Shown: in pieces, positions 1-64,000 of the stretch
Numbering within the stretch: position 1 is the first letter of the stretch
Layout: every line of letters begins with the position of its first letter
Assembly (NCBI RefSeq): GCF_024357955.1
Contig: NZ_JANEYT010000008.1
Coordinates: 32,762-96,761 of the forward strand
Length of the DNA: 64,000 nt
Direction of reading: 5' to 3'
Source: Photobacterium pectinilyticum
GTDB lineage: Bacteria; Pseudomonadota; Gammaproteobacteria; Enterobacterales; Vibrionaceae
Notes under the pieces: generated by a model
Databases searched by the model: none
What the model saw: the letters and a program-made list of their open reading frames with translations, nothing else
What the model was told of the DNA's origin: nothing
Program-made: the position numbers and the translations under genes

Positions 1-2
1 AA

Positions 3-79
3 TGGCGCGCTCGGGAGGATTCGAACCTCCGACCGCCTGGTTCGTAGCCAGGTACTCTATCCAGCTGAGCTACGAGCGC
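3..79 (-). tRNA. tRNA-Arg(ACG), acceptor form A
   Basis: A 77-nt cloverleaf with encoded CCA. The anticodon loop reads CTACGAA, giving anticodon ACG; the first position is presumably deaminated to inosine to read CGU/CGC/CGA. The acceptor stem is GCGCTCG paired with CGAGCGC (form A). This is the leftmost, promoter-distal visible member of the array, which probably continues beyond the window edge. Confidence 0.97.
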
Positions 80-126
80 GCAAAATCTGTTTTATCGTAT
101 CGCCTTTCGACAATATATTGAAATAA

Positions 127-203
127 TGGCGCGTCCGGGAGGATTCGAACCTCCGACCGCCTGGTTCGTAGCCAGGTACTCTATCCAGCTGAGCTACGGA
201 CGC
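127..203 (-). tRNA. tRNA-Arg(ACG), acceptor form B
   Basis: Same 77-nt body and ACG anticodon as the neighbouring Arg genes, but the acceptor stem is GCGTCCG paired with CGGACGC (form B). Both strands of the stem differ from form A and pairing is kept. CCA is encoded. Confidence 0.97.
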
Positions 204-244
204 GCAGGCATTCTTTATCAAGTAGAACTTGAACAAGAAAAGAA

Positions 245-337
245 TGGCGGTGAAGGAGGGATTCGAACCCTCGATACGGGTATAAGCCGTATACTCCCTT
301 AGCAGGGGAGCGCCTTCAGCCTCTCGGCCACCTCACC
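245..337 (-). tRNA. tRNA-Ser(GCT)
   Basis: A 93-nt class II tRNA with a long variable arm, anticodon GCT (reads AGC/AGU) and encoded CCA. The acceptor stem GGTGAGG/CTTCACC contains one G-U wobble. It appears identical to the copies at 887 and 1238. Confidence 0.97.
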
Positions 338-347
338 ACACAAATTA

Positions 348-424
348 TGGCGCGCTCGGGAGGATTCGAACCTCCGACCGCCTGGTTCGTAGCCAGGTAC
401 TCTATCCAGCTGAGCTACGAGCGC
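348..424 (-). tRNA. tRNA-Arg(ACG), acceptor form A
   Basis: 77 nt, anticodon ACG, acceptor stem GCGCTCG/CGAGCGC, encoded CCA. It follows the Ser gene by 10 bp, as at the other Arg/Ser junctions. The spacer to the next Arg gene (425-511) differs from the spacers in the 351-bp repeats. Confidence 0.97.
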
Positions 425-511
425 GCAGAATCTTTTTGGTTAGGAAACACCTAACGACCAATGCGTTTCCGTCATTGGCATAAGTAACAATCCGTTGATA
501 CTTAGAAATAA

Positions 512-588
512 TGGCGCGTCCGGGAGGATTCGAACCTCCGACCGCCTGGTTCGTAGCCAGGTACTCTATCCAGCTGAGCTACGGACGC
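512..588 (-). tRNA. tRNA-Arg(ACG), acceptor form B
   Basis: 77 nt, anticodon ACG, acceptor stem GCGTCCG/CGGACGC, encoded CCA. The flanking spacer starts CACACTAATTCGG, related to the spacers of the 351-bp units. Confidence 0.97.
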
Positions 589-638
589 ACACTAATTCGG
601 TTTTATAGCATCGCCTCTCGGCAATACGTTGTAAATAA

Positions 639-715
639 TGGCGCGCTCGGGAGGATTCGAACCTCCGACCGCCTGGTTCGTAGCCAGGTACTCTATCCAG
701 CTGAGCTACGAGCGC
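639..715 (-). tRNA. tRNA-Arg(ACG), acceptor form A
   Basis: 77 nt, anticodon ACG, form A acceptor stem, encoded CCA. It is the first gene (left edge) of the first complete 351-bp tandem unit. Confidence 0.97.
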
Positions 716-768
716 ACACTTAATTCGGTTTTATATAGTACCGCCTATTGGCAATACATTGTAAATAA

Positions 769-845
769 TGGCGCGTCCGGGAGGATTCGAACCTCCGACC
801 GCCTGGTTCGTAGCCAGGTACTCTATCCAGCTGAGCTACGGACGC
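769..845 (-). tRNA. tRNA-Arg(ACG), acceptor form B
   Basis: 77 nt, anticodon ACG, form B acceptor stem, encoded CCA. It is the second gene of the first 351-bp unit. From here to 989 the sequence matches 127-347. Confidence 0.97.
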
Positions 846-886
846 GCAGGCATTCTTTATCAAGTAGAACTTGAACAAGAAAAGAA

Positions 887-979
887 TGGCGGTGAAGGAG
901 GGATTCGAACCCTCGATACGGGTATAAGCCGTATACTCCCTTAGCAGGGGAGCGCCTTCAGCCTCTCGGCCACCTCACC
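887..979 (-). tRNA. tRNA-Ser(GCT)
   Basis: 93-nt class II tRNA, anticodon GCT, encoded CCA. It appears identical to the copies at 245 and 1238 and is the third gene of the first 351-bp unit. Confidence 0.97.
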
Positions 980-989
980 ACACAAATTA

Positions 990-1066
990 TGGCGCGCTCG
1001 GGAGGATTCGAACCTCCGACCGCCTGGTTCGTAGCCAGGTACTCTATCCAGCTGAGCTACGAGCGC
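990..1066 (-). tRNA. tRNA-Arg(ACG), acceptor form A
   Basis: 77 nt, anticodon ACG, form A acceptor stem, encoded CCA. First gene of the second 351-bp unit, exactly 351 bp from the copy at 639. Confidence 0.97.
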
Positions 1067-1119
1067 ACACTTAATTCGGTTTTATATAGTACCGCCTATT
1101 GGCAATACATTGTAAATAA

Positions 1120-1196
1120 TGGCGCGTCCGGGAGGATTCGAACCTCCGACCGCCTGGTTCGTAGCCAGGTACTCTATCCAGCTGAGCTACGGACGC
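1120..1196 (-). tRNA. tRNA-Arg(ACG), acceptor form B
   Basis: 77 nt, anticodon ACG, form B acceptor stem, encoded CCA. Second gene of the second 351-bp unit, 351 bp from the copy at 769. Confidence 0.97.
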
Positions 1197-1237
1197 GCAG
1201 GCATTCTTTATCAAGTAGAACTTGAACAAGAAAAGAA

Positions 1238-1330
1238 TGGCGGTGAAGGAGGGATTCGAACCCTCGATACGGGTATAAGCCGTATACTCCCTTAGCAGGG
1301 GAGCGCCTTCAGCCTCTCGGCCACCTCACC
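1238..1330 (-). tRNA. tRNA-Ser(GCT)
   Basis: 93-nt class II tRNA, anticodon GCT, encoded CCA. Third gene of the second 351-bp unit, 351 bp from the copy at 887. Confidence 0.97.
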
Positions 1331-1340
1331 ACACAAATTA

Positions 1341-1417
1341 TGGCGCGCTCGGGAGGATTCGAACCTCCGACCGCCTGGTTCGTAGCCAGGTACTCTATCC
1401 AGCTGAGCTACGAGCGC
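1341..1417 (-). tRNA. tRNA-Arg(ACG), acceptor form A
   Basis: 77 nt, anticodon ACG, form A acceptor stem, encoded CCA. It begins a partial third copy of the repeat that stops matching inside the next Arg gene. Confidence 0.97.
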
Positions 1418-1470
1418 ACACTTAATTCGGTTTTATATAGTACCGCCTATTGGCAATACATTGTAAATAA

Positions 1471-1547
1471 TGGCGCGCTCGGGAGGATTCGAACCTCCGA
1501 CCGCCTGGTTCGTAGCCAGGTACTCTATCCAGCTGAGCTACGAGCGC
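1471..1547 (-). tRNA. tRNA-Arg(ACG), acceptor form A
   Basis: 77 nt, anticodon ACG, form A acceptor stem, encoded CCA. In the full repeat units this position holds a form B gene, so the acceptor identity is switched here. Confidence 0.97.
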
Positions 1548-1579
1548 GCAATGCAAGCCCATTCATTAATAATAAGGAA

Positions 1580-1672
1580 TGGCGGTGAGGGAGGGATTCG
1601 AACCCTCGATACGGCTATAAACCGTATACTCCCTTAGCAGGGGAGCGCCTTCAGCCTCTCGGCCACCTCACC
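1580..1672 (-). tRNA. tRNA-Ser(GCT), promoter-proximal variant
   Basis: 93-nt class II tRNA, anticodon GCT, encoded CCA. It is the first gene transcribed from the array promoter. It differs from the other three Ser copies: the acceptor stem is fully Watson-Crick (GGTGAGG/CCTCACC) and the variable arm carries different loop bases. It is therefore probably the least recently duplicated Ser copy. Confidence 0.96.
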
Positions 1673-1675
1673 GTC

Positions 1676-1715
1676 TTGCGGGGGCCCATATTACTGCCAG
1701 CCGAAAATAAGTCAA
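1676..1715 (-). promoter_or_regulatory. Promoter of the tRNA array with GC-rich discriminator
   Basis: On the minus strand, -35 TTGACT (1710-1715) and -10 TAATAT (1688-1693) are 16 bp apart and precede the first tRNA-Ser. The stretch after the -10 reads GGGCCCCCGC. GC-rich discriminators are the known hallmark of promoters shut down by ppGpp and DksA. Stringent control is an inference; relA lies about 20 kb away in this window. Confidence 0.75.
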
Positions 1716-1842
1716 ACACTTTATCGTGAAAAAATGACATCCACTGCGCGGATGCACACTTAATAGCCAACACGGCATATTATCGCGCGTAATGGCCCAG
1801 TATCTCTTCTAGATTCAAGAATATGGCGCGGCAGGCAATAAC

Positions 1843-1868
1843 AAAAAAGGCCAGCATAAATGCTGGCC
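1843..1868 (-). terminator. Rho-independent terminator of csrA
   Basis: An 8-bp perfect stem GGCCAGCA/TGCTGGCC with a 4-base loop is followed on the minus strand by six U residues. It lies 10 bp after the csrA stop codon and separates csrA from the tRNA promoter. Confidence 0.9.
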
Positions 1869-1877
1869 TTCTTCGAA

Positions 1878-2075
1878 TTAGTAGTTACCAGAACCCTGGG
1901 AACCTGATTCTTTTTCCGCTTGAATACGCATGTAAATTTCTTCGCGGTGTACAGAGACTTCTTTCGGTGCATTTACACCAATTCGAACCTGATTACCTTT
2001 AACGCCAAGAACAGTAACGGTGACTTCATCACCGATCATTAGCGTTTCACCTACGCGTCGTGTCAAAATTAGCAT
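1878..2075 (-). CDS. csrA: Carbon storage regulator CsrA
   Basis: 65-aa RNA-binding dimer that blocks or stabilises target mRNAs by binding GGA motifs in loops. The N-terminus [16 protein letters not shown] and the [18 protein letters not shown] segment are the conserved beta strands and RNA-contact surface, and the length is normal for the family. An AAGGAG site lies about 8 bases before the ATG. It sits after lysC with its own promoter, as in other Vibrionaceae. Its activity is normally titrated by sRNAs whose synthesis is switched on by BarA and its response regulator; barA is also in this window. Confidence 0.98.
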
Positions 2076-2101
2076 TCGTGTGCTCCTTGAGTAATCTCAG
2101 T

Positions 2102-2129
2102 ATTATAAGTGTTAACGTTTATTATCCAA
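2102..2129 (-). promoter_or_regulatory. csrA promoter
   Basis: -35 TTGGAT (2124-2129), a 16-bp spacer and a consensus -10 TATAAT (2102-2107) lie about 25 bp upstream of the csrA start. This suggests csrA is transcribed separately from alaS-lysC. Confidence 0.65.
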
Positions 2130-2160
2130 CAATATTTACAATTACGTAAATGTTCACTGC

Positions 2161-3351
2161 TCAAGAAACAGCGAGAAGTGGTCGATTATCCAGACTTTCT
2201 GGCTCAACCACAAATTTTTTGTGGATGTGTTCTACGGCTAACTGTAAATGTTGCCCATTGATCAATAGTGAAACACAACGAGCAGTACTTTTTTGTTGAT
2301 ATACCCTCATCCCTTTTTCTGTCAGCGAGGCAGCCACTTGCGTGCTATCCCCTTCTATTCCTTCCCCGACAAGAGTCAGTATAGCGACGGAGGGTTGAGT
2401 TAATTCTGTTTTTTCTAAGATAACATTCAGTCGGGCCAATTCATCATCAGCCGCAACTATATAGGTTGCAGGATAGGTTGCTTGCTGGCTATCACCATAG
2501 CACCAAGCATCTACCCCTAACAGGCCAAGTTGTTGCTCCACCTTCTCAAGCGGTTGTGCAACTCGGTATAATGCCTGCCTGCCTTTGACAGCAACCCCGG
2601 CGGCACCATGGGATGATACCGTCGAGAAATCGACCAAGGTTCCTTCCCCTTCAGCGAATGATGAAAGGACCCTCAACGGAACCTGATGTTGCTCAGCATA
2701 TTCAACCGACTGTAATTGTAGCACTTTTGCGCCGTGACGTGCCATTGCCGTCATATCATCGAAATGAATCGTCGATAAACGAGCCGCTTCACTGACTAAA
2801 CGGGGATCAGTCGTATACACCCCGTCAACATCCGTGAAGATTTGGCACTCATCGGCAGCCAGAGCGCCAGCGATAGCAACAGCGGTGGTATCAGAACCTC
2901 CGCGTCCTAGGGTTGTGATGTTATTTTGACTATCTCGACCCTGGAAGCCCGCGACAACAACAATGTGGTCACGCTCAAGCAGTTCTGTTACCACCTCAGT
3001 CTCTACTTCGGTGATGGTGGCATTATTGAATACAGTATCAGTGCGGATGCCTAACTGCTCACCAGTCAATGATGTTGCCTGGTACCCCCGCTTGTTGAGG
3101 GCCATGGCAAGCAGGGCAATGGTGACCTGCTCGCCGGTTGACAACAATACGTCCAGCTCCCGCTGGGTCGGAACGGCATCAATCTGTTTTGCCAGTCCCA
3201 ACAAACGGTTGGTTTCACCAGCCATCGCTGAAACGACCACGACAACCTGATGACCACGCTGGCGCGCCTGAATAACGCGCTCAGCCACCGCTTCAATACG
3301 TTCGATACTCCCGACCGACGTACCACCAAATTTTTGCACCAATAGTGCCAC
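2161..3351 (-). CDS. lysC: Aspartate kinase (monofunctional)
   Basis: Phosphorylates aspartate, the first step toward lysine, threonine, methionine and diaminopimelate. The substrate motif KFGGTS is at residues 7-12 and the kinase core continues through [13 protein letters not shown] and [12 protein letters not shown]. Two C-terminal ACT modules follow, which usually bind end-product amino acids. I chose the GTG at 3351 (396 aa) because GGAGAGG lies just before it and the KFGGTS motif starts a few residues later. A TTG 30 bases upstream would overlap the end of alaS. It follows alaS by 16 bp and is probably cotranscribed. The length fits Vibrio/Pseudomonas-type enzymes rather than E. coli LysC or the ThrA/MetL fusions. 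Confidence 0.93.
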
Positions 3352-3367
3352 TTCACCTCTCCAACTA

Positions 3368-5992
3368 TTACAGTTTTTCAATCAACCAAGGGGTAACAGA
3401 CTCAAGTGCTGCAGGTAATGCTGCCGCATCAGTGCCACCAGCTTGCGCCATGTCCGGGCGACCGCCGCCCTTGCCGCCAACTTGCTGGGCAACCAGGTTA
3501 ACCAACTCGCCTGCTTTGACTTTACTCGTCAAATCTTTGGTTACACCGGCAATCAGGCCAACCTTATCACCGCTGACATTGCCCAACACGACAATACCGC
3601 TACCTAGCTGGTTCTTCAGCTCATCAACCATACCGCGAAGGGCTTTGTTGTCGGCGCCGTCAAGCTTGGTGACCAACACCTTAACGCCGTTGATTTCCTG
3701 AGCTTTGTTGATCAGGCCTGCACTTTCTTGTGCTGCCAGCTTGTCTTTTAGTTGCTGAATTTCTTTTTCCAACTGCTTGCTGTGAGCAACCAGCGCACTG
3801 ACTTTAGTTGCCACTGACGCGGCATCAGATTTCACAAGGCTTGCTGTTTCAGCCAGAAGTACTTCCTGATCGTGCAGTGTTGCGATAGCCGCTTCCCCCG
3901 TAACCGCTTCGATACGGCGGATACCAGCAGCGATCCCCCCTTCTGAAACGATTTTAAACAAACCGATATCACCGGTGTTAGCAGCATGGATACCACCACA
4001 CAGTTCAACAGAGAAGTCACCCATACTAAGGACACGAACTTCGTCATCATATTTTTCACCAAACAACGCCATAGCGCCTTTTTCTTTGGCTGAATCGATG
4101 TCCGTTACAACAGTATTGATCGCGTGGTTAATACGGATTTGTTCGTTCACCACACGTTCGATTTCACGTAGCTCTTCCGGCTTAACCGCTTCTAAGTGAG
4201 AGAAGTCAAAACGTAAACCTTCCGGCTTAACCAGTGAGCCTTTCTGGGTCACGTGCTCACCAAGCAGGTTACGCAGTGCAGCATGTAGCAAGTGTGTCGC
4301 TGAGTGGTTCAGACTGGTCGCTGCGCGACGTGCTGCGTCAACGGTTGCTGTCAGCTTGTCACCCACTTGCAGTGAACCTTCAGCCAGCTTACCGGTGTGA
4401 CCGATAGCGTTGCCGAACTTTTGGGTATCTGCAACCACAAACTGAACACCGTCAGCGGTCATTGCACCTGTGTCACCACACTGACCACCAGACTCGGCAT
4501 AGAACGGTGTGTTGTCCAGAACAATCAAGGCTTCTTCGCCAGCATTGATAGCATCAACCGCTTCACCTTCACGGTAAAGGGCAACTACATTTGCTTGGCC
4601 TTCGGTTGCACCGTAGCCACAGAATTCAGTCTCCGCGTCTACTTTGATCGCGTCGTTATAGTCAACGCCGAACTGGCCTGCATCACGAGCACGCTGACGC
4701 TGTGCTTCCATCGCATTGTTGAAGCCTTCTTCATCAATAGAGAAGCCACGTTCACGCGCGACATCATTGGTCAGATCCGCAGGGAAACCGTAGGTATCGT
4801 ACAGCTTAAACACGGTCTCGCCGTCAAGCACTTTGCCGTCAAGGTTATCCAACGCTTCAGCCAGAATCGTCATGCCGCGGTCCAGGGTACGACCGAAGTT
4901 ATCTTCTTCGATCTTCAGTACTTTCTCGACCATTTCCAGCTGCTTCTTCAGCTCTTCACCGGCGGTGCCCATGATTTCAGCTAGCGGAGCAGCCAGTTTG
5001 TAGAAGAAAGCCCCCTTGGCACCTAGCTTGTTACCATGGCGAACCGCACGACGGATGATACGACGCAGAACGTAACCACGACCTTCGTTTGACGGCATCA
5101 CACCATCAGCAATCAAGAACGCACAAGAACGGATGTGGTCAGCAACAACACGTAGCGACTGGTTGCCCAGATCGTCGTGGCCAATCACAGCTGCCGCTTC
5201 TTTGATCAGCGTCTGGAAGATATCGATTTCGTAGTTAGAGTGCACACCCTGCATGATGGCAGAGATACGCTCGATGCCCATACCGGTATCTACCGACGGC
5301 TTAGGTAGCGGATCCATCGTACCGTCAGCCTGACGGTTGAACTGCATAAATACGTTGTTCCAGATCTCGATGAAACGATCGCCATCTTCTTCAGGTGTGC
5401 CCGGACGGCCACCCCAGATGTGATCACCGTGGTCGTAGAAAATTTCAGTACAAGGACCGCAAGGGCCGGTATCACCCATCTGCCAGAAGTTGTCTGACTC
5501 GAATGGCTTGCCACCTTTCTTGTCACCGATACGCACGATGCGATCAGCCGGTACGCCAACTTCTTTGTTCCAGATGTCAAAGGCTTCGTCATCGGTTTCG
5601 TAAACGGTAACCAACAGACGATCTGCTGGCAGTTTCAGTGTGACGGTAAGGAATTCCCAAGCAAACTTAATCGCGTCTTGCTTGAAGTAATCACCGAAAC
5701 TGAAGTTACCCAACATCTCGAAGAACGTGTGGTGACGAGCGGTAAAGCCAACATTTTCCAGGTCGTTGTGCTTACCACCGGCACGAACACAGCGCTGAGC
5801 GGTTGTTGCTCGAGTGTAGTTGCGCTTTTCCAGACCTAAGAATGTATCTTTGAACTGGTTCATACCCGCGTTGGTGAACAACAGCGTAGGGTCATTGGCA
5901 GGCACAAGAGATGAACTCTCAACTATCTGGTGGCCTTTACTCTCAAAAAACGCAAGAAACGCACGGCGAATCTCATCAGTGCTCATGTACAT
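3368..5992 (-). CDS. alaS: Alanine--tRNA ligase
   Basis: Charges tRNA-Ala and hydrolyses mischarged Ser- and Gly-tRNA-Ala. The class II catalytic core is N-terminal ([11 protein letters not shown], motif 2 region [15 protein letters not shown]). The editing domain carries HSATH (H563, H567) and C665-GGIH669, the metal-binding set, and a C-terminal oligomerisation domain follows. Full length at 874 aa. The ATG at 5992 ([10 protein letters not shown]) is preferred because AGGA lies 7 bases upstream; a TTG two codons earlier is unlikely. A hairpin-rich leader lies upstream at 6051-6107. Confidence 0.98.
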
Positions 5993-6050
5993 TGGCAAAT
6001 CCTGAATAATGCTTTTATGTAAACTGAATGGTCGAATTTAACTGTCTTTA

Positions 6051-6107
6051 TCACCTGCCCTGAGTTCCACCATGCCCTCGGCAGGACAATTTGGGCAGGC
6101 AGTGATG
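6051..6107 (-). promoter_or_regulatory. Structured leader upstream of alaS (candidate)
   Basis: On the minus strand ATCA-CTG-CCTGCCC pairs with GGGCAGG-TGAT at the other end, an 11-bp stem with a 3-base bulge. A small TGCC-GAG-GGCA hairpin lies inside. No U-tract follows, so it is not a simple terminator. It ends about 58 bases before the alaS ATG. E. coli AlaS is known to repress its own transcription; whether this element serves such a role is unknown. Confidence 0.4.
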
Positions 6108-6262
6108 AGACTAAAATAAATTCTTTGGCGGTTATTGTAAAACAACGGTAGCCAATACGGGAAATGTTATGTTCAGAAATAAGGCAATTTATCCCCGCCA
6201 TGCGGATAACAGAGGGGGATATGGTGGTTTTTGGCGGTGTTTAGGGGAAGAGGAACACCTGG

Positions 6263-6724
6263 TCAGTATTCATCGTCAACATCGAGGGCATATTGGATCT
6301 GCTCTAAGTCAAACCCTCGGTACTGCATAAAACGCAGTCGTCGGGCTTTTTCTTTCTCGCTCTCCATCGGACTTTCGCCGAATTTTTTCAGGGCAACCTC
6401 ACGGGCGTGCTCATACCAATCAAACTCATCATCTTCGAACAACTGGCGGATAATCTCTTCGTGTATCCCCTTGAATTTCATTTCTTGGCGGATACGCAGC
6501 AGCCCCCAGCCCTTGGCGATACCATTACCTAACAAGCGCTCGGCAAACCTTGCATCATCCAGCCAGTTATAATCCTGGCAAAGCGCCACCGCGTCATCAA
6601 CTTCGGCCAGCTCGTAGCCACGGGCCAGCAGCTTTTGCTGCAGCTCTTTCTCGGCATGGTCACGGCGTGACAGATACCTGACCGCCAATTGCGTGGCACT
6701 TCGGGCCGGTTTCTTCACTTTCAT
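6263..6724 (-). CDS. recX: Recombination regulator RecX
   Basis: Binds RecA filaments and inhibits strand exchange and coprotease activity. The 153-aa protein has the three-helix repeats of the family (AVRYLSRRDHAEKELQQKL, DDARFAERLLGNGIAKGWG). It lies directly downstream of recA on the same strand, separated by a terminator hairpin. In E. coli recX is likewise made by read-through of a terminator, keeping RecX well below RecA. GGAGAGG precedes the ATG by about 5 bases. Confidence 0.96.
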   Translation of the reverse strand: MKVKKPARSATQLAVRYLSRRDHAEKELQQKLLARGYELAEVDDAVALCQDYNWLDDARFAERLLGNGIAKGWGLLRIRQEMKFKGIHEEIIRQLFEDDEFDWYEHAREVALKKFGESPMESEKEKARRLRFMQYRGFDLEQIQYALDVDDEY

Positions 6725-6737
6725 TATCCTCTCCAGT

Positions 6738-6772
6738 AAAAAAAGCGGGCGTGGTAATCATACCCGCCCGCT
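6738..6772 (-). terminator. Intercistronic terminator between recA and recX
   Basis: On the minus strand AGCGGGCG pairs with CGCCCGCT; the loop is partly paired (GGTA/TACC) and is followed by seven U residues. Read-through would be needed for recX expression, as known in E. coli. Confidence 0.85.
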
Positions 6773-6810
6773 CTTCTATTCTGTCATTCAGCCTTGCTGG
6801 CTAAGCATGA

Positions 6811-7857
6811 TTAAAATGCCTTATCTTCGGCATCTTCTTCCGCTTCAGCTGCCGCTTCTTCAAGTACAGCCGGCGTTAGCAGTAGCTCACGCAGTTTAGC
6901 TTCAAGCTCTTCAGCAATATGGCGGTTTTCCTCGATGTACTTACACGCATTTGCCTTACCCTGACCGATCTTGTCACCCTGGTAGCTGTACCATGCACCC
7001 GCTTTCTCAACCATCTTGTTCTTCACGCCAAGGTCGATCAGCTCGCCGTAGCGGTTGAAACCTTTACCGTAAAGGATCTGGGTTTCAGCTTGTTTGAACG
7101 GTGCCGCAATCTTGTTTTTCACAACCTTGATACGGGTTTCGTTACCTACCACTTCATCACCTTCTTTGACAGCGCCGGTACGACGGATATCAAGACGAAC
7201 AGAAGCGTAAAATTTCAGTGCGTTACCACCGGTTGTGGTTTCTGGATTACCGAACATCACACCGATCTTCATACGGATCTGGTTGATGAAGATACACATG
7301 CAGTTCGACTGCTTCAGGTTACCGGTGATTTTACGCATAGCCTGAGACAGCATACGTGCCTGCAGACCCATGTGTGAATCACCCATCTCACCTTCGATTT
7401 CGGCCTTAGGCGTTAGGGCAGCAACGGAGTCGACAACCAGAATATCAACCGCGCCAGAACGAGCTAGGGCATCGGCAATCTCCAATGCTTGCTCACCAGT
7501 ATCTGGCTGGGAAACCAATAGCTGGTCGATATCTACACCTAGTTTCTGCGCGTAGATTGGGTCAAGCGCATGCTCAGCATCGATGAAGGCACAGGTTTTG
7601 CCTTGACGTTGGGCTGCAGCAATAACTTCTAGTGTTAACGTGGTTTTACCTGAAGATTCAGGACCGTAGATTTCAACGATACGGCCCATTGGCAGACCAC
7701 CAGCACCCAAGGCGATATCTAGAGACAGAGAACCGGTAGACACGGTTTCGACATCCATAGTGCGGTTGTCGCCCAACTTCATGATCGAGCCTTTACCGAA
7801 TTGCTTTTCAATTTGACCTAACGCGGCGGCGAGTGCCTTCTGCTTGTTGTCGTCCAT
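6811..7857 (-). CDS. recA: DNA recombination protein RecA
   Basis: ATP-dependent strand-exchange protein and LexA coprotease. Walker A GPESSGKT is at about residues 65-72, and the loop L1/L2 region ([37 protein letters not shown]) and acidic C-terminal tail are present. I start at the ATG at 7857 ([10 protein letters not shown], 348 aa) with GGAG 7 bases upstream, not at the in-frame TTG at 7869. The upstream promoter has a perfect CTGT-N8-ACAG LexA site, so SOS induction is strongly supported. recX follows on the same transcript. Confidence 0.99.
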
Positions 7858-7914
7858 TAGACTCTCCAAGGGATGCTTAATTAATGCTTAAACTAAGTAC
7901 TGATATTGATGATT

Positions 7915-7942
7915 AGTATACTGTCTATTCATACAGTGTCTA
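7915..7942 (-). promoter_or_regulatory. recA promoter with LexA (SOS) box
   Basis: CTGT-CTATTCAT-ACAG at 7921-7936 matches the CTGT-N8-ACAG SOS-box core exactly. On the minus strand it fills the 16-bp spacer between -35 TAGACA (7937-7942) and -10 TATACT (7915-7920), so LexA would directly block RNA polymerase. Confidence 0.92.
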
Positions 7943-7991
7943 GCACTGGATGAATTTTTTTTCGCCAAATTGCTCTCGGCTCATGAACGCC

Positions 7992-8468
7992 TCAGGATTG
8001 TGCCATCAGCGCAAGCAACCCAGATAGCGCTTTGTCAACGGCTTGTTGCCGTACCTCTGGCCGGTCGCCATCAAAAAGGCAGGTTTCCACCTTTAGCTTG
8101 CCTGTTTGATCAGCCCAGCCAAAACACACGGTACCGACCGGCTTCTCTTCGCTACCACCGCCAGGCCCAGCAATACCGCTGATGGCAACGGCGATGTCGC
8201 CACGCGAATGAGCCAGTGCCCCCGTTACCATTTCAGCCACGACCTGCTCACTGACAGCACCATACTGGGCCAATGTTTGTACGCTCACGCCAAGCATCTC
8301 CTGCTTGGCCTCATTACTGTAGGTCACAAATGCCCGGTCAAACCATGCCGAGCTGCCGGCAATATCCGTGATGGCGGTAGAGACCCCGCCCCCGGTGCAG
8401 GACTCGGCGGTGACTGCCACCCAGTTACGCTGGGCCAGGGCCAGCCCGACCTGTTGTGCTAATGCCAT
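7992..8468 (-). CDS. pncC: Nicotinamide-nucleotide amidohydrolase PncC (CinA C-terminal domain)
   Basis: Deamidates nicotinamide mononucleotide, recycling NAD breakdown products. The protein is the stand-alone CinA C-terminal domain: TAESCTGGGVSTAITDIAGSSAWF near the N-terminus, then TYSNEAK and ISGIAGPGGGSEEKPVGTV. Three candidate starts lie in a row (GTG 8474, ATG 8471, ATG 8468). The last is chosen because AGGGAG is then about 5 bases away. It precedes recA on the minus strand and diverges from mutS. The recA LexA promoter lies between it and recA. Confidence 0.93.
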   Translation of the reverse strand: MALAQQVGLALAQRNWVAVTAESCTGGGVSTAITDIAGSSAWFDRAFVTYSNEAKQEMLGVSVQTLAQYGAVSEQVVAEMVTGALAHSRGDIAVAISGIAGPGGGSEEKPVGTVCFGWADQTGKLKVETCLFDGDRPEVRQQAVDKALSGLLALMAQS

Positions 8469-8474
8469 CATCAC

Positions 8475-8746
8475 TCCCTAGTTAATACGGCCAACCTAAA
8501 ACGATAAAGCTAGTATGACGAGATTGTTCCGTGTCACTGAATACGCCACTAGCCATCCACTGCGTACACATTACTTAGCTCACCCACAGCGGGCAAGCCT
8601 GTTGTCCACCACAATTATTGCTGCGGGAAAAATACACGCTCTCCCCTTTGCCGAAAGGTCGGGATCACGTATCCTAAGCGACCAGAAACTTCCCCCGGAT
8701 ATAGTAGGGTCACCCAGCCCTCCGGCACAATGTAGCAGGCAACAAC
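8475..8746. other. pncC-mutS divergent intergenic region
   Basis: 272 bp between two divergent genes. It must hold promoters for both, but I see no strong sigma-70 match, operator or hairpin. Short open frames here have no credible ribosome-binding sites. Confidence 0.5.
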
Positions 8747-11323
8747 GTGACAATAAAAGGCTTAGAAAAACATACACCTATGATGCAGCAATTTTTACGG
8801 ATCAAAGCAGAGAATCCGGAGGTCTTGCTGTTTTATCGGATGGGTGATTTCTACGAACTATTTTTTGATGACGCAAAGCAGGCTTCGCAACTGCTGGATA
8901 TCTCGCTGACCAAGCGTGGCTCTTCCAATGGCCAGCCGATCCCGATGGCAGGTGTCCCCTACCATGCCATTGAGGGCTACCTTGCCAAACTGGTTCAGCA
9001 AGGTGTCTCCGCGGCTATCTGTGAGCAAATTGGTGATCCCGCGACCAGCAAAGGGCCGGTCGAGCGTAAGGTAGTGAGAATTATCACGCCGGGTACCGTC
9101 AGCGACGAAGCACTGCTCAGCGAGCGCCAGGACAACCTGATTGCCGCCATCTACCATGAAGGCAGCAAGTTCGGTTACGCCACGCTGGATATTACCTCGG
9201 GTCGCTTTATGCTCGCCGAGCCGGAGACTGAAGAAGCCATGCAGGCCGAGTTGCAGCGTACCAGCCCGGCTGAATTGCTGTATCCGGAAGATTTTGACCT
9301 GCCAGGCCTGTTCCACGGTATGAAAGGTGCCCGACGCCGTCCGGTCTGGGAGTTTGATCTCGAGACTGCGCGCCAGCAACTGACCATGCAGTTCGGTACC
9401 CGTGATCTGGTTGGCTTCGGGGTCGAACAGGCCGAGCACGGTCTATGTGCGGCAGGCTGCCTGATGCAATATGTCAAAGATACCCAGCGCACAGCCCTGC
9501 CTCACATCCGGGCGATCACCCTAGATACCAAGGATCACTCGGTGATCCTGGATGCTGCTACCCGCCGTAACCTCGAGTTAACCCAGAACTTGGCTGGCGG
9601 CTTCGACAATACCTTGGCTTCCGTTCTTGACCAAACAGCCACGCCAATGGGTAGCCGCTTGCTAAAGCGTTGGTTGCACCAACCAATCCGTGACCGCCAG
9701 CAGCTCAACGGTCGCCTTGATGCCATTGCCGCTTTTAAGGACACCGGACTATTTTTGGATCTTGCAGGCGTATTGCGCCACATGGGTGATCTAGAACGTA
9801 TCCTTGCCCGCCTGGCTCTGCGCTCTGCTCGCCCTCGCGATCTCGCTCGTATGCGGACTGCGCTCCAACACCTGCCGGAGCTGGCTGAACTACTTGGTGA
9901 GATCAACCAGTCCCGTATTGGTGAATTAGCTGGCCTTGCCGCCCCGATGGACGAGCTGTGCGAACTGCTTGAGCGCGCCATTATCGACAACCCACCAGTG
10001 GTAATTCGTGACGGTGGTGTACTGGCTCCGGGCTACAATGCCGAACTGGACGAATGGCGAGATCTAGCCGACGGCGCAACCAAATTCCTTGAAGAGATGG
10101 AAGCTAACGAACGCGAACGCCATGACATCGATAGCCTGAAAGTGGGCTTCAACAATGTTCACGGCTTCTATATCCAAGTCAGCCGTGGCCAGAGCCACCT
10201 GGTGCCGAGCCACTATGTACGCCGCCAGACCCTAAAAAATGCTGAGCGTTACATCATCCCTGAGCTCAAGGAACACGAAGACAAGGTACTGAACTCGAAA
10301 TCTAAAGCGTTGGCATTAGAGAAGAAGCTTTGGGAAGAGCTGTTTGATCAACTGCTACCGTACCTTGAACAACTGCAAAATACGGCTAATGCCCTGTCGG
10401 AACTAGATGTCCTTGCCAACTTGGCCGAGCGTGCTGATACCCTGAACTACTGCCGCCCTGAACTAACAGAAGCCACCGGAGTTGAAATCACCGCCGGCCG
10501 CCACCCGGTGGTCGAACAAGTACTGAGCGAACCATTTATCGCTAACCCGATTTCACTCCACCATGACCGCCGGATGTTGATCATCACAGGTCCGAATATG
10601 GGGGGTAAATCGACCTACATGCGCCAGACGGCTTTGATCGCTCTGCTTGCCCATGTCGGTTCTTTTGTGCCGGCCGAAGCCGTTAAGATCGGTCCGCTGG
10701 ATCGGATCTTCACCCGTATCGGTGCTTCCGATGACCTGGCTTCGGGCCGCTCGACCTTCATGGTAGAAATGACCGAAACTGCCAATATCTTGCATAATGC
10801 CACGCAGAATAGTTTGGTACTGATGGATGAGATCGGTCGCGGTACCAGTACCTATGACGGCCTGTCGCTGGCATGGGCCAGTGCCGAATGGCTAGCCGAT
10901 AAAATTTCGGCCATGACCTTGTTCGCGACCCACTACTTTGAACTGACAGAGTTACCATCGCTGATGGACGGTTTGGCCAATGTCCACCTTGATGCCGTAG
11001 AGCACGGTGATGAAATCGCCTTTATGCACGCGGTACAGGAAGGGGCAGCCAGCAAGTCTTACGGCTTGGCCGTTGCTAGCTTAGCCGGTGTCCCTAAGTC
11101 GGTGATCAAACGTGCCAAGTTCAAGCTTCAGCAACTCGAAGCCAGTGGCCACCAGCAAGCTGTTTCACCTAGCGCCAACAGCCAAGAACCGTTAGTCGAA
11201 CAGCAGCTGAGCCTGCTGCCGGAGCCAAGCGAAGTCGAAGAAGCACTGGCGCGGATCAACCCAGACGAAATGACACCACGCCAAGCACTGGATGAGTTGT
11301 ACCGCTTGAAAACCCTGATGTAG
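8747..11323 (+). CDS. mutS: DNA mismatch repair protein MutS
   Basis: Recognises mismatches and small loops and starts methyl-directed repair with MutL and MutH. The mismatch-binding motif ([15 protein letters not shown], about residues 29-43) carries the conserved Phe and Glu. The Walker A is [10 protein letters not shown] around K621, followed by DEIGRGTST. Full length at 858 aa. The start is a GTG ([15 protein letters not shown]); the ribosome-binding site is weak. It diverges from pncC and converges with rpoS, sharing the terminator at 11350-11378. Confidence 0.98.
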
Positions 11324-11349
11324 CCGGGCTGGTAGAGATAAAGGAAAAT

Positions 11350-11378
11350 AAAAGGGATGCCATTTGGCATCCCTTTTT
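11350..11378. terminator. Bidirectional terminator between mutS and rpoS
   Basis: A perfect 8-bp stem GGGATGCC/GGCATCCC with loop ATTT is followed by five T residues on the plus strand. A-rich sequence on the other side would serve the rpoS transcript. Confidence 0.9.
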
Positions 11379-11415
11379 GATTGAACCGGAAAAAGTAAAG
11401 TTAAAGTGGACCGGT

Positions 11416-12408
11416 TTACAATTGTTCCTGATTGAACAGCGACTCAATGCTCAACCCTTGATGAGTTAGCATATCGCGTAAACGGCGTAAGCCTTCAACT
11501 TGGATCTGACGCACTCTTTCACGGGTCAGGCCGATCTCACGACCAACATCTTCCAATGTCGACGCTTCATAACCAAGCAAGCCAAAACGGCGTGCCAGCA
11601 CTTCACGCTGCTTAGGGTTAAGTTCCTGTAGCCAGTGGACAATAGATGCTTTGATGTCGTCATCTTGAGTTGATGTTTCGGGACCGCCGCTCTTTTCATC
11701 CGGAATGATATCAAGCAGGGCTTTTTCGGAATCACCACCGATAGGATTATCTACCGAACCCACACGCTCATTGAGACGTAGCATCCGGTTGACGTCATCA
11801 ACCGATTTGTCCAGTTTCAACGCAATGTCTTCCGCCGTTGGCTCGTGGTCCAGCTTCTGTGCCAACTCACGGGCAGTGCGGAGATAAACATTCAGCTCTT
11901 TAACGACATGGATAGGCAGACGGATAGTCCGGGTCTGGTTCATAATTGCCCGTTCAATAGTCTGACGGATCCACCATGTTGCGTAGGTTGAAAAACGGAA
12001 ACCACGCTCCGGATCGAATTTCTCAACCGCACGGATCAAACCAAGGTTGCCTTCTTCGACCAAGTCAAGCAGAGCCAAGCCACGGTTACTGTACCGGCGA
12101 GAAATTTTGACCACGAGTCGAAGGTTACTTTCGATCATGCGCTTGCGGGCAACTTCATCACCACGAAGAGCACGTCGGGCGTAGAGGACTTCTTCCTCTG
12201 CGGTCAACAAAGGTGAAAAGCCAATTTCCCCAAGGTAGAGCTGGGTCGCATCAAGAGCTTTCTGCGTAGCCCCATATTGCGACATATCGACATCATCGTC
12301 ACTAGCACTAACATCTTCGGCTTTGGTTTCAACGGTTGCGGATTCAGTCTCCGCTTCTTCATCGAATTCAAAGTCTTCAATATCTGCAGCAGTATTGCTT
12401 CCACTCAT
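11416..12408 (-). CDS. rpoS: RNA polymerase sigma factor RpoS (sigma-38)
   Basis: Stationary-phase and general stress sigma factor. The acidic N-terminal segment is followed by region 1.2 ([21 protein letters not shown]), region 2 ([43 protein letters not shown]), region 3 and a region 4 helix-turn-helix ([20 protein letters not shown]). The ATG at 12408 gives 330 aa and has GGGAGG 4 bases upstream; an in-frame start 9 codons earlier lacks this. The gene follows nlpD. In enteric bacteria the main rpoS promoter lies inside nlpD, giving a long leader targeted by sRNAs and Hfq; the same layout is present here. Confidence 0.98.
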
Positions 12409-12464
12409 AGCGCCTCCCAGATGGCGAGTTAGCAAGACATTACAACTTTACTATGCCATGTTAT

Positions 12465-13424
12465 CTATTTGGGTAAGTACCGCATTGGATCGACGGACTT
12501 ACCCTTGTAACGGATCTCAAAATGCAACTTCACAGTACTTGTGCCTGAGCTTCCCATAGAAGCAATTTTCTGGCCAACCGATACCTTTTGCTGCTCCTTG
12601 ACATAAACTTGGTCGTTGTGGGCATAGGCACTGAGATAATCATCGTTATGTTTGATAATCACCAAATTGCCATATCCCCGAAGCGCGTTACCGGCATAAA
12701 CCACCACCCCATTGGCAGACGCATTGACAGATTGTCCACGCTGCCCAGCGATGTCGATCCCTTTATTGCCATTCTCCGAGTTGGAGAACTTGGCAATCAC
12801 ACGCCCCTTCGACGGCCAAGACCATTTAGCCACTTTGGCGTTGCTAGATTGCGGCTTAGATGTAACAACTTTGTTACTTTTGGTTTTTTGAGAGTACTCT
12901 TTTGTGGGAGCCGGATCAACATTTTTATTGGCGACTTTTTGCTCGCTTTGCGTCTTGCTTGCCGCTGACTGAACCGGTTTCTGGGAGGCCGGTTGCGTCA
13001 CAGGCTGCGCCTTAGCCGCTGGTTTTGGTTGAGCAGGTTTTGAGACTTTTGTTTTTGTTGGAGTTTTAGCTGCCGGTATGGCAGCTACAGCAACCGGTGC
13101 AGCCTGGCCATATTTGGGGGCAACGTATTTTGGCCGCCACAATTGCAACCTTTGACCAGGAAAAATGGTATAAGGCTTCGACAATTTATTACTTGTAATA
13201 ATATCGTCGACATCCCGTCCAGTAATGTAAGAAATGAAGTAAAGCGTATCGCCCTCCCGGACTTGATAATAGCTACCGCGGTAGCTACCACGCTCCAGGC
13301 TGTTGTAGTCCTTGCCAAGGCTCATCACCGGAGCAGGACTATGATTACTACAGCCAAACAACATCAGGCTGACAGCTATCGCTGCCAGCTTCCGCGTCCT
13401 TGCTGAAGACAACACCCTTATCAT
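12465..13424 (-). CDS. nlpD: Murein hydrolase activator lipoprotein NlpD
   Basis: Outer-membrane lipoprotein that activates AmiC-type amidases at the septum. The signal peptide ends in lipobox LFGC, so Cys25 is the likely lipidated residue. A LysM domain (YYQVREGDTLYFISYITGR) follows, then a long Ala/Lys/Pro/Gln linker, then a C-terminal LytM/M23 domain. The LytM zinc ligands are replaced (NKGID for HxGxD, KLHFE for HLHFE), as expected for a non-enzymatic activator. The start lies 5 bp after the pcm stop, so the genes are probably coupled. Confidence 0.96.
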   Translation of the reverse strand: MIRVLSSARTRKLAAIAVSLMLFGCSNHSPAPVMSLGKDYNSLERGSYRGSYYQVREGDTLYFISYITGRDVDDIITSNKLSKPYTIFPGQRLQLWRPKYVAPKYGQAAPVAVAAIPAAKTPTKTKVSKPAQPKPAAKAQPVTQPASQKPVQSAASKTQSEQKVANKNVDPAPTKEYSQKTKSNKVVTSKPQSSNAKVAKWSWPSKGRVIAKFSNSENGNKGIDIAGQRGQSVNASANGVVVYAGNALRGYGNLVIIKHNDDYLSAYAHNDQVYVKEQQKVSVGQKIASMGSSGTSTVKLHFEIRYKGKSVDPMRYLPK

Positions 13425-13429
13425 ATGAC

Positions 13430-14059
13430 CTATGCCAACTCCCCGGCGACAAGAGGGACAAATCGTACCGCTTCAATATCGCGGTATGCAAAACGCTCTC
13501 CTTCGCGAACAATCACTTTCAATACCTGTGCATGCTCACCCACAGGGATCACCAAGCGGCCCCCATCAGCCAACTGATTGAGTAGCTCCATGGGAATTTC
13601 AGCGGCCGCCGCCGTCACAATGATGGCATCGAACGGGCCCTTTCCAGCCCACCCCAACCAACCGTCACTGTGCTTGGTCGAGACATTATGCAGCTCAAGC
13701 TGTTTTAGACGTCGTTTGGCCTGCCATTGCAGTGCCTTGATCCGCTCAACCGAAAACACATGGTTAACCAAGTGTGCCAGCACCGCCGTTTGATAACCTG
13801 AGCCAGTACCGATCTCCAGTACTCTTGAGTCAGCAGACAGGGCCATTAACTCCGTCATTTTGGCGACAATGTACGGCTGCGAGATGGTCTGCCCACTACC
13901 GATAGGCAGAGCATTATTTTCATAAGCTTTGTGTGACAGGGCTTCATCGATAAACCGCTCCCGCGGGACAGACGCCATCGCCTGGAGCACCTTATCATCA
14001 CAAACCCCCTGCTGATGTAAATAGTTCAGCAAAAGCGTCCGCTCGTCCACATTGCGCAT
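13430..14059 (-). CDS. pcm: Protein-L-isoaspartate O-methyltransferase
   Basis: Uses S-adenosylmethionine to methylate isoaspartyl residues and so repairs aged proteins. The SAM motif is [13 protein letters not shown]; upstream is the family signature [16 protein letters not shown]. The C-terminus [10 protein letters not shown] matches E. coli Pcm closely. 209 aa, normal length. AGGAGAG lies about 9 bases before the ATG. It is sandwiched between surE (5-bp gap) and nlpD (5-bp gap), the standard stress-survival cluster. Confidence 0.98.
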
Positions 14060-14064
14060 TGCGA

Positions 14065-14811
14065 CTATCTCTCCTGTTGCTCAACCCACATACTGATCCC
14101 TTCCAGCGCATCATGCGCGGTGAGATCTACCTGTAGTGGGGTAATCGATACACATTGTTGCTCAATAGCATAAAAGTCCGTTCCCGGACCAGCGTCCTGA
14201 CAAGGTCCCGGCGGCCCCAACCAGTAAAGCTCTTTGCCTCGCGGATCCGTACCCTTAACCATATTCTCAGCACGGTGACGGGCACCTAGACGTGTCACCT
14301 GCCAGCTTCCCAATTGAGAATAAGCGACATCCGGCACATTGATATTCAATATTTTATTGCTTGGCAATGGCTGTGACTGTGCTTTTAGCAGCAAATCTTT
14401 GACAACCCGCGCTGCCGTCTCAAAGTGCTGATGTCCCACCAGCGAAACAGCAACTGCCGGCACACCGAGGAAGTGGCCTTCAGTTGCAGCGGCAACCGTA
14501 CCCGAGTACAGCACATCATCCCCCAGGTTTGCCCCGTGGTTGATACCTGCAACAACAACATCCGGACGTTCATCCAGCCATTCATTGAGTGCGAAATGGA
14601 CACAGTCAGTCGGCGTCCCTTCCACCGAAATCCGCTTTTCACCTTCCTGGCGGATCCGCAACGGGTTATCCAGCGTCAGCGAGTTGGATGCACCAGAACG
14701 GTTACGGTCCGGTGCAACCACCGTGACCTCACCGATATCGCTCAATACCTTTGCCAAGGTGTTGATCCCCTCGGCAAAGATACCATCATCGTTACTGATC
14801 AGAATTCGCAT
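14065..14811 (-). CDS. surE: 5'/3'-nucleotidase SurE
   Basis: Metal-dependent nucleotidase acting on nucleoside monophosphates and short polyphosphate. The metal site is formed by RILISNDDG at residues 2-10 (two Asp) and [22 protein letters not shown]. The ATG at 14811 (248 aa) is chosen: AAGGA lies 4 bases upstream and the NDDG motif is then at its usual position. Its start overlaps the end of truD by 20 bp, suggesting translational coupling. Confidence 0.97.
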
Positions 14812-15856
14812 CGTGTCCTTCCTGTTGTTCCTGCTCAACCATGAGCTCGCGAACGACCGCGGTGGCAAAACAGCCCGCAGGCAGCGCAAAAGAAACGGTG
14901 ACGGTATCGCCATCTTGCTGCCATACCATCTGCTTAGGTTTCAACAATAGCGAGCGACGCTCGTGGCGCATTCGGTTGTCACGGATCAGCTTGAGTAGCA
15001 AAGGCTCCTGCTCGACAATAGCCATTTCAAAGGCTTCTGCCTGGGCTGTGGTCGGTAGGGCATTATCACCCATCATAGGTGCAGTAATGCTTGCTGTGCC
15101 ATTATCCACCGCCTGCTGCCACTGCTCGGGGTTTGATTCCACCAAGCGGCCGCGATCGTCTTCTTCCGTTTCTAACAGATCACCGGCGACCACCGTATGG
15201 ACAGTTTGCTGCTCGATACGCTCTGAAAGCACCATATTGAACAACCACGAGCGTGCAGCCGATAGGTAGAAGCTACGCTTACTCTTGTCACGAACGCGGA
15301 ATTCATCATTCCCCCAAGCACGGGCCTTGATGACATTGTTACCGCCATGGCCAAAACGCTGCTCACCGAAATAGTTCGGCACACCCAGCAGCTTAACCTG
15401 CTCCAAGCGCGCCATTACGTCGTCGGCTAGATCCAGATCGCGCAAGGTCAGCTGAAACCAGTTACCCGCCAAATCACCAGGACGTAGCTTTTTATCATGG
15501 CGGGCGGTTTCCAACACTTCGACACCCGGATGTTCGGCAACAAATTGTGCCAAGTCCGGATCCGGTTTACCTGGCAGGTGCACACTGAGCCACTGCTCAG
15601 TCACCGCATGGCGATCCTTCAAACCAGCCCAGCTTACATCGCGCGACTTAACACCGCAGGCTTTGGCCAGTTCATTGACCACATACTTGGTGTTTTCCCC
15701 GGTCTTGCGGATCTTCACCATAAAATGCTCGCCCACTCCGGCAAACTCGAAGCCAAGGTTTTCCTTTACTACAAAATCTTCAGGTTCAACCTTAATGCGG
15801 CCCTGACAGCTTGGTTTTCCATACAACCAGCTGAAGTTGTCCATTACCGTAGACAT
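14792..15856 (-). CDS. truD: tRNA pseudouridine(13) synthase TruD
   Basis: Makes pseudouridine 13 in tRNA-Glu. The catalytic motif [12 protein letters not shown] contains the nucleophilic Asp, and [20 protein letters not shown] and [14 protein letters not shown] are further family signatures. The start is uncertain: ATG 15856 (354 aa) and ATG 15844 both keep the conserved N-terminus, and neither has a strong ribosome-binding site. It lies between ispF and surE, as in other gamma-proteobacteria. Confidence 0.96.
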
Positions 15857-15919
15857 AATTACACCATTCTTTAGCAGCACCGAGATGCCAGAAGGCAAGG
15901 CTACATAGCCCTGCCTGAT

Positions 15920-16396
15920 TTATTCCTTACTGATCAGCACAACCGCTTCACAGGCAATGCCTTCTTTGCGTCCGGTAAAACCAAGACGCTCCGAGGTGGT
16001 CGCTTTTACATTGATGTTCTCAACGTCCGTTTCCAAATCCTCGGCAATAGCTTGGCACATCGCACCGATATGCAGGGCCATTTTCGGCGCCTGGGCAATG
16101 ATGGTGACATCAAGGTTCCCCAAGCGATAACCTTTTATTTTTATTTTGCGGTATACGTCGCGCAGCAACATACGGCTGTCAGCCCCTTCCCACTCGGCAT
16201 CGGTATCCGGGAAATGGCGGCCAATATCGCCAGCGCCAATGGCACCCAGCAATGCGTCACATACCGCGTGTAGAGCCACATCACCATCGGAATGGGCAAT
16301 CAGACCCTGCTCATAAGGAATCGCAACGCCACCAATAATTACCGGGCCTTCGCCACCAAATTTATGGACGTCAAAACCGTGTCCAATACGCATCAT
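15920..16396 (-). CDS. ispF: 2-C-methyl-D-erythritol 2,4-cyclodiphosphate synthase
   Basis: Cyclises CDP-ME 2-phosphate in the non-mevalonate isoprenoid pathway. Zinc ligands are in RIGHGFDVH and the substrate pocket in [23 protein letters not shown] near the C-terminus is typical. 158 aa. The ATG overlaps the ispD stop (ATGA), so the two consecutive pathway enzymes are translationally coupled. Confidence 0.98.
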
Positions 16397-17091
16397 TGCT
16401 CATCCTTCAATAAATGTTGCAAATAAAACTCCGCGAGCGCGAGATCTTCAGGTTGGGTAACCTTTAGGTTGTCGGCACGCCCGGTGACCAATTTAGGCGC
16501 CATGCCACAATGCTCCAGCGCCGAGGCCTCGTCTGTGACCACCGCCCCGTCGGCCAGCGCCTTTTTCAGCGCGAGCGTTAACTGACCAGCACGGAACATC
16601 TGCGGCGTCAGGGCATGCCAAAGATCACTACGCTCAACCGTGACGGCTATCGCTTGCTGGCCATTACCACGTTTCATGGTGTCGCGAACCGGTGCTGCTA
16701 AAATAGCACCGAATTCGCTCGCCTGCGCCTCGAGGATCAACCGGTCGAGATCCTGCTGACGTAAACAAGGACGTGCGGCATCATGGACCAGCACCCAGGC
16801 ATCAGGATCACCAATAGCGGCCAAGCCGGAAAATACGGAATCAGCCCGCTCTGCACCACCATCAACCCGGGTCACCTGCGGGTGATCCGCCAACGGTAAG
16901 GTTGGGAAATAGGGGTCATGCTCGCTGATCGCGACCACCACCCGTTCAACCTTTGGGTGTTGGAGCAAACGGTCAATGGTATGTTCAAGAATCGTCTTGC
17001 CAGCGATGTGCAAGTACTGTTTTGGGCGGTCAGCCGCCATTCGACTACCGACACCAGCAGCCGGTACGACTGCGATCAATTTTTCATTCAT
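16393..17091 (-). CDS. ispD: 2-C-methyl-D-erythritol 4-phosphate cytidylyltransferase
   Basis: Transfers CMP to methylerythritol phosphate. The nucleotide-binding N-terminus [20 protein letters not shown] and the [10 protein letters not shown] motif identify the family. 232 aa, usual length. No clear ribosome-binding site precedes the ATG, and the 42-bp gap to ftsB suggests translation depends on the upstream cistron. Confidence 0.98.
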
Positions 17092-17133
17092 GCATATTAA
17101 AAAGCTGGCTCACGCCAGGCAAGTCTCTGGAGT

Positions 17134-17406
17134 TCAGTCGCTGACAATACGGAAAAATGTTTCATCCGTTCCAATCATTCCCAGCTCGTTGCGGGCGCGT
17201 TCTTCAACGGCTTCCTGACCACGGTGCAAGTCATGAATTTCGAAATACATCTGCTGGTTCCGTTGAACCAGTTCGGCATTAGCCTGTTGTTGCACCGCTA
17301 CATTATCGCGCACCGCTAAGTAATCGACCATGCCATTCTTGCCGAGCCAGAAGTCATACTGTAACCAGCTGAGGATGACCAACAGCAGGAGGTTTAACAA
17401 TCGCAT
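17134..17406 (-). CDS. ftsB: Cell division protein FtsB
   Basis: Small bitopic inner-membrane protein of the FtsQLB divisome subcomplex. A single membrane helix (about residues 3-19) is followed by a short conserved segment and a periplasmic coiled coil (about 30-65). The C-terminal [20 protein letters not shown] is the family signature. 90 aa. AGAGGG precedes the ATG. It is the first gene of the ftsB-ispD-ispF-truD-surE-pcm-nlpD series. Confidence 0.96.
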
Positions 17407-17578
17407 TGCACCCTCTTGGCAATGGTATAAGAAATTAAGCTAATCATAACAGATTGAAACACAAAGACGTGTCAAGCCGCTGGTAAAAATACCAAACTGA
17501 ACATTGCTCAGTTTGGTATATTCCCATAACTTGTAGTTTGACACTAGGGTCAGTTAATACCCAACCGACTATTCGCCC

Positions 17579-17604
17579 ATAAAAAAACCGCCCTTAAAGG
17601 ACGG
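17579..17604 (-). terminator. Terminator of eno
   Basis: On the minus strand CCGTCC-TTTAA-GGGCGG forms a hairpin with one G-U pair and runs into a long U-tract. It lies about 40 bp after the eno stop and separates eno from ftsB. Confidence 0.88.
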
Positions 17605-17646
17605 TTTTTAGTATCAGCTCGGGTAACCCCGATGCGCAGCTTTTAA

Positions 17647-18975
<1,329 letters not shown>

Positions 18976-19027
18976 TTAAAAGCTAAAAAATAGCTGCAGC
19001 TATCACGGCTACAGCTATCCGTAATCC

Positions 19028-20671
<1,644 letters not shown>

Positions 20672-20866
20672 TTACCTGGAAGATTGGTATAGAGGATAAA
20701 ATGTATCTGGACGGGAAATTAGTATACCAGACACACTTTATTGCCACAACGTGAAAACTATCACAGCACGTTTGGTTTTTTTTTGTCTCAAATCAATTCT
20801 ACTAAACTAGATGACTATAGATTGAGCATTCACCCGTGTGACTGCCCTTAACTCCCCCCACCTCGC

Positions 20867-21676
20867 TTACTTTGTCTTCAGCTCGCTACGCTTGACCTCA
20901 TCCCAGATAGCATCCAAATATTCCAGGGAGCAATCGTCAATACGCTTTCCTCTTTCTAGCACAGTTTTCTCCACTTCGCGAAAACGACGCTCGAATTTCT
21001 GGTTGGCTTTCTTCAGTGCCACTTCCGGTTTGACCTGCACATGACGGCTGAAGTTGGCGACAGCAAACAACAAATCCCCCACTTCTTCTTCGATTTTACT
21101 TTGATCAGGTGACACTTGAATGACTTCTTCCATCACCTCTTCAATCTCTTCATGCACCTTATCGACAACCGGCCCTAGGGTATCCCAATCAAATCCGTGC
21201 TTGGCACAGCGCTTCTGGATTTTATCGGCCCGGATGAGCGCAGGCATCGCTTGCGGGATGTTAGCCAGCACACTGGAATCCTCCCCTTTGACTGAACGCT
21301 CCTTGGCTTTCTCCGCTTCCCAGTTGGCATTGATCTCGGCCTCATTGGCAAACTCAGTATTAGCAAACACATGCGGATGACGACGGGTCAGCTTCTCGTT
21401 GATACCACGGACCACATCATCAAAATCAAACAGCCCCTGCTCTTTGCCAAGCTGGCTGTAGAAAATCACCTGGAACAACAGATCACCGAGCTCCTCACGC
21501 ACATCATCCCAATTCTGCTGCTCGATAGCATCAGCCACTTCGTAAGCTTCCTCCAGAGTATGCGGCACAATGGACGCGAAGGTCTGTTTCAAGTCCCAAG
21601 GGCACCCCTGCTGTGGGTCGCGCAACGTGGACATAATCTCAACCAATTGCTCAATGGGCGCTTTGTTCTCGCTCAT
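20867..21676 (-). CDS. mazG: Nucleoside triphosphate pyrophosphohydrolase MazG
   Basis: Hydrolyses NTPs and dNTPs to monophosphates; in E. coli it limits ppGpp effects and removes damaged nucleotides. Two MazG modules are visible: CPWDLKQTFASIVPHTLEEAYEV with EELGDLLFQ in the N-terminal half, and EEVGDLLFAVANFSRH in the C-terminal half. 269 aa. AAAGGAA precedes the ATG. It sits directly downstream of relA as in E. coli, but without the mazEF toxin-antitoxin pair found there. Confidence 0.97.
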   Translation of the reverse strand: MSENKAPIEQLVEIMSTLRDPQQGCPWDLKQTFASIVPHTLEEAYEVADAIEQQNWDDVREELGDLLFQVIFYSQLGKEQGLFDFDDVVRGINEKLTRRHPHVFANTEFANEAEINANWEAEKAKERSVKGEDSSVLANIPQAMPALIRADKIQKRCAKHGFDWDTLGPVVDKVHEEIEEVMEEVIQVSPDQSKIEEEVGDLLFAVANFSRHVQVKPEVALKKANQKFERRFREVEKTVLERGKRIDDCSLEYLDAIWDEVKRSELKTK

Positions 21677-21699
21677 ACTGTGATTTCCTTTCTTTGGCT

Positions 21700-21730
21700 A
21701 AAAAAAAGCGGGTCGCCTTCGCTTCCCGCT
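21700..21730 (-). terminator. Terminator between relA and mazG
   Basis: On the minus strand AGCGGG pairs with CCCGCT around a 12-base loop and is followed by eight U residues. It would separate relA from mazG transcription or attenuate it. Confidence 0.75.
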
Positions 21731-21757
21731 TCAAATAGTTATGTTCTGATTGCCATT

Positions 21758-23983
21758 TTAGTGCAATCGCTTGGCCTCGGCGACGTCTCTGACCTGCTCG
21801 ATACGCTTGAGTACCCGGCTCAAGACCTCAAGATCGGTTAATTCGAGATCGAAATCCATGATCGACATCTGCTTCTTGTAATCGACTCGGCTCTTCATTC
21901 CGGCCACTTTGACTTTTTCGTTGGCCAAAGTGTTGGTGAGCTCTTTGAGCAGACCGTTGCGCTCAGCGGCCGTCACTCGGACCGTGATATGGTAGTTGCC
22001 AACAAAGCCACCACCCCATACCGTGTCGATGATCCGCTCAGGTGCTACATGGCGCAGCTCCTCAAGCTGTTCACAGTCACTGCGGTGAACCGAGATCCCC
22101 CGGCCCTGCGTAACGAACCCCTGGATATCATCGCCTGGGATAGGCTGACAGCAGCGAGCTAGGTGGGTCATCAGGTTATCGACCCCTTCCACCACCACCG
22201 CATCACGCTGTGGCTTTTTGCTCGTCGCCGGCTTGCTGCCTGCTTCGGTCAATTTCTCCAGCAACTGCTGATCTTCCTCCTCAGCCGTCGGCTTGTTGAC
22301 CAGAGCATTGATATGGTTGATGACCTGGTTAATACGCAGATCACCGCTACCGATCCCGGCAAACAACTCGTCAGCCGAATTAACATTAAAACGCTTGAAC
22401 CCATAGGCCTCAGCATCTTTCATGGTCGCACCGATTTTCACCAGCTCGGTTTCCAATATCTCCCGGCCTGCTGCAATGTTCTTGTTCCGATCCTGTTTGC
22501 GGAACCACGCATGCACCTTGGAACGGGCACGGCTCGACGTCACAAAACCAAGATTAGGATTCAGCCAGTCGCGCGATGGGTTCGGCTCTTTCTGAGTGAT
22601 AATTTCGACCTGCTCGCCCATTTGCAGGTGATAGGTGAAAGGCACAATGCGCCCTTCAACCTTCGCGCCAATACAACGGTGACCGACTTCGGAGTGAATG
22701 TGGTAAGCAAAATCCAGCGGGGTCGCATTCAATGGCAGGTCGACCACATCCCCTTTCGGCGTAAAGGCATAAACACGATCATCAAACACCTGACTGCGTA
22801 GCTCATCGAGCATCTCGCCCGAGTCAGACATCTCTTCCTGCCAGGCAAGAAGTTTACGTAACCAGTTGATTTTTTCATCATAAGACGATTTCGCGCCCCC
22901 TGATGAACCTTCTTTGTACTTCCAGTGAGCAGCCACCCCCAGCTCCGACTCTTCATGCATCTGTTTGGTACGGATCTGGATTTCTATGGTTTTACCTTCC
23001 GGTCCCAATACCACGGTGTGGATCGACTGGTAACCATTCGGCTTGGGGTTGGCGACATAGTCATCAAACTCTTTAGGCAGGTGGCGGTACTTGGTATGTA
23101 CCACCCCTAACGCGGCATAACAGTCTTGCAGCTGGTCGGCAATAATACGGACGGCACGGACATCGAACAGCTCATCAAACGCCAAGTTTTTCTTCTGCAT
23201 TTTTCGCCAGATACTATAGATGTGCTTCGGTCGACCATGCACCTCGGCTCTGATCTGTGACGCCTTCATCGATTCGGCCAAATCTGTCACGAAATGTTCG
23301 ATATAATATTCACGATCTATTCGGCGCTCAGACAGCTGCTTGGCAATCTGTTTATAGGTGTCGGGGTGATTGTAGCGAAAAGCATAATCTTCAATCTCCC
23401 ACTTGAGCTGACCAATACCTAATCGGTTGGCCAGCGGCGCATAGATATTGGCACATTCCTTCGCCGCAGCCCGACGCACCGCATCCGGCTCGTCTTTCAC
23501 TTCACGCAGGTTACAGATCCGCTCGGCAAGCTTGATCACCACACAACGGAAGTCATCGACCATCGACAGCAGCATCCGGCGGATATTATCCACCTGCGCC
23601 GACTGCTCTGCACCTTCCGTCGTTGCATTCAGTTGTCCGATGGCCGCCATTTGGCTTACCCCGACCACCATCTGTAAAATCGTGCCTTTGTAATCTTCTT
23701 TCAATTGGTCTGGCTGATAAACCCCAGCCTCAAACAGTGGAAATAACAACGCTGCCACCAGCGTGTCTTTGTCCATGCTTAAAGTCACTAAGATTTCCAC
23801 CATCTCGCGGCCACGCCATAGCAATAATGGCGCGGACTCTTCCACTGATGTCAACTCGATACATCGCTGATAGGTCTTGGTCAGATGCTTCGCAACCTTG
23901 GCATCCTGCTGTAGGCTGTCAACCCAAGAACTTAGCTCAAATGTATCATTTTCCTTTAAATGCGCACCGCGAACTGCGACCAT
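21758..23983 (-). CDS. relA: (p)ppGpp synthetase RelA
   Basis: Ribosome-associated enzyme that makes (p)ppGpp when uncharged tRNA enters the A site. The N-terminal hydrolase-like domain lacks an obvious HD catalytic pair, as in E. coli RelA. The synthetase domain has GRPKHIYSIWRKMQKK and ANPKPNGYQSIHT. TGS, zinc-finger-like (ARCCQPIPGD) and ACT domains follow. 741 aa, full length. AGGA lies 7 bases before the ATG. rlmD precedes it by 32 bp. Confidence 0.98.
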   Translation of the reverse strand: MVAVRGAHLKENDTFELSSWVDSLQQDAKVAKHLTKTYQRCIELTSVEESAPLLLWRGREMVEILVTLSMDKDTLVAALLFPLFEAGVYQPDQLKEDYKGTILQMVVGVSQMAAIGQLNATTEGAEQSAQVDNIRRMLLSMVDDFRCVVIKLAERICNLREVKDEPDAVRRAAAKECANIYAPLANRLGIGQLKWEIEDYAFRYNHPDTYKQIAKQLSERRIDREYYIEHFVTDLAESMKASQIRAEVHGRPKHIYSIWRKMQKKNLAFDELFDVRAVRIIADQLQDCYAALGVVHTKYRHLPKEFDDYVANPKPNGYQSIHTVVLGPEGKTIEIQIRTKQMHEESELGVAAHWKYKEGSSGGAKSSYDEKINWLRKLLAWQEEMSDSGEMLDELRSQVFDDRVYAFTPKGDVVDLPLNATPLDFAYHIHSEVGHRCIGAKVEGRIVPFTYHLQMGEQVEIITQKEPNPSRDWLNPNLGFVTSSRARSKVHAWFRKQDRNKNIAAGREILETELVKIGATMKDAEAYGFKRFNVNSADELFAGIGSGDLRINQVINHINALVNKPTAEEEDQQLLEKLTEAGSKPATSKKPQRDAVVVEGVDNLMTHLARCCQPIPGDDIQGFVTQGRGISVHRSDCEQLEELRHVAPERIIDTVWGGGFVGNYHITVRVTAAERNGLLKELTNTLANEKVKVAGMKSRVDYKKQMSIMDFDLELTDLEVLSRVLKRIEQVRDVAEAKRLH

Positions 23984-24015
23984 TTTTCTATCCTGTTTAC
24001 TCTAATAATGTGAGC

Positions 24016-25335
24016 CTATCGCTTTATAAATAATGCCATCGACTCCAAATGCCCGGTATGAGGGAACATATCCATCATACCCAACCGTTCCAACTGATAA
24101 CCTTGTTTCAGTAGCTCCTGACTGTCTCGTGCCAGCGTTGCTGGATTACAGGAGACATACACCACTCGCTCCGGCCCCAGGTTCACCACGTGCTGCATAA
24201 CACCAGCCGCACCGGCCCGGGCAGGGTCGAGCAATACCTTACTGAATTTTTCTTTCGCCCACGATTTGGCCGTGACATCCTCTTCCAGGTTCGCCTGATA
24301 AAAATCAGCATTAACCTGTTGATTATTTTTTGCATTCTCTGATGCACGATGCACCATCTCGTCGACACCTTCAACACCAACCAGTGCTTTTGCTCGCTTT
24401 GCGAGCGGTAAACTGAAATTACCAAGTCCACAGAATAGATCAAGTACCCGGTCATCAGATCCGACAGCCAGCCAGTCGATAGCCTGGGCCACCATTTTCT
24501 GGTTCACCTCGCGATTGACCTGAATAAAATCTTTTGGCGAAAAGGCAAGCTGCTGTCCATCCAGCTCATAATAAGGGACCGGCCCGGAAAGACTATCTAG
24601 GGCATCCGAAGTGGCCGCTAGGTATAACATTAGCTGGTGTTGGTCAGCAAACTGACGGAGGGTGGTCATGTCTTTGTCAGAAAAAGGTTGAAGATGACGA
24701 ATTAGCACCACCCGGCCGTTATCAGCCTCAACCAGTTCAACATGGCCTAGGTGCTTACGCCCTTTCAACCCAGATAACAACGTGCGCAAAGCGGGTAACA
24801 GTTCATTCAGTGACTGCGCCAGCACCGGACAGTGCTCGACATCAACAATTTCCTTGCTCTGCTTCTTACGAAAACCAATCTTCAGCTCTCCGCCCTTCGG
24901 CATGATGCTGAGGCGCGCACAGCGGCGATATTGCCACTCTTCGCTAGTTATCGGGGCTGCCTGTTCAATGTGATCGCCAGTACGGGCAAACTTGCCCATC
25001 AGCTCTCCCAGCGACTGCTGCTTGGCGGCAACTTGACCCTGATGGGATAAATGCTGCAAGTTACAACCGCCGCATTGGTCGTAGATAGGACAAGCTGGGG
25101 CCACCCGCTCGCGACTGTCACTCAAGCGACGGATCACTTTAGCGCGGGCAAATTGCTTTTTATCGTCCGTCAGCTGGATAATTGCCTTTTCCCCAGGCAA
25201 TAGCCCCTCGACAAACACCGGCTTGCGGTCGAGGTGACCAATACCGGCACCAAGGTGGTCGAGACGGCTGATGGTAATTTCTTTATGCTTGGTATCGGTT
25301 AATTTTCGTTTCTGAGGCTTGAAAAAGCGTGCCAT
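24016..25335 (-). CDS. rlmD: 23S rRNA (uracil(1939)-C5)-methyltransferase RlmD
   Basis: SAM-dependent methylation of U1939 in 23S rRNA. An N-terminal TRAM domain is followed by an iron-sulfur cluster set (CPIYDQCGGCNLQHL with the later EHCPV). The SAM motif is VLDLFCGLGNFSLPLA and the nucleophile motif VSCNPATLARD. The ATG at 25335 (MARFFKPQKR, 439 aa) is chosen; longer in-frame starts add unconserved residues. It is divergent from barA and upstream of relA, the E. coli arrangement. Confidence 0.97.
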   Translation of the reverse strand: MARFFKPQKRKLTDTKHKEITISRLDHLGAGIGHLDRKPVFVEGLLPGEKAIIQLTDDKKQFARAKVIRRLSDSRERVAPACPIYDQCGGCNLQHLSHQGQVAAKQQSLGELMGKFARTGDHIEQAAPITSEEWQYRRCARLSIMPKGGELKIGFRKKQSKEIVDVEHCPVLAQSLNELLPALRTLLSGLKGRKHLGHVELVEADNGRVVLIRHLQPFSDKDMTTLRQFADQHQLMLYLAATSDALDSLSGPVPYYELDGQQLAFSPKDFIQVNREVNQKMVAQAIDWLAVGSDDRVLDLFCGLGNFSLPLAKRAKALVGVEGVDEMVHRASENAKNNQQVNADFYQANLEEDVTAKSWAKEKFSKVLLDPARAGAAGVMQHVVNLGPERVVYVSCNPATLARDSQELLKQGYQLERLGMMDMFPHTGHLESMALFIKR

Positions 25336-25488
25336 AGTAATTGGATCCACGGAGCAATTGGTCCAAACTGGTGATTTCAACAACAGTTTGAGATGAGTTG
25401 ATTGTCGAATAGCCTGACTTTCATTAAGCTAGCGGCCATAGATGGGATAATTGTCCCATAGAATCGCATTCTTGTAATTAAGAGAACC

Positions 25489-28281
25489 ATGACCAAATAT
25501 GGACTTCGTGCCAGGGTATTCACCCTGACATTAGCACCGACGCTGATTATTGGCCTGCTTTTGAGCACATTTTTTACCATGAGCCGATATCGCGATCTAG
25601 AACACCAGCTGATCTCTACCGGTGCTAGCATTATCGAGCCTCTGGCGATCTCTACCGAATATGGCATGGCCGACAAGAACCGCGAGCCGGTTCGGCGGTT
25701 GATCAGCTACGCCCATCGTAAGCATTCGCAAATCGTGCGCAGCATTGCGGTTTTCAATACCGAAAATGAGCTGTTCGTTACGTCGAATTTCCACCGCAAC
25801 TTCGAAGCGTTGATGTACCCCGATGATCAGCCGATCCCCATGCTGCTGGAAACCCGGCTCAATGAAAATTCGCTGATCCTACGGGCGCCGATCCTCAAAG
25901 AGGGGCAGTTTAGCAACTCGTCTATTCCCGGCTACCAGGACGAAGTCCTTGGCTACATCGCCCTAGAACTCGACTTGAGTGCACTGCGCCTACAGCAATA
26001 CCATGAGGTGTTCACCGCCTTGATGGTGCTGCTATTGGGCCTGACGCTATCATCTTTGTTTGCCTACCGGTTAATGAAGGATGTGACCCGCCCTATTTCA
26101 CACATGGTAAGCGTGGTTGACCGGATCCGCCGTGGCCACCTTGATGTTCGTATCGAAGGCCAGTTGCTGGGTGAGCTGGATACCCTGAAAAACGGGATCA
26201 ATGCGATGGCGATTTCATTGTCGGAATACCATATCGAAATGCAACAGAGTATCGACCAGGCCACCTCGGATCTGCGCGAAACCCTAGAGCAATTGGAAAT
26301 CCAGAACGTAGAATTGGATATCGCCAAGAAGCGGGCACAGGAAGCAGCACGGGTCAAATCCGAGTTCCTGGCCAATATGTCGCACGAATTACGCACCCCG
26401 CTTAACGGGGTGATCGGCTTTACCCGCCAGATGCTCAAAACCCGCCTGAGCACCAGCCAACATGATTACCTGCTGACTATCGAGAAGTCGGCCAACAACC
26501 TGTTGACTATCATCAACGATATCCTCGATTTCTCTAAGCTTGAAGCCGGTAAGCTGCTGCTGGAAAATATCCCATTCGACTTCACTGAGTCGCTGGATGA
26601 AGTCATGAAACTGCTAGCCCCGAGCGCCCACGAAAAAGGGCTTGAGCTAACCCTCAAGGTCGATCACCGCATCCCGAGCGGTATGATTGGTGATCCACTG
26701 CGGATCCAGCAGGTACTGACCAACCTTATAGGTAACGCGGTGAAATTTACCGAGCGCGGCAATATCGATGTTTCTGTCGAGCTCAAAACCGATCGCGATG
26801 AAAGCCTGGAACTGCAATTTATGGTTCGCGATACTGGGATCGGTATTTCTGAACGCCAGCAGGCACAGTTATTCCAAGCCTTCAGCCAGGCAGATGCCAG
26901 TATTTCACGCCGCTATGGCGGTACCGGACTTGGCCTGGTGATCACCCAGAAACTAGTCAGTCATATGGGCGGTGAAGTCAGCTTAACGTCCCGCTTGCAC
27001 CAAGGCTCGACCTTCTGGTTCAGCCTGCGTCTGAACAAGACCGATCTACCGGTGTCCCAGCCAATCGACACCCATTCGCTGATGAATAAGAAGCTGCTAC
27101 TGATCGAGCCAAACATGCAGGCAGCTTCGGTGATCCAACAGCGCCTGGTCCGTGCGGGTATCCATGTCACGTACCGGTCAAGCATGCCAGACGATGCCGA
27201 GCACCACGACTTTACCCTACTCAACCTGTCACCCGGTGAGCAGCCACCACTTGCGACCTTGCTCGATCAGGTCTTCAAGGCCGAGCAACTGAGTGAGAAA
27301 GTGATTGTCAGCCTGCCAACCACCGAACTGGCCCTCTCCGAGCGCCTAATCAATGCCGGTGTTACCTCGTGCCTACCTAAGCCTTTGGGACACCGTAAAT
27401 TATTCGAGTCCTTGGTCTGTGAACCGGATCCGTTCAGCGAGCCAGAGCCACAACCAATCAGCAACGAAGCGCCAAGTATCCAGCCGCTGACGGTCATGGC
27501 GGTCGATGATAACCCGGCTAACCTCAAACTGATCTCGGCACTGTTATGCGAACGGGTCGAAACGGTGATCACTGCCAGCGGAGGCCGCAAGGCCGTCGAA
27601 TATGCCCACCAAAAAGCGTTTGATCTGATCTTCATGGATATCCAAATGCCGGAAATGGATGGAGTCATGGCCTGCCAGGCTATCCATAAAACCGATCTCA
27701 ACCATGCTACCCCCGTGATTGCGGTTACCGCCCATGCCATGGCCGGTGAACGCGAGCGCCTGATTGAGGCTGGGATGGATGATTACCTGACTAAGCCAAT
27801 TGAAGAGCGTATCCTGCAGCAAATTCTAGCCAAGTGGACCACGCCGCACGACAAGCCGATTACCGAGCTAGAAACCCCAAGCACCGAGCAAGCTGACACC
27901 GAACCAGAAACCGAAAGCAGTGAAACAGCCGCAGCCATCAACACCAATGTCAGCTGGGATTGGGGTTTGGCTCTGAAACAAGCAGCCGGAAAGGAAGATC
28001 TGGCCAAAGACATGCTACAGATGCTGCTCGATTTCATGCCTGAGGTCGAAATGTTGGTCAACGAAGCGATCGATGGCAAAGATATCGAGCTGTGGCCGTC
28101 AATCCACAAGCTCCACGGCAGCTGCGCCTATAGTGGCGTGCCGCGCCTCAAGAGCCTGTGCCACACTATCGAGACCGAGCTCAAGGCTGGCGCATCTACC
28201 GATGATATCGAGCCGGAACTGTTCGAGCTTATCGATGAGATGAACAACGTGGTCAAGGCATCGAAGGCGTATCGGCATTGA
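25489..28281 (+). CDS. barA: Hybrid sensor histidine kinase BarA/VarS
   Basis: Tripartite hybrid kinase at the head of the BarA/UvrY (VarS/VarA) system, which in Vibrio turns on Csr sRNAs that titrate CsrA. Visible in order: membrane helix at about 10-31, periplasmic sensor, second helix at about 167-189, HAMP, HisKA with phospho-His in SHELRTP (H299), HATPase (LIGNAVKFTERG, GTGLGLVI), a degenerate receiver, a true receiver with D717 in FMDIQMPEMDG, and a C-terminal Hpt domain (H873 in HKLHGSC). 930 aa. GAGAACC lies before the ATG. The response regulator is not in the window; csrA is. Confidence 0.97.
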   Translation: MTKYGLRARVFTLTLAPTLIIGLLLSTFFTMSRYRDLEHQLISTGASIIEPLAISTEYGMADKNREPVRRLISYAHRKHSQIVRSIAVFNTENELFVTSNFHRNFEALMYPDDQPIPMLLETRLNENSLILRAPILKEGQFSNSSIPGYQDEVLGYIALELDLSALRLQQYHEVFTALMVLLLGLTLSSLFAYRLMKDVTRPISHMVSVVDRIRRGHLDVRIEGQLLGELDTLKNGINAMAISLSEYHIEMQQSIDQATSDLRETLEQLEIQNVELDIAKKRAQEAARVKSEFLANMSHELRTPLNGVIGFTRQMLKTRLSTSQHDYLLTIEKSANNLLTIINDILDFSKLEAGKLLLENIPFDFTESLDEVMKLLAPSAHEKGLELTLKVDHRIPSGMIGDPLRIQQVLTNLIGNAVKFTERGNIDVSVELKTDRDESLELQFMVRDTGIGISERQQAQLFQAFSQADASISRRYGGTGLGLVITQKLVSHMGGEVSLTSRLHQGSTFWFSLRLNKTDLPVSQPIDTHSLMNKKLLLIEPNMQAASVIQQRLVRAGIHVTYRSSMPDDAEHHDFTLLNLSPGEQPPLATLLDQVFKAEQLSEKVIVSLPTTELALSERLINAGVTSCLPKPLGHRKLFESLVCEPDPFSEPEPQPISNEAPSIQPLTVMAVDDNPANLKLISALLCERVETVITASGGRKAVEYAHQKAFDLIFMDIQMPEMDGVMACQAIHKTDLNHATPVIAVTAHAMAGERERLIEAGMDDYLTKPIEERILQQILAKWTTPHDKPITELETPSTEQADTEPETESSETAAAINTNVSWDWGLALKQAAGKEDLAKDMLQMLLDFMPEVEMLVNEAIDGKDIELWPSIHKLHGSCAYSGVPRLKSLCHTIETELKAGASTDDIEPELFELIDEMNNVVKASKAYRH

Positions 28282-28343
28282 GGCATTGAGGCTAGAGGAA
28301 AAAGTGCAAATGCTGAAGTCGCCCACGACTAATCAAGCAATAT

Positions 28344-28375
28344 AAAAAATCCCCGAACATCGTTCGGGGATTTTT
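28344..28375. terminator. Terminator between barA and acpS
   Basis: A 10-bp stem ATCCCCGAAC/GTTCGGGGAT with a 3-base loop has A-tract and T-tract on either side. It can serve both barA (plus) and acpS (minus), which converge here. Confidence 0.92.
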
Positions 28376-28474
28376 CTTAACACTCTAGAAAACCAATAAC
28401 GATTCAACCAAAGCACCGTAGCACAGCTTTTCCCGCCCATCGCCACTGGCCCCGCGCCCCTCGCCAAAATGAAA

Positions 28475-28855
28475 CTAGCTCTCCAATACCACCGTTGCGA
28501 CGGCGTATTTCTTCTCGTCGGCAATGGTCAAATGAACATGTGCCACCCCCATCGCCTCAGCAAGCTCGGCAGCTTTGCCCGATAACGCCAACAAGGGTTT
28601 ACCGCGCTCATCATTGGTGACGGTGAAGTCATGGAAGGTCACCCCGCAGGCAATGCCGGTTCCCAGCGCTTTTGACGCCGCTTCCTTGACCGCAAAGCGT
28701 TTTGCCAGGTAACGGCCCTGATGCTTGAGCGATTGGAAAACGGCATACTCGCTCGGGGCTAGCAAACGCAAGGCAAAGGCATCACCAGTGCGGGCAAAGG
28801 CTTTCTCCACCCGCTCGATATCGGCAATGTCCGTTCCCAGACCAATGATAGCCAT
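28475..28855 (-). CDS. acpS: Holo-[acyl-carrier-protein] synthase
   Basis: Transfers 4'-phosphopantetheine from CoA to acyl carrier protein. [16 protein letters not shown] carries the metal-binding Asp, and [21 protein letters not shown] is the catalytic helix. 126 aa. The ATG overlaps the pdxJ stop by one base (TAATG), giving tight coupling as in E. coli. Confidence 0.98.
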
Positions 28856-29586
28856 TACCGGCGCGCACTCAGCATTTCTTCGCGCATATCAGCAACCGCT
28901 TTATCCAAGCCGTCGAATACCGCGCGGCCAATAATAGAATGGCCGATGTTAAGTTCGTACAGTTCAGGTAGGGCAGCAATCGGTTTCACGTTATGGTAAG
29001 TCAAGCCATGGCCCGCGTTGACCTTGATACCCTGATCATCGGCGTAGCTTGCCGCTGCAGCGATTTTCTTCAGCTCAGCCTGCTGCTCTTCTTCCGTTTC
29101 GGCATCAGCATAGTGGCCGGTGTGCAACTCGATGTAAGGTGCACCACAGGCAACGGCTGCATCGATCTGAGCACGGTCGGCATCAATAAACAGCGAAACC
29201 TTAATACCGGCTTGCGTCAACGTCGCTGTCGCCGCTTTGATTTTTTCAAGCTGGCCCGCAACATCCAAGCCGCCTTCGGTGGTCAGCTCTTCACGCTTCT
29301 CCGGTACCAGACAAACAAACTCCGGCTTGGTGTCCAGTGCGATCTGAACCATCTCTTCGGTCACTGCCATTTCCAGGTTCATACGGGTCTGGATAGTCTC
29401 GCGCAGGATACGGACATCACGATCGGTAATGTGGCGACGATCCTCACGCAAGTGGATGGTTATACCGTCTGCTCCGGCGCGCTCAGCCACCTCGGCCGCA
29501 TGCACTGGATCTGGGTAACGGGTGCCACGTGCATTACGTAAAGTCGCAATATGGTCAATATTCACGCCGAGTAAGATGTTGTTCAT
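28855..29586 (-). CDS. pdxJ: Pyridoxine 5'-phosphate synthase PdxJ
   Basis: Condenses 1-deoxyxylulose 5-phosphate with 3-amino-2-oxopropyl phosphate to form pyridoxine phosphate. [22 protein letters not shown] at the N-terminus and [14 protein letters not shown] near the C-terminus are signatures of the TIM-barrel active site. 243 aa. The ATG overlaps the recO stop (ATGA). Epd, encoded near 60 kb, makes the erythronate precursor of the other half of this pathway. Confidence 0.98.
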
Positions 29587-30293
29587 TTTCCGGTACTCCT
29601 TCCTCTAGGGATAAACAATTCCCTGCTTTTTAATGGTTTGCCGCCAAGATAAGGCTTTAGGGCGATGCGTGTAAAGCGCTTTGCCGCCCGGAGCTGGTCT
29701 GGGGTTTCGAAGCGGCGGGCCGCAACAGCTTTTAGCTGTTCACCGGTAAAGGTCAATTGCCCCATTTTCAGCGAGGCTATGAAGCCCAGCTGTTCACGGT
29801 AGTTATAGGTCATGGTGTCATCGACCGGCAGGCCACTGCCCGCGCAGTGGAGAAAGTCGATGCCATAACCCAAATGTTGCAGTAACGCGAGCTCGAAACG
29901 CCGCAATGCTGGCTCTGGGTTCTCCGCCTGTGCCAGTTCACGCAACACATTCAGGTAATCCAGAAACAACACAGGGTAAGGGGTATTCGTTTCCAGTACG
30001 CGAGCTAGCAACTCATTGACGTACATGGCTGAATACAAGATATAACTGCGCATCGGCAGACCGATACTGATTGGCTCGGCATGCGTTAATATGGGCATAC
30101 TGCCCTTGCCGGACCATTTCATGAACAGAGGAGTGAAGGGCTGGAGTGCCCCTTTGAGGTTAGAGCGCTTGCGGCGCGCTCCTTTTGACAGGAGAGTAAG
30201 ACGGCCCGAGTCCTCGCTGAAGACGTCGAGGATCAGGCTCGTCTCGCTATAAGGACGAGAATGAAGGACAAAACAACGCTGAAGCCCTTCCAT
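29583..30293 (-). CDS. recO: DNA repair protein RecO
   Basis: Loads RecA onto SSB-coated gaps with RecR. The N-terminal OB fold begins [22 protein letters not shown] and is followed by [19 protein letters not shown]. The helical C-terminal domain lacks the zinc-finger cysteines seen in some families. 236 aa, normal. AAGG precedes the ATG. It is 8 bp after era, the conserved rnc-era-recO order. Confidence 0.96.
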
Positions 30294-30301
30294 TCGCTAC
30301 C

Positions 30302-31207
30302 TTATAGATCGTCAATATAGCCTAGGCTACGCAGGGCACGTTCATCATCTGCCCAACCGGATTTCACTTTCACCCACAGCTCAAGGTACACCTTGCGCTC
30401 GAACAGATCTTCCATATCAATACGGGCTTCACGGCCGATGACTTTCATCTTCTCACCGTTTTTACCGATCACCATTTTCTTCTGGCCTTTACGTTCAACC
30501 AGAATCAAACCATTGATATCAAAACCGTTAGTACGTGGATTGAAATCGAAACGTTCGATTTCTACCGTTACCGAGTATGGCAGTTCATCACCCAAGAAAC
30601 GCATAAGTTTCTCACGGATAATTTCTGAAGCCATAAAGCGCTGTGAACGGTCAGTGACATACTCTTCCGGGAAGTAATATTCGCCTTCAGGAATGTGCTC
30701 ACGTACGATCTTCTCAACGGCATCTACGTTAGTACCGCTTTTCGCTGAAATAGGCACAACATCAACAAAGTCCATCTTCTTAGACAATGCATCTAGATGC
30801 GGGAATAACTCGCCTTTTTCTTTAACGTTATCAACTTTGTTGATCAACAGTACTGTTGGTAACTCACTCTTTTTAAGCTTGTTCAGTACCATCTCATCAT
30901 CGTCAGTCCACATCGTACCGTCGACCAAGAACAGCACCAACTCGACATCAGTCAGCGAGCTGCTGGCCGCACGGTTCATCAAACGGTTGATAGTCCGCTT
31001 TTCTTCAATGTGCAGGCCTGGGGTATCAACGTAAACCGCCTGGTAGCCATCGCGGGTATCGACACCCATGATACGGTGGCGCGTGGTTTGCGGTTTACGC
31101 GAAGTAATAGAAAGCTTCTGTCCGACAAGACGGTTCAGGAGTGTCGATTTGCCTACATTCGGGCGACCGACAATGGCAATAAAGCCACAGTGTTGCTTAT
31201 CTGTCAT
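30302..31207 (-). CDS. era: GTPase Era
   Basis: Essential GTPase needed for 30S assembly and 16S rRNA 3'-end maturation. G1 [10 protein letters not shown]3 DTPGLH and G4 NKVD are present, followed by a C-terminal KH RNA-binding domain ([20 protein letters not shown]). 301 aa. Its start overlaps the rnc stop (ATGA). It works on rRNA precursors alongside RNase III. Confidence 0.99.
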
Positions 31208-31878
31208 GATTCCAACTGCTTAAGTGCAATTTCTGCCGCTGCCTGCTCTGCCTTGCGCCGACTGCCGCCTTTACCGATAACAGGCTTCTCCAAGCCTGCC
31301 ACTTCACACTGCACCGTAAACTCTTGGTTATGTGCCTCACCATGCACCTTGGTCACCGTATAGGCTGGCAATGGCTGGCGACGCCCTTGCAGGCATTCCT
31401 GCAGGCGGGTTTTCGGATCTTTCTGGTTAATGCCCGGCTTGATTGTTTCAAGGCGAGACTGGTACCAGCTCAGCACGATGCCACGGACTTTCTCAATATC
31501 GCTATCGAGGTAGATAGCGCCAATGATTGCCTCGACACAGTCAGCCAGAATCGAATCACGGCGGAAACCACCGCTCTTCAACTCGCCAGGACCAAGCAAC
31601 AAGTGATCACCAAGATCAAACTCGCGGCCTAACTCAGCCAGTGTCTTACCGCGTACCAGCGTGGCACGCATGCGGCTCATGTCGCCTTCATCCACTTCAG
31701 GGAAGCGGTGGTAGAGATCATCAGCAATCACGAAACTGAGTATCGAATCACCCAGAAATTCCAGGCGTTCGTTGTGTGTCCCATTGGCACTGCGGTGTGT
31801 CAGTGCCAGGGTCATCAAATCAATATTGTTAAATTGGTAGCCCAGCTTACGCTGGAGCCTGTTTGCAGGAGTGGTCAT
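31204..31878 (-). CDS. rnc: Ribonuclease III
   Basis: Cleaves double-stranded RNA in rRNA processing and mRNA decay. The signature [20 protein letters not shown] is near residue 40 and a C-terminal double-stranded RNA-binding domain includes [18 protein letters not shown]. 224 aa. It is 10 bp after lepB. In E. coli RNase III cuts its own operon leader; here the only strong hairpins upstream are in the lepA-lepB gap. Confidence 0.99.
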
Positions 31879-31888
31879 TTTTTCCCGA

Positions 31889-32788
31889 TCAGTTTATGCC
31901 ACCGATGCGGCTAAAGCGCACACCGGTAGGAATCCAAGATGGAAGTGCACTGTCAGCACCTCGTTCAAACTCAAAGCTGATCCAGATCCCGACCGCCTTG
32001 CCCACTAGGTTAGCTTCAGGTACGAAGCCCCAGTAACGGCTATCTGCACTGTTGTCGCGGTTATCACCCATCACGAAATACTGGCCTTCAGGCACAACCC
32101 ACTCGCTGCTCCCCGGGCGTGGCTGGTAGGCCAACGTACGGTCGCGTTTCAGTGGATGTACCAGGATCTGGTGTTCTTGCTCGCCCAACTGCTCGTTGAA
32201 CTGCACCAGACGGGTCATACCCTGGCTAAATTCGCTATCGGTCATCTCTGTCAACGGTACCGGCTTGCACTCGTTTGATCCTTTCGTCGCCACACAAATT
32301 TGTTTGTGGGCACTGTAACGAACGGTATCGCCCGGTAAGCCAACGACACGCTTGATGTAATCGATGTTCGGCTGAGGCGGGTATTTAAATACCACAATGT
32401 CACCACGTTCTGGCTCACCGGTTTCAACCATCTGATGACGGAAAACCGGGTCTTTCAGACCATAGGCGAACTTCTCAACCAGGATGAAATCACCGACTAG
32501 CAAGGTCGGCATCATCGAACCGGATGGGATCTGGAACGGCTCATAAATAAATGAGCGAAATACCATAATGAGCGCGATCACCGGAAACATCGAACTGGCA
32601 GATTCTACCCAGCTCGGTTGCGGTGCCACGGTCTGTAGAGTTTTAGCATCCACCTGATCGCCGGCATTGGCTGCCGCTGCTTCAATTTTTAATTGGCGCT
32701 TCGGCGCCCAGATAAATTTATCCAGAGCCCAAATGATCCCAGTCACCAATGTTGCCAGTACCAGGATAAGCGAAAAAGTATTTGCCAT
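31889..32788 (-). CDS. lepB: Signal peptidase I
   Basis: Inner-membrane Ser/Lys protease that removes Sec and Tat signal peptides. The N-terminal membrane segment (about 3-20) and a second hydrophobic region precede the catalytic Ser in [15 protein letters not shown]. The catalytic Lys is in [12 protein letters not shown], and [15 protein letters not shown] is box E. 299 aa. AGGGAAG precedes the ATG. It lies between lepA and rnc, as in E. coli. Confidence 0.98.
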
Positions 32789-32848
32789 TATCTTCCCTAC
32801 TTATATCAATTACCAAGTCAGCCATAAATTACAGCCCACTCGATATAA

Positions 32849-32940
32849 CAATGCAGCAAGACGAGCCTGCTGCATTGCTTCTGTTATCAATGTCTTTGCT
32901 TATGGTAGCAAGCTGGACACAAAAGCGTCCAGTGATAACA
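32849..32940 (-). promoter_or_regulatory. Hairpin cluster in the lepA-lepB gap (candidate)
   Basis: A 10-bp stem CAATGCAGCA/TGCTGCATTG (32849-32858 with 32868-32877) is followed by an outer TGTTATC/GATAACA pair (32882-32888 with 32934-32940). That pair encloses CTGGAC/GTCCAG (32913-32918 with 32927-32932). None is followed by a U-tract. RNase III processing is a possibility given rnc downstream; this is inference. Confidence 0.4.
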
Positions 32941-32951
32941 ATAAGTTATAA

Positions 32952-34748
32952 TTATTTGTCTTTACCCACATGCAAAATAGCAAGGAAAGCTTCCTGTGGC
33001 AGTTCGACGTTACCGATCTGCTTCATTCGCTTCTTACCTTCTTTCTGCTTCTGCAGGAGCTTTTTCTTACGGCTAATATCACCACCGTAACACTTCGCGA
33101 TTACGTTTTTGCGTAGCTGCTTAACAGTGGCACGAGCAATGATCATGCCGCCAATCGCAGCCTGGATCGCAATATCGAACATCTGGCGAGGAATGAATTC
33201 CTTCATTTTATCAACCAAATCACGACCACGACCATTCGCATTGTCTTTGTGCGTAATAATAGCCAGCGCATCAACACGCTCACCATTGATCATCACATCA
33301 ACACGAACCATGTTAGATGGCTCATAGCGTTGGAAGTTGTAATCAAGCGATGCATAACCGCGAGACGTCGACTTCAGACGGTCGAAGAAGTCCAATACCA
33401 CTTCAGACATCGGAATGTCGTATGTCAGGGCAACCTGGTTACCGTGGTAAACCATATCAACCTGCATACCACGCTTCTCAACACACAAGGTGATCACGTT
33501 GCCGAGGTATTCACTTGGTACCAAGATATTACAGCGTGCAATAGGCTCGCCGATCACTTCGATATCGTTAACTGGTGGCAGTTTCGATGGGCTATCAACA
33601 TAGATCATCGAACCATCAGATTTCTCGACCTCGTAAACTACCGTCGGTGCCGTGGTGATCAGCGCAAGGTTGTATTCACGCTCAAGACGCTCTTGAATGA
33701 TTTCCATGTGCAGCATACCAAGGAAGCCACAACGGAAACCAAAGCCCAGTGCCGCCGAGCTTTCTGGCTCGTAGAACAAAGAGGCATCGTTCAGGCTTAG
33801 CTTGCCAAGTGCATCACGGAAGTTCTCGTAGTCATCGGAAGAGACCGGGAACAAACCTGCGTATACCTGAGGCTTCACTTTTTGGAAACCTGGAAGCGCT
33901 TCTTCGCAACCATTTTTCGCCAAAGTCAGGGTATCGCCCACTGGCGCGCCCAGGATATCTTTGATACCACAAACAACCCAGCCTACTTCGCCAGTATTCA
34001 ACTCTGTGGTATCGATTTGTTTTGGTGTGAAGATGCCGAGACGGTCAACACCCCAAACCTGGTCGGTACTCATTACCTTGATTTTGTCATTTTTCTTCAG
34101 TTTACCGTTTTTAATACGGACCAAAGAAACAACACCAAGATAGTTATCGAACCAAGAATCGATGATCAGTGCTTGCAGCGGCGCTTCCGGATCGCCTTCC
34201 GGCGCAGGAATGGCTGATACAATATTTTCAAGAACATCATCAACACCTAGGCCTGTTTTCGCCGAACAGCGAGTTGCTTCCAGGGCATCGATACCAACAA
34301 TGTCTTCAATTTCTTCTGCTACGCGCTCAGGATCGGCCGCCGGTAAGTCAATCTTGTTCAAGATTGGCACTACTTCTAGGTCCATTTCCATCGCTGTATA
34401 ACAGTTTGCCAGTGTTTGAGCCTCAACCCCCTGACCGGCATCGACAACCAACAGCGCACCTTCACAGGCCGCCAAAGAACGCGATACTTCGTATGAGAAG
34501 TCCACGTGTCCCGGGGTGTCGATAAAATTCAACTGGTAGGTTTCACCATCTTTAGCCGTATAGTCGAGCGTCACGCTCTGGGCTTTGATAGTGATACCGC
34601 GTTCGCGTTCAAGATCCATGGAATCCAGAACCTGCGCAGCCATTTCACGATCGGAAAGGCCGCCACAGACTTGGATTAGGCGGTCGGATAAGGTCGACTT
34701 ACCATGGTCGATATGTGCAATAATCGAAAAGTTACGAATGTGCTTCAT
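32952..34748 (-). CDS. lepA: Elongation factor 4 (LepA)
   Basis: Translational GTPase related to EF-G, implicated in initiation or 30S assembly and back-translocation. G1 [15 protein letters not shown]3 DTPGHVDF and G4 NKIDLP are present, and the unique C-terminal domain ends in [27 protein letters not shown]. 598 aa, full length. The ribosome-binding site is weak. The preceding gene rseC ends 78 bp upstream, so it may share the rpoE-rse transcript. Confidence 0.99.
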
Positions 34749-34826
34749 GAATTGGCGTGACTAACTCGTGATTAAAAATGAATGGGATCTACAGATCAAG
34801 TTGACGGATTCTACCGAATTTCGCCG

Positions 34827-35324
34827 CTAGCCGCTATCTTTCGATGCGCCATTTATTGCTAACGCTGCTGAAACAGGACTTCCGAGTACCCGGATCAGGT
34901 GAGGTTTATAGGCTGAGGTCCCCTCTACCCGCATCGCCAATCGGCGTGCCAAACCCAATCCAAGGGCCGCGCTCACTAGTGCCGTCAAGATCACTCCCAG
35001 CTCTTCGCCACCTGCCAATGTCACAAACCACCATTGGCCAAGCGCCGTTCCTAGCACTAAGCATAGCAAAGGCAGCACATAAACTAAGGTTGCTGAGTGA
35101 AGCATGCTGCGTTCGGACAAGCCGATCTCAACCACATCACCGACCTTGACTGGTTTATCGGTCGCAATTTTGAGCTGATGCTGACGCCCCGGTAACGCCT
35201 TGCTGACGATACCAGTACCGCAATTGTCACGAGAGGCACAACTACCGCAACTGGTTTGTTGCTGACAACTAACAGTGATTTCGCCGGGTTTGACGGCGAT
35301 CACTTCAGCCAGTGAACGCATCAC
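34827..35324 (-). CDS. rseC: SoxR-reducing / sigma-E regulatory protein RseC
   Basis: Inner-membrane protein of the RseC/MucC family. The N-terminal cysteine cluster CQQQTSCGSCASRDNCG suggests a metal or iron-sulfur site. Two membrane helices follow (about 79-97 and 103-122). Starts are ambiguous: GTG 35324 overlaps the rseB stop as GTGA and has GGAG 9 bases away; ATG 35321 overlaps by one base. It is the last gene of rpoE-rseABC. Its role in sigma-E control is minor in E. coli. Confidence 0.92.
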   Translation of the reverse strand: MMRSLAEVIAVKPGEITVSCQQQTSCGSCASRDNCGTGIVSKALPGRQHQLKIATDKPVKVGDVVEIGLSERSMLHSATLVYVLPLLCLVLGTALGQWWFVTLAGGEELGVILTALVSAALGLGLARRLAMRVEGTSAYKPHLIRVLGSPVSAALAINGASKDSG

Positions 35325-36295
35325 GGGGCTTTGCTCCCAGTCGCGTCAAACACCACCGATTCTGCCACCCGTCGCGCTGTTGCCGGCGGAATATCACCGA
35401 CCACGGTCACTTCTTTGTCATTGAGCAGATAGCTATGCAGCGTCCTGCGGCCTTGACGCACCAGTTGCTCCCTGACAGTAAAGTTATCGGCTGATGAAAT
35501 GTAAATCGAGAAACTGAACAAACCATCACTGAACATTTTGCTCTCAACCGGACGCTCGGTCATCATCAACCGGTGTCGATTGCGCGAGATGGATTCAAAC
35601 CCTTGCGGCAACCAGCTAACCTGCCAATCAAGTTCAGCCTGAGGCTGAGGTGGCAGTTGCACTACGGCTGGCAGCTCGACGGTCTTGAGGTTTTTTAAGA
35701 CATCTGCGACCTTCGGATTGATGACATAGGATACCGCACGGTATTGCTCCAGCGGCTCACCGTCACGGTCGAGCAAGTCGGCGCGCATCACCAGCTTGCT
35801 GCGGGTATCAATCCACAACAGGTAAGAATAGCGGGCACCATCTTTAGGGGCAATCCGTACTACGTCACAGGCAACACCGGCCTCGCGGGCACGGCCCATC
35901 GAAATAAAATCGTAGTAGCCAGCCAACTCATTGATGTCGGTTTTCATGATTGGCGGCAGTGGGGCCACCATTTTATTGCTATCGATGGTGAACGGGTCCA
36001 ACCCCGGCTCGAAGTAGCTCACTTCATCACCACGCTGAATCACCTCACGCGGTGGCCCGCTGAGATAAACCAAATGCGCATAGGTCTCGCCATCTTCCAA
36101 TGCATGACGATAGCGCAGCGGTTCAATACTGTTTTTCTTGATTAAGATATATGACAACTCATAACTGAGTTTTCGGCTCGCCTCGTCCATTTGATGTAAC
36201 AAAGCCTCGGCAGAAGAAACCGGTTCTTCAGCAGAGGCTTGGCACGGCATTACGAGGCTGACCAGTGTCAATACACCGACCAGAAGTCTCTTCAT
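35321..36295 (-). CDS. rseB: Sigma-E regulatory periplasmic protein RseB
   Basis: Binds the periplasmic domain of RseA and shields it from DegS, acting as a lipopolysaccharide sensor in E. coli. A signal peptide covers residues 1-22 (VMPCQASA then EE). The large domain resembles lipoprotein-binding folds and the small C-terminal domain contacts RseA. 324 aa. GGCGGAA precedes the ATG. It lies between rseA and rseC. Confidence 0.96.
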   Translation of the reverse strand: MKRLLVGVLTLVSLVMPCQASAEEPVSSAEALLHQMDEASRKLSYELSYILIKKNSIEPLRYRHALEDGETYAHLVYLSGPPREVIQRGDEVSYFEPGLDPFTIDSNKMVAPLPPIMKTDINELAGYYDFISMGRAREAGVACDVVRIAPKDGARYSYLLWIDTRSKLVMRADLLDRDGEPLEQYRAVSYVINPKVADVLKNLKTVELPAVVQLPPQPQAELDWQVSWLPQGFESISRNRHRLMMTERPVESKMFSDGLFSFSIYISSADNFTVREQLVRQGRRTLHSYLLNDKEVTVVGDIPPATARRVAESVVFDATGSKAP

Positions 36296-36309
36296 TTTTC
36301 CGCCATCGA

Positions 36310-36969
36310 TTAATTCACTTCGAGCATCGTACGGTCAATTGATCCGTCTTCAGCATTGAGTCGAAGCTGTAATTCATAATCTTGCAGCATGGCATTGATA
36401 CGGCGACGTTGTTCCATCACCTGATCTTCGCTCGGGCCAGCATGTCGACTCGAACGTACTGAATCACGAGTCAAACTCACAGGTTCTGCCGTTCCCGCAA
36501 ACGGGATGGTTTCCAGTACAGGTAACTGTTCTTCTCCAGACGACATGGTTAGTGAGCTATCACCACCATTGTATTGCTGGACACCCACAATCACTGCCAA
36601 AGACACGGAAGCGGCGACCGCCACCTGCCCGAACTGGGTAAGCCAAGACGGCATCTTGCGTTTAGCTTGCTGAGGTGTCGGCTGGGATTCTTCAACCCGC
36701 ACCTCACGCGCCGTTGCAATAGAGACCACAGAGGCTGAATCTGTCTGTACGGTTCCCGTATGAACAGGTTCATCCTCCAGCGCCAGTGCTACCTTAGCCG
36801 CAATGTCCCATTCCTTGTTTTGCGGTGCTTCCCCGCGCATCACATCACCTATGAGGTTGAAGTTCTGCCAGGTCTGCTGACTATCGTCATCGACAGCCAA
36901 TGCATTAATAATGCTCTGATCCAGCTCTTCGCCATCAAGCAATGACGAGATTTTTTCTTTATCAGCCAT
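36310..36969 (-). CDS. rseA: Anti-sigma-E factor RseA
   Basis: Single-pass inner-membrane protein that holds sigma-E inactive until cleaved by DegS and RseP. The cytoplasmic N-terminal domain (MADKEKISSLLDGEELDQSIINAL) binds sigma-E. The membrane helix is at about 118-135 (VAVAASVSLAVIVGVQQY) and a periplasmic tail follows. The ATG at 36969 (219 aa) with GGTGA upstream is preferred over an earlier in-frame start. It lies 23 bp after rpoE. Confidence 0.95.
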   Translation of the reverse strand: MADKEKISSLLDGEELDQSIINALAVDDDSQQTWQNFNLIGDVMRGEAPQNKEWDIAAKVALALEDEPVHTGTVQTDSASVVSIATAREVRVEESQPTPQQAKRKMPSWLTQFGQVAVAASVSLAVIVGVQQYNGGDSSLTMSSGEEQLPVLETIPFAGTAEPVSLTRDSVRSSRHAGPSEDQVMEQRRRINAMLQDYELQLRLNAEDGSIDRTMLEVN

Positions 36970-36992
36970 CTTTTTCACCGTTTGGCCCAACA

Positions 36993-37571
36993 CTATCGCT
37001 GTGTAAGAGGTCGAATTCGTTTTTCAACCGCCTCTCGCGCTCGGAATATACGGGAGCGTACTGTACCGACTGGACACCCCATGACCTCTGCAATTTCCTC
37101 ATAGCTTAAGCCTTCCAGCTCACGCAAGGTGATCGCAGTTTTGAGATCATCCGGTAATCCTTCAATGGTACTGAAAACTACCCGCCTTAATTCATCAGAC
37201 AACATTTGGTTCTCAGGGTTCGAAATTTCTTTCAGTGCACTACCACTTTCATAATATTCCGCATCCTCCGCATCCACATCCGATGCGGGCGGGCGACGCC
37301 CTTGAGCCACCAAATAGTTTTTCGCCGTATTAACAGCGATTCGATACAACCATGTATAAAACGCACTCTCACCCCGAAAAGTCGGCAGTGCCCGGTACGC
37401 CTTAATAAATGCTTCCTGAGCGACATCCGGTACATCGCCGGAGTTGCTGACATATCTGGCAACTAAGTTGCAGACTTTATTCTGGTATTTCACTACCAAT
37501 AAATTGAATGCCTGCTTATCACCACGCTGTACCCGCTCAATTAATACCTGATCAGTTTGCTGCTCGCTCAT
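36993..37571 (-). CDS. rpoE: Extracytoplasmic stress sigma factor RpoE (sigma-E)
   Basis: ECF sigma factor for envelope stress. Region 2 (YVSNSGDVPDVAQEAFIKAYRALPTFRGESAFYTWLYRIAVNTAKNYL) and region 4 helix-turn-helix (YEEIAEVMGCPVGTVRSRIFRARE) match E. coli sigma-E closely. 192 aa. AGGAG lies upstream. A sigma-E-type promoter 170 bp upstream indicates autoregulation. It diverges from nadB, as in E. coli. Confidence 0.98.
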   Translation of the reverse strand: MSEQQTDQVLIERVQRGDKQAFNLLVVKYQNKVCNLVARYVSNSGDVPDVAQEAFIKAYRALPTFRGESAFYTWLYRIAVNTAKNYLVAQGRRPPASDVDAEDAEYYESGSALKEISNPENQMLSDELRRVVFSTIEGLPDDLKTAITLRELEGLSYEEIAEVMGCPVGTVRSRIFRAREAVEKRIRPLTQR

Positions 37572-37740
37572 TCGAGCGTGTACTCCTATATCAAATTCAC
37601 CCGCATTTTTATCTGTTGTTACGGCTGGGCCCCAAAAACAAACGTTTCTAGTGGGTGCTCCTTGTGCCGAACTCGTCTAGCTATAACGAGTATGCTCAAT
37701 CAAAACAGTATGATAAAAATGTATGAGCGTGAGCACTATT

Positions 37741-37768
37741 TAAGACCTAGGGGAACTAGCAAAGTTCC
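37741..37768 (-). promoter_or_regulatory. Sigma-E-dependent promoter of rpoE
   Basis: On the minus strand, -35 GGAACTT (37762-37768), a 16-bp spacer and -10 TCTTA (37741-37745) match the sigma-E consensus (GGAACTT, about 16, TCTGA/TCTAA). The -35 also lies in an inverted repeat GGGAACT/AGTTCCC (37751-37757 with 37763-37769). Transcription would leave a leader of about 165 bases. Confidence 0.88.
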
Positions 37769-37907
37769 CAAGGAAAATATTATTTCTCAATAATAGTGCG
37801 CGATTCTTCCATTGTATTAAAGCAGTATGTCTGCTGTATGCACGCTTTAGTCACGCTGATTTGTGCATTATATCGCTTAAGGCGGGGTATTTGTGAACCA
37901 TCCGTCA

Positions 37908-37934
37908 AAAATGAACAAAATGAACAAAATGAAA
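37908..37934 (+). repeat. Three 9-bp direct repeats upstream of nadB
   Basis: AAAATGAAC occurs twice in a row, followed by AAAATGAAA, about 50 bp before nadB. It could be a regulator site or a slippage tract; I do not recognise a known motif. The rest of the 409-bp rpoE-nadB gap holds the rpoE promoter and no other clear feature. Confidence 0.6.
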
Positions 37935-37980
37935 GGAATTTGGTAATATAACGACATTACCACAGGGATATGAAATCATT

Positions 37981-39597
37981 ATGAACGAAAACCGTGAACA
38001 TCAATGCGACGTGCTTGTTGTTGGTAGTGGTGCAGCAGGACTATCATTGGCCCTTCGGCTGGCACCCATGGGCAAAGTGATCGTACTGAGCAAAGGACCG
38101 CGCAGCGAAGGGGCAACCTTCTATGCCCAAGGGGGGATCGCAGCCGTCTTTGATGAATCAGACAGCGTCGATTCCCACGTCGAAGATACCCAGATAGCAG
38201 GGGCCCACTTGTGTGATGAAGACGTTGTCCGCTTCATTGCCGAAAATGCCAAGCACTGTGTCCAATGGCTGATCGATGGCGGGGTACCGTTTGACCGCGA
38301 AGAGAGCGACAATGACGAAGCCCCGCGCTATCACCTGACCCGCGAGGGCGGGCACAGCCACCGCCGTATCCTCCATGCCGCCGATGCCACAGGTATGGCT
38401 GTGCAAAACTCATTGCAAGACAATGTTCACAACCATCCGAATATCGAGGTACTCGAGCGCCACAATGCGCTGGATCTGATCACCTCCCACAAGCTGGGCA
38501 ATACCGACCAACCAAACCGCATTCTGGGTGCCTATATATGGAACCGTAACCTTGAAGCGGTAGAAACCGTTCGCGCCAAGTTTGTGGTGCTGGCAACCGG
38601 TGGGGCATCGAAGGTTTACCAATATACCTCCAACCCGGATGTCTCCTCCGGTGACGGGATCGCCATGGCATGGCGTGCTGGCTGCCGGGTTGCCAATCTG
38701 GAATTCAACCAGTTCCATCCCACTTGCCTGTTCCATCCTGACGCACGCAACTTCCTGCTGACCGAAGCCCTGCGTGGCGAAGGCGCGTATCTGCGCCGCC
38801 CTGATGGTTCGCGGTTTATGACTGATTTCGATAAGCGTGGGGAGCTAGCACCGCGTGATGTGGTTGCCCGGGCTATCGACTTTGAAATGAAGCGCCTCGG
38901 TGCCGATTGCATGTATTTGGATATCAGTCACAAACCGGCCGAGTTTGTCACCAAGCACTTCCCGACCATATACGAGAAGTTGCTAACGTTTGGCATTGAT
39001 ATTACCAAAGAGCCGATCCCGATTGTCCCGGCCGCCCACTATACTTGTGGCGGCGTGGTGGTCGACAAGCAGGGACAAACTGATCTCGATGGCCTTTATG
39101 CTATCGGCGAAGTCAGCTACACCGGCCTGCACGGCGCCAATCGTATGGCTTCCAACTCCCTGCTGGAGTGCGTGGTCTACGCGTGGTCAGCGGCAGAAAG
39201 CATTGCCAAGGACATGGACAGCGTCGAGTTACCACCTGCGCTGCCTTCTTGGGATGAAAGCAAGGTCAGCTGCTCTGATGAAGAGGTCGTGATCCAGCAT
39301 AACTGGCACGAACTGCGCCTGTTTATGTGGGATTACATGGGTATTGTCCGTACCACTAAACGTCTTGAACGCGCGATGCGCCGTATCCAGCTGCTAAAAG
39401 ACGAAACCGATGAGTACTACAGCAATTTCAAAGTTTCGAACAACCTGCTGGAACTGCGTAACCTGCTCCAAGTTGCTGAACTCATGGTTCGTTGCGCCCT
39501 AGAGCGGAAAGAAAGCATCGGCCTGCACTATACCCTCGACTACCCTGAAGCCGTTGACCAGGCCAAGCCAACCGTGCTGATCCCAGACCAGCTGTAG
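37981..39597 (+). CDS. nadB: L-aspartate oxidase
   Basis: FAD enzyme oxidising aspartate to iminoaspartate, the first step of de novo NAD synthesis with NadA. The FAD-binding N-terminus [27 protein letters not shown], and HPTCLFHP with LRGEGAYLR are shared with fumarate reductase/succinate dehydrogenase flavoproteins. 538 aa. A four-codon frame (ATG AAA TCA TTA TGA) just upstream overlaps the nadB ATG; whether it is translated is unknown. Divergent from rpoE, as in E. coli. Confidence 0.98.
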
Positions 39598-39620
39598 TCG
39601 TAAAAGCAATGCCAGAACCC

Positions 39621-39651
39621 AAAGCGAGGGCCCAATGGCCCTCGCTTTTTT
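39621..39651 (+). terminator. Terminator of nadB
   Basis: A 12-bp stem AAAGCGAGGGCC/GGCCCTCGCTTT with loop CAAT is followed by a T-tract, 24 bp after the nadB stop. Confidence 0.92.
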
Positions 39652-39674
39652 GTTGCCATCTACAACTCCCCTGT

Positions 39675-40124
39675 TCAACCGGATATTGACCTATGATGGT
39701 GGGAATACAGTGCCAGAGTGCGGTAGCCAGAAAGAGAGCACGCATCGGGACAAATTGGCAGCCATATTTGACCTGTAATGCCCTCAAGGCGCCATAGGAG
39801 GATCTGGTTTGAGCGAATACGTGCGGTCTGCAGTCGCCATTGTTGACCTTGCCAACAGATATTTCCTTGTTGGGATATCTGCAACCGGCCAGTCAAGTGA
39901 CAAATGTCGGCGAAACGCCTTTCACACTCATCAAGTAACCACCAACCAGCAGCGAAGGATACTGGCCAAGGAATAAACTGGAACCCGGCACTGAGCAACA
40001 GCAGAATAAGCACACTGGCATACAGTAATGCCAATGCGCCCGTTAAACGGTAGGAAGGTGTAAGGGTAAGATCAGCGAAGTTTGCTGTTGTTGTGGGCGA
40101 CAATTTTATCGACCATTGAAGCAT
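39675..40124 (-). CDS. ygfX: Membrane protein YgfX (CptA family)
   Basis: Small inner-membrane protein always paired with sdhE. In E. coli it was reported as a toxin acting on MreB/FtsZ (CptA), though it is also linked to SdhE function. Two membrane helices at about 27-45 and 48-64 follow a short N-terminus, with a soluble C-terminal domain. The ATG at 40124 (149 aa) overlaps sdhE by 53 bp and has no good ribosome-binding site; a TTG at 40103 is an alternative. Confidence 0.8.
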   Translation of the reverse strand: MLQWSIKLSPTTTANFADLTLTPSYRLTGALALLYASVLILLLLSAGFQFIPWPVSFAAGWWLLDECERRFADICHLTGRLQISQQGNICWQGQQWRLQTARIRSNQILLWRLEGITGQIWLPICPDACSLSGYRTLALYSHHHRSISG

Positions 40125-40332
40125 GGGCCGGGTTTTCGCTGCGGCCATGCTGCATCATCCAAGTGAACAGATCAGGATCGTCGCACGTCAGCAGCGAGAC
40201 AAAATCCTGCTGCTCTTGCTCGGCAAGATCATCAAAACACTCTTCGAAAAACGGCATAATGAGCACATCCAACTCCAGCATGCCGCGACGGCAAGCCCAC
40301 TTAACCCGTGCTTTTTCGTCTGCACTTAACAT
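40072..40332 (-). CDS. sdhE: FAD assembly factor SdhE
   Basis: Promotes covalent attachment of FAD to succinate dehydrogenase and fumarate reductase subunits. The RGMLELD motif (RGxxE, residues 16-22) is the known flavoprotein contact. 86 aa, full length. Immediately upstream of ygfX, as in enterobacteria. Confidence 0.95.
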   Translation of the reverse strand: MLSADEKARVKWACRRGMLELDVLIMPFFEECFDDLAEQEQQDFVSLLTCDDPDLFTWMMQHGRSENPAHASMVDKIVAHNNSKLR

Positions 40333-40617
40333 TTTACAACCTCATTACTGATCCCGGAGCAACCGTAGAAAAACGTAATCCGATAAAAGTTGCCCCGGAC
40401 GTTAACAATGCCCACCATACTAGCAGCCCGTTTTGCCAGCGACCATGAGGTAGCACAAACATTACCCCAAGTTGAGAGCTAGGATCTATTTTGTTGCACC
40501 GGTTATGGCACGCAACCACGAACAGCAATATCTGACCAACTTCCTCAAGTAATATTGCTGACAAATCACAACCAGCGCTTTAACATAGACATAAATGATT
40601 TCTCAACTGGACGTCCC

Positions 40618-41598
40618 ATGAGCAACTGGTCTGAAAACCTCAATTTTGATCGCCTTTCCCTAGCAACTGGCGATGCCCTGCCTTCTCTTGCCTTGGTCAA
40701 TCTTGCCAACTGGGCACTCGTAACCCTGATCGGCGACGACAAAAAATCGTACCTACAAGGTCAGGTAACCTGTGACGTGGTAGGCCTTACCGCAGATCAA
40801 AGCACCCTTGCCGGCCACTGTGATGCCAAAGGTAAACTGCGTACCGTTTTTCGTTTATTCCACCACAATGATGGCTATGGCTTTTTGCAGCGCCGCAGCA
40901 TTATGGATAGCCAACTGCCCGAGTTAAAGAAATACGCCATTTTTTCCAAAGTCGATATCGAAGCCAGCGACGATATCCTATTGGGTATTGCGGGTAGCGA
41001 TGCCGATGCACAGGTGGCACAACTATTCGGTGGTGAAGGTGATGTCCGCGCTATCCACGGCGGTACAGCGGTCAAGATTGACAGCCAACGCTGGCTGCTG
41101 GCACTGAACGCCGTCGCGGCCAATGACGTTGCCAGCCAACTCGCGGACAAAGCGACGCTGAGCGATGACAGCCTGTGGGATCTTTATGACATCCACGCCG
41201 CGATCCCGTGCATCGATGCGGCAACCGAGTTGGAATTTATCCCGCAAGCGGTCAACCTGCAGGCGCTGGATGGGATCAGCTTCACCAAAGGTTGCTACAC
41301 CGGTCAGGAAACCGTGGCACGCGCTAAGTACCGTGGTATCAACAAGCGCGCAATGTACATCGTCAGCGGCTCTGCCGAACACTGCCCGCAAGCGGGCGAC
41401 AGTCTGGAGCGCAGCGTGGGTGAAAACTGGCGCAAAGGCGGTACCATCGTCGCTGGTTACCAATTTGCTAATGGCCAAGCAATCGCATTGGTCGTATTGC
41501 CAAACGATCTGGATGAAAACACAGCTTTCCGCCTAGCTGGCACCGAAGGCGTATGGCATCAGCAAGCACTGCCATACTCACTGGATGACAACCGCTAA
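40618..41598 (+). CDS. ygfZ: tRNA-modifying / iron-sulfur repair protein YgfZ
   Basis: Folate-binding GcvT-like protein needed for repair or assembly of iron-sulfur enzymes such as MiaB. The signature KGCYTGQE contains the key Cys. The ATG at 40618 (326 aa) is chosen because the conserved N-terminus starts there. A longer frame from 40555 adds residues without a ribosome-binding site. Divergent from sdhE. The next gene follows after 3 bp. Confidence 0.95.
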   Translation: MSNWSENLNFDRLSLATGDALPSLALVNLANWALVTLIGDDKKSYLQGQVTCDVVGLTADQSTLAGHCDAKGKLRTVFRLFHHNDGYGFLQRRSIMDSQLPELKKYAIFSKVDIEASDDILLGIAGSDADAQVAQLFGGEGDVRAIHGGTAVKIDSQRWLLALNAVAANDVASQLADKATLSDDSLWDLYDIHAAIPCIDAATELEFIPQAVNLQALDGISFTKGCYTGQETVARAKYRGINKRAMYIVSGSAEHCPQAGDSLERSVGENWRKGGTIVAGYQFANGQAIALVVLPNDLDENTAFRLAGTEGVWHQQALPYSLDDNR

Positions 41599-41601
41599 GC
41601 C

Positions 41602-42063
41602 ATGAATACACCGGTTACCCATTACCTAGACAGCGAAGGCGTGGAATACCGCCTTCTTCCTCATAGCCAACCGGCCAAGACCATCGAGGAAGCCGCCCGC
41701 GAACGGGGCGTTAACCCTCAGCAGATGGTGAAATCCATCTTGCTACGAGATATGGGCGGATTCCATGTGCTGGCATGTGTTCCCGGCCCGGCCCAAGTAG
41801 ATCCGAAAAAAGTCCGAGCCATGTTCGGCTGCCGCCGGATGACCTGCGCCGATGCCAGTGATGTCGAAAAAGTTACCGGCCTGGTGATAGGGACGGTTGC
41901 ACCGATCGGGCTCAAACGCCCGCTTCCGGTTATATTCGACCACCTGATCACCGCCCACACTTTGGTCAATATCAGTAGTGGCGACCGAATGGCCGGCGTC
42001 GAGTTGGCAACCGATGATCTTCTGGTGCTGTGTGATCCTATGTTTGCCGATATCTGCCGTTAA
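41602..42063 (+). CDS. YbaK/EbsC-family aminoacyl-tRNA deacylase-like protein
   Basis: 153-aa single-domain protein of the YbaK/ProRS editing-domain family, which hydrolyses misacylated tRNAs in trans. The conserved lysine segment QQMVKSILLRDMGGFHVLACVPG and the late GTVAPIGLKRPLPVIFD loop with NISSGDRMAGVEL are family features. Substrate cannot be assigned. It follows ygfZ by 3 bp and precedes a LysR gene by 11 bp, so the three are probably one transcript. Confidence 0.85.
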   Translation: MNTPVTHYLDSEGVEYRLLPHSQPAKTIEEAARERGVNPQQMVKSILLRDMGGFHVLACVPGPAQVDPKKVRAMFGCRRMTCADASDVEKVTGLVIGTVAPIGLKRPLPVIFDHLITAHTLVNISSGDRMAGVELATDDLLVLCDPMFADICR

Positions 42064-42074
42064 CTGGGAGCTGA

Positions 42075-43013
42075 ATGAACAATATCAACTGGCGAGGTAT
42101 TGACCTCAACCTACTGGTCGCCTTTTCTGCCCTGATGGAGACCCACAGTGTCACCAAAGCCGCCGCCAAGCTGTCGATAGGCCAATCAGCCATGAGCCAC
42201 AACCTATCACGGTTACGCGCCTTGCTTGATGATCCGTTGTTCGAACGCCGTGGCCACCAGATGATTGCCACCGAAAAAGCGATCGAACTCACTCCAGTGG
42301 TCGAACATGTCCTCCAGCTGATTACCAGCGAAATCCTCCAACCGAATAAGTTCTCAGCCGCAGACTATCAAGGAACTCTAAGGATCGGCCTGACCGACTA
42401 TGCCGAGTTGCTGTTCGCCCCAGCACTGTTCGATGCGATCCGCAAAGCGGCACCGCACAGCCAGCTCAGCTTTTGCAATGTTGACCGCAACAACTACCAG
42501 CAGGCAACCGAGACCCAGAAAATTGATCTTATCATTGGCTCGATGACCAACTTGCCCCATGAGTTCGACAGCCAGTACCTGTATACCGAAGATCATGTCT
42601 GCCTGTTTGATGCCAAAGCGACCGGTTTATCCTCACCCATTGATCTGGCTAGGTATATCCAAACGCCGCAGGCCTTGGTCTCCCCGGACGGCAAGCTGAT
42701 GACCAGTGTTGACAGCCAGCTACAGCAACAAGGTTTCCAGCGCCACATTGCGGTCGGCTCTAGCAGCTTTCTGACCATCCGCCACCTGCTCAGTGGACGA
42801 AACTTGTTATGCGTGGTGTCGACCCTGATGGCCAAGCTTGATGTATTCAATGATGAGTTGAACCAATGCCGTCCGCCGGTCGATATTCCCGACTTTGATA
42901 TCAACATGCTATGGCTTCGCCGCAATACCAACCACCCTCGTTTGGAATGGCTGCGCCAGTGCGTCGGCGGCGCTGTCACCCAACGGGTTGAAGAGCTACG
43001 TAAAGCTCATTGA
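42075..43013 (+). CDS. LysR-family transcriptional regulator
   Basis: 312 aa. An N-terminal winged helix-turn-helix (LNLLVAFSALMETHSVTKAAAKLSIGQSAMSHNLSRLR, about 11-45) is followed by a LysR substrate-binding domain. The LSIGQSAMSHNL version of the recognition helix resembles NodD/SyrM-like LysR proteins. GGGAG lies before the ATG. Targets unknown; it is cotranscribed with ygfZ and the YbaK-like gene and not divergent from an obvious target. Confidence 0.9.
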   Translation: MNNINWRGIDLNLLVAFSALMETHSVTKAAAKLSIGQSAMSHNLSRLRALLDDPLFERRGHQMIATEKAIELTPVVEHVLQLITSEILQPNKFSAADYQGTLRIGLTDYAELLFAPALFDAIRKAAPHSQLSFCNVDRNNYQQATETQKIDLIIGSMTNLPHEFDSQYLYTEDHVCLFDAKATGLSSPIDLARYIQTPQALVSPDGKLMTSVDSQLQQQGFQRHIAVGSSSFLTIRHLLSGRNLLCVVSTLMAKLDVFNDELNQCRPPVDIPDFDINMLWLRRNTNHPRLEWLRQCVGGAVTQRVEELRKAH

Positions 43014-43044
43014 TATCGAGAAGCAACAGCGAAAGAGTGAGACT

Positions 43045-43074
43045 AAAAAGCGCAGACGGGGATCTGCGCTTTTT
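43045..43074 (+). terminator. Terminator after the ygfZ-lysR series
   Basis: AGCGCAGA pairs with TCTGCGCT around CGGGGA, with A and T tracts on either side. It can also stop the converging transcript that ends with the NqrM-like gene. Confidence 0.88.
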
Positions 43075-43095
43075 CTTTACAACTGCGACTACGAG

Positions 43096-43293
43096 TTAGC
43101 GTTTTGATTCAGGCTCGCTGATTTGATGAAGCTTGTGCTCATCACAAGGCTCCTTACAGCCACACTCCTTATCGACCCCAACATTGGCAAGCCCACCACA
43201 GCTCCCTTGGATGGCTTTTTTGCGAAATATCCAACCGATGGCCATCGCCCCTATCACCAGCATAAAAATCAGTACGGTGAACAAATAGGTCAT
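43096..43293 (-). CDS. NqrM-like (DUF539) membrane protein
   Basis: 65 aa: one membrane helix (about 4-22), then a short soluble tail with four cysteines (GSCGG, ECGC, EPC). This is the pattern of NqrM, the maturation factor for iron insertion in the Na+-translocating NADH:quinone reductase. nqrM usually lies beside apbE after the nqr operon; neither is here. It could be the sole nqrM, displaced, or a paralogue serving the upstream metal-binding protein. Its start overlaps the upstream stop (ATGA). Confidence 0.82.
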   Translation of the reverse strand: MTYLFTVLIFMLVIGAMAIGWIFRKKAIQGSCGGLANVGVDKECGCKEPCDEHKLHQISEPESKR

Positions 43294-43766
43294 AACTTAA
43301 CCCCTCCAATCTTGGTCAGTCCCTGCAGGTTGGCATTACCTTTAGTCATCATTCCAATTTTAGCGGGTTTCACTGTTTTTTTGCTGCCGCAACCACAGCC
43401 ACAGCCGCCTTTCTCTCGCTTACATGGGCGCCCCTGCTCAGCAGTCAGCAAGGGTTCGCGGCTAACGCTGCCATTCAATACATCTTGCACCGCCGTACGA
43501 TTAGGAACCCTAAACACTGAAAAACCAGCTCGTAGCAAGCGAGCTAGCGAACGCTGACCGACATTGCCAAGCAATAACGTTTTAACATTGTGCTCTGCCA
43601 ATTGTGCCTGAAGCTGCTTTTTATGCTTGCATCCCACTTCTTTGCGGCCTTGGTTAATCAATTCGGCAATCTGCTGCCCTTGTTCATCATAAACAACAAA
43701 ACCGGCAGCTTTACCGAAATGCCCAGCCACTTCATGATGTGGCGTGACGGCGATGGCTATTGACAT
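43290..43766 (-). CDS. NifX/NifB-like iron-molybdenum cofactor-binding family protein
   Basis: 158 aa. The N-terminal ~95 residues match the dinitrogenase FeMo-cofactor-binding fold (MSIAIAVTPHHEVAGHFGKAAGFVVYD, LLLGNVGQRSLARLLRAGFSVF). The C-terminal tail is cysteine-rich (RPCKREKGGCGCGCG), suggesting a bound metal or cluster. No nitrogenase genes are present, so a role in nitrogen fixation is not implied. A strong AAGGAG precedes the ATG. It overlaps the DUF134 gene by 10 bp and the NqrM-like gene by 4 bp. Confidence 0.85.
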   Translation of the reverse strand: MSIAIAVTPHHEVAGHFGKAAGFVVYDEQGQQIAELINQGRKEVGCKHKKQLQAQLAEHNVKTLLLGNVGQRSLARLLRAGFSVFRVPNRTAVQDVLNGSVSREPLLTAEQGRPCKREKGGCGCGCGSKKTVKPAKIGMMTKGNANLQGLTKIGGVKL

Positions 43767-44071
43767 GATGGCTCCTTTTGATTGTTTGGATGGCTAACAG
43801 TATCCAGCTCTAATGCCATACCCTTGACCAAGGCGCTCGCCACTTTATGTCTTGCAGCAGCAACAATATTGCCCAAGGTCTGGCGGGATACCTCCAGTTC
43901 CTGCGCGGCAGCCTGCTGGCTCAGTCCAATAAGGTCGACCAGCCTTAACGCTTCTAACTCATCGGCAGCCAAAGAAAGGGAGGCGAGTTCAGACATCGGC
44001 ACCCCATTGGGCTTGAAACAGCTATAAGCTGGGCGACAACGGATCCGTCGCTGGATTTTTGGTCTAGGCAT
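43757..44071 (-). CDS. DUF134-family DNA-binding protein
   Basis: 104 aa. The N-terminus MPRPKIQRRIRCRPAYSCFKPNG has the Pro, Arg and Cys pattern typical of DUF134, and a helix-turn-helix covers about 50-75 (LIGLSQQAAAQELEVSRQTLGNIVAAAR). It is likely the regulator of the operon it heads. A perfect 22-bp palindrome lies 33 bp before its start and is the obvious candidate operator. Function of the family is poorly described. Confidence 0.87.
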   Translation of the reverse strand: MPRPKIQRRIRCRPAYSCFKPNGVPMSELASLSLAADELEALRLVDLIGLSQQAAAQELEVSRQTLGNIVAAARHKVASALVKGMALELDTVSHPNNQKEPSCQ

Positions 44072-44104
44072 GGCTCACTGATAATGTCATCGCTAAAAAA
44101 CACC

Positions 44105-44126
44105 ATTATTGGCATATGCCAATAAT
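44105..44126. promoter_or_regulatory. Perfect 22-bp palindrome upstream of the DUF134 operon
   Basis: Half-site ATTATTGGCAT is followed directly by its exact reverse complement, with no mismatch. It lies 33 bp upstream of the DUF134 ATG, where a dimeric repressor would block the promoter. The remaining 44127-44534 is AT-rich and holds no clear promoter, RNA or gene. Confidence 0.75.
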
Positions 44127-44534
44127 AATCTTTGATCAAAAACATTATTCATTCAGATCCGTCCAGTCGAGACAATCAGCATTTTCATCTGTACAGCACG
44201 ACTTGCGACTTTTTTGCTGGTGAATTTCTAGGCTCTTTGGCCATCGGGATATTGGCTAGCGCTTTTCATTTTGAGTCAACACCACGACCTAAGTGACTAA
44301 AAGTATTTAATTTAATGCAAATAATGCAATAGGCCATGAATAATATCTCATCCAGGCAACTTAATTTTAATCATAAACCAAAAGTATAAAACTCTGACTT
44401 ACTCATTCAACATAAAAGAAATGGCAATTATTAAGTTATTTAACATCCATATTATGCTGAAGACATCACAAAAGTATCATGCGCATTGTTTTATAATTCC
44501 GGCCGTCAAATACAAAAGGAAAGGTTGGCTAACT

Positions 44535-44735
44535 ATGCGGATGTTCAAACGCTACGTGCCGAAAATGATCGCAAAGCACGTAAGTCGTTTATTCAGTGGA
44601 AGGATCTACATTGACGGTCGGGGCGGCTATGAGTTCAACAATGGTCAATTGCTGGTGCCAATGAAGGCCCAACATCGCCATTACCAAACGGTAAGTGAAA
44701 TCAATCAGGAAATTCGTCGCCTCAAAGACTGCTAA
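44535..44735 (+). CDS. Small basic protein of unknown function
   Basis: 66 aa from the ATG at 44535 (MRMFKRYVPKMIAKHVSRLFSGRIYIDGRGGYEF), with a second ATG two codons later. Rich in Lys and Arg at the N-terminus, with no signal peptide or membrane helix. The segment SGRIYIDGRGGYEFNNGQLLVP looks like a compact beta motif. AAGG lies 11 bases upstream. I believe similar proteins occur in Vibrio but cannot name the family. A clean terminator follows, supporting a real transcript. Confidence 0.65.
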   Translation: MRMFKRYVPKMIAKHVSRLFSGRIYIDGRGGYEFNNGQLLVPMKAQHRHYQTVSEINQEIRRLKDC

Positions 44736-44744
44736 TCTCGCAGA

Positions 44745-44775
44745 AAAAGAAAAGCCCATGACGGGCTTTTCTTTT
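44745..44775. terminator. Bidirectional terminator between the small gene and gcvH
   Basis: AAAAGCCC-ATGAC-GGGCTTTT with flanking A and T tracts. It sits between converging genes and can serve both. Confidence 0.88.
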
Positions 44776-44802
44776 ATCAAGACAATGAAAGGTTAACAGG
44801 CC

Positions 44803-45198
44803 CTAGTCACTGTCCTCATCAACCAAGTCCGAGTAGCTATCGGCATCGAGCAAATCGGCAAACTCTCCCTCATCCTCGACCTTTAGTTGGAACAACCAAC
44901 CGTCACCATAAGGGTCACTATTGACCAACTCTGGTGAGCCTTCCAAGTCTTCATTAATGGCAATCACAAATCCGGATAACGGCGCATAGATATCAGACGC
45001 AGCCTTCACCGACTCAGCAACCGCACAGTCTTCACCCGCTTCCGTTGCGGCATCAATTTCCGGCAAATCAACAAACACCATGTCACCCAGCAATGATTGG
45101 GCATGATCGGTTATACCCACCGTATATACCCCATCACCTTCGGGACGGATCCATTCATGGGTATTGGTAAACTTCAACTCAGAGGGAATATCGCTCAT
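44803..45198 (-). CDS. gcvH: Glycine cleavage system H protein
   Basis: Lipoylated carrier of the aminomethyl group between the P, T and L proteins. The lipoyl lysine is K65 in AESVKAASD and [20 protein letters not shown] is the conserved N-terminus. 131 aa. AAGGA precedes the ATG. gcvT and gcvP are not adjacent, so the system is split. I looked for a glycine riboswitch in the 318-bp upstream region and did not find one. Confidence 0.97.
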
Positions 45199-45375
45199 AG
45201 TGAAACGTCCTTATGAAAGCCTGCCTATCGCACTCTCAATGCGGCCAGCAGAATCAGTTATCGCAGGGAGAGCAAAAGCCAGTATTTGTTCGGCTAACAA
45301 GATGAAATCTAACGCCAGGGCCAGTTACTAGCAGCTCTGTTTTTTACCTGATATTTAATGTAGGAGAAAATCGCC

Positions 45376-45392
45376 AAATTGGATAACAATTT
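45376..45392. promoter_or_regulatory. Inverted repeat upstream of gcvH (candidate operator)
   Basis: AAATTG-GATAA-CAATTT, perfect 6-bp arms, about 180 bp upstream of gcvH in an otherwise featureless 45199-45457. No regulator is suggested by the sequence alone. Confidence 0.3.
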
Positions 45393-45457
45393 TTTGTCAT
45401 TTCCGTGAATCCCCACCTTTCACCACACCTTGGTTTCTGAACTGGCTTCCTTGATAT

Positions 45458-45485
45458 AAAAAAACCGCCAGTTTGAACTGACGGC
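45458..45485 (-). terminator. Terminator of ubiI
   Basis: On the minus strand GCCGTCAGT pairs with ACTGGCGGT (two G-U pairs) around TCAA and runs into a U-tract, about 30 bp after the ubiI stop. Confidence 0.87.
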
Positions 45486-45516
45486 TCTTTCGTTGGCGAG
45501 GCTGGTGGATATTCGC

Positions 45517-46725
45517 TTAGTATCGGGCTAACTCTGGTAATTCACCACTGAGTCCCAAGGCCCGGCGCATAAACTCATCCTTCACACCCGGCGCCTTATC
45601 GGCAAACAGCATCCCCAAATCACGGATCAGCTTTTTAGCCGGGTGACTGCCGTCGAACAGATCCCTAAACCCCTGCATCGCCACAATCATTTTCGCCGCT
45701 TCGGCTTTACGCCAACGCTCATAGTTACGCAGGTGGCTCTGACGCCCGATATCTTTTTCAGCCAGCCATAGTTGTTTAAGCTCTTGCGCTAAACACGCCG
45801 CATCCAGCAAGCCAAGGTTGACTCCCTGACCAGCAAGCGGATGGATCGTATGGGCAGCATCACCGACCAGAGCGACACGCTCACGGACAAAGTCACGGGC
45901 ATAGCGCATCTTGAGTGGGAAGGCCTGTCGCTCGCCTTCAACACAGCACAGACCAAGGCGATTATCGAACGCAGCGGTCAGGCGTTTGTTGAACTCCAGC
46001 TCTGGCATTTCGCACAGCTGGTTTGCCTCTTCGGGCGGTAGTGACCAAACAATCGAGCACAGATCCGGCTCAGCCAGTGGCAAGAAGGCCAATGGCCCTT
46101 CTGGGCGGAAGATCTGACGTGCCGTGTCTTGGTGCGGTTCACGGCACCGGATATTGGCAACAATTGCGCTGTGGCCATAGTCCCAGTGAGTCAGAGGTAT
46201 ATCTAGCTGCTGGCGCAACCAAGAATTGGCGCCATCGGCACCAACTACCAGCTTCGCTGTCAAGTTACGGCCAGATTCCAAACTCAGCCAGGCTTCACTT
46301 TCGCCAAAAGCAATACTCTGACAACGCTCCGGCGCCATCAAGGTGACATTAGGCAGTTGCTTAACACGATCCATCAACGATAATTGAATGACTCGGTTCT
46401 CAGCAATATGCCCCAAATCCGGCTGGGCCAGTCGCGCGGCATCAAAAGCAATATTGGCAAAGCTGTCCTGCTCCCATACCTGCATTTTGCTGTACGCCGC
46501 CATTCGGCGAGCAGCAATACCCTCCCAGGCACCCACTCGGCGCAGGATACGCTCACTGGCCCGGCTCAGTGCCGAAACGCGGACATCCGGGAGTGGAGCA
46601 AGTTCCGGATCAGGCAACTTACCTTCAATCACCGCAACCCGTAGTTCGGTATCAGCCAAAGCAGCCGCCAAAGTAAGGCCGACCATACCACCGCCGATAA
46701 TAGCGACATCAACACTTTGCATCAT
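45517..46725 (-). CDS. ubiI: 2-octaprenylphenol hydroxylase UbiI
   Basis: FAD monooxygenase hydroxylating C5 of the ubiquinone ring. GxGxxG-type VAIIGGGMVGLTLAAAL at the N-terminus, the DG motif VVGADGANSWLR and the FAD motif ALVGDAAHTIHPLAGQGVNLGL are present. 402 aa. It follows ubiH by 2 bp, so translation is coupled. The VisC-type sequence favours UbiI over UbiF. Confidence 0.94.
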   Translation of the reverse strand: MMQSVDVAIIGGGMVGLTLAAALADTELRVAVIEGKLPDPELAPLPDVRVSALSRASERILRRVGAWEGIAARRMAAYSKMQVWEQDSFANIAFDAARLAQPDLGHIAENRVIQLSLMDRVKQLPNVTLMAPERCQSIAFGESEAWLSLESGRNLTAKLVVGADGANSWLRQQLDIPLTHWDYGHSAIVANIRCREPHQDTARQIFRPEGPLAFLPLAEPDLCSIVWSLPPEEANQLCEMPELEFNKRLTAAFDNRLGLCCVEGERQAFPLKMRYARDFVRERVALVGDAAHTIHPLAGQGVNLGLLDAACLAQELKQLWLAEKDIGRQSHLRNYERWRKAEAAKMIVAMQGFRDLFDGSHPAKKLIRDLGMLFADKAPGVKDEFMRRALGLSGELPELARY

Positions 46726-46727
46726 GA

Positions 46728-47915
46728 TTATCTATCTACCTGTCCCATCGCCCGCCGTACCAGCGGGGCTTTCAATACATCTACACATTCCATCGCCATC
46801 AAACCAAGGTTACGGCCAGCAACAAAAGGCAAGCTATCGTTGGCAAAAATACTGACCAAGCTAGCGGTCATGCCAACCGTCGCGTCACGATCCGGCTCAC
46901 GGCGCTGGCGGTAACGGCTCAAAACCCGAGTATGTCCGGCATCACCGGTTCGAGCCCACTCACGACAGATTTCCTCGGCCAGGCTCATGACATCACGCAG
47001 GCCGAGGTTGAACCCCTGACCGGCAATCGGGTGTAGCGTTTGAGCCGCATTACCCACCACGGCGACCCGGTGAGAAACCAGGCGTTGGGATTGGCGCAAT
47101 AACAATGGATAGGCATGCCGTGCACCGGTATGGCTCAAGCGACCGAGACGCCAACCGAATGTTTGCTGAAGCTTGGCAAGAAACGTCTCGTCACTCCAGC
47201 CCATCACTTCAGGTTGGTCCTCAGGACTTATACACCACACCAATGAACTCCGGCCTTCCGACATCGGCAGCAAGGCAACCGGCCCATGTGGGGTAAAACG
47301 TTCAAACGCTCTGCCCTGATGCGCCTCATTTGTGGTTACATTCGCAATCACCGCTACCTGCTCGAAGTCATACTCGCTGCGACCTAAGTCCAGCATGTCA
47401 CCAACAGATGACTGGGCACCATCAGCGGCAACCACTAAGCGACTGTATAACTGGTCACCATTGTCCAAGATCATATCTACACCGTGCTGATGACGTTCGA
47501 TCTCAGCGATCTTAGCCGGACAAATCAGATCAACATGATCCAACTTAGCCAGTTTGTGATGGAAGACCCGCCCGGCATCAGCCAATTCAACCACGTAACC
47601 CAACGCTTCCACAGCCCGTTCACGGGCATCAAGGTGGACAATACCGGCGTGGCCGCGATCTGAAACATGGATCTGGGAAATGGCGGTCGCCACACCAGAA
47701 AGCGCCTGCCAGCAACCGATACTGTCGAGCTGCTGGGCCGAGCCTAGAGAAATGGCAATGCTTCGCGCGTCATAGCCAGGGTGAAGATCCAGCTTCGGCT
47801 CTACCGCTTCGATAACGGCAATACGAAGCCTCCCTCCCCCCAGTTTATCCAATGCAACTGCCAAGGTTGCGCCGGCCATTGCACCACCGGCTATCACGAC
47901 ATCGTACTGCTTCAC
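46728..47915 (-). CDS. ubiH: 2-octaprenyl-6-methoxyphenol hydroxylase UbiH
   Basis: FAD monooxygenase hydroxylating C1 of the ubiquinone ring. VVIAGGAMAGATLAVAL at the N-terminus and AVVGNAAQTLHPIAGQGFNLGLRD; the GNAAQTLHP variant is characteristic of UbiH. 395 aa. The start is a GTG with AAGGGA about 6 bases upstream. In E. coli pepP lies between ygfB and ubiH; here only 34 bp separate them. Confidence 0.95.
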   Translation of the reverse strand: MKQYDVVIAGGAMAGATLAVALDKLGGGRLRIAVIEAVEPKLDLHPGYDARSIAISLGSAQQLDSIGCWQALSGVATAISQIHVSDRGHAGIVHLDARERAVEALGYVVELADAGRVFHHKLAKLDHVDLICPAKIAEIERHQHGVDMILDNGDQLYSRLVVAADGAQSSVGDMLDLGRSEYDFEQVAVIANVTTNEAHQGRAFERFTPHGPVALLPMSEGRSSLVWCISPEDQPEVMGWSDETFLAKLQQTFGWRLGRLSHTGARHAYPLLLRQSQRLVSHRVAVVGNAAQTLHPIAGQGFNLGLRDVMSLAEEICREWARTGDAGHTRVLSRYRQRREPDRDATVGMTASLVSIFANDSLPFVAGRNLGLMAMECVDVLKAPLVRRAMGQVDR

Positions 47916-47949
47916 ATTTGTCCCTTAAATGAAAGTACTGTGCATATGC

Positions 47950-48585
47950 TTAGTGAAGAGTTGGCTTGTCTGCTGGATCAGCCGTTTCCTCTTCAGCTTC
48001 ACCGCGCTGGCTCAGACCGATCAGACACGTCAACACGCATTCCGGCACATAAGCCACCACGTTATCAAAAAGCATCGCCTGCTCTTGCATATCTTCGTCT
48101 TCATCAACACCAAGCTGAGCAATTTCTTCCAACGCCGCCACCGCCTCGGTGACATCATCAGACAACTGCTGCTTGTTCATCCCCATCAGACCAAGGCCAG
48201 AAATAAAATTGGTCACCCATTCACTGAGTGCTTCGGCACGGAGCATCAGCTCAGCGTCTTCGCCTGGAAGCAACAATTCAACAGTGAAATCAACGTCAGC
48301 CAGCTCGGCAGCCGTCGAGGTGAAAAGGGTTTGGGTCAGGCCGCCCAGCTCGCAGGCTGCCGCGTCAAACACCGAGCGCACAACCGTTTTGGCCCCATCA
48401 GTCATCGCGTCGCCCTGGTTGGCATAGTCACAAATAGGTGCCAGCCACTGCTCACCGTCAACAGCCATACCACCGCAAATCATCCCGCAGATCAGGCCAT
48501 GCAGCTCTGACGGGGTAACGGCCAGGCCTTGCTCTTTCAGCATTGGTTCTAGGGTTTCATAGGCAGGGAGTTTTACGTCGCTCAT
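47950..48585 (-). CDS. ygfB: UPF0149 protein YgfB
   Basis: 211-aa acidic helical protein of the YecA/YgfB family. Conserved segments are ELHGLICGMICGG near residue 28 and the alternating FISGLGLMGM region. Function is not firmly known; in Pseudomonas YgfB influences antibiotic resistance regulation. AAGGTG precedes the ATG. It heads ygfB-ubiH-ubiI and diverges from zapA. Confidence 0.92.
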   Translation of the reverse strand: MSDVKLPAYETLEPMLKEQGLAVTPSELHGLICGMICGGMAVDGEQWLAPICDYANQGDAMTDGAKTVVRSVFDAAACELGGLTQTLFTSTAAELADVDFTVELLLPGEDAELMLRAEALSEWVTNFISGLGLMGMNKQQLSDDVTEAVAALEEIAQLGVDEDEDMQEQAMLFDNVVAYVPECVLTCLIGLSQRGEAEEETADPADKPTLH

Positions 48586-48624
48586 GGGCTGTTCACCTTA
48601 TTATCATAGGGGTAGATCGTCTTT

Positions 48625-48639
48625 ATGGTATGCTACCAT
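48625..48639. promoter_or_regulatory. Inverted repeat upstream of ygfB (candidate)
   Basis: ATGGTA-TGC-TACCAT, perfect 6-bp arms, 40 bp upstream of ygfB in the ygfB-zapA divergent region (48586-48849). It could be an operator or part of a promoter; no known regulator fits. Confidence 0.3.
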
Positions 48640-48849
48640 TTATACAAAAGATCAGTCACTCGCCATTTCAGATCTGAGGCTGATGTTTACCTCAATCTGG
48701 TTAATATCTGATTAATTAGACACAATTAGTTCTAAAGCATGACGGGCTCACTTGCATGTTGATAGGGCTTTTTCTATATTGGGCCTCCTAGCGCAAATCG
48801 CAGCGGAATGCCAAATTGGACGATCTGGCACGGAGCAGATTAAACATTT

Positions 48850-49152
48850 ATGAGTAACCAGGCAGTAGAAATTCAGGTATATGGCCGCAGCTTCAAGGTG
48901 AACTGCCCAGCAGGCCAGGAAGACGCTCTGCGTGCAGCAGCCGCCGATTTTGATCAACGCTTAAAAGATCTTTCTGAGCGGACTAAAATCACCAACGCCG
49001 AACAACTGCTAATGTTTACCGGTTTGAACATTTGTAACGAGTTGCATAGTGAGCGCCAAGAACAACAGCGTAATGCTGAAAAACTATCCAATAGAATCAG
49101 CGAGATGGAAGATTTATTGGAGAAAGCATTGCAATATCAGCCAAAGCGTTGA
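48850..49152 (+). CDS. zapA: Cell division protein ZapA
   Basis: Binds and bundles FtsZ at midcell. The N-terminal ZapA fold (VEIQVYGRSFKVNCPAGQEDALRAAAADFDQRLKDL) is followed by a long C-terminal coiled coil (about 55-95). 100 aa. The nearest GGAG is 14 bases from the ATG, so the initiation signal is unusual. 6S RNA and ygfA follow, the conserved zapA-ssrS-ygfA order. Confidence 0.96.
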   Translation: MSNQAVEIQVYGRSFKVNCPAGQEDALRAAAADFDQRLKDLSERTKITNAEQLLMFTGLNICNELHSERQEQQRNAEKLSNRISEMEDLLEKALQYQPKR

Positions 49153-49156
49153 TAAT
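49129..49156 (+). promoter_or_regulatory. Promoter of 6S RNA inside the end of zapA
   Basis: -35 TTGCAA (49129-49134), 16-bp spacer, -10 GATAAT (49151-49156), placing the start near 49163, where the 6S RNA 5' end is expected. It overlaps the last codons of zapA. Confidence 0.5.
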
Positions 49157-49160
49157 GAAT

Positions 49161-49341
49161 TGACCCTGGGGTGTGCGTCAGCGGATTAACGTCCCCGAGC
49201 CGATAAGCAAAAACCCAGGATCAGCTTTGATTAACTATTGAGCAAGCTCGGCCCGTACCGAGAAGCCTGCGGTTAATGTTGCTGATCCACCTTGAACATC
49301 TGGTTCAAGGGCCACAATGCGCAACGGCACCTTGGGGCATA
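49161..49341 (+). ncRNA. ssrS: 6S RNA
   Basis: Inhibits sigma-70 RNA polymerase by mimicking an open promoter. The 5' CCCTGGGGTG and 3' CACCTTGGGG ends form the closing stem. Segments match E. coli 6S RNA: GTCCCCGAGCCGATA, GCTCGGCCCGTACCGAGAAGCC and CACCTTGAACATCTGGTTCAAGG. Location between zapA and ygfA is the conserved context. Ends are approximate by a few bases. Confidence 0.95.
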
Positions 49342-49426
49342 CCTTTTACGATAAACTTGATGAGCAAACGCTGCTGACAGTTATCGACTCCTCAACTCCT
49401 CAGAACCTTTTGTCATTGGACGAGCT

Positions 49427-50029
49427 ATGAGATCTGCGGTCCCTGCATCAGCCACCCGGCAGCAACTTCGCACACAAACCCGTGAACATCGACGGCAGTT
49501 AACATCCGTCCAGCAGTCACTTGCCGCGCGCGATTTACTCGAACACTGCAAGCAGGCTACCAGTCTACTCGACGCTCAACATATTGCCCTCTATCTCGCC
49601 AACGATGGTGAGCTCGATACCACCCCGGTGATCGAATGGCTGTGGCAGCAAGGAAAAGAGGTCTACCTACCGGTACTCCACCCATTTAGCAAAGGCCATC
49701 TGCTGTTCCTCCACTACACGCCAACCACGAGGATGAACCGCAACCGCTATGGTATTCAAGAGCCGGTTTTGGATATCCGACTCGTCAAACCGGTCATTGA
49801 GCTCGATACTATCTGCACTCCTCTGGTTGCTTTCGACAATACCGGCCAACGCCTAGGTATGGGGGGAGGCTATTACGACCGAACCTTGAGCCTGTGGCAC
49901 AATGAACGACGTGGTCCGCGCCCCGTTGGTTTGGCCCATGATTGCCAACAAGTCGACAGCCTGCCGTTTGAGACCTGGGATGTCCCACTCCCCGAGATCA
50001 TCACCCCGTCGTACCATTTTCACTGGTAA
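49427..50029 (+). CDS. ygfA: 5-formyltetrahydrofolate cyclo-ligase
   Basis: ATP-dependent conversion of 5-formyl-THF to 5,10-methenyl-THF (also called fau). The C-terminal signature LGMGGGYYDRTL and the TPLVAFD segment are present, with a basic N-terminal helix. 200 aa. It directly follows 6S RNA and could share its transcript, as in E. coli. In E. coli the enzyme has been linked to antibiotic persistence. Confidence 0.95.
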   Translation: MRSAVPASATRQQLRTQTREHRRQLTSVQQSLAARDLLEHCKQATSLLDAQHIALYLANDGELDTTPVIEWLWQQGKEVYLPVLHPFSKGHLLFLHYTPTTRMNRNRYGIQEPVLDIRLVKPVIELDTICTPLVAFDNTGQRLGMGGGYYDRTLSLWHNERRGPRPVGLAHDCQQVDSLPFETWDVPLPEIITPSYHFHW

Positions 50030-50083
50030 GTACTGACAAACAGGGCTTAAAAGTGGTGATATTGACAAAAAATCACCATCTAG

Positions 50084-50099
50084 ACGCAAACGTTTGTCT
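50084..50099. promoter_or_regulatory. PurR-type operator (candidate)
   Basis: ACGCAAACGTTTGTCT matches the PurR consensus ACGCAAACGTTTNCNT at all fixed positions but one. It lies 55 bp after ygfA and 160 bp before rpiA. RpiA supplies ribose-5-phosphate for PRPP and hence purines, so PurR control would make sense. No repressor-overlapping promoter is obvious. Confidence 0.55.
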
Positions 50100-50190
50100 T
50101 TTCTGTACCACAGCCATCACTTAAGCCTATGTTATTAATAGGGTTGTCTTTTTATCCAACTTAGGGTGCATTTATCCGGCCAGATAACGA

Positions 50191-50219
50191 CTGACGCCAG
50201 ACCGCTATTTGGCTATAAT
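50191..50219 (+). promoter_or_regulatory. rpiA promoter
   Basis: -35 CTGACG (50191-50196), 17-bp spacer, consensus -10 TATAAT (50214-50219), about 40 bp before the rpiA ATG. Confidence 0.65.
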
Positions 50220-50259
50220 CAGCGCTCCGCGCAACGTTTGTCATCACGAGGAGATAAGC

Positions 50260-50919
50260 ATGACACAAGATGAAATGAAGAAAGCTGCTGGCTGGGCTGC
50301 TCTAGAGTACGTAAAGAAAGGCAGCATTGTAGGTGTCGGTACTGGCTCGACGGTTAATCACTTCATCGATGCTTTGGCTACCCGCAAAGAAGAAATTAAA
50401 GGTGCAGTATCAAGCTCTGTCGCTTCTACTGAGCGCCTTGAGCAAATCGGTATCCCTGTATTTGATGCCAACGAAGTCTCTAGCCTAGATATTTATGTAG
50501 ACGGTGCTGACGAAATCAACGGCGAATACGACATGATCAAAGGCGGCGGCGCAGCCCTGACCCGCGAAAAAATCGTGGCAGCGATTGCCAAGCAGTTTAT
50601 CTGTATTGTTGATGACACCAAGCAAGTTGATGTGCTGGGTCAATTCCCGCTACCGGTTGAAGTGATCCCGATGGCACGCTCATACATCGGCCGCGAGTTG
50701 GTTAAGCTTGGTGGTGACCCTGAGTACCGCGAAGGCTGTGTCACCGACAACGGCAATATTATTCTGGATGTCCACAACATGGCTATCACCGACCCGAAAG
50801 CAATGGAAGAAAAAATCAACGCCCTGCCGGGTGTCGTGACTGTTGGCCTATTTGCCCACCGCGGTGCTGATGTTCTGCTTGTCGGCAGCCCTGAAGGCGT
50901 GAAAAAATTCGAAAAGTAA
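50260..50919 (+). CDS. rpiA: Ribose-5-phosphate isomerase A
   Basis: Interconverts ribose-5-phosphate and ribulose-5-phosphate. [16 protein letters not shown] binds phosphate; [28 protein letters not shown] carries catalytic Asp and Lys. The ATG at 50260 gives 219 aa, equal to E. coli, with GAGGAG 6 bases upstream; a frame extending further upstream would overlap the promoter. serA follows, the usual rpiA-serA neighbourhood. Confidence 0.98.
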
Positions 50920-50982
50920 TCACTTAGCCCTTTTTTACCTTGGCTGACAAAGAAAAAGGCGCTTTTAGCGTTACTCACTTTC

Positions 50983-51008
50983 AAAACGGCATAATATATG
51001 CCGTTTTT
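50983..51008 (+). terminator. Terminator of rpiA
   Basis: An 11-bp stem AAAACGGCATA/TATGCCGTTTT with a 3-base loop, continuing into a T-tract, 64 bp after the rpiA stop. Confidence 0.9.
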
Positions 51009-51193
51009 TATTATCAATCCTGTAATATTCTTACCCATTCTGGTCAATTTTTGATAACTTAACTGGCAGCATGTAAGCAAACCGAATGTGGTGCTCATGG
51101 GTTGCCCGTATACAGGAAATCTATTCCTTCCTTTTCCTGCCTCAGCCCAGCTCCCATGAGCCCCTCAGCCACCAGCGTTAAGGATGAATATCA

Positions 51194-52423
51194 ATGGCTA
51201 AAGTTTCACTGGAAAAAGACAAAATAAAGATCCTGCTGTTAGAAGGCGTCCACCCTTCAGCAATTGAGGTACTTCAGCAGGCAGGCTACAGCAACATCGA
51301 ATACCACAAAGGATCCCTTTCCGGTGACGAACTGCTTGCAGCCATTGCAGACGCCCATTTCGTTGGCATCCGCTCCCGCACCCAACTGACAGAGGAAGTT
51401 TTCTGCGCTGCACAAAAACTGATTGCGGTCGGTTGCTTCTGTATTGGCACCAACCAAGTTGAATTGAGTGCCGCCGCCAAACGGGGGATCCCGGTCTTCA
51501 ACGCCCCATTCTCCAACACCCGAAGTGTGGCTGAACTGGTACTGGGTGAGATCCTGTTACTGCTTCGTGGTATTCCAGAAAAAAATGCCAAGGCTCACCG
51601 TGGCGAATGGTTAAAATCTGCCGACCAGTCTTTCGAAGCCCGTGGCAAACGCCTCGGTATTATCGGTTACGGCCATATCGGTACCCAGCTTGGGATCTTG
51701 GCTGAAAACCTAGGCATGAAGGTATACTTCTACGATATCGAAAACAAACTATCACTGGGCAATGCAACCCAAGTACCATCGATGACCGAGCTGCTAAATA
51801 AGTGTGATGTGATCAGCCTGCACGTACCGGAAACTCCAGATACCCAAGATATGATGGGTGCCGAAGAGTTTGCCCGCATGAAGCCGGGTTCTATTTTCAT
51901 CAACGCGGCCCGTGGTACGGTCGTCGATATCGACTCACTGTGCAGCGCGCTGGAGAGCAACCACATTGCCGGTGCTGCTATCGATGTGTTCCCGGTTGAG
52001 CCTAAAACCAACAACGATCCGTTCGAGAGCCCATTGGCCAAGTTCGACAACGTGCTGCTAACACCGCACATCGGTGGCTCGACCCAGGAAGCACAAGCAA
52101 ATATTGGTATTGAAGTGGCTGGCAAGATGGCCAAGTACTCAGATAACGGCTCTACCCTATCTGCAGTTGGATTCCCTGAGGTATCCCTGCCTGAGCACAG
52201 AGAGTGCTCACGCTTGCTGCACATTCACGAAAACCGCCCGGGGATCCTCAACCAGATCACCACAATCTTTGCTTCCGAAGGGATCAACATCGCTGCCCAG
52301 TACCTGCAAACCGGGGCTGAGATCGGCTATGTGGTAATTGATGTCGAGACCGAGCGATCGGAAGAAGCTCTGTCGAAGCTAAAATTGATCGACGGCACTA
52401 TCCGCGCCCGTATCCTGCACTAA
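51194..52423 (+). CDS. serA: D-3-phosphoglycerate dehydrogenase
   Basis: First step of serine synthesis, NAD-dependent. The Rossmann motif is LGIIGYGHIGTQLG; catalytic elements are NAARGTVVDID and LTPHIGGSTQEAQ (active-site His). The C-terminal ACT domain (LLHIHENRPGILNQITTIFA) binds serine for feedback inhibition. 409 aa, E. coli type. It has its own terminator and a 270-bp upstream region. Confidence 0.98.
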   Translation: MAKVSLEKDKIKILLLEGVHPSAIEVLQQAGYSNIEYHKGSLSGDELLAAIADAHFVGIRSRTQLTEEVFCAAQKLIAVGCFCIGTNQVELSAAAKRGIPVFNAPFSNTRSVAELVLGEILLLLRGIPEKNAKAHRGEWLKSADQSFEARGKRLGIIGYGHIGTQLGILAENLGMKVYFYDIENKLSLGNATQVPSMTELLNKCDVISLHVPETPDTQDMMGAEEFARMKPGSIFINAARGTVVDIDSLCSALESNHIAGAAIDVFPVEPKTNNDPFESPLAKFDNVLLTPHIGGSTQEAQANIGIEVAGKMAKYSDNGSTLSAVGFPEVSLPEHRECSRLLHIHENRPGILNQITTIFASEGINIAAQYLQTGAEIGYVVIDVETERSEEALSKLKLIDGTIRARILH

Positions 52424-52450
52424 GCGCGAACGGCTGCCGAAAACAACAAA

Positions 52451-52473
52451 GGAGAGCAAATGCTCTCCTTTTA
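52451..52473 (+). terminator. Terminator of serA
   Basis: AGGAGAGC-AAAT-GCTCTCCT followed by a short T-run, between the converging serA and yggE genes. Confidence 0.75.
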
Positions 52474-52504
52474 AATTCTGGCTATTGCCTCGCGCCAAAT
52501 AAGC

Positions 52505-53203
52505 CTATTCCTCAAGCTTAAACACGACCTCAACACGATCACGGATGGTGATCTGGGTATCCTGATAGCTGACGGCATTCTCCGGTGCAGCGTCCATTGC
52601 CATGCGCATCACCATAGGACGAGACTGGCTGACCTGATAAGAGATCTGCCATACTCCATCCAAGGACTCACCAAACCCTTTAGCGAGCGATTCCGCCTTG
52701 GCAATGGCATCTTTGATTGCAGCCTGACGCGCTTGCTCCATATACTCGTCTTCGTTGCTAACCTTAAGCTCAATATTGTTGATGCGGTTGATACCGTCAC
52801 CCAACGCGCTATCAAGGTAAGTATTAAGGTTCCCCAGCTCATTCACCGTCACCGTTACATGGCGGCTAGCACGGTAGCCCTTGAGCTCCGGCTCTTTGTC
52901 TTTAGGGTAGCGATACTGAGGCTGCAGGCTAATATTGGCGCTTTGGATTTGATTGCGATCCAAGCCCTGCTCCAGCAAGCGCGCCACAAATGCTTCAACG
53001 GCTTTATCCACTGCCTGCTTGGCGTCTTTTGCCGTTGGACGGATCTCTTCGACAGCAACGGCAAACACCGCCATATCCGGCAGGGCTGTGATCTCGCCAT
53101 TACCGGTTGTCTGCAAATGCGGAACACTCACCGTGGCTGCAGCCATACCACTGGTACCCAACAAACCCAACCCCAACATTACTGCGACAAGTTGTTTTTT
53201 CAT
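52505..53203 (-). CDS. SIMPL-domain periplasmic protein YggE
   Basis: 232 aa with a signal peptide (about 1-23, GMAAA then TVSVP). The rest is a SIMPL/DUF541 domain (LQTTGNGEITALPDMAVFAVAVEE, RDRVEVVFKLEE at the end). E. coli YggE lowers oxidative stress by an unknown mechanism and forms ring oligomers in related proteins. It lies between serA and argP, the same relative position as in E. coli. Confidence 0.9.
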   Translation of the reverse strand: MKKQLVAVMLGLGLLGTSGMAAATVSVPHLQTTGNGEITALPDMAVFAVAVEEIRPTAKDAKQAVDKAVEAFVARLLEQGLDRNQIQSANISLQPQYRYPKDKEPELKGYRASRHVTVTVNELGNLNTYLDSALGDGINRINNIELKVSNEDEYMEQARQAAIKDAIAKAESLAKGFGESLDGVWQISYQVSQSRPMVMRMAMDAAPENAVSYQDTQITIRDRVEVVFKLEE

Positions 53204-53312
53204 CTGGCCTATTCCTATTTTATTAATCTATTTTTTCATGCGTTGTCCATACGACAACGGACAGAGACAAAAAATTCCTTTGATTGATAACTTTTTGTAC
53301 ATTGTTTTATAT

Positions 53313-54209
53313 TTATTGTGGCAGGACCTTCCCAGCATAATGAGTCATCTGTTCAGACAAGTCAGACAATACCCCACTTTCCAGTGCCCAGTGATGCCAA
53401 TACATTCTGCGAGTCAAGAAAGTATCCGGAGTCAGGTTAACCAATGTTCCTGCATCAAGCTCCTGCTGGATTTGGATCCGAGGAATAAGGCAATAGGCGA
53501 TGCCCTCCACCGCCATCCTGACAAAGGCCTCCGACGAACGCACCGTGTGCTTCATTACACTGCCAAAAGGCAGATTGAAATGCTGATGGATAAATCGCTC
53601 GTGCACATCATCGTGATAATCGAATGCAACACTGGGTGCGGCCAGCAAGGTGTCGCGGTTTACCCCTTGGGAGAAATACTTATCAGCGAATGACGGACTG
53701 GCCACGCAGAGGAAATCCACCCTGCCAAGATAATCAGCCACACATCCCGGCATCGGGGTAGACTCCATACTGATCGCCCCAACCACCTCGCCACCGCGCA
53801 GCTTATCCAGAGTTCGGGATTCATCTTCGATCATCAGATTGAGCTCAATCCGCCTTGAGCGCAACAAAGGACTCAGTGCAGGTAACAACCAAGTGGCCAG
53901 ACTATCGGCATTGGTCGCGATAGACACCGACAATGGCTGGCTGCTTTCATCCGGTGTCAGCTCGGGTAACAGCTCTTGCTCGAGCAGGCGCACCCGACGA
54001 TACAGCCCCAGCATTTTTTGTCCTGCCGCTGTTGGGCGTGGCGGCTGCTCCCTGACCAGCATGGGTTGGGCCATCAACTTTTCCAACTGCTTGATCCGCT
54101 GTGACACCGCCGATTGGGTAATACACAAGTACTCTGCTGCCCGCTCAAATCCCCGTTGGGATATCACCGCATCAAGCGCTTCAATCCATCGATAATCCAG
54201 TCCTCGCAC
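53313..54209 (-). CDS. argP: LysR-family regulator ArgP (IciA)
   Basis: Activates argO and other lysine/arginine-related genes, responding to Arg and Lys. The helix-turn-helix [26 protein letters not shown] and the [15 protein letters not shown] segment are very close to E. coli ArgP. 298 aa. The start is GTG with AGGTG upstream. Divergent from argO, the regulated exporter gene, with a LysR-type box between them. Confidence 0.95.
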
Positions 54210-54245
54210 CTTTTTTCACCTACTTTGTATCTGTATCGCGCCTTC

Positions 54246-54260
54246 ATTAGAAAGTCTAAT
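54246..54260. promoter_or_regulatory. LysR-type operator between argP and argO
   Basis: ATTAGA-AAG-TCTAAT is a perfect inverted repeat that also satisfies the T-N11-A rule for LysR regulators. It lies in the 176-bp divergent argP-argO region, the expected place for ArgP binding. Confidence 0.6.
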
Positions 54261-54385
54261 ATTACATAAATTTTATTAGTTGTACTTAACAGTAGTGGCA
54301 AGAGTATGCTTGCGCCAACACTTTCAATCCGGCCTCCCAGATACAGGGAGAAACCGAAATATCAGATAATAAGGTAAGCAGTAAA

Positions 54386-55018
54386 ATGAGCATTTGGGCG
54401 TTATTACAAGGATTTGGACTAGGCGCATCGATGATTATCCCGATAGGGGCACAGAACGCCTTCGTGCTCAATCAGGGAATAAAGCGCAATCACCACCTCA
54501 CCACCGCGGCCATCTGCAGCGTACTTGATACCTTGTTTATTAGCCTAGGCATCTTTGGTGGCGGGGCATTACTATCCAGCAATGAAACCTTGCTGACCAG
54601 TGTCACTGTCGGCGGGATCCTGTTCTTGACCTTTTATGGCTGCTTGTCATTAAGTAGCGCCCTTAGCAAGCCTTCCAAGCAAGAGCAGAACAAAGAGGTA
54701 TTGGCCCACGGCCGCCGTGCCGTGATCCTCGGTGCACTGGCTGTCACCGTGCTTAATCCACACATGTACCTCGACACTGTGGTCATTCTGGGCTCTATCG
54801 GCGGCCAATTTGAAGGCAATGACCGCGTGGCCTTTGCCATCGGTACCATCCTGGCATCGTTTGTCTGGTTCTATACGCTATCGCTGGGCGCCGCTAAATT
54901 AGGGCCGGCATTGTCAAAACCCAAAGTAAAAGGCGGAATCGACCTCGCCGTTGCCGCTATGATGTTCTTCATAGCCAGCCGTCTGGTACAAGAATTATGG
55001 AGCCAATATGCAATCTGA
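54386..55018 (+). CDS. argO: Arginine exporter ArgO
   Basis: LysE-family amino acid exporter with about six membrane helices. The N-terminus LLQGFGLGASMIIPIGAQNAFVLNQGI and VTVLNPHMYLDTVVILGS are LysE/ArgO signatures. 210 aa. Divergent from its regulator argP. The last 11 bp overlap the start of a YbaK-like gene, so the two are translated together. Confidence 0.95.
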   Translation: MSIWALLQGFGLGASMIIPIGAQNAFVLNQGIKRNHHLTTAAICSVLDTLFISLGIFGGGALLSSNETLLTSVTVGGILFLTFYGCLSLSSALSKPSKQEQNKEVLAHGRRAVILGALAVTVLNPHMYLDTVVILGSIGGQFEGNDRVAFAIGTILASFVWFYTLSLGAAKLGPALSKPKVKGGIDLAVAAMMFFIASRLVQELWSQYAI

Positions 55019-55502
55019 GAAGTTAGAACAAATTTACCTGAGTAATCTGGCCTTGTTTGGGCAAACCAGTGTCAGCTACCAGCAGTGGCAGCATGAAGCC
55101 ATTTTGGATTATGAGACCGATGAGAAAATTGCCAACGAGCTTGGCTGGACAGCCGCTCCGACCAAGAGTCTGTTCATGCGCCTCAAGGGCGGTGGCCACA
55201 GTCTGTTGCTGACTCACCGCGACAGCCGGCTCGACAGTAAACTAGTCAAGCAGGTACTGGGAAAGAAGGTGTCAGTGTGCAGTCATGAAGAAATGACTGA
55301 GGTGATAGGCTGTATACCCGGCGCAGTCTGTCCGTTCGGCCTGCCGGAAGAGATCTCCCTGTTGATAGATCCGGTTCTTTACCAGCATGACGAGCTGATG
55401 TTTACCCCGGGCAAGCCGGAGCTAACCTTTGCCTTTGCCAGCCGCGATCTCGACAAGCTACTGTCGGCACTGCCAAATACAGTGATCCCGCTGCCGAGTT
55501 AA
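55008..55502 (+). CDS. YbaK/aminoacyl-tRNA synthetase-associated domain protein
   Basis: 164 aa, ProX/PrdX-like member of the trans-editing family: the KSLFMRLKGGGHSLLLTHRDSRLDSKLV segment and the late EVIGCIPGAVCPFGLP loop are typical. GGAG lies 5 bases before the ATG, inside argO. It is distinct in sequence from the YbaK-like protein encoded at 41602. Substrate unknown; the overlap with argO may only reflect operon packing. Confidence 0.85.
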   Translation: MQSEKLEQIYLSNLALFGQTSVSYQQWQHEAILDYETDEKIANELGWTAAPTKSLFMRLKGGGHSLLLTHRDSRLDSKLVKQVLGKKVSVCSHEEMTEVIGCIPGAVCPFGLPEEISLLIDPVLYQHDELMFTPGKPELTFAFASRDLDKLLSALPNTVIPLPS

Positions 55503-55556
55503 TAATTCCAACCTACATAAATATTTGATCAGTATTGCTAGTTAAAATCGCACATA

Positions 55557-55587
55557 AAAAAATGGAGCCTTGCGGCTCCATTTTTTG
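55557..55587. terminator. Bidirectional terminator between the YbaK-like gene and mscS
   Basis: A 10-bp stem AAATGGAGCC/GGCTCCATTT with loop TTGC, flanked by A and T tracts, between converging genes. Confidence 0.92.
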
Positions 55588-55599
55588 TTGGTATCGATA

Positions 55600-56523
55600 T
55601 TACTGCTCGAGAGCCTTGTTGAGGTGGACATCCATCTGCGGATACGGGATCCCGATGTTTTCTTTATCCAACTCTTCTTTGATAGCCTGCATCAAATCGA
55701 AGTATACCGCCCAGTAATCTGCGGTATTCACCCAAGGACGTACCGCGAAATTAACGGAGGAATCAGCCAGTGCCAATACACCCACCGTTGGCTCAGGATC
55801 TTTCAATATACGCGCATCGGCTTCTATCACCCTAGTCAGCACCGCTTTGGTATGCTTGAGATCGGCATCATAAGAAACACCAATCACCAAGTCGATACGG
55901 CGGGTTTTATGGCGTGAATAGTTGGTGATTGGGCCACCAATAACCCCCGCATTCGGCACTACCACCATTTTATTGTCAGGGGTTTTCAGGATGGTAGAGA
56001 ACACTTGGATCGACTCGACCGACCCAGATACCCCACCAATCTCAACAAAATCGCCCGACTTGAACGGACGGAAGGCAACGATCAATACACCGGCAGCGAA
56101 GTTTGACAGCGAGCCCTGCAAAGCCAAGCCAACGGCCAAACCGGCGGCACCGATCACGGCAACGACGGATGCCGTCTGTACACCGACGCGGCCCAAAGCA
56201 GCAATCAGTACAATCACAAACAACAGGTAACGCACCAGCGATTGGAGAAACTCAACAACCGCCTCGTCCATATCTTTTCTGCGCAGCATTTTTGCCACGC
56301 CATTGGCAATGCTCTTGGTGATGATATTACCAATAAACAGGATCAACAACGCAGATAGGATGTTCACCCCGTACTGGATCAGTAGTTCCTGATTGTCAGC
56401 CACCCAAGTACCGGCATTGAGCACGCCATTGGTCAAATCATTATCTTTGATGGTATCCACCACCGTATCTGCAACACCTGTGACGGTATCCGTTACGGTA
56501 TCTGTAACACTACTCTCACTCAT
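55600..56523 (-). CDS. mscS: Small-conductance mechanosensitive channel MscS
   Basis: Heptameric inner-membrane channel that opens on membrane tension to protect against hypo-osmotic shock. Three membrane helices lie in the first ~150 residues; the pore helix is AVIGAAGLAVGLALQGSLSNFAAGV. The C-terminal vestibule follows. 307 aa from the ATG at 56523. The N-terminal ~30 residues contain a repeated VTDTV/DTV pattern longer than in E. coli MscS. It sits between argO and fbaA, as in E. coli. Confidence 0.95.
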   Translation of the reverse strand: MSESSVTDTVTDTVTGVADTVVDTIKDNDLTNGVLNAGTWVADNQELLIQYGVNILSALLILFIGNIITKSIANGVAKMLRRKDMDEAVVEFLQSLVRYLLFVIVLIAALGRVGVQTASVVAVIGAAGLAVGLALQGSLSNFAAGVLIVAFRPFKSGDFVEIGGVSGSVESIQVFSTILKTPDNKMVVVPNAGVIGGPITNYSRHKTRRIDLVIGVSYDADLKHTKAVLTRVIEADARILKDPEPTVGVLALADSSVNFAVRPWVNTADYWAVYFDLMQAIKEELDKENIGIPYPQMDVHLNKALEQ

Positions 56524-56747
56524 ACCTTTCTCATCCTGCAAATATTATTTCCTTTCCCATCCCTAAAACTCGCGGGAGCACAAATAATCATAGGCTTAAT
56601 TATGAAAATTACTTATGCAATCACCACTATAACAGTGATTAATTGATTTTGCTGAGCACTAAAAGCGATTTTTCGCACCGAACAATATTGCTCGTCTAAA
56701 AAATCGCCAACAATAAATTGGGAGGGTTCACAAACAAATGACAGGCA

Positions 56748-56775
56748 TAAAAAAACCCGCCGTAGCGGGTTTTTT
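56748..56775 (-). terminator. Terminator of fbaA
   Basis: AAACCCGC-TACG-GCGGGTTT on the minus strand followed by a U-tract, about 30 bp after the fbaA stop. A and T tracts on both sides make it potentially bidirectional. Confidence 0.92.
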
Positions 56776-56799
56776 CTTAGCTTAGCGCAGGACGTAAAA

Positions 56800-57876
56800 T
56801 TATAGTACGTCGATAGCGTTAAGGTCAGAGAATGCTTTCTCTAGGCGAGCAACCATTGAAGACTGACCAGCACGTAGCCATACGCGAGGATCGTAGTACT
56901 TCTTGTTTGGCGCAGCTTCACCAGTTGGGTTACCGATCTGGCCTTGTAGGAAGTCACGGTTTGCAGCTTCGTATTGACGAACGCCATCCCAGTTAGCCCA
57001 CTGAGTATCAGTATCGATGTTCATTTTGATAACACCGTAGCCGATAGACTCTTGGATTTCTGCTTCAGAAGAACCAGAACCACCGTGGAATACGAAGTTT
57101 AGAGCGTTAGGTGCAATACCGAACTTCTCTGCACAGTATGCTTGAGAGTCACGTAGGATAGTTGGAGTCAGTACAACGTTACCCGCTTGGTAAACACCGT
57201 GTACGTTACCGAAAGATGCCGCGATAGTGAAACGAGGGCTGATAGCAACTAGCTTCTCGTAAGCGTAAGCTACATCTTCAGGAGAAGTGTATAGCTCAGA
57301 TGCGTCCATATCAGAGTTATCAACGCCGTCTTCTTCACCACCAGTACAACCTAGTTCGATTTCTAGTGTCATACCCATCTTAGCCATACGCTCTAGGTAC
57401 TTACCAGAAATCTCGATGTTCTCTTCTAGAGACTCTTCAGAAAGGTCAATCATGTGAGAAGAGAATAGAGGCTTACCAGTTTGCGCGAAGAACTCTTCAC
57501 CCGCGTCTAGTAGACCGTCGATCCATGGAAGAAGTTTCTTAGCAGCGTGGTCAGTGTGAAGAATTACTGGCACACCGTAAGCTTCAGCTACAGCGTGTAC
57601 GTATTTAGCACCAGCAACAGCACCTTTAATTTGTGCTTCTTGACCTTCTAGCTTCAGGCCTTTACCAGCGAAGAATGCAGCACCGCCGTTAGAGAACTGA
57701 ACAACAACTGGTGCTTTAACTTTTGCAGCAGCTTCTAGAACAGCGTTTACAGAGTCAGTGTTAACAACGTTAACCGCTGGAAGTGCGAACTTGTGCTCTT
57801 TAGCAATTTCAAAAACTTTCTGTACGTCGTCGCCAGAAATAACACCAGGTTTTACAAAATCGAAGATCTTAGACAT
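56800..57876 (-). CDS. fbaA: Fructose-bisphosphate aldolase, class II
   Basis: Zinc enzyme cleaving fructose 1,6-bisphosphate. Zn ligands lie in VILHTDHAAKKLLPW (about residue 110), ELGCTGGEEDGVDN, FGNVHGVY and FVFHGGSGSS. 358 aa. Strong codon bias of a highly expressed gene. AGGA precedes the ATG. Last gene of epd-pgk-fbaA. Confidence 0.99.
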   Translation of the reverse strand: MSKIFDFVKPGVISGDDVQKVFEIAKEHKFALPAVNVVNTDSVNAVLEAAAKVKAPVVVQFSNGGAAFFAGKGLKLEGQEAQIKGAVAGAKYVHAVAEAYGVPVILHTDHAAKKLLPWIDGLLDAGEEFFAQTGKPLFSSHMIDLSEESLEENIEISGKYLERMAKMGMTLEIELGCTGGEEDGVDNSDMDASELYTSPEDVAYAYEKLVAISPRFTIAASFGNVHGVYQAGNVVLTPTILRDSQAYCAEKFGIAPNALNFVFHGGSGSSEAEIQESIGYGVIKMNIDTDTQWANWDGVRQYEAANRDFLQGQIGNPTGEAAPNKKYYDPRVWLRAGQSSMVARLEKAFSDLNAIDVL

Positions 57877-58020
57877 AACAATAGTCCTATTTGCCTTGTT
57901 GTCTTATAAACAAAAAACTGTGCAATCGTTTGCGAAACGCCCGTATTCTACAAAAACATGACATCATTCACAAACGATTAGTGCGGAAGTGCTTTGCCGG
58001 AACTCCCGCCCTCAATTTAA

Positions 58021-59184
58021 TTAAGCTTTTGCACGCTCTTCTAGCATCGCAACAGCTGGAAGTACTTTACCTTCAACGAACTCAAGGAATGCACCACCAC
58101 CTGTCGAGATGTAAGAAACGTCAGCTTTGATACCGAACTTGTCGATAGCTGCTAGCGTGTCACCACCACCGGCTACAGAGAAACCTGCAGATTCAGCGAT
58201 TGCTTTAGAGATACCCGCGGTACCCGCTTCGAAGTTCTTGAACTCGAATACACCTACTGGGCCGTTCCAAAGGATAGTTTTTGCGTTGCCGATGATTTCA
58301 GCTAGTGCAGCCGTTGAATCTGGGCCAAGGTCGAAGATCATGTCGTCGTCTTGAACTTCAGAAACTTGCTTGATTTCAGCTTCAGCGTTCTCGTCGAATG
58401 CTTTTGCACAAGCAACGTCAGTTGCAACTGGGATAGCACACTCTTTCATTAGCTTCTGCGCGGTTTCAACTAGGTCTGCTTCGTAAAGAGACTTACCTAC
58501 GTTGTGGCCTTCAGCTGCGATGAATGTGTTCGCAATACCACCACCAACAACAAGTTGGTCAGCAATTTTAGATAGCGACTCAAGTACAGTTAGCTTAGTA
58601 GAAACTTTAGAACCGCCAACGATAGCAACGAGTGGACGCTCTGGGTTATCCATTGCTTTGCCTAGTGCTTCTAGCTCAGCAGCAAGAAGAGGACCCGCAC
58701 ATGCTACTGGCGCGTAAGTACCTACACCGTGTGTAGATGCTTGTGCACGGTGAGCCGTACCGAATGCGTCCATTACGAAGATGTCACACAGTGCAGCGTA
58801 CTGCTTAGATAGTGCTTCTTCGTTCTTCTTCTCGCCTTTGTTGAAGCGAACGTTTTCAAGAACAACTAGCTCACCAGCGTTCAGCTCTAGGCCGTCTAGG
58901 TAGTCTTTTGCTAGTTTAACGTCGCAATCTAGCGCGTCGTTTAGGTAGTTAACAACAGGCTGTAGAGAGAACTCTTCCGCGTACTCGCCTTCAGTTGGAC
59001 GACCCAGGTGAGAAGTAACCATTACTTTAGCGCCAGCTTCTAGGCACTGCTTGATAGTTGGTAGCGACGCAAGGATACGCGCATCAGAAGTTACTTTACC
59101 GTCTTTTACAGGAACGTTTAGGTCAGCACGGATGAATACGCGTTTACCCGCAAGTTCCAGATCAGTCATCTTGATTACAGACAT
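58021..59184 (-). CDS. pgk: Phosphoglycerate kinase
   Basis: Makes ATP and 3-phosphoglycerate from 1,3-bisphosphoglycerate. [16 protein letters not shown] is the N-terminal substrate motif and GGGDTLAAI the C-terminal nucleotide loop. The ATG at 59184 gives 387 aa, the E. coli length, with AGAGGA 6 bases upstream. A longer frame from 59202 lacks support. Between epd and fbaA. Confidence 0.99.
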
Positions 59185-59264
59185 GGTTTGTCCTCTCAAC
59201 ATTAAATTAATTTAAAATCAAAGTTTTTATCGGCCCAGCGTCACTGCCAGACCCTAATAATTCG

Positions 59265-60341
59265 TTATAGCTTATCGCAAACCGCTGAGCTTTGCTCACC
59301 AGCCACTTCGGCTGTGTCGGCCGCATTCATTGCCAAGGCGGTGTCTAGCATTCGATTGGCGAATCCCCATTCATTATCACACCAGACCAACAGCTTAATC
59401 AGGTGCTGGTTACTTACTCGGGTCTGGGTACCGTCGACAATCGCGCTATGGGGATCGTGATTGAAGTCTACAGAGACAAGCGGCACTTCGGTATAATCAA
59501 CAATGCCATCTAATGTACAACGAGATGCCTCGGCCAGTGATTGATTTACGTCATTAACTTTCACATTTGTTTTTACAGTGACACTCAAATCCATCGCGGT
59601 GACGTTAATTGTCGGCACGCGCACAGAGATCGCTTCAAATTTGTCAGAAAATTTCGGAAATATACGGCCAATCCCCAGGTGAAGCTTAGTATCAACAGGA
59701 ATAATTGACTGGCTGGCAGCTCGGGTACGGCGTAGATCGCTGTGGTAAGCATCGATGACTTGTTGGTCATTCATTGCCGAATGGATGGTGGTAATGGTGC
59801 CGGATTCGATACCGAAGGCGTCATCCAGCACTTTGATAACAGGGACAATACAGTTGGTGGTGCAAGAGCCATTAGAGACAATATTGTGCTCAGACTTGAG
59901 CGAGTCGTGGTTCACACCATAGATAATGGTATTGTCGATATCATTTGCAGCAGGATGGGAAAACAACACTTTTTTGGCGCCCGCTTTGATATGGGCTTCG
60001 CCGTCGGCGCGACTGCCAAAGATACCGGTACAATCCAAGACAATGTCGACATCTAGATCCTTCCAGGGCAGCAAGTGGATTTCGTTTTGGTGAAGAATAC
60101 GGATACTGTCTTTCACGCCGTTTTCATGAGCAATAAAAAGATGCTCCTGATCATGGCTGACAGGCTTAAAAAAGCGTCCATGGCTGGTGTCATACTGGAG
60201 CAAATGAGCCATACCTTCAGGCTCAGCCAGTTCATTGACCGCCACGACTTTGATGTGATGATCTTTACCGCTTTCGTACAGTGCCCGAAGCACACTGCGA
60301 CCAATACGGCCAAATCCATTAATTGCGACTTTTAGTGTCAT
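59265..60341 (-). CDS. epd: D-erythrose-4-phosphate dehydrogenase
   Basis: NAD-dependent oxidation of erythrose-4-phosphate to erythronate-4-phosphate, feeding pyridoxal phosphate synthesis. The GAPDH-like fold has [15 protein letters not shown] and the catalytic C160 in SNGSCTTNC. Close match to E. coli Epd ([27 protein letters not shown]) separates it from true GAPDH. 358 aa, with a C-terminal tail somewhat longer than E. coli Epd. The next gene upstream, tkt, can produce its substrate. Confidence 0.96.
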
Positions 60342-60525
60342 ATCCGTGCTACAAAATTAATAAGCCGCGTTAGTGTATAACAAGCACCTCTGAGAATCAC
60401 CATAAATGTGAGCAGAGTCACCCAAGCAACCAAACCACCATTACTTCAATAGCTTACAGTTAAAACCGCGCATTCTAACGGGTCTTTACCAGCAATACCT
60501 TACGTGACAATGGTCTCATTTTATA

Positions 60526-60558
60526 TAAAAAAAGCCCCCTGTCCGGGGTCTTTTTTTT
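60526..60558 (-). terminator. Terminator of tkt
   Basis: On the minus strand AAGACCCC and GGGGGCTT pair with one internal mismatch and are followed by seven U residues. It separates tkt from epd, so epd needs its own promoter in 60342-60525. Confidence 0.75.
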
Positions 60559-60615
60559 AACCTTCGAAATAAATCGCTACGTGAACAGCACTCAGCGACT
60601 TAATTCTAATCACGC

Positions 60616-62610
60616 TTATGCCAACACTTCTTTCGCCGTGTTAACCACGTTCTCGGTAGTGAAGCCGAACATCTTGAATAGTTCACCTGCAGGGGCAGAT
60701 TCACCGAATGTCGTCATACCGATGATCTTGCCACCAAAGCCAACATACTTGTACCAGAAGTCAGCAATACCCGCTTCAACAGCAACACGTGCCGTTACAT
60801 CAGATGGCAATACTGCTTCACGATAAGCCGCATCTTGCTTATCGAACAAATCTGTCGATGGCATAGATACTACGCGTACCTGCTTACCTTCAGTCGATAG
60901 TTGGGCTGCTGCTTCAACTGCTAGCTCAACTTCAGAACCCGTTGCGATAAGGATAAGCTCTGGCTTACCTTCACAATCTTTCAGGATGTAACCACCCTTG
61001 GCGATGTCTGCAACCTGTGCTTCTGTACGCTCTTGCTGTGCCAGGTTCTGACGCGAGAAGATCAGTGATGTTGGGCCGTCTTTACGCTCGATAGCCAGTT
61101 TCCAAGCCACTGCAGATTCAACCTGATCACATGGACGCCATGTGCTCATGTTTGGTGTTAGACGAAGTGATGCAATCTGCTCAACTGGCTGGTGAGTCGG
61201 ACCATCTTCACCCAGACCGATAGAGTCGTGTGTGTAAACTTGGATGTTCTGCACTTTCATCAGTGCCGCCATACGCATTGCGTTACGCGCGTATTCCATG
61301 AACATTAGGAAAGTTGCACCGTATGGTACAAAACCACCGTGCAGAGCAATACCGTTCATGATCGCGGTCATGCCGAATTCACGTACACCGTAGTGGATGT
61401 AGTTACCAGAGAAGTCATTCGCTTCTAGTGACTTAGAACCAGACCACATCGTCAGGTTAGAAGGCGCCAGGTCAGCAGAGCCGCCCATGAACTCAGGAAG
61501 CATCTGGCCAAACGCTTCAAGCGCGTTTTGAGAAGCTTTACGTGATGCGATGTTGGCAGGGTTAGCTTGCAGATCAGCGATGATAGCGTTCGCTTTCTCT
61601 TCCCACTGTGCAGGTAGATCGCCATTCACACGGCGCTTGTACTCAGCGGCTAGCTCAGGATAAGCGGCTTCATAAGCGGCGAACTTATCGTTCCATGCCG
61701 CTTCTTTCGCTGCGCCAGCTTCTTTCGCATCCCACTCAGCTGCGATATCAGCAGGGATCTCGAATGGGCCGTGGTTCCAGCCAAGGAACTCGCGAGCCGC
61801 TGCGATTTCGTCATGACCCAGTGGTGCACCGTGACAGTCATGCGTACCCGCTTTGTTCGGTGAACCGAAGCCGATAATCGTCTTGGTACAGATAAGAGTC
61901 GGACGTGGGTCCGCTTTTGCCGCTTCAATCGCAGCGTTGATCGCGTCAGCGTCGTGGCCGTCAACAGCAGGGATCACATGCCAGCCGTATGCTTCGAAAC
62001 GCTTAGGCGTATCGTCAGAGAACCAACCTTCAACTTCACCGTCGATAGAGATGCCGTTGTCATCCCAGAAAGCAACTAGCTTGCCCAGACCCAATGTGCC
62101 AGCAAGAGAACACGCTTCGTGAGAGATACCTTCCATCAGACAGCCATCGCCCATGAACACGTAAGTGTGGTGGTCAACGATGTCGTGGCCTTCGCGGTTG
62201 AACTGGGCTGCAAGGGCTTTTTCAGCCATCGCCATACCCACACCGTTTGTGATGCCCTGGCCTAGAGGACCAGTCGTTGTTTCAACACCCGGTGCGTAAC
62301 CATATTCTGGGTGGCCAGGTGTTTTTGAGTGTAGCTGGCGGAAATTTTTCAGATCGTCGATAGACAGATCGTAGCCAGTCAGGTGAAGCAGAGAATAAAT
62401 CAGCATTGAACCATGGCCGTTTGACAGGATAAAACGGTCGCGATCAGCCCACTCAGGATTTTGTGGGTTATGGTTCATGTGGCCACGCCACAGTACTTCA
62501 GCGATATCAGCCATACCCATAGGTGCACCCGGGTGGCCAGAGTTAGCTTGTTGAACACCGTCCATGCTTAGGGCACGGATTGCATTAGCAAGATCTTTAC
62601 GAGAAGACAT
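60616..62610 (-). CDS. tktA: Transketolase
   Basis: Thiamine diphosphate enzyme of the pentose phosphate pathway, moving two-carbon units and producing erythrose-4-phosphate. The ThDP motif is [20 protein letters not shown]...DDN; the second domain has [18 protein letters not shown]. 664 aa. GGAG precedes the ATG. Upstream of epd and divergent from metK. Confidence 0.98.
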
Positions 62611-62867
62611 GTCTGCTCCAGAAATTCGTAGACGTTGAATATTCGGCTACCCTTACCATCAATGATTCAGGTTAGCCGCAGTTCGGCGGGCGGGTATTGT
62701 CGCAAAGACTGGGCTATAACTGCAAACGATTTCCTGAGAAAAATAAGTTCTATATCAAGGTCATGGTTGTCATGCCACATCCGTACTCAAGGCAACTAAC
62801 TGTAATAAAAGCGTTACAGGGAAAACGTTTGCTTTCTTTTGGCCAAAATATCCCTACTTGTTGCAAG

Positions 62868-62895
62868 TTGATTTTTAACCAGTAAAAGGTATTAT
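62868..62895 (+). promoter_or_regulatory. metK promoter (candidate)
   Basis: -35 TTGATT (62868-62873), 16-bp spacer, -10 TATTAT (62890-62895). The -10 directly abuts the candidate MetJ boxes. The rest of the 406-bp tkt-metK gap, 62611-62867, shows no further gene or hairpin. Confidence 0.55.
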
Positions 62896-62943
62896 GGCCG
62901 TCTAGACGGAGGTAGCTCTATACATACAAACGTATATCCGTAC
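62896..62943. promoter_or_regulatory. MetJ-box array upstream of metK (candidate)
   Basis: Six consecutive in-phase 8-bp units: GGCCGTCT, AGACGGAG, GTAGCTCT, ATACATAC, AAACGTAT, ATCCGTAC. Against the met-box consensus AGACGTCT they match at 6, 5, 4, 4, 6 and 4 positions. MetJ with S-adenosylmethionine is the known repressor of metK in gamma-proteobacteria, so the position fits. The weaker units are uncertain. Confidence 0.5.
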
Positions 62944-63016
62944 GCAACTGCGTGATTGATATCATAAGCATATAGAGCTCAAGTTTTTCAATTAACATAT
63001 TTTTATGGGAGCGCTC

Positions 63017-64000
63017 ATGGCGAAGCACCTGTTTACTTCTGAATCTGTATCAGAAGGCCATCCAGACAAAATTGCAGATCAGATTTCAGATGCAGTATTG
63101 GATGCGATCTTGGAGCAAGATCCGAAAGCACGTGTTGCGTGTGAGACTTACGTAAAAACCGGTATGGTGATGGTTGGTGGTGAAATCACCACTTCAGCAT
63201 GGGTTGATATCGAAGAAATCACTCGTGAAACCGTACGTGAAATCGGTTATGTAAACTCAGAAATGGGTTTCGATGCTAACTCTTGTGCGGTACTAAGCGC
63301 AATCGGCAAGCAGTCTCCAGACATCAACCAAGGTGTTGACCGTGAAGACCCACGCGAGCTAGGTGCTGGCGACCAAGGTATCATGTTCGGTTACGCAACC
63401 AACGAAACTGACGTACTGATGCCTGCACCTGTGACTTATGCCCACCGCCTCGTTGAGCGCCAAGCAAAAGTACGTAAAAATGGTGCCCTACCTTGGCTTC
63501 GCCCTGATGCGAAAAGCCAGGTAACGTTTGCCTACGACCAAGGTAAAATCGTTGGTATCGATGCAGTAGTACTTTCTACTCAGCACTGCGACAGCATTGA
63601 ACTACCAGTACTGCAAGAAGCAGTAATGGAAGAAATCATCAAGCCAGTTCTTCCTTCAGAGTGGCTGAACAAAGACACCAAGTACTTCATCAACCCAACC
63701 GGCCGTTTCGTAATCGGTGGCCCAATGGGTGACTGTGGTCTAACGGGTCGTAAGATCATCGTAGATACCTACGGCGGCGCAGCTCGTCACGGTGGCGGTG
63801 CATTCTCTGGTAAAGATCCATCGAAAGTTGACCGCTCGGCAGCATACGCAGCACGTTATGTAGCGAAGAACATCATCGCTGCAGGCATGGCTGACCGTTG
63901 TGAAATCCAGCTGTCTTACGCTATCGGTGTTGCCGATCCAACATCTATCATGATCGAAACATTCGGTACTGAAAAAGTATCTCACGATATCATCGTAGAA
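63017..64000 (+). CDS. metK: S-adenosylmethionine synthase (5' part)
   Basis: Makes S-adenosylmethionine from methionine and ATP. The first 328 codons are present and the frame runs open off the window end; the full protein is about 384 aa in E. coli. Signatures [32 protein letters not shown] and the P-loop-like [16 protein letters not shown] are visible. GGGAG lies 5 bases before the ATG. A MetJ-type operator array lies upstream. Confidence 0.98.

Follow-up and report, generated by a model that had tools for sequence, protein, structure and literature searches.

Three overlapping minus-strand genes of Photobacterium pectinilyticum, coding for a DUF134 protein, a NifX-like protein and a second NqrM (hereafter NqrM2), form a conserved operon. 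Judging from its sequence, NqrM2 belongs to one clade that is separate from the apbE-linked NqrM (hereafter NqrM1), and a regulation of the module by the DUF134 protein has strong comparative support. There is about an even chance that these genes would constitute a local and self-contained stress or metal module, in which DUF134 would control NifX and NqrM2 and in which NqrM2 would be a specialized membrane partner rather than a spare. The window, i.e. the whole stretch of 64,000 nucleotides that was analyzed, holds the following features:

43096..43293, minus strand: NqrM2 gene, 65 amino acids, PF04400 (open reading frame and Pfam match)
43290..43766, minus strand: NifX-like gene, 158 amino acids, PF02579, NifX/ORP fold (open reading frame and Pfam match)
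43389..43403, minus strand: codons C122-G-C124-G-C126 of the NifX-like tail, which is disordered in the model
43757..44071, minus strand: DUF134 gene, 104 amino acids, PF02001, putative regulator (open reading frame and Pfam match)
44106..44125, no strand: palindrome TTATTGGCATATGCCAATAA, 20 bp, probable DUF134 operator (comparative support)

Organization of the operon

An earlier note, made from the sequence of the window, had described three overlapping genes, and the open reading frames, all on the minus strand, their coordinates and their overlaps of 10 bp (DUF134/NifX-like, 43757-43766) and 4 bp (NifX-like/NqrM2, 43290-43293) were all recovered. So were the CGCGCG run (C122, C124 and C126) and, in NqrM2, the four cysteines (C32, C44, C46 and C50) to which the note had drawn attention. 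It had also remarked that no nif or nqr genes lie nearby, and none was indeed seen among the seven neighbors scanned with profiles; elsewhere in the genome are found an apbE-nqrM pair (contig C145) and nifH (contig C114). The operon is flanked on one side by ygfZ-like, ybaK-like and LysR-like genes, and on the other side by a DUF1107 gene, a gcvH-like gene and two FAD-binding-3 (monooxygenase-type) genes. The ygfZ-like gene (40555-41598) is located about 1.5 kb from the operon, YgfZ being a protein connected with Fe-S proteins. The ygfZ-, ybaK- and LysR-like genes recur beside the operon in several Photobacterium genomes, which probably reflects synteny.

Within the Vibrionaceae, DUF134, NifX and NqrM2 are codirectional in Photobacterium and in some Vibrio and Aliivibrio, and the NifX-NqrM2 pair is convergent with DUF134 in other Vibrio; in four named loci from a GTDB scan (best 80 of 362 relatives), DUF134 is absent from the 3 kb inspected. 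All 67 loci having both NifX and NqrM2 (re-fetched copies included) encode them on the same strand, and the two genes overlap by 4 bp in 47 of the 65 tabulated pairs, one row of which (L052) is an artefact with two NqrM-like matches. Reduced versions of the operon also exist: NifX has been lost from two Aliivibrio-type loci (L027 and L058), where DUF134 is followed by NqrM2 with an overlap of 4 bp and 1 bp, respectively, while NifX stands without NqrM2 under a perfect palindrome in L078. A strict relay from NifX to NqrM2 is therefore not obligatory.

Distribution of the second NqrM in the Vibrionaceae

The earlier note had proposed to look for another DUF539 gene beside apbE, and had regarded the link between the three genes as accidental should the only nqrM lie here in all relatives, with the other two genes not co-conserved with it. 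Such a gene was found: the genome under study (5.7 Mb, 200 contigs) also carries a canonical, apbE-linked nqrM located directly 3' of the ApbE gene on contig C145. In V. cholerae and V. natriegens, apbE and nqrM are likewise reported to stand in this order (PMC12174285, PMC6209661).

A profile search of 121 Vibrionaceae genomes found NqrM to be universal (121/121) and present in two copies in 62 of them. All of these 62 genomes carry DUF134, so that two NqrM are found in 62 of the 73 DUF134-positive genomes versus none of the 48 DUF134-less ones, each of which has one NqrM (Fisher p about 2e-23, which is not a true probability since the species are related). Every count includes the 11 genomes that have DUF134 but a single NqrM; eight genomes of the genus g9 keep DUF134 with a single NqrM. 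In Photobacterium, the genus of the window, two NqrM occur in 29/29 genomes with DUF134 and in 0/7 others. Besides, the second NqrM adjoins NifX in 59 of the 61 neighborhoods inspected and directly follows DUF134 in 2 of them; these neighborhoods cover 61 of the 62 second copies, that of G112 being counted with its surroundings left out. Once co-occurrence is tabulated across the family, as the earlier note had advised, DUF134 and NifX thus appear co-conserved with NqrM2.

No second NqrM was seen outside the Vibrionaceae among 369 Gammaproteobacteria genomes, in which the genome under study alone has two copies and 55 others have one. In the same line, the Aeromonas, Motilimonas and Psychromonas loci of the named scan are of the apbE type (best 80 of 362), and the NqrM2 rows bearing an organism name belong to Photobacterium, Vibrio or Aliivibrio. 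The view that the operon lies outside its usual contexts is half right: the gene does lie apart from apbE and nqr, but the DUF134-NifX setting is the usual one for the NqrM2 clade. Apart from this point, the earlier interpretation is borne out in part, by the second nqrM, the co-conservation, the tail cysteines and the support for a regulator.

NqrM2 as a separate clade

NqrM2 matches PF04400 (E 4.3e-19, 68.5 bits versus a cut-off of 22) and, like the apbE-linked NqrM of that family (PF04400/DUF539, Na+-NQR maturation factor), it is short and has one hydrophobic segment, the GSCGGL motif and four cysteines. The hydrophobic segment, as read from the sequence, would form a single membrane helix, as is expected for the NqrM family. 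The DUF134 loci of the family sample provided 58 distinct NqrM-like sequences, of which 57 have the four cysteines in the arrangement GSCGGL-x8-C-x-C-x3-C, the sole exception being a weak second match in L052; in V. harveyi NqrM, the first cysteine of GSCGGL (Cys33) is reportedly essential. NqrM1 and NqrM2 of the genome under study share 45% identity. They differ in that NqrM2 is tied to NifX and DUF134 with no apbE (0/46; best 80 of 362), and in that the NqrM1 tail is charged whereas NqrM2 has the tail LYQIxEP (LHQISEP in the window), a separate clade and a palindrome upstream.

The GTDB scan was made with an alignment of NqrM2 and one short peptide pattern, and its best 80 of 362 relatives are a selected sample. 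Among these 80, 46 nqrM loci are NifX-linked without apbE and 34 are apbE-linked without NifX, with zero mixed loci. The pattern L[YHF]QI.[EQ]P follows the last cysteine in 45 of the 46 NifX-linked proteins versus 0/34 apbE-linked ones, the tail of the one remaining NqrM2 reading LYQISGP (best 80 of 362). In a tree of NqrM, a single branch sets the 45 distinct NqrM2 rows apart (98/97, 99% of bootstraps), with the caveat that the alignment has few columns, that long NqrM1 branches join near the NqrM2 clade and that the order within the clades is not to be trusted. The split holds when the tail and the distant rows are removed (SH-aLRT 99, 47 versus 35 rows, no long branches). Two NqrM clades can hence be told apart despite one Pfam model and possibly one name; the NifX-linked copy of P. 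damselae, for instance, is labeled NqrM in an RNA-seq report (PMC6312309).

The DUF134 and NifX-like proteins

The putative regulator matches PF02001 over residues 3-87 (E 5e-19, 69.1 bits versus a cut-off of 27), and the little-studied DUF134/UPF0251 family, on whose function no dedicated study was found in the titles and abstract starts searched, now has a specific operator candidate and a regulon predicted for it. The protein has an N-terminal cysteine pair, present in 68 of 71 distinct proteins and absent from 3, followed by a sigma-region-4-like helix-turn-helix with the recognition helix SRQTLGN. Its structural model is of high confidence at residues 31-90; the structures similar to it are for the most part sigma region 4 domains and the DeoR DNA-binding domain, and no match attains E <=0.001. 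The label of probable regulator that had been given to it receives comparative support from the conserved operator-like palindrome presented below.

The NifX-like protein matches PF02579 (Nitro_FeMo-Co) over the cut-off (E 1.1e-14), and an alignment of 42 sequences shows no variation at M1, F17, C46, K49 and G70. Its model is confident at residues 1-110, save the C46 loop (41-50, mean pLDDT 65), and the tail is disordered. In a Foldseek search against the PDB, the first 12 matches range from E 1.2e-5 to 4e-4 with a probability of 1.00, and all 12 PDB matches with E <=0.001 are of the NifX/ORP/NafY type. The fold is that of the family including nitrogenase NifX, NafY, the Desulfovibrio orange protein, MTH1175 and TM1816, and NifX bound to NifEN as well as apo ORP are among the matching structures. 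Unlike these relatives, the window protein has a cysteine tail, and it scores under the cut-offs of both the nitrogenase NifX equivalog (TIGR02663, 27.5 versus 112 bits) and the MrpORP Fe-S carrier combining Mrp and ORP domains (NF041136, 23.9 versus 450 bits, at profile positions 265-352 of 365). The earlier note had made its metal idea depend on the conservation of the tail cysteines; these are conserved as a property while their positions move, with at least one cysteine after residue 100 in 58/58 and at least two in 53/58 distinct NifX proteins from NqrM2 loci.

A palindrome as candidate operator

The sequence TTATTGGCATATGCCAATAA, unreported in the earlier note, is a perfect 20-bp palindrome located 34 bp upstream of the DUF134 start, and it occurs once in the genome under study at <=3 mismatches. 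Its conservation was counted in 79 distinct upstream regions of the family sample, 60 with NqrM2 and 19 without. At <=3 mismatches, the palindrome is found in 60/60 regions with NqrM2, where it starts 49 to 81 bp upstream of the first gene, a count that is partly circular since the consensus was drawn from the counted loci, which does not apply to the position and to the convergent loci. Among the 19 regions without NqrM2, 4 have the palindrome (0 to 3 mismatches) and 15 stand at 4 to 9 mismatches, and none of 3950 dinucleotide shuffles reached <=3 mismatches. At the convergent loci, the palindrome precedes NifX in 18/18 cases (<=2 mismatches), and the promoter of DUF134 itself stands at 8-11 mismatches, for which reason a pure autoregulation of DUF134 through the palindrome is rejected at these loci.

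In the 3 kb upstream of nqrM, among the best 80 of 362 relatives, the palindrome is present in 46/46 NqrM2 loci versus 0/34 apbE-nqrM loci, the closest approach in the latter being 5 mismatches, and the four named loci that lack DUF134 within 3 kb have it as well. At the genome scale, sites with <=3 mismatches occur in 62/62 genomes with NqrM2, 65/73 with DUF134 and 12/48 DUF134-less genomes, to be read against a reversed control pattern that matches 27/121 genomes, so that about a quarter of genomes would hold a chance site at 3 mismatches. In the DUF134-less genomes, among the matches listed, the sites stand at 3 mismatches, save that of G019 at 1. One-sided variants such as TTATTGGCATATGCTAATAA recur, and in several loci the palindrome is repeated in tandem at a spacing of 22-31 bp.

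In the other samples (other family, class and phylum), a DUF134 with an SRQT helix (L111) has a perfect site, and next to it downstream come a small protein rich in glycine and an Mrp/NUBPL iron-transfer NTPase, and another SRQT-helix DUF134 (L226), then NifX, comes with tandem sites at 2 and 4 mismatches. The palindrome was not found for DUF134s with other helices (L097, L098, L100 and L101), and it is absent from the stand-alone SRQT-helix DUF134 genes L003 and L005 (9 and 7 mismatches). In L100 (position 1784) and L101 (position 1324), where the helix reads SSSTLQR, a different near-palindrome, ATATGGG(C/T)ATATACCCA, lies near the DUF134 start, and this pairing suggests a co-variation of helix and operator. 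The way in which the palindrome co-varies is the one that a DUF134 binding site would predict, which suggests a candidate site and does not amount to proof. A sigma-70 promoter scan around the operator returned one promoter-like site, 1.8 being expected by chance. A text search of the literature for the 12-bp core of the palindrome gave a single match, on an unrelated subject, and neither a second NqrM clade nor a DUF134 operator is described in the partial texts of the literature collection searched.

Plasmid relatives and thioesterase genes

Matches to the window DUF134 were found in 181 plasmid records, chiefly from Klebsiella (69) and Citrobacter (57); related DUF134-NifX cassettes travel on enterobacterial plasmids too. 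In seven plasmid contexts, DUF134 is followed by NifX in 7/7, with a thioesterase in 6/7, SLAC1 in 4/7 and Dps in 2/7. Cassettes of the DUF134-NifX-thioesterase type, with SLAC1 or Dps, were noted on enterobacterial and Aeromonas plasmids (L228, L229, L230, L231, L093 and L095), and one DUF134-NifX-thioesterase cassette sits on a 7-kb Proteus vulgaris plasmid; no study of plasmid DUF134-NifX cassettes was found in the literature searched. Operator-like cores lie just upstream in four plasmid contexts and differ from the 20-bp consensus at 4 or 5 positions; L094 has two palindrome copies (3 and 4 mismatches), and L093, with which the DUF134 and NifX of L095 share protein accessions, has a variant core. 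The NifX tails are rich in cysteine and histidine in 5 of the 6 plasmid relatives translated, the tail of L093 having one cysteine. These DUF134-NifX-PaaI(-SLAC1, -Dps) cassettes thus resemble the operon of the window by their pair of regulator and NifX, their GCATATGC-like cores and their mostly Cys/His-rich tails, but no NqrM is annotated in the seven contexts, a thioesterase, an anion channel or Dps being found instead. An ArsR gene, a Pyr_redox-rhodanese enzyme and TauE/SafE genes lie near some of the cassettes; such plasmid neighbors hint at sulfur chemistry, by a loose association.

Off-operon palindromes (<=2 mismatches) precede 4HBT/PaaI-type thioesterase genes in 4/4 cases inspected, one of the four sites being in G019, a genome without DUF134. 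The unlinked thioesterase genes with an N-terminal CxxC are L233:1562-1957, L234:1571-1966, L235:1230-1625 and L236:1659-2072. Of 71 loci compared (some re-fetched), 27 have a related thioesterase close to DUF134 or NifX.

A putative metal module and alternative readings

In the preferred reading, a DUF134 dimer would bind TTATTGGCATATGCCAATAA, whose half-site TTGGCA may be seen as resembling the -35 hexamer TTGACA, and would control the NifX-NqrM2 operon, the dimer, the sign and the signal being conjectural. The fold, the invariant cysteine and the recurrent tail cysteines suggest that the NifX-like protein could hold a metal or a metal-sulfur cluster by means of C46 and its flexible cysteine tail. 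By analogy with NqrM1, NqrM2, with its single membrane helix and its GSCGGL-C-C-C cysteines, would take iron or a cluster and pass it to a membrane acceptor, and this specialized sister clade with its LYQIxEP tail would be used when DUF134 receives its signal, be it metal, redox or reactive sulfur. The metal carried by the module, its signal and its membrane target are what we infer from these comparisons; as to the acceptor, since every one of the 121 genomes has the [2Fe-2S] subunit family of Nqr and Rnf, these subunits are the foremost candidates. Rnf has a membrane [2Fe-2S] site similar to that of Na+-NQR.

The same observations can be read differently. NqrM2 could be a conditional spare of NqrM1, fed by NifX and serving Na+-NQR or Rnf under iron or redox stress, and this reading, which is rather doubtful, would account for the common Pfam family, for the four cysteines kept in 57/58 sequences and for the presence of Nqr/Rnf membrane subunits (PF02508) in all 121 genomes; it fits less well with a separate clade having a different conserved C-terminus. 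Moreover, a V. harveyi genome carries NqrM2 (L200), yet nqrM lesions reportedly abolished functional Na+-NQR in this species, so that NqrM2 would not have replaced NqrM1 under the conditions used, if the strain is the same. A dedicated extra Nqr/Rnf complex was also considered as the target and rejected: the count of PF02508 subunits is 4 in 114 of the 121 genomes, and the exceptions (6 in G000 and G091; 5 in G043, G057 and G084; 3 in G101; 2 in G001) comprise four genomes with NqrM2 and three without, subunit counts in the 121 genomes therefore not tracking NqrM2. That the NifX-like protein serves nitrogenase, the operon being a stray nif piece, is extremely improbable: the genome under study (G000) does have a true nifH (contig C114:1387-2211, L223, 470 bits, over the cut-off), but nifH exceeds the cut-off in only 2/121 Vibrionaceae genomes (G000 and G104, both with NqrM2; 119/121 without nifH) versus 62/121 for NqrM2, and the TIGR02663 score is 27.5 versus 112 bits. 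Nitrogenase is accordingly rejected as a general partner. With its nifH and its 6 rather than the usual 4 Nqr/Rnf subunits, the genome under study may be that of a diazotroph with an extra Rnf.

A module acting mainly in the response to reactive sulfur or thiol stress, in which DUF134 would sense persulfides or electrophiles, NifX would trap metal-thiolates and NqrM2 would protect Fe-S sites in the membrane, is unlikely. It would agree with the DUF134 cysteine pair and with the plasmid neighbors (PaaI 6/7, SLAC1 4/7, Dps 2/7, and ArsR, rhodanese-type enzyme and TauE/SafE near some); however, no sulfur genes of this kind turned up among the window neighbors scanned, plasmid islands hold many unrelated genes, and one thioesterase of the group has no match in the genome under study, an empty result that alone shows little. 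As regards the palindrome, a terminator scan calls it a stem followed by T-rich sequence, and the region has six terminator-like sites versus 1.7 expected, which would suit a hairpin or attenuator with DUF134 as a mere neighbor. Such a role is nonetheless very improbable, as the sequence itself is conserved and not the pairing alone, as one-sided variants (TTATTGGCATATGCTAATAA) recur and tandem copies occur, and as the palindrome stays with the NifX promoter at convergent loci.

Coming back to the preferred reading of a DUF134-controlled metal module, a bolder version can be entertained, although the balance leans against it: NqrM2 would be dedicated to delivering iron or a cluster to some membrane protein distinct from Na+-NQR, and DUF134 would found a class of sigma-region-4-mimic regulators with a cysteine pair, controlling a transferable regulon. 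If this were true, the DUF134 cysteine pair would read metal, cluster or persulfide status, and the regulon would comprise the NifX/ORP, Mrp and NqrM2 carriers together with the thioesterase and the anion channel. The module is small and lends itself to testing the transfer of iron or clusters from a soluble carrier of the NifX type to a protein of the membrane.

Expression in Photobacterium damselae

On the link between NifX and NqrM, the literature search brought up no more than an entry in a table and a brief comment. A P. damselae genome carries the DUF134-NifX-NqrM2 trio (L159), and the authors of an RNA-seq study of this species discuss VDA_001251 (NifB/NifX domain), in the part of the text consulted, solely as a matter of nitrogen-fixation cofactor (PMC6312309). 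In that study, expression at 25 °C versus 15 °C is 6.1-fold lower for VDA_001251 and 3.0-fold lower for the adjacent VDA_001252 (NqrM) (PMC6312309).
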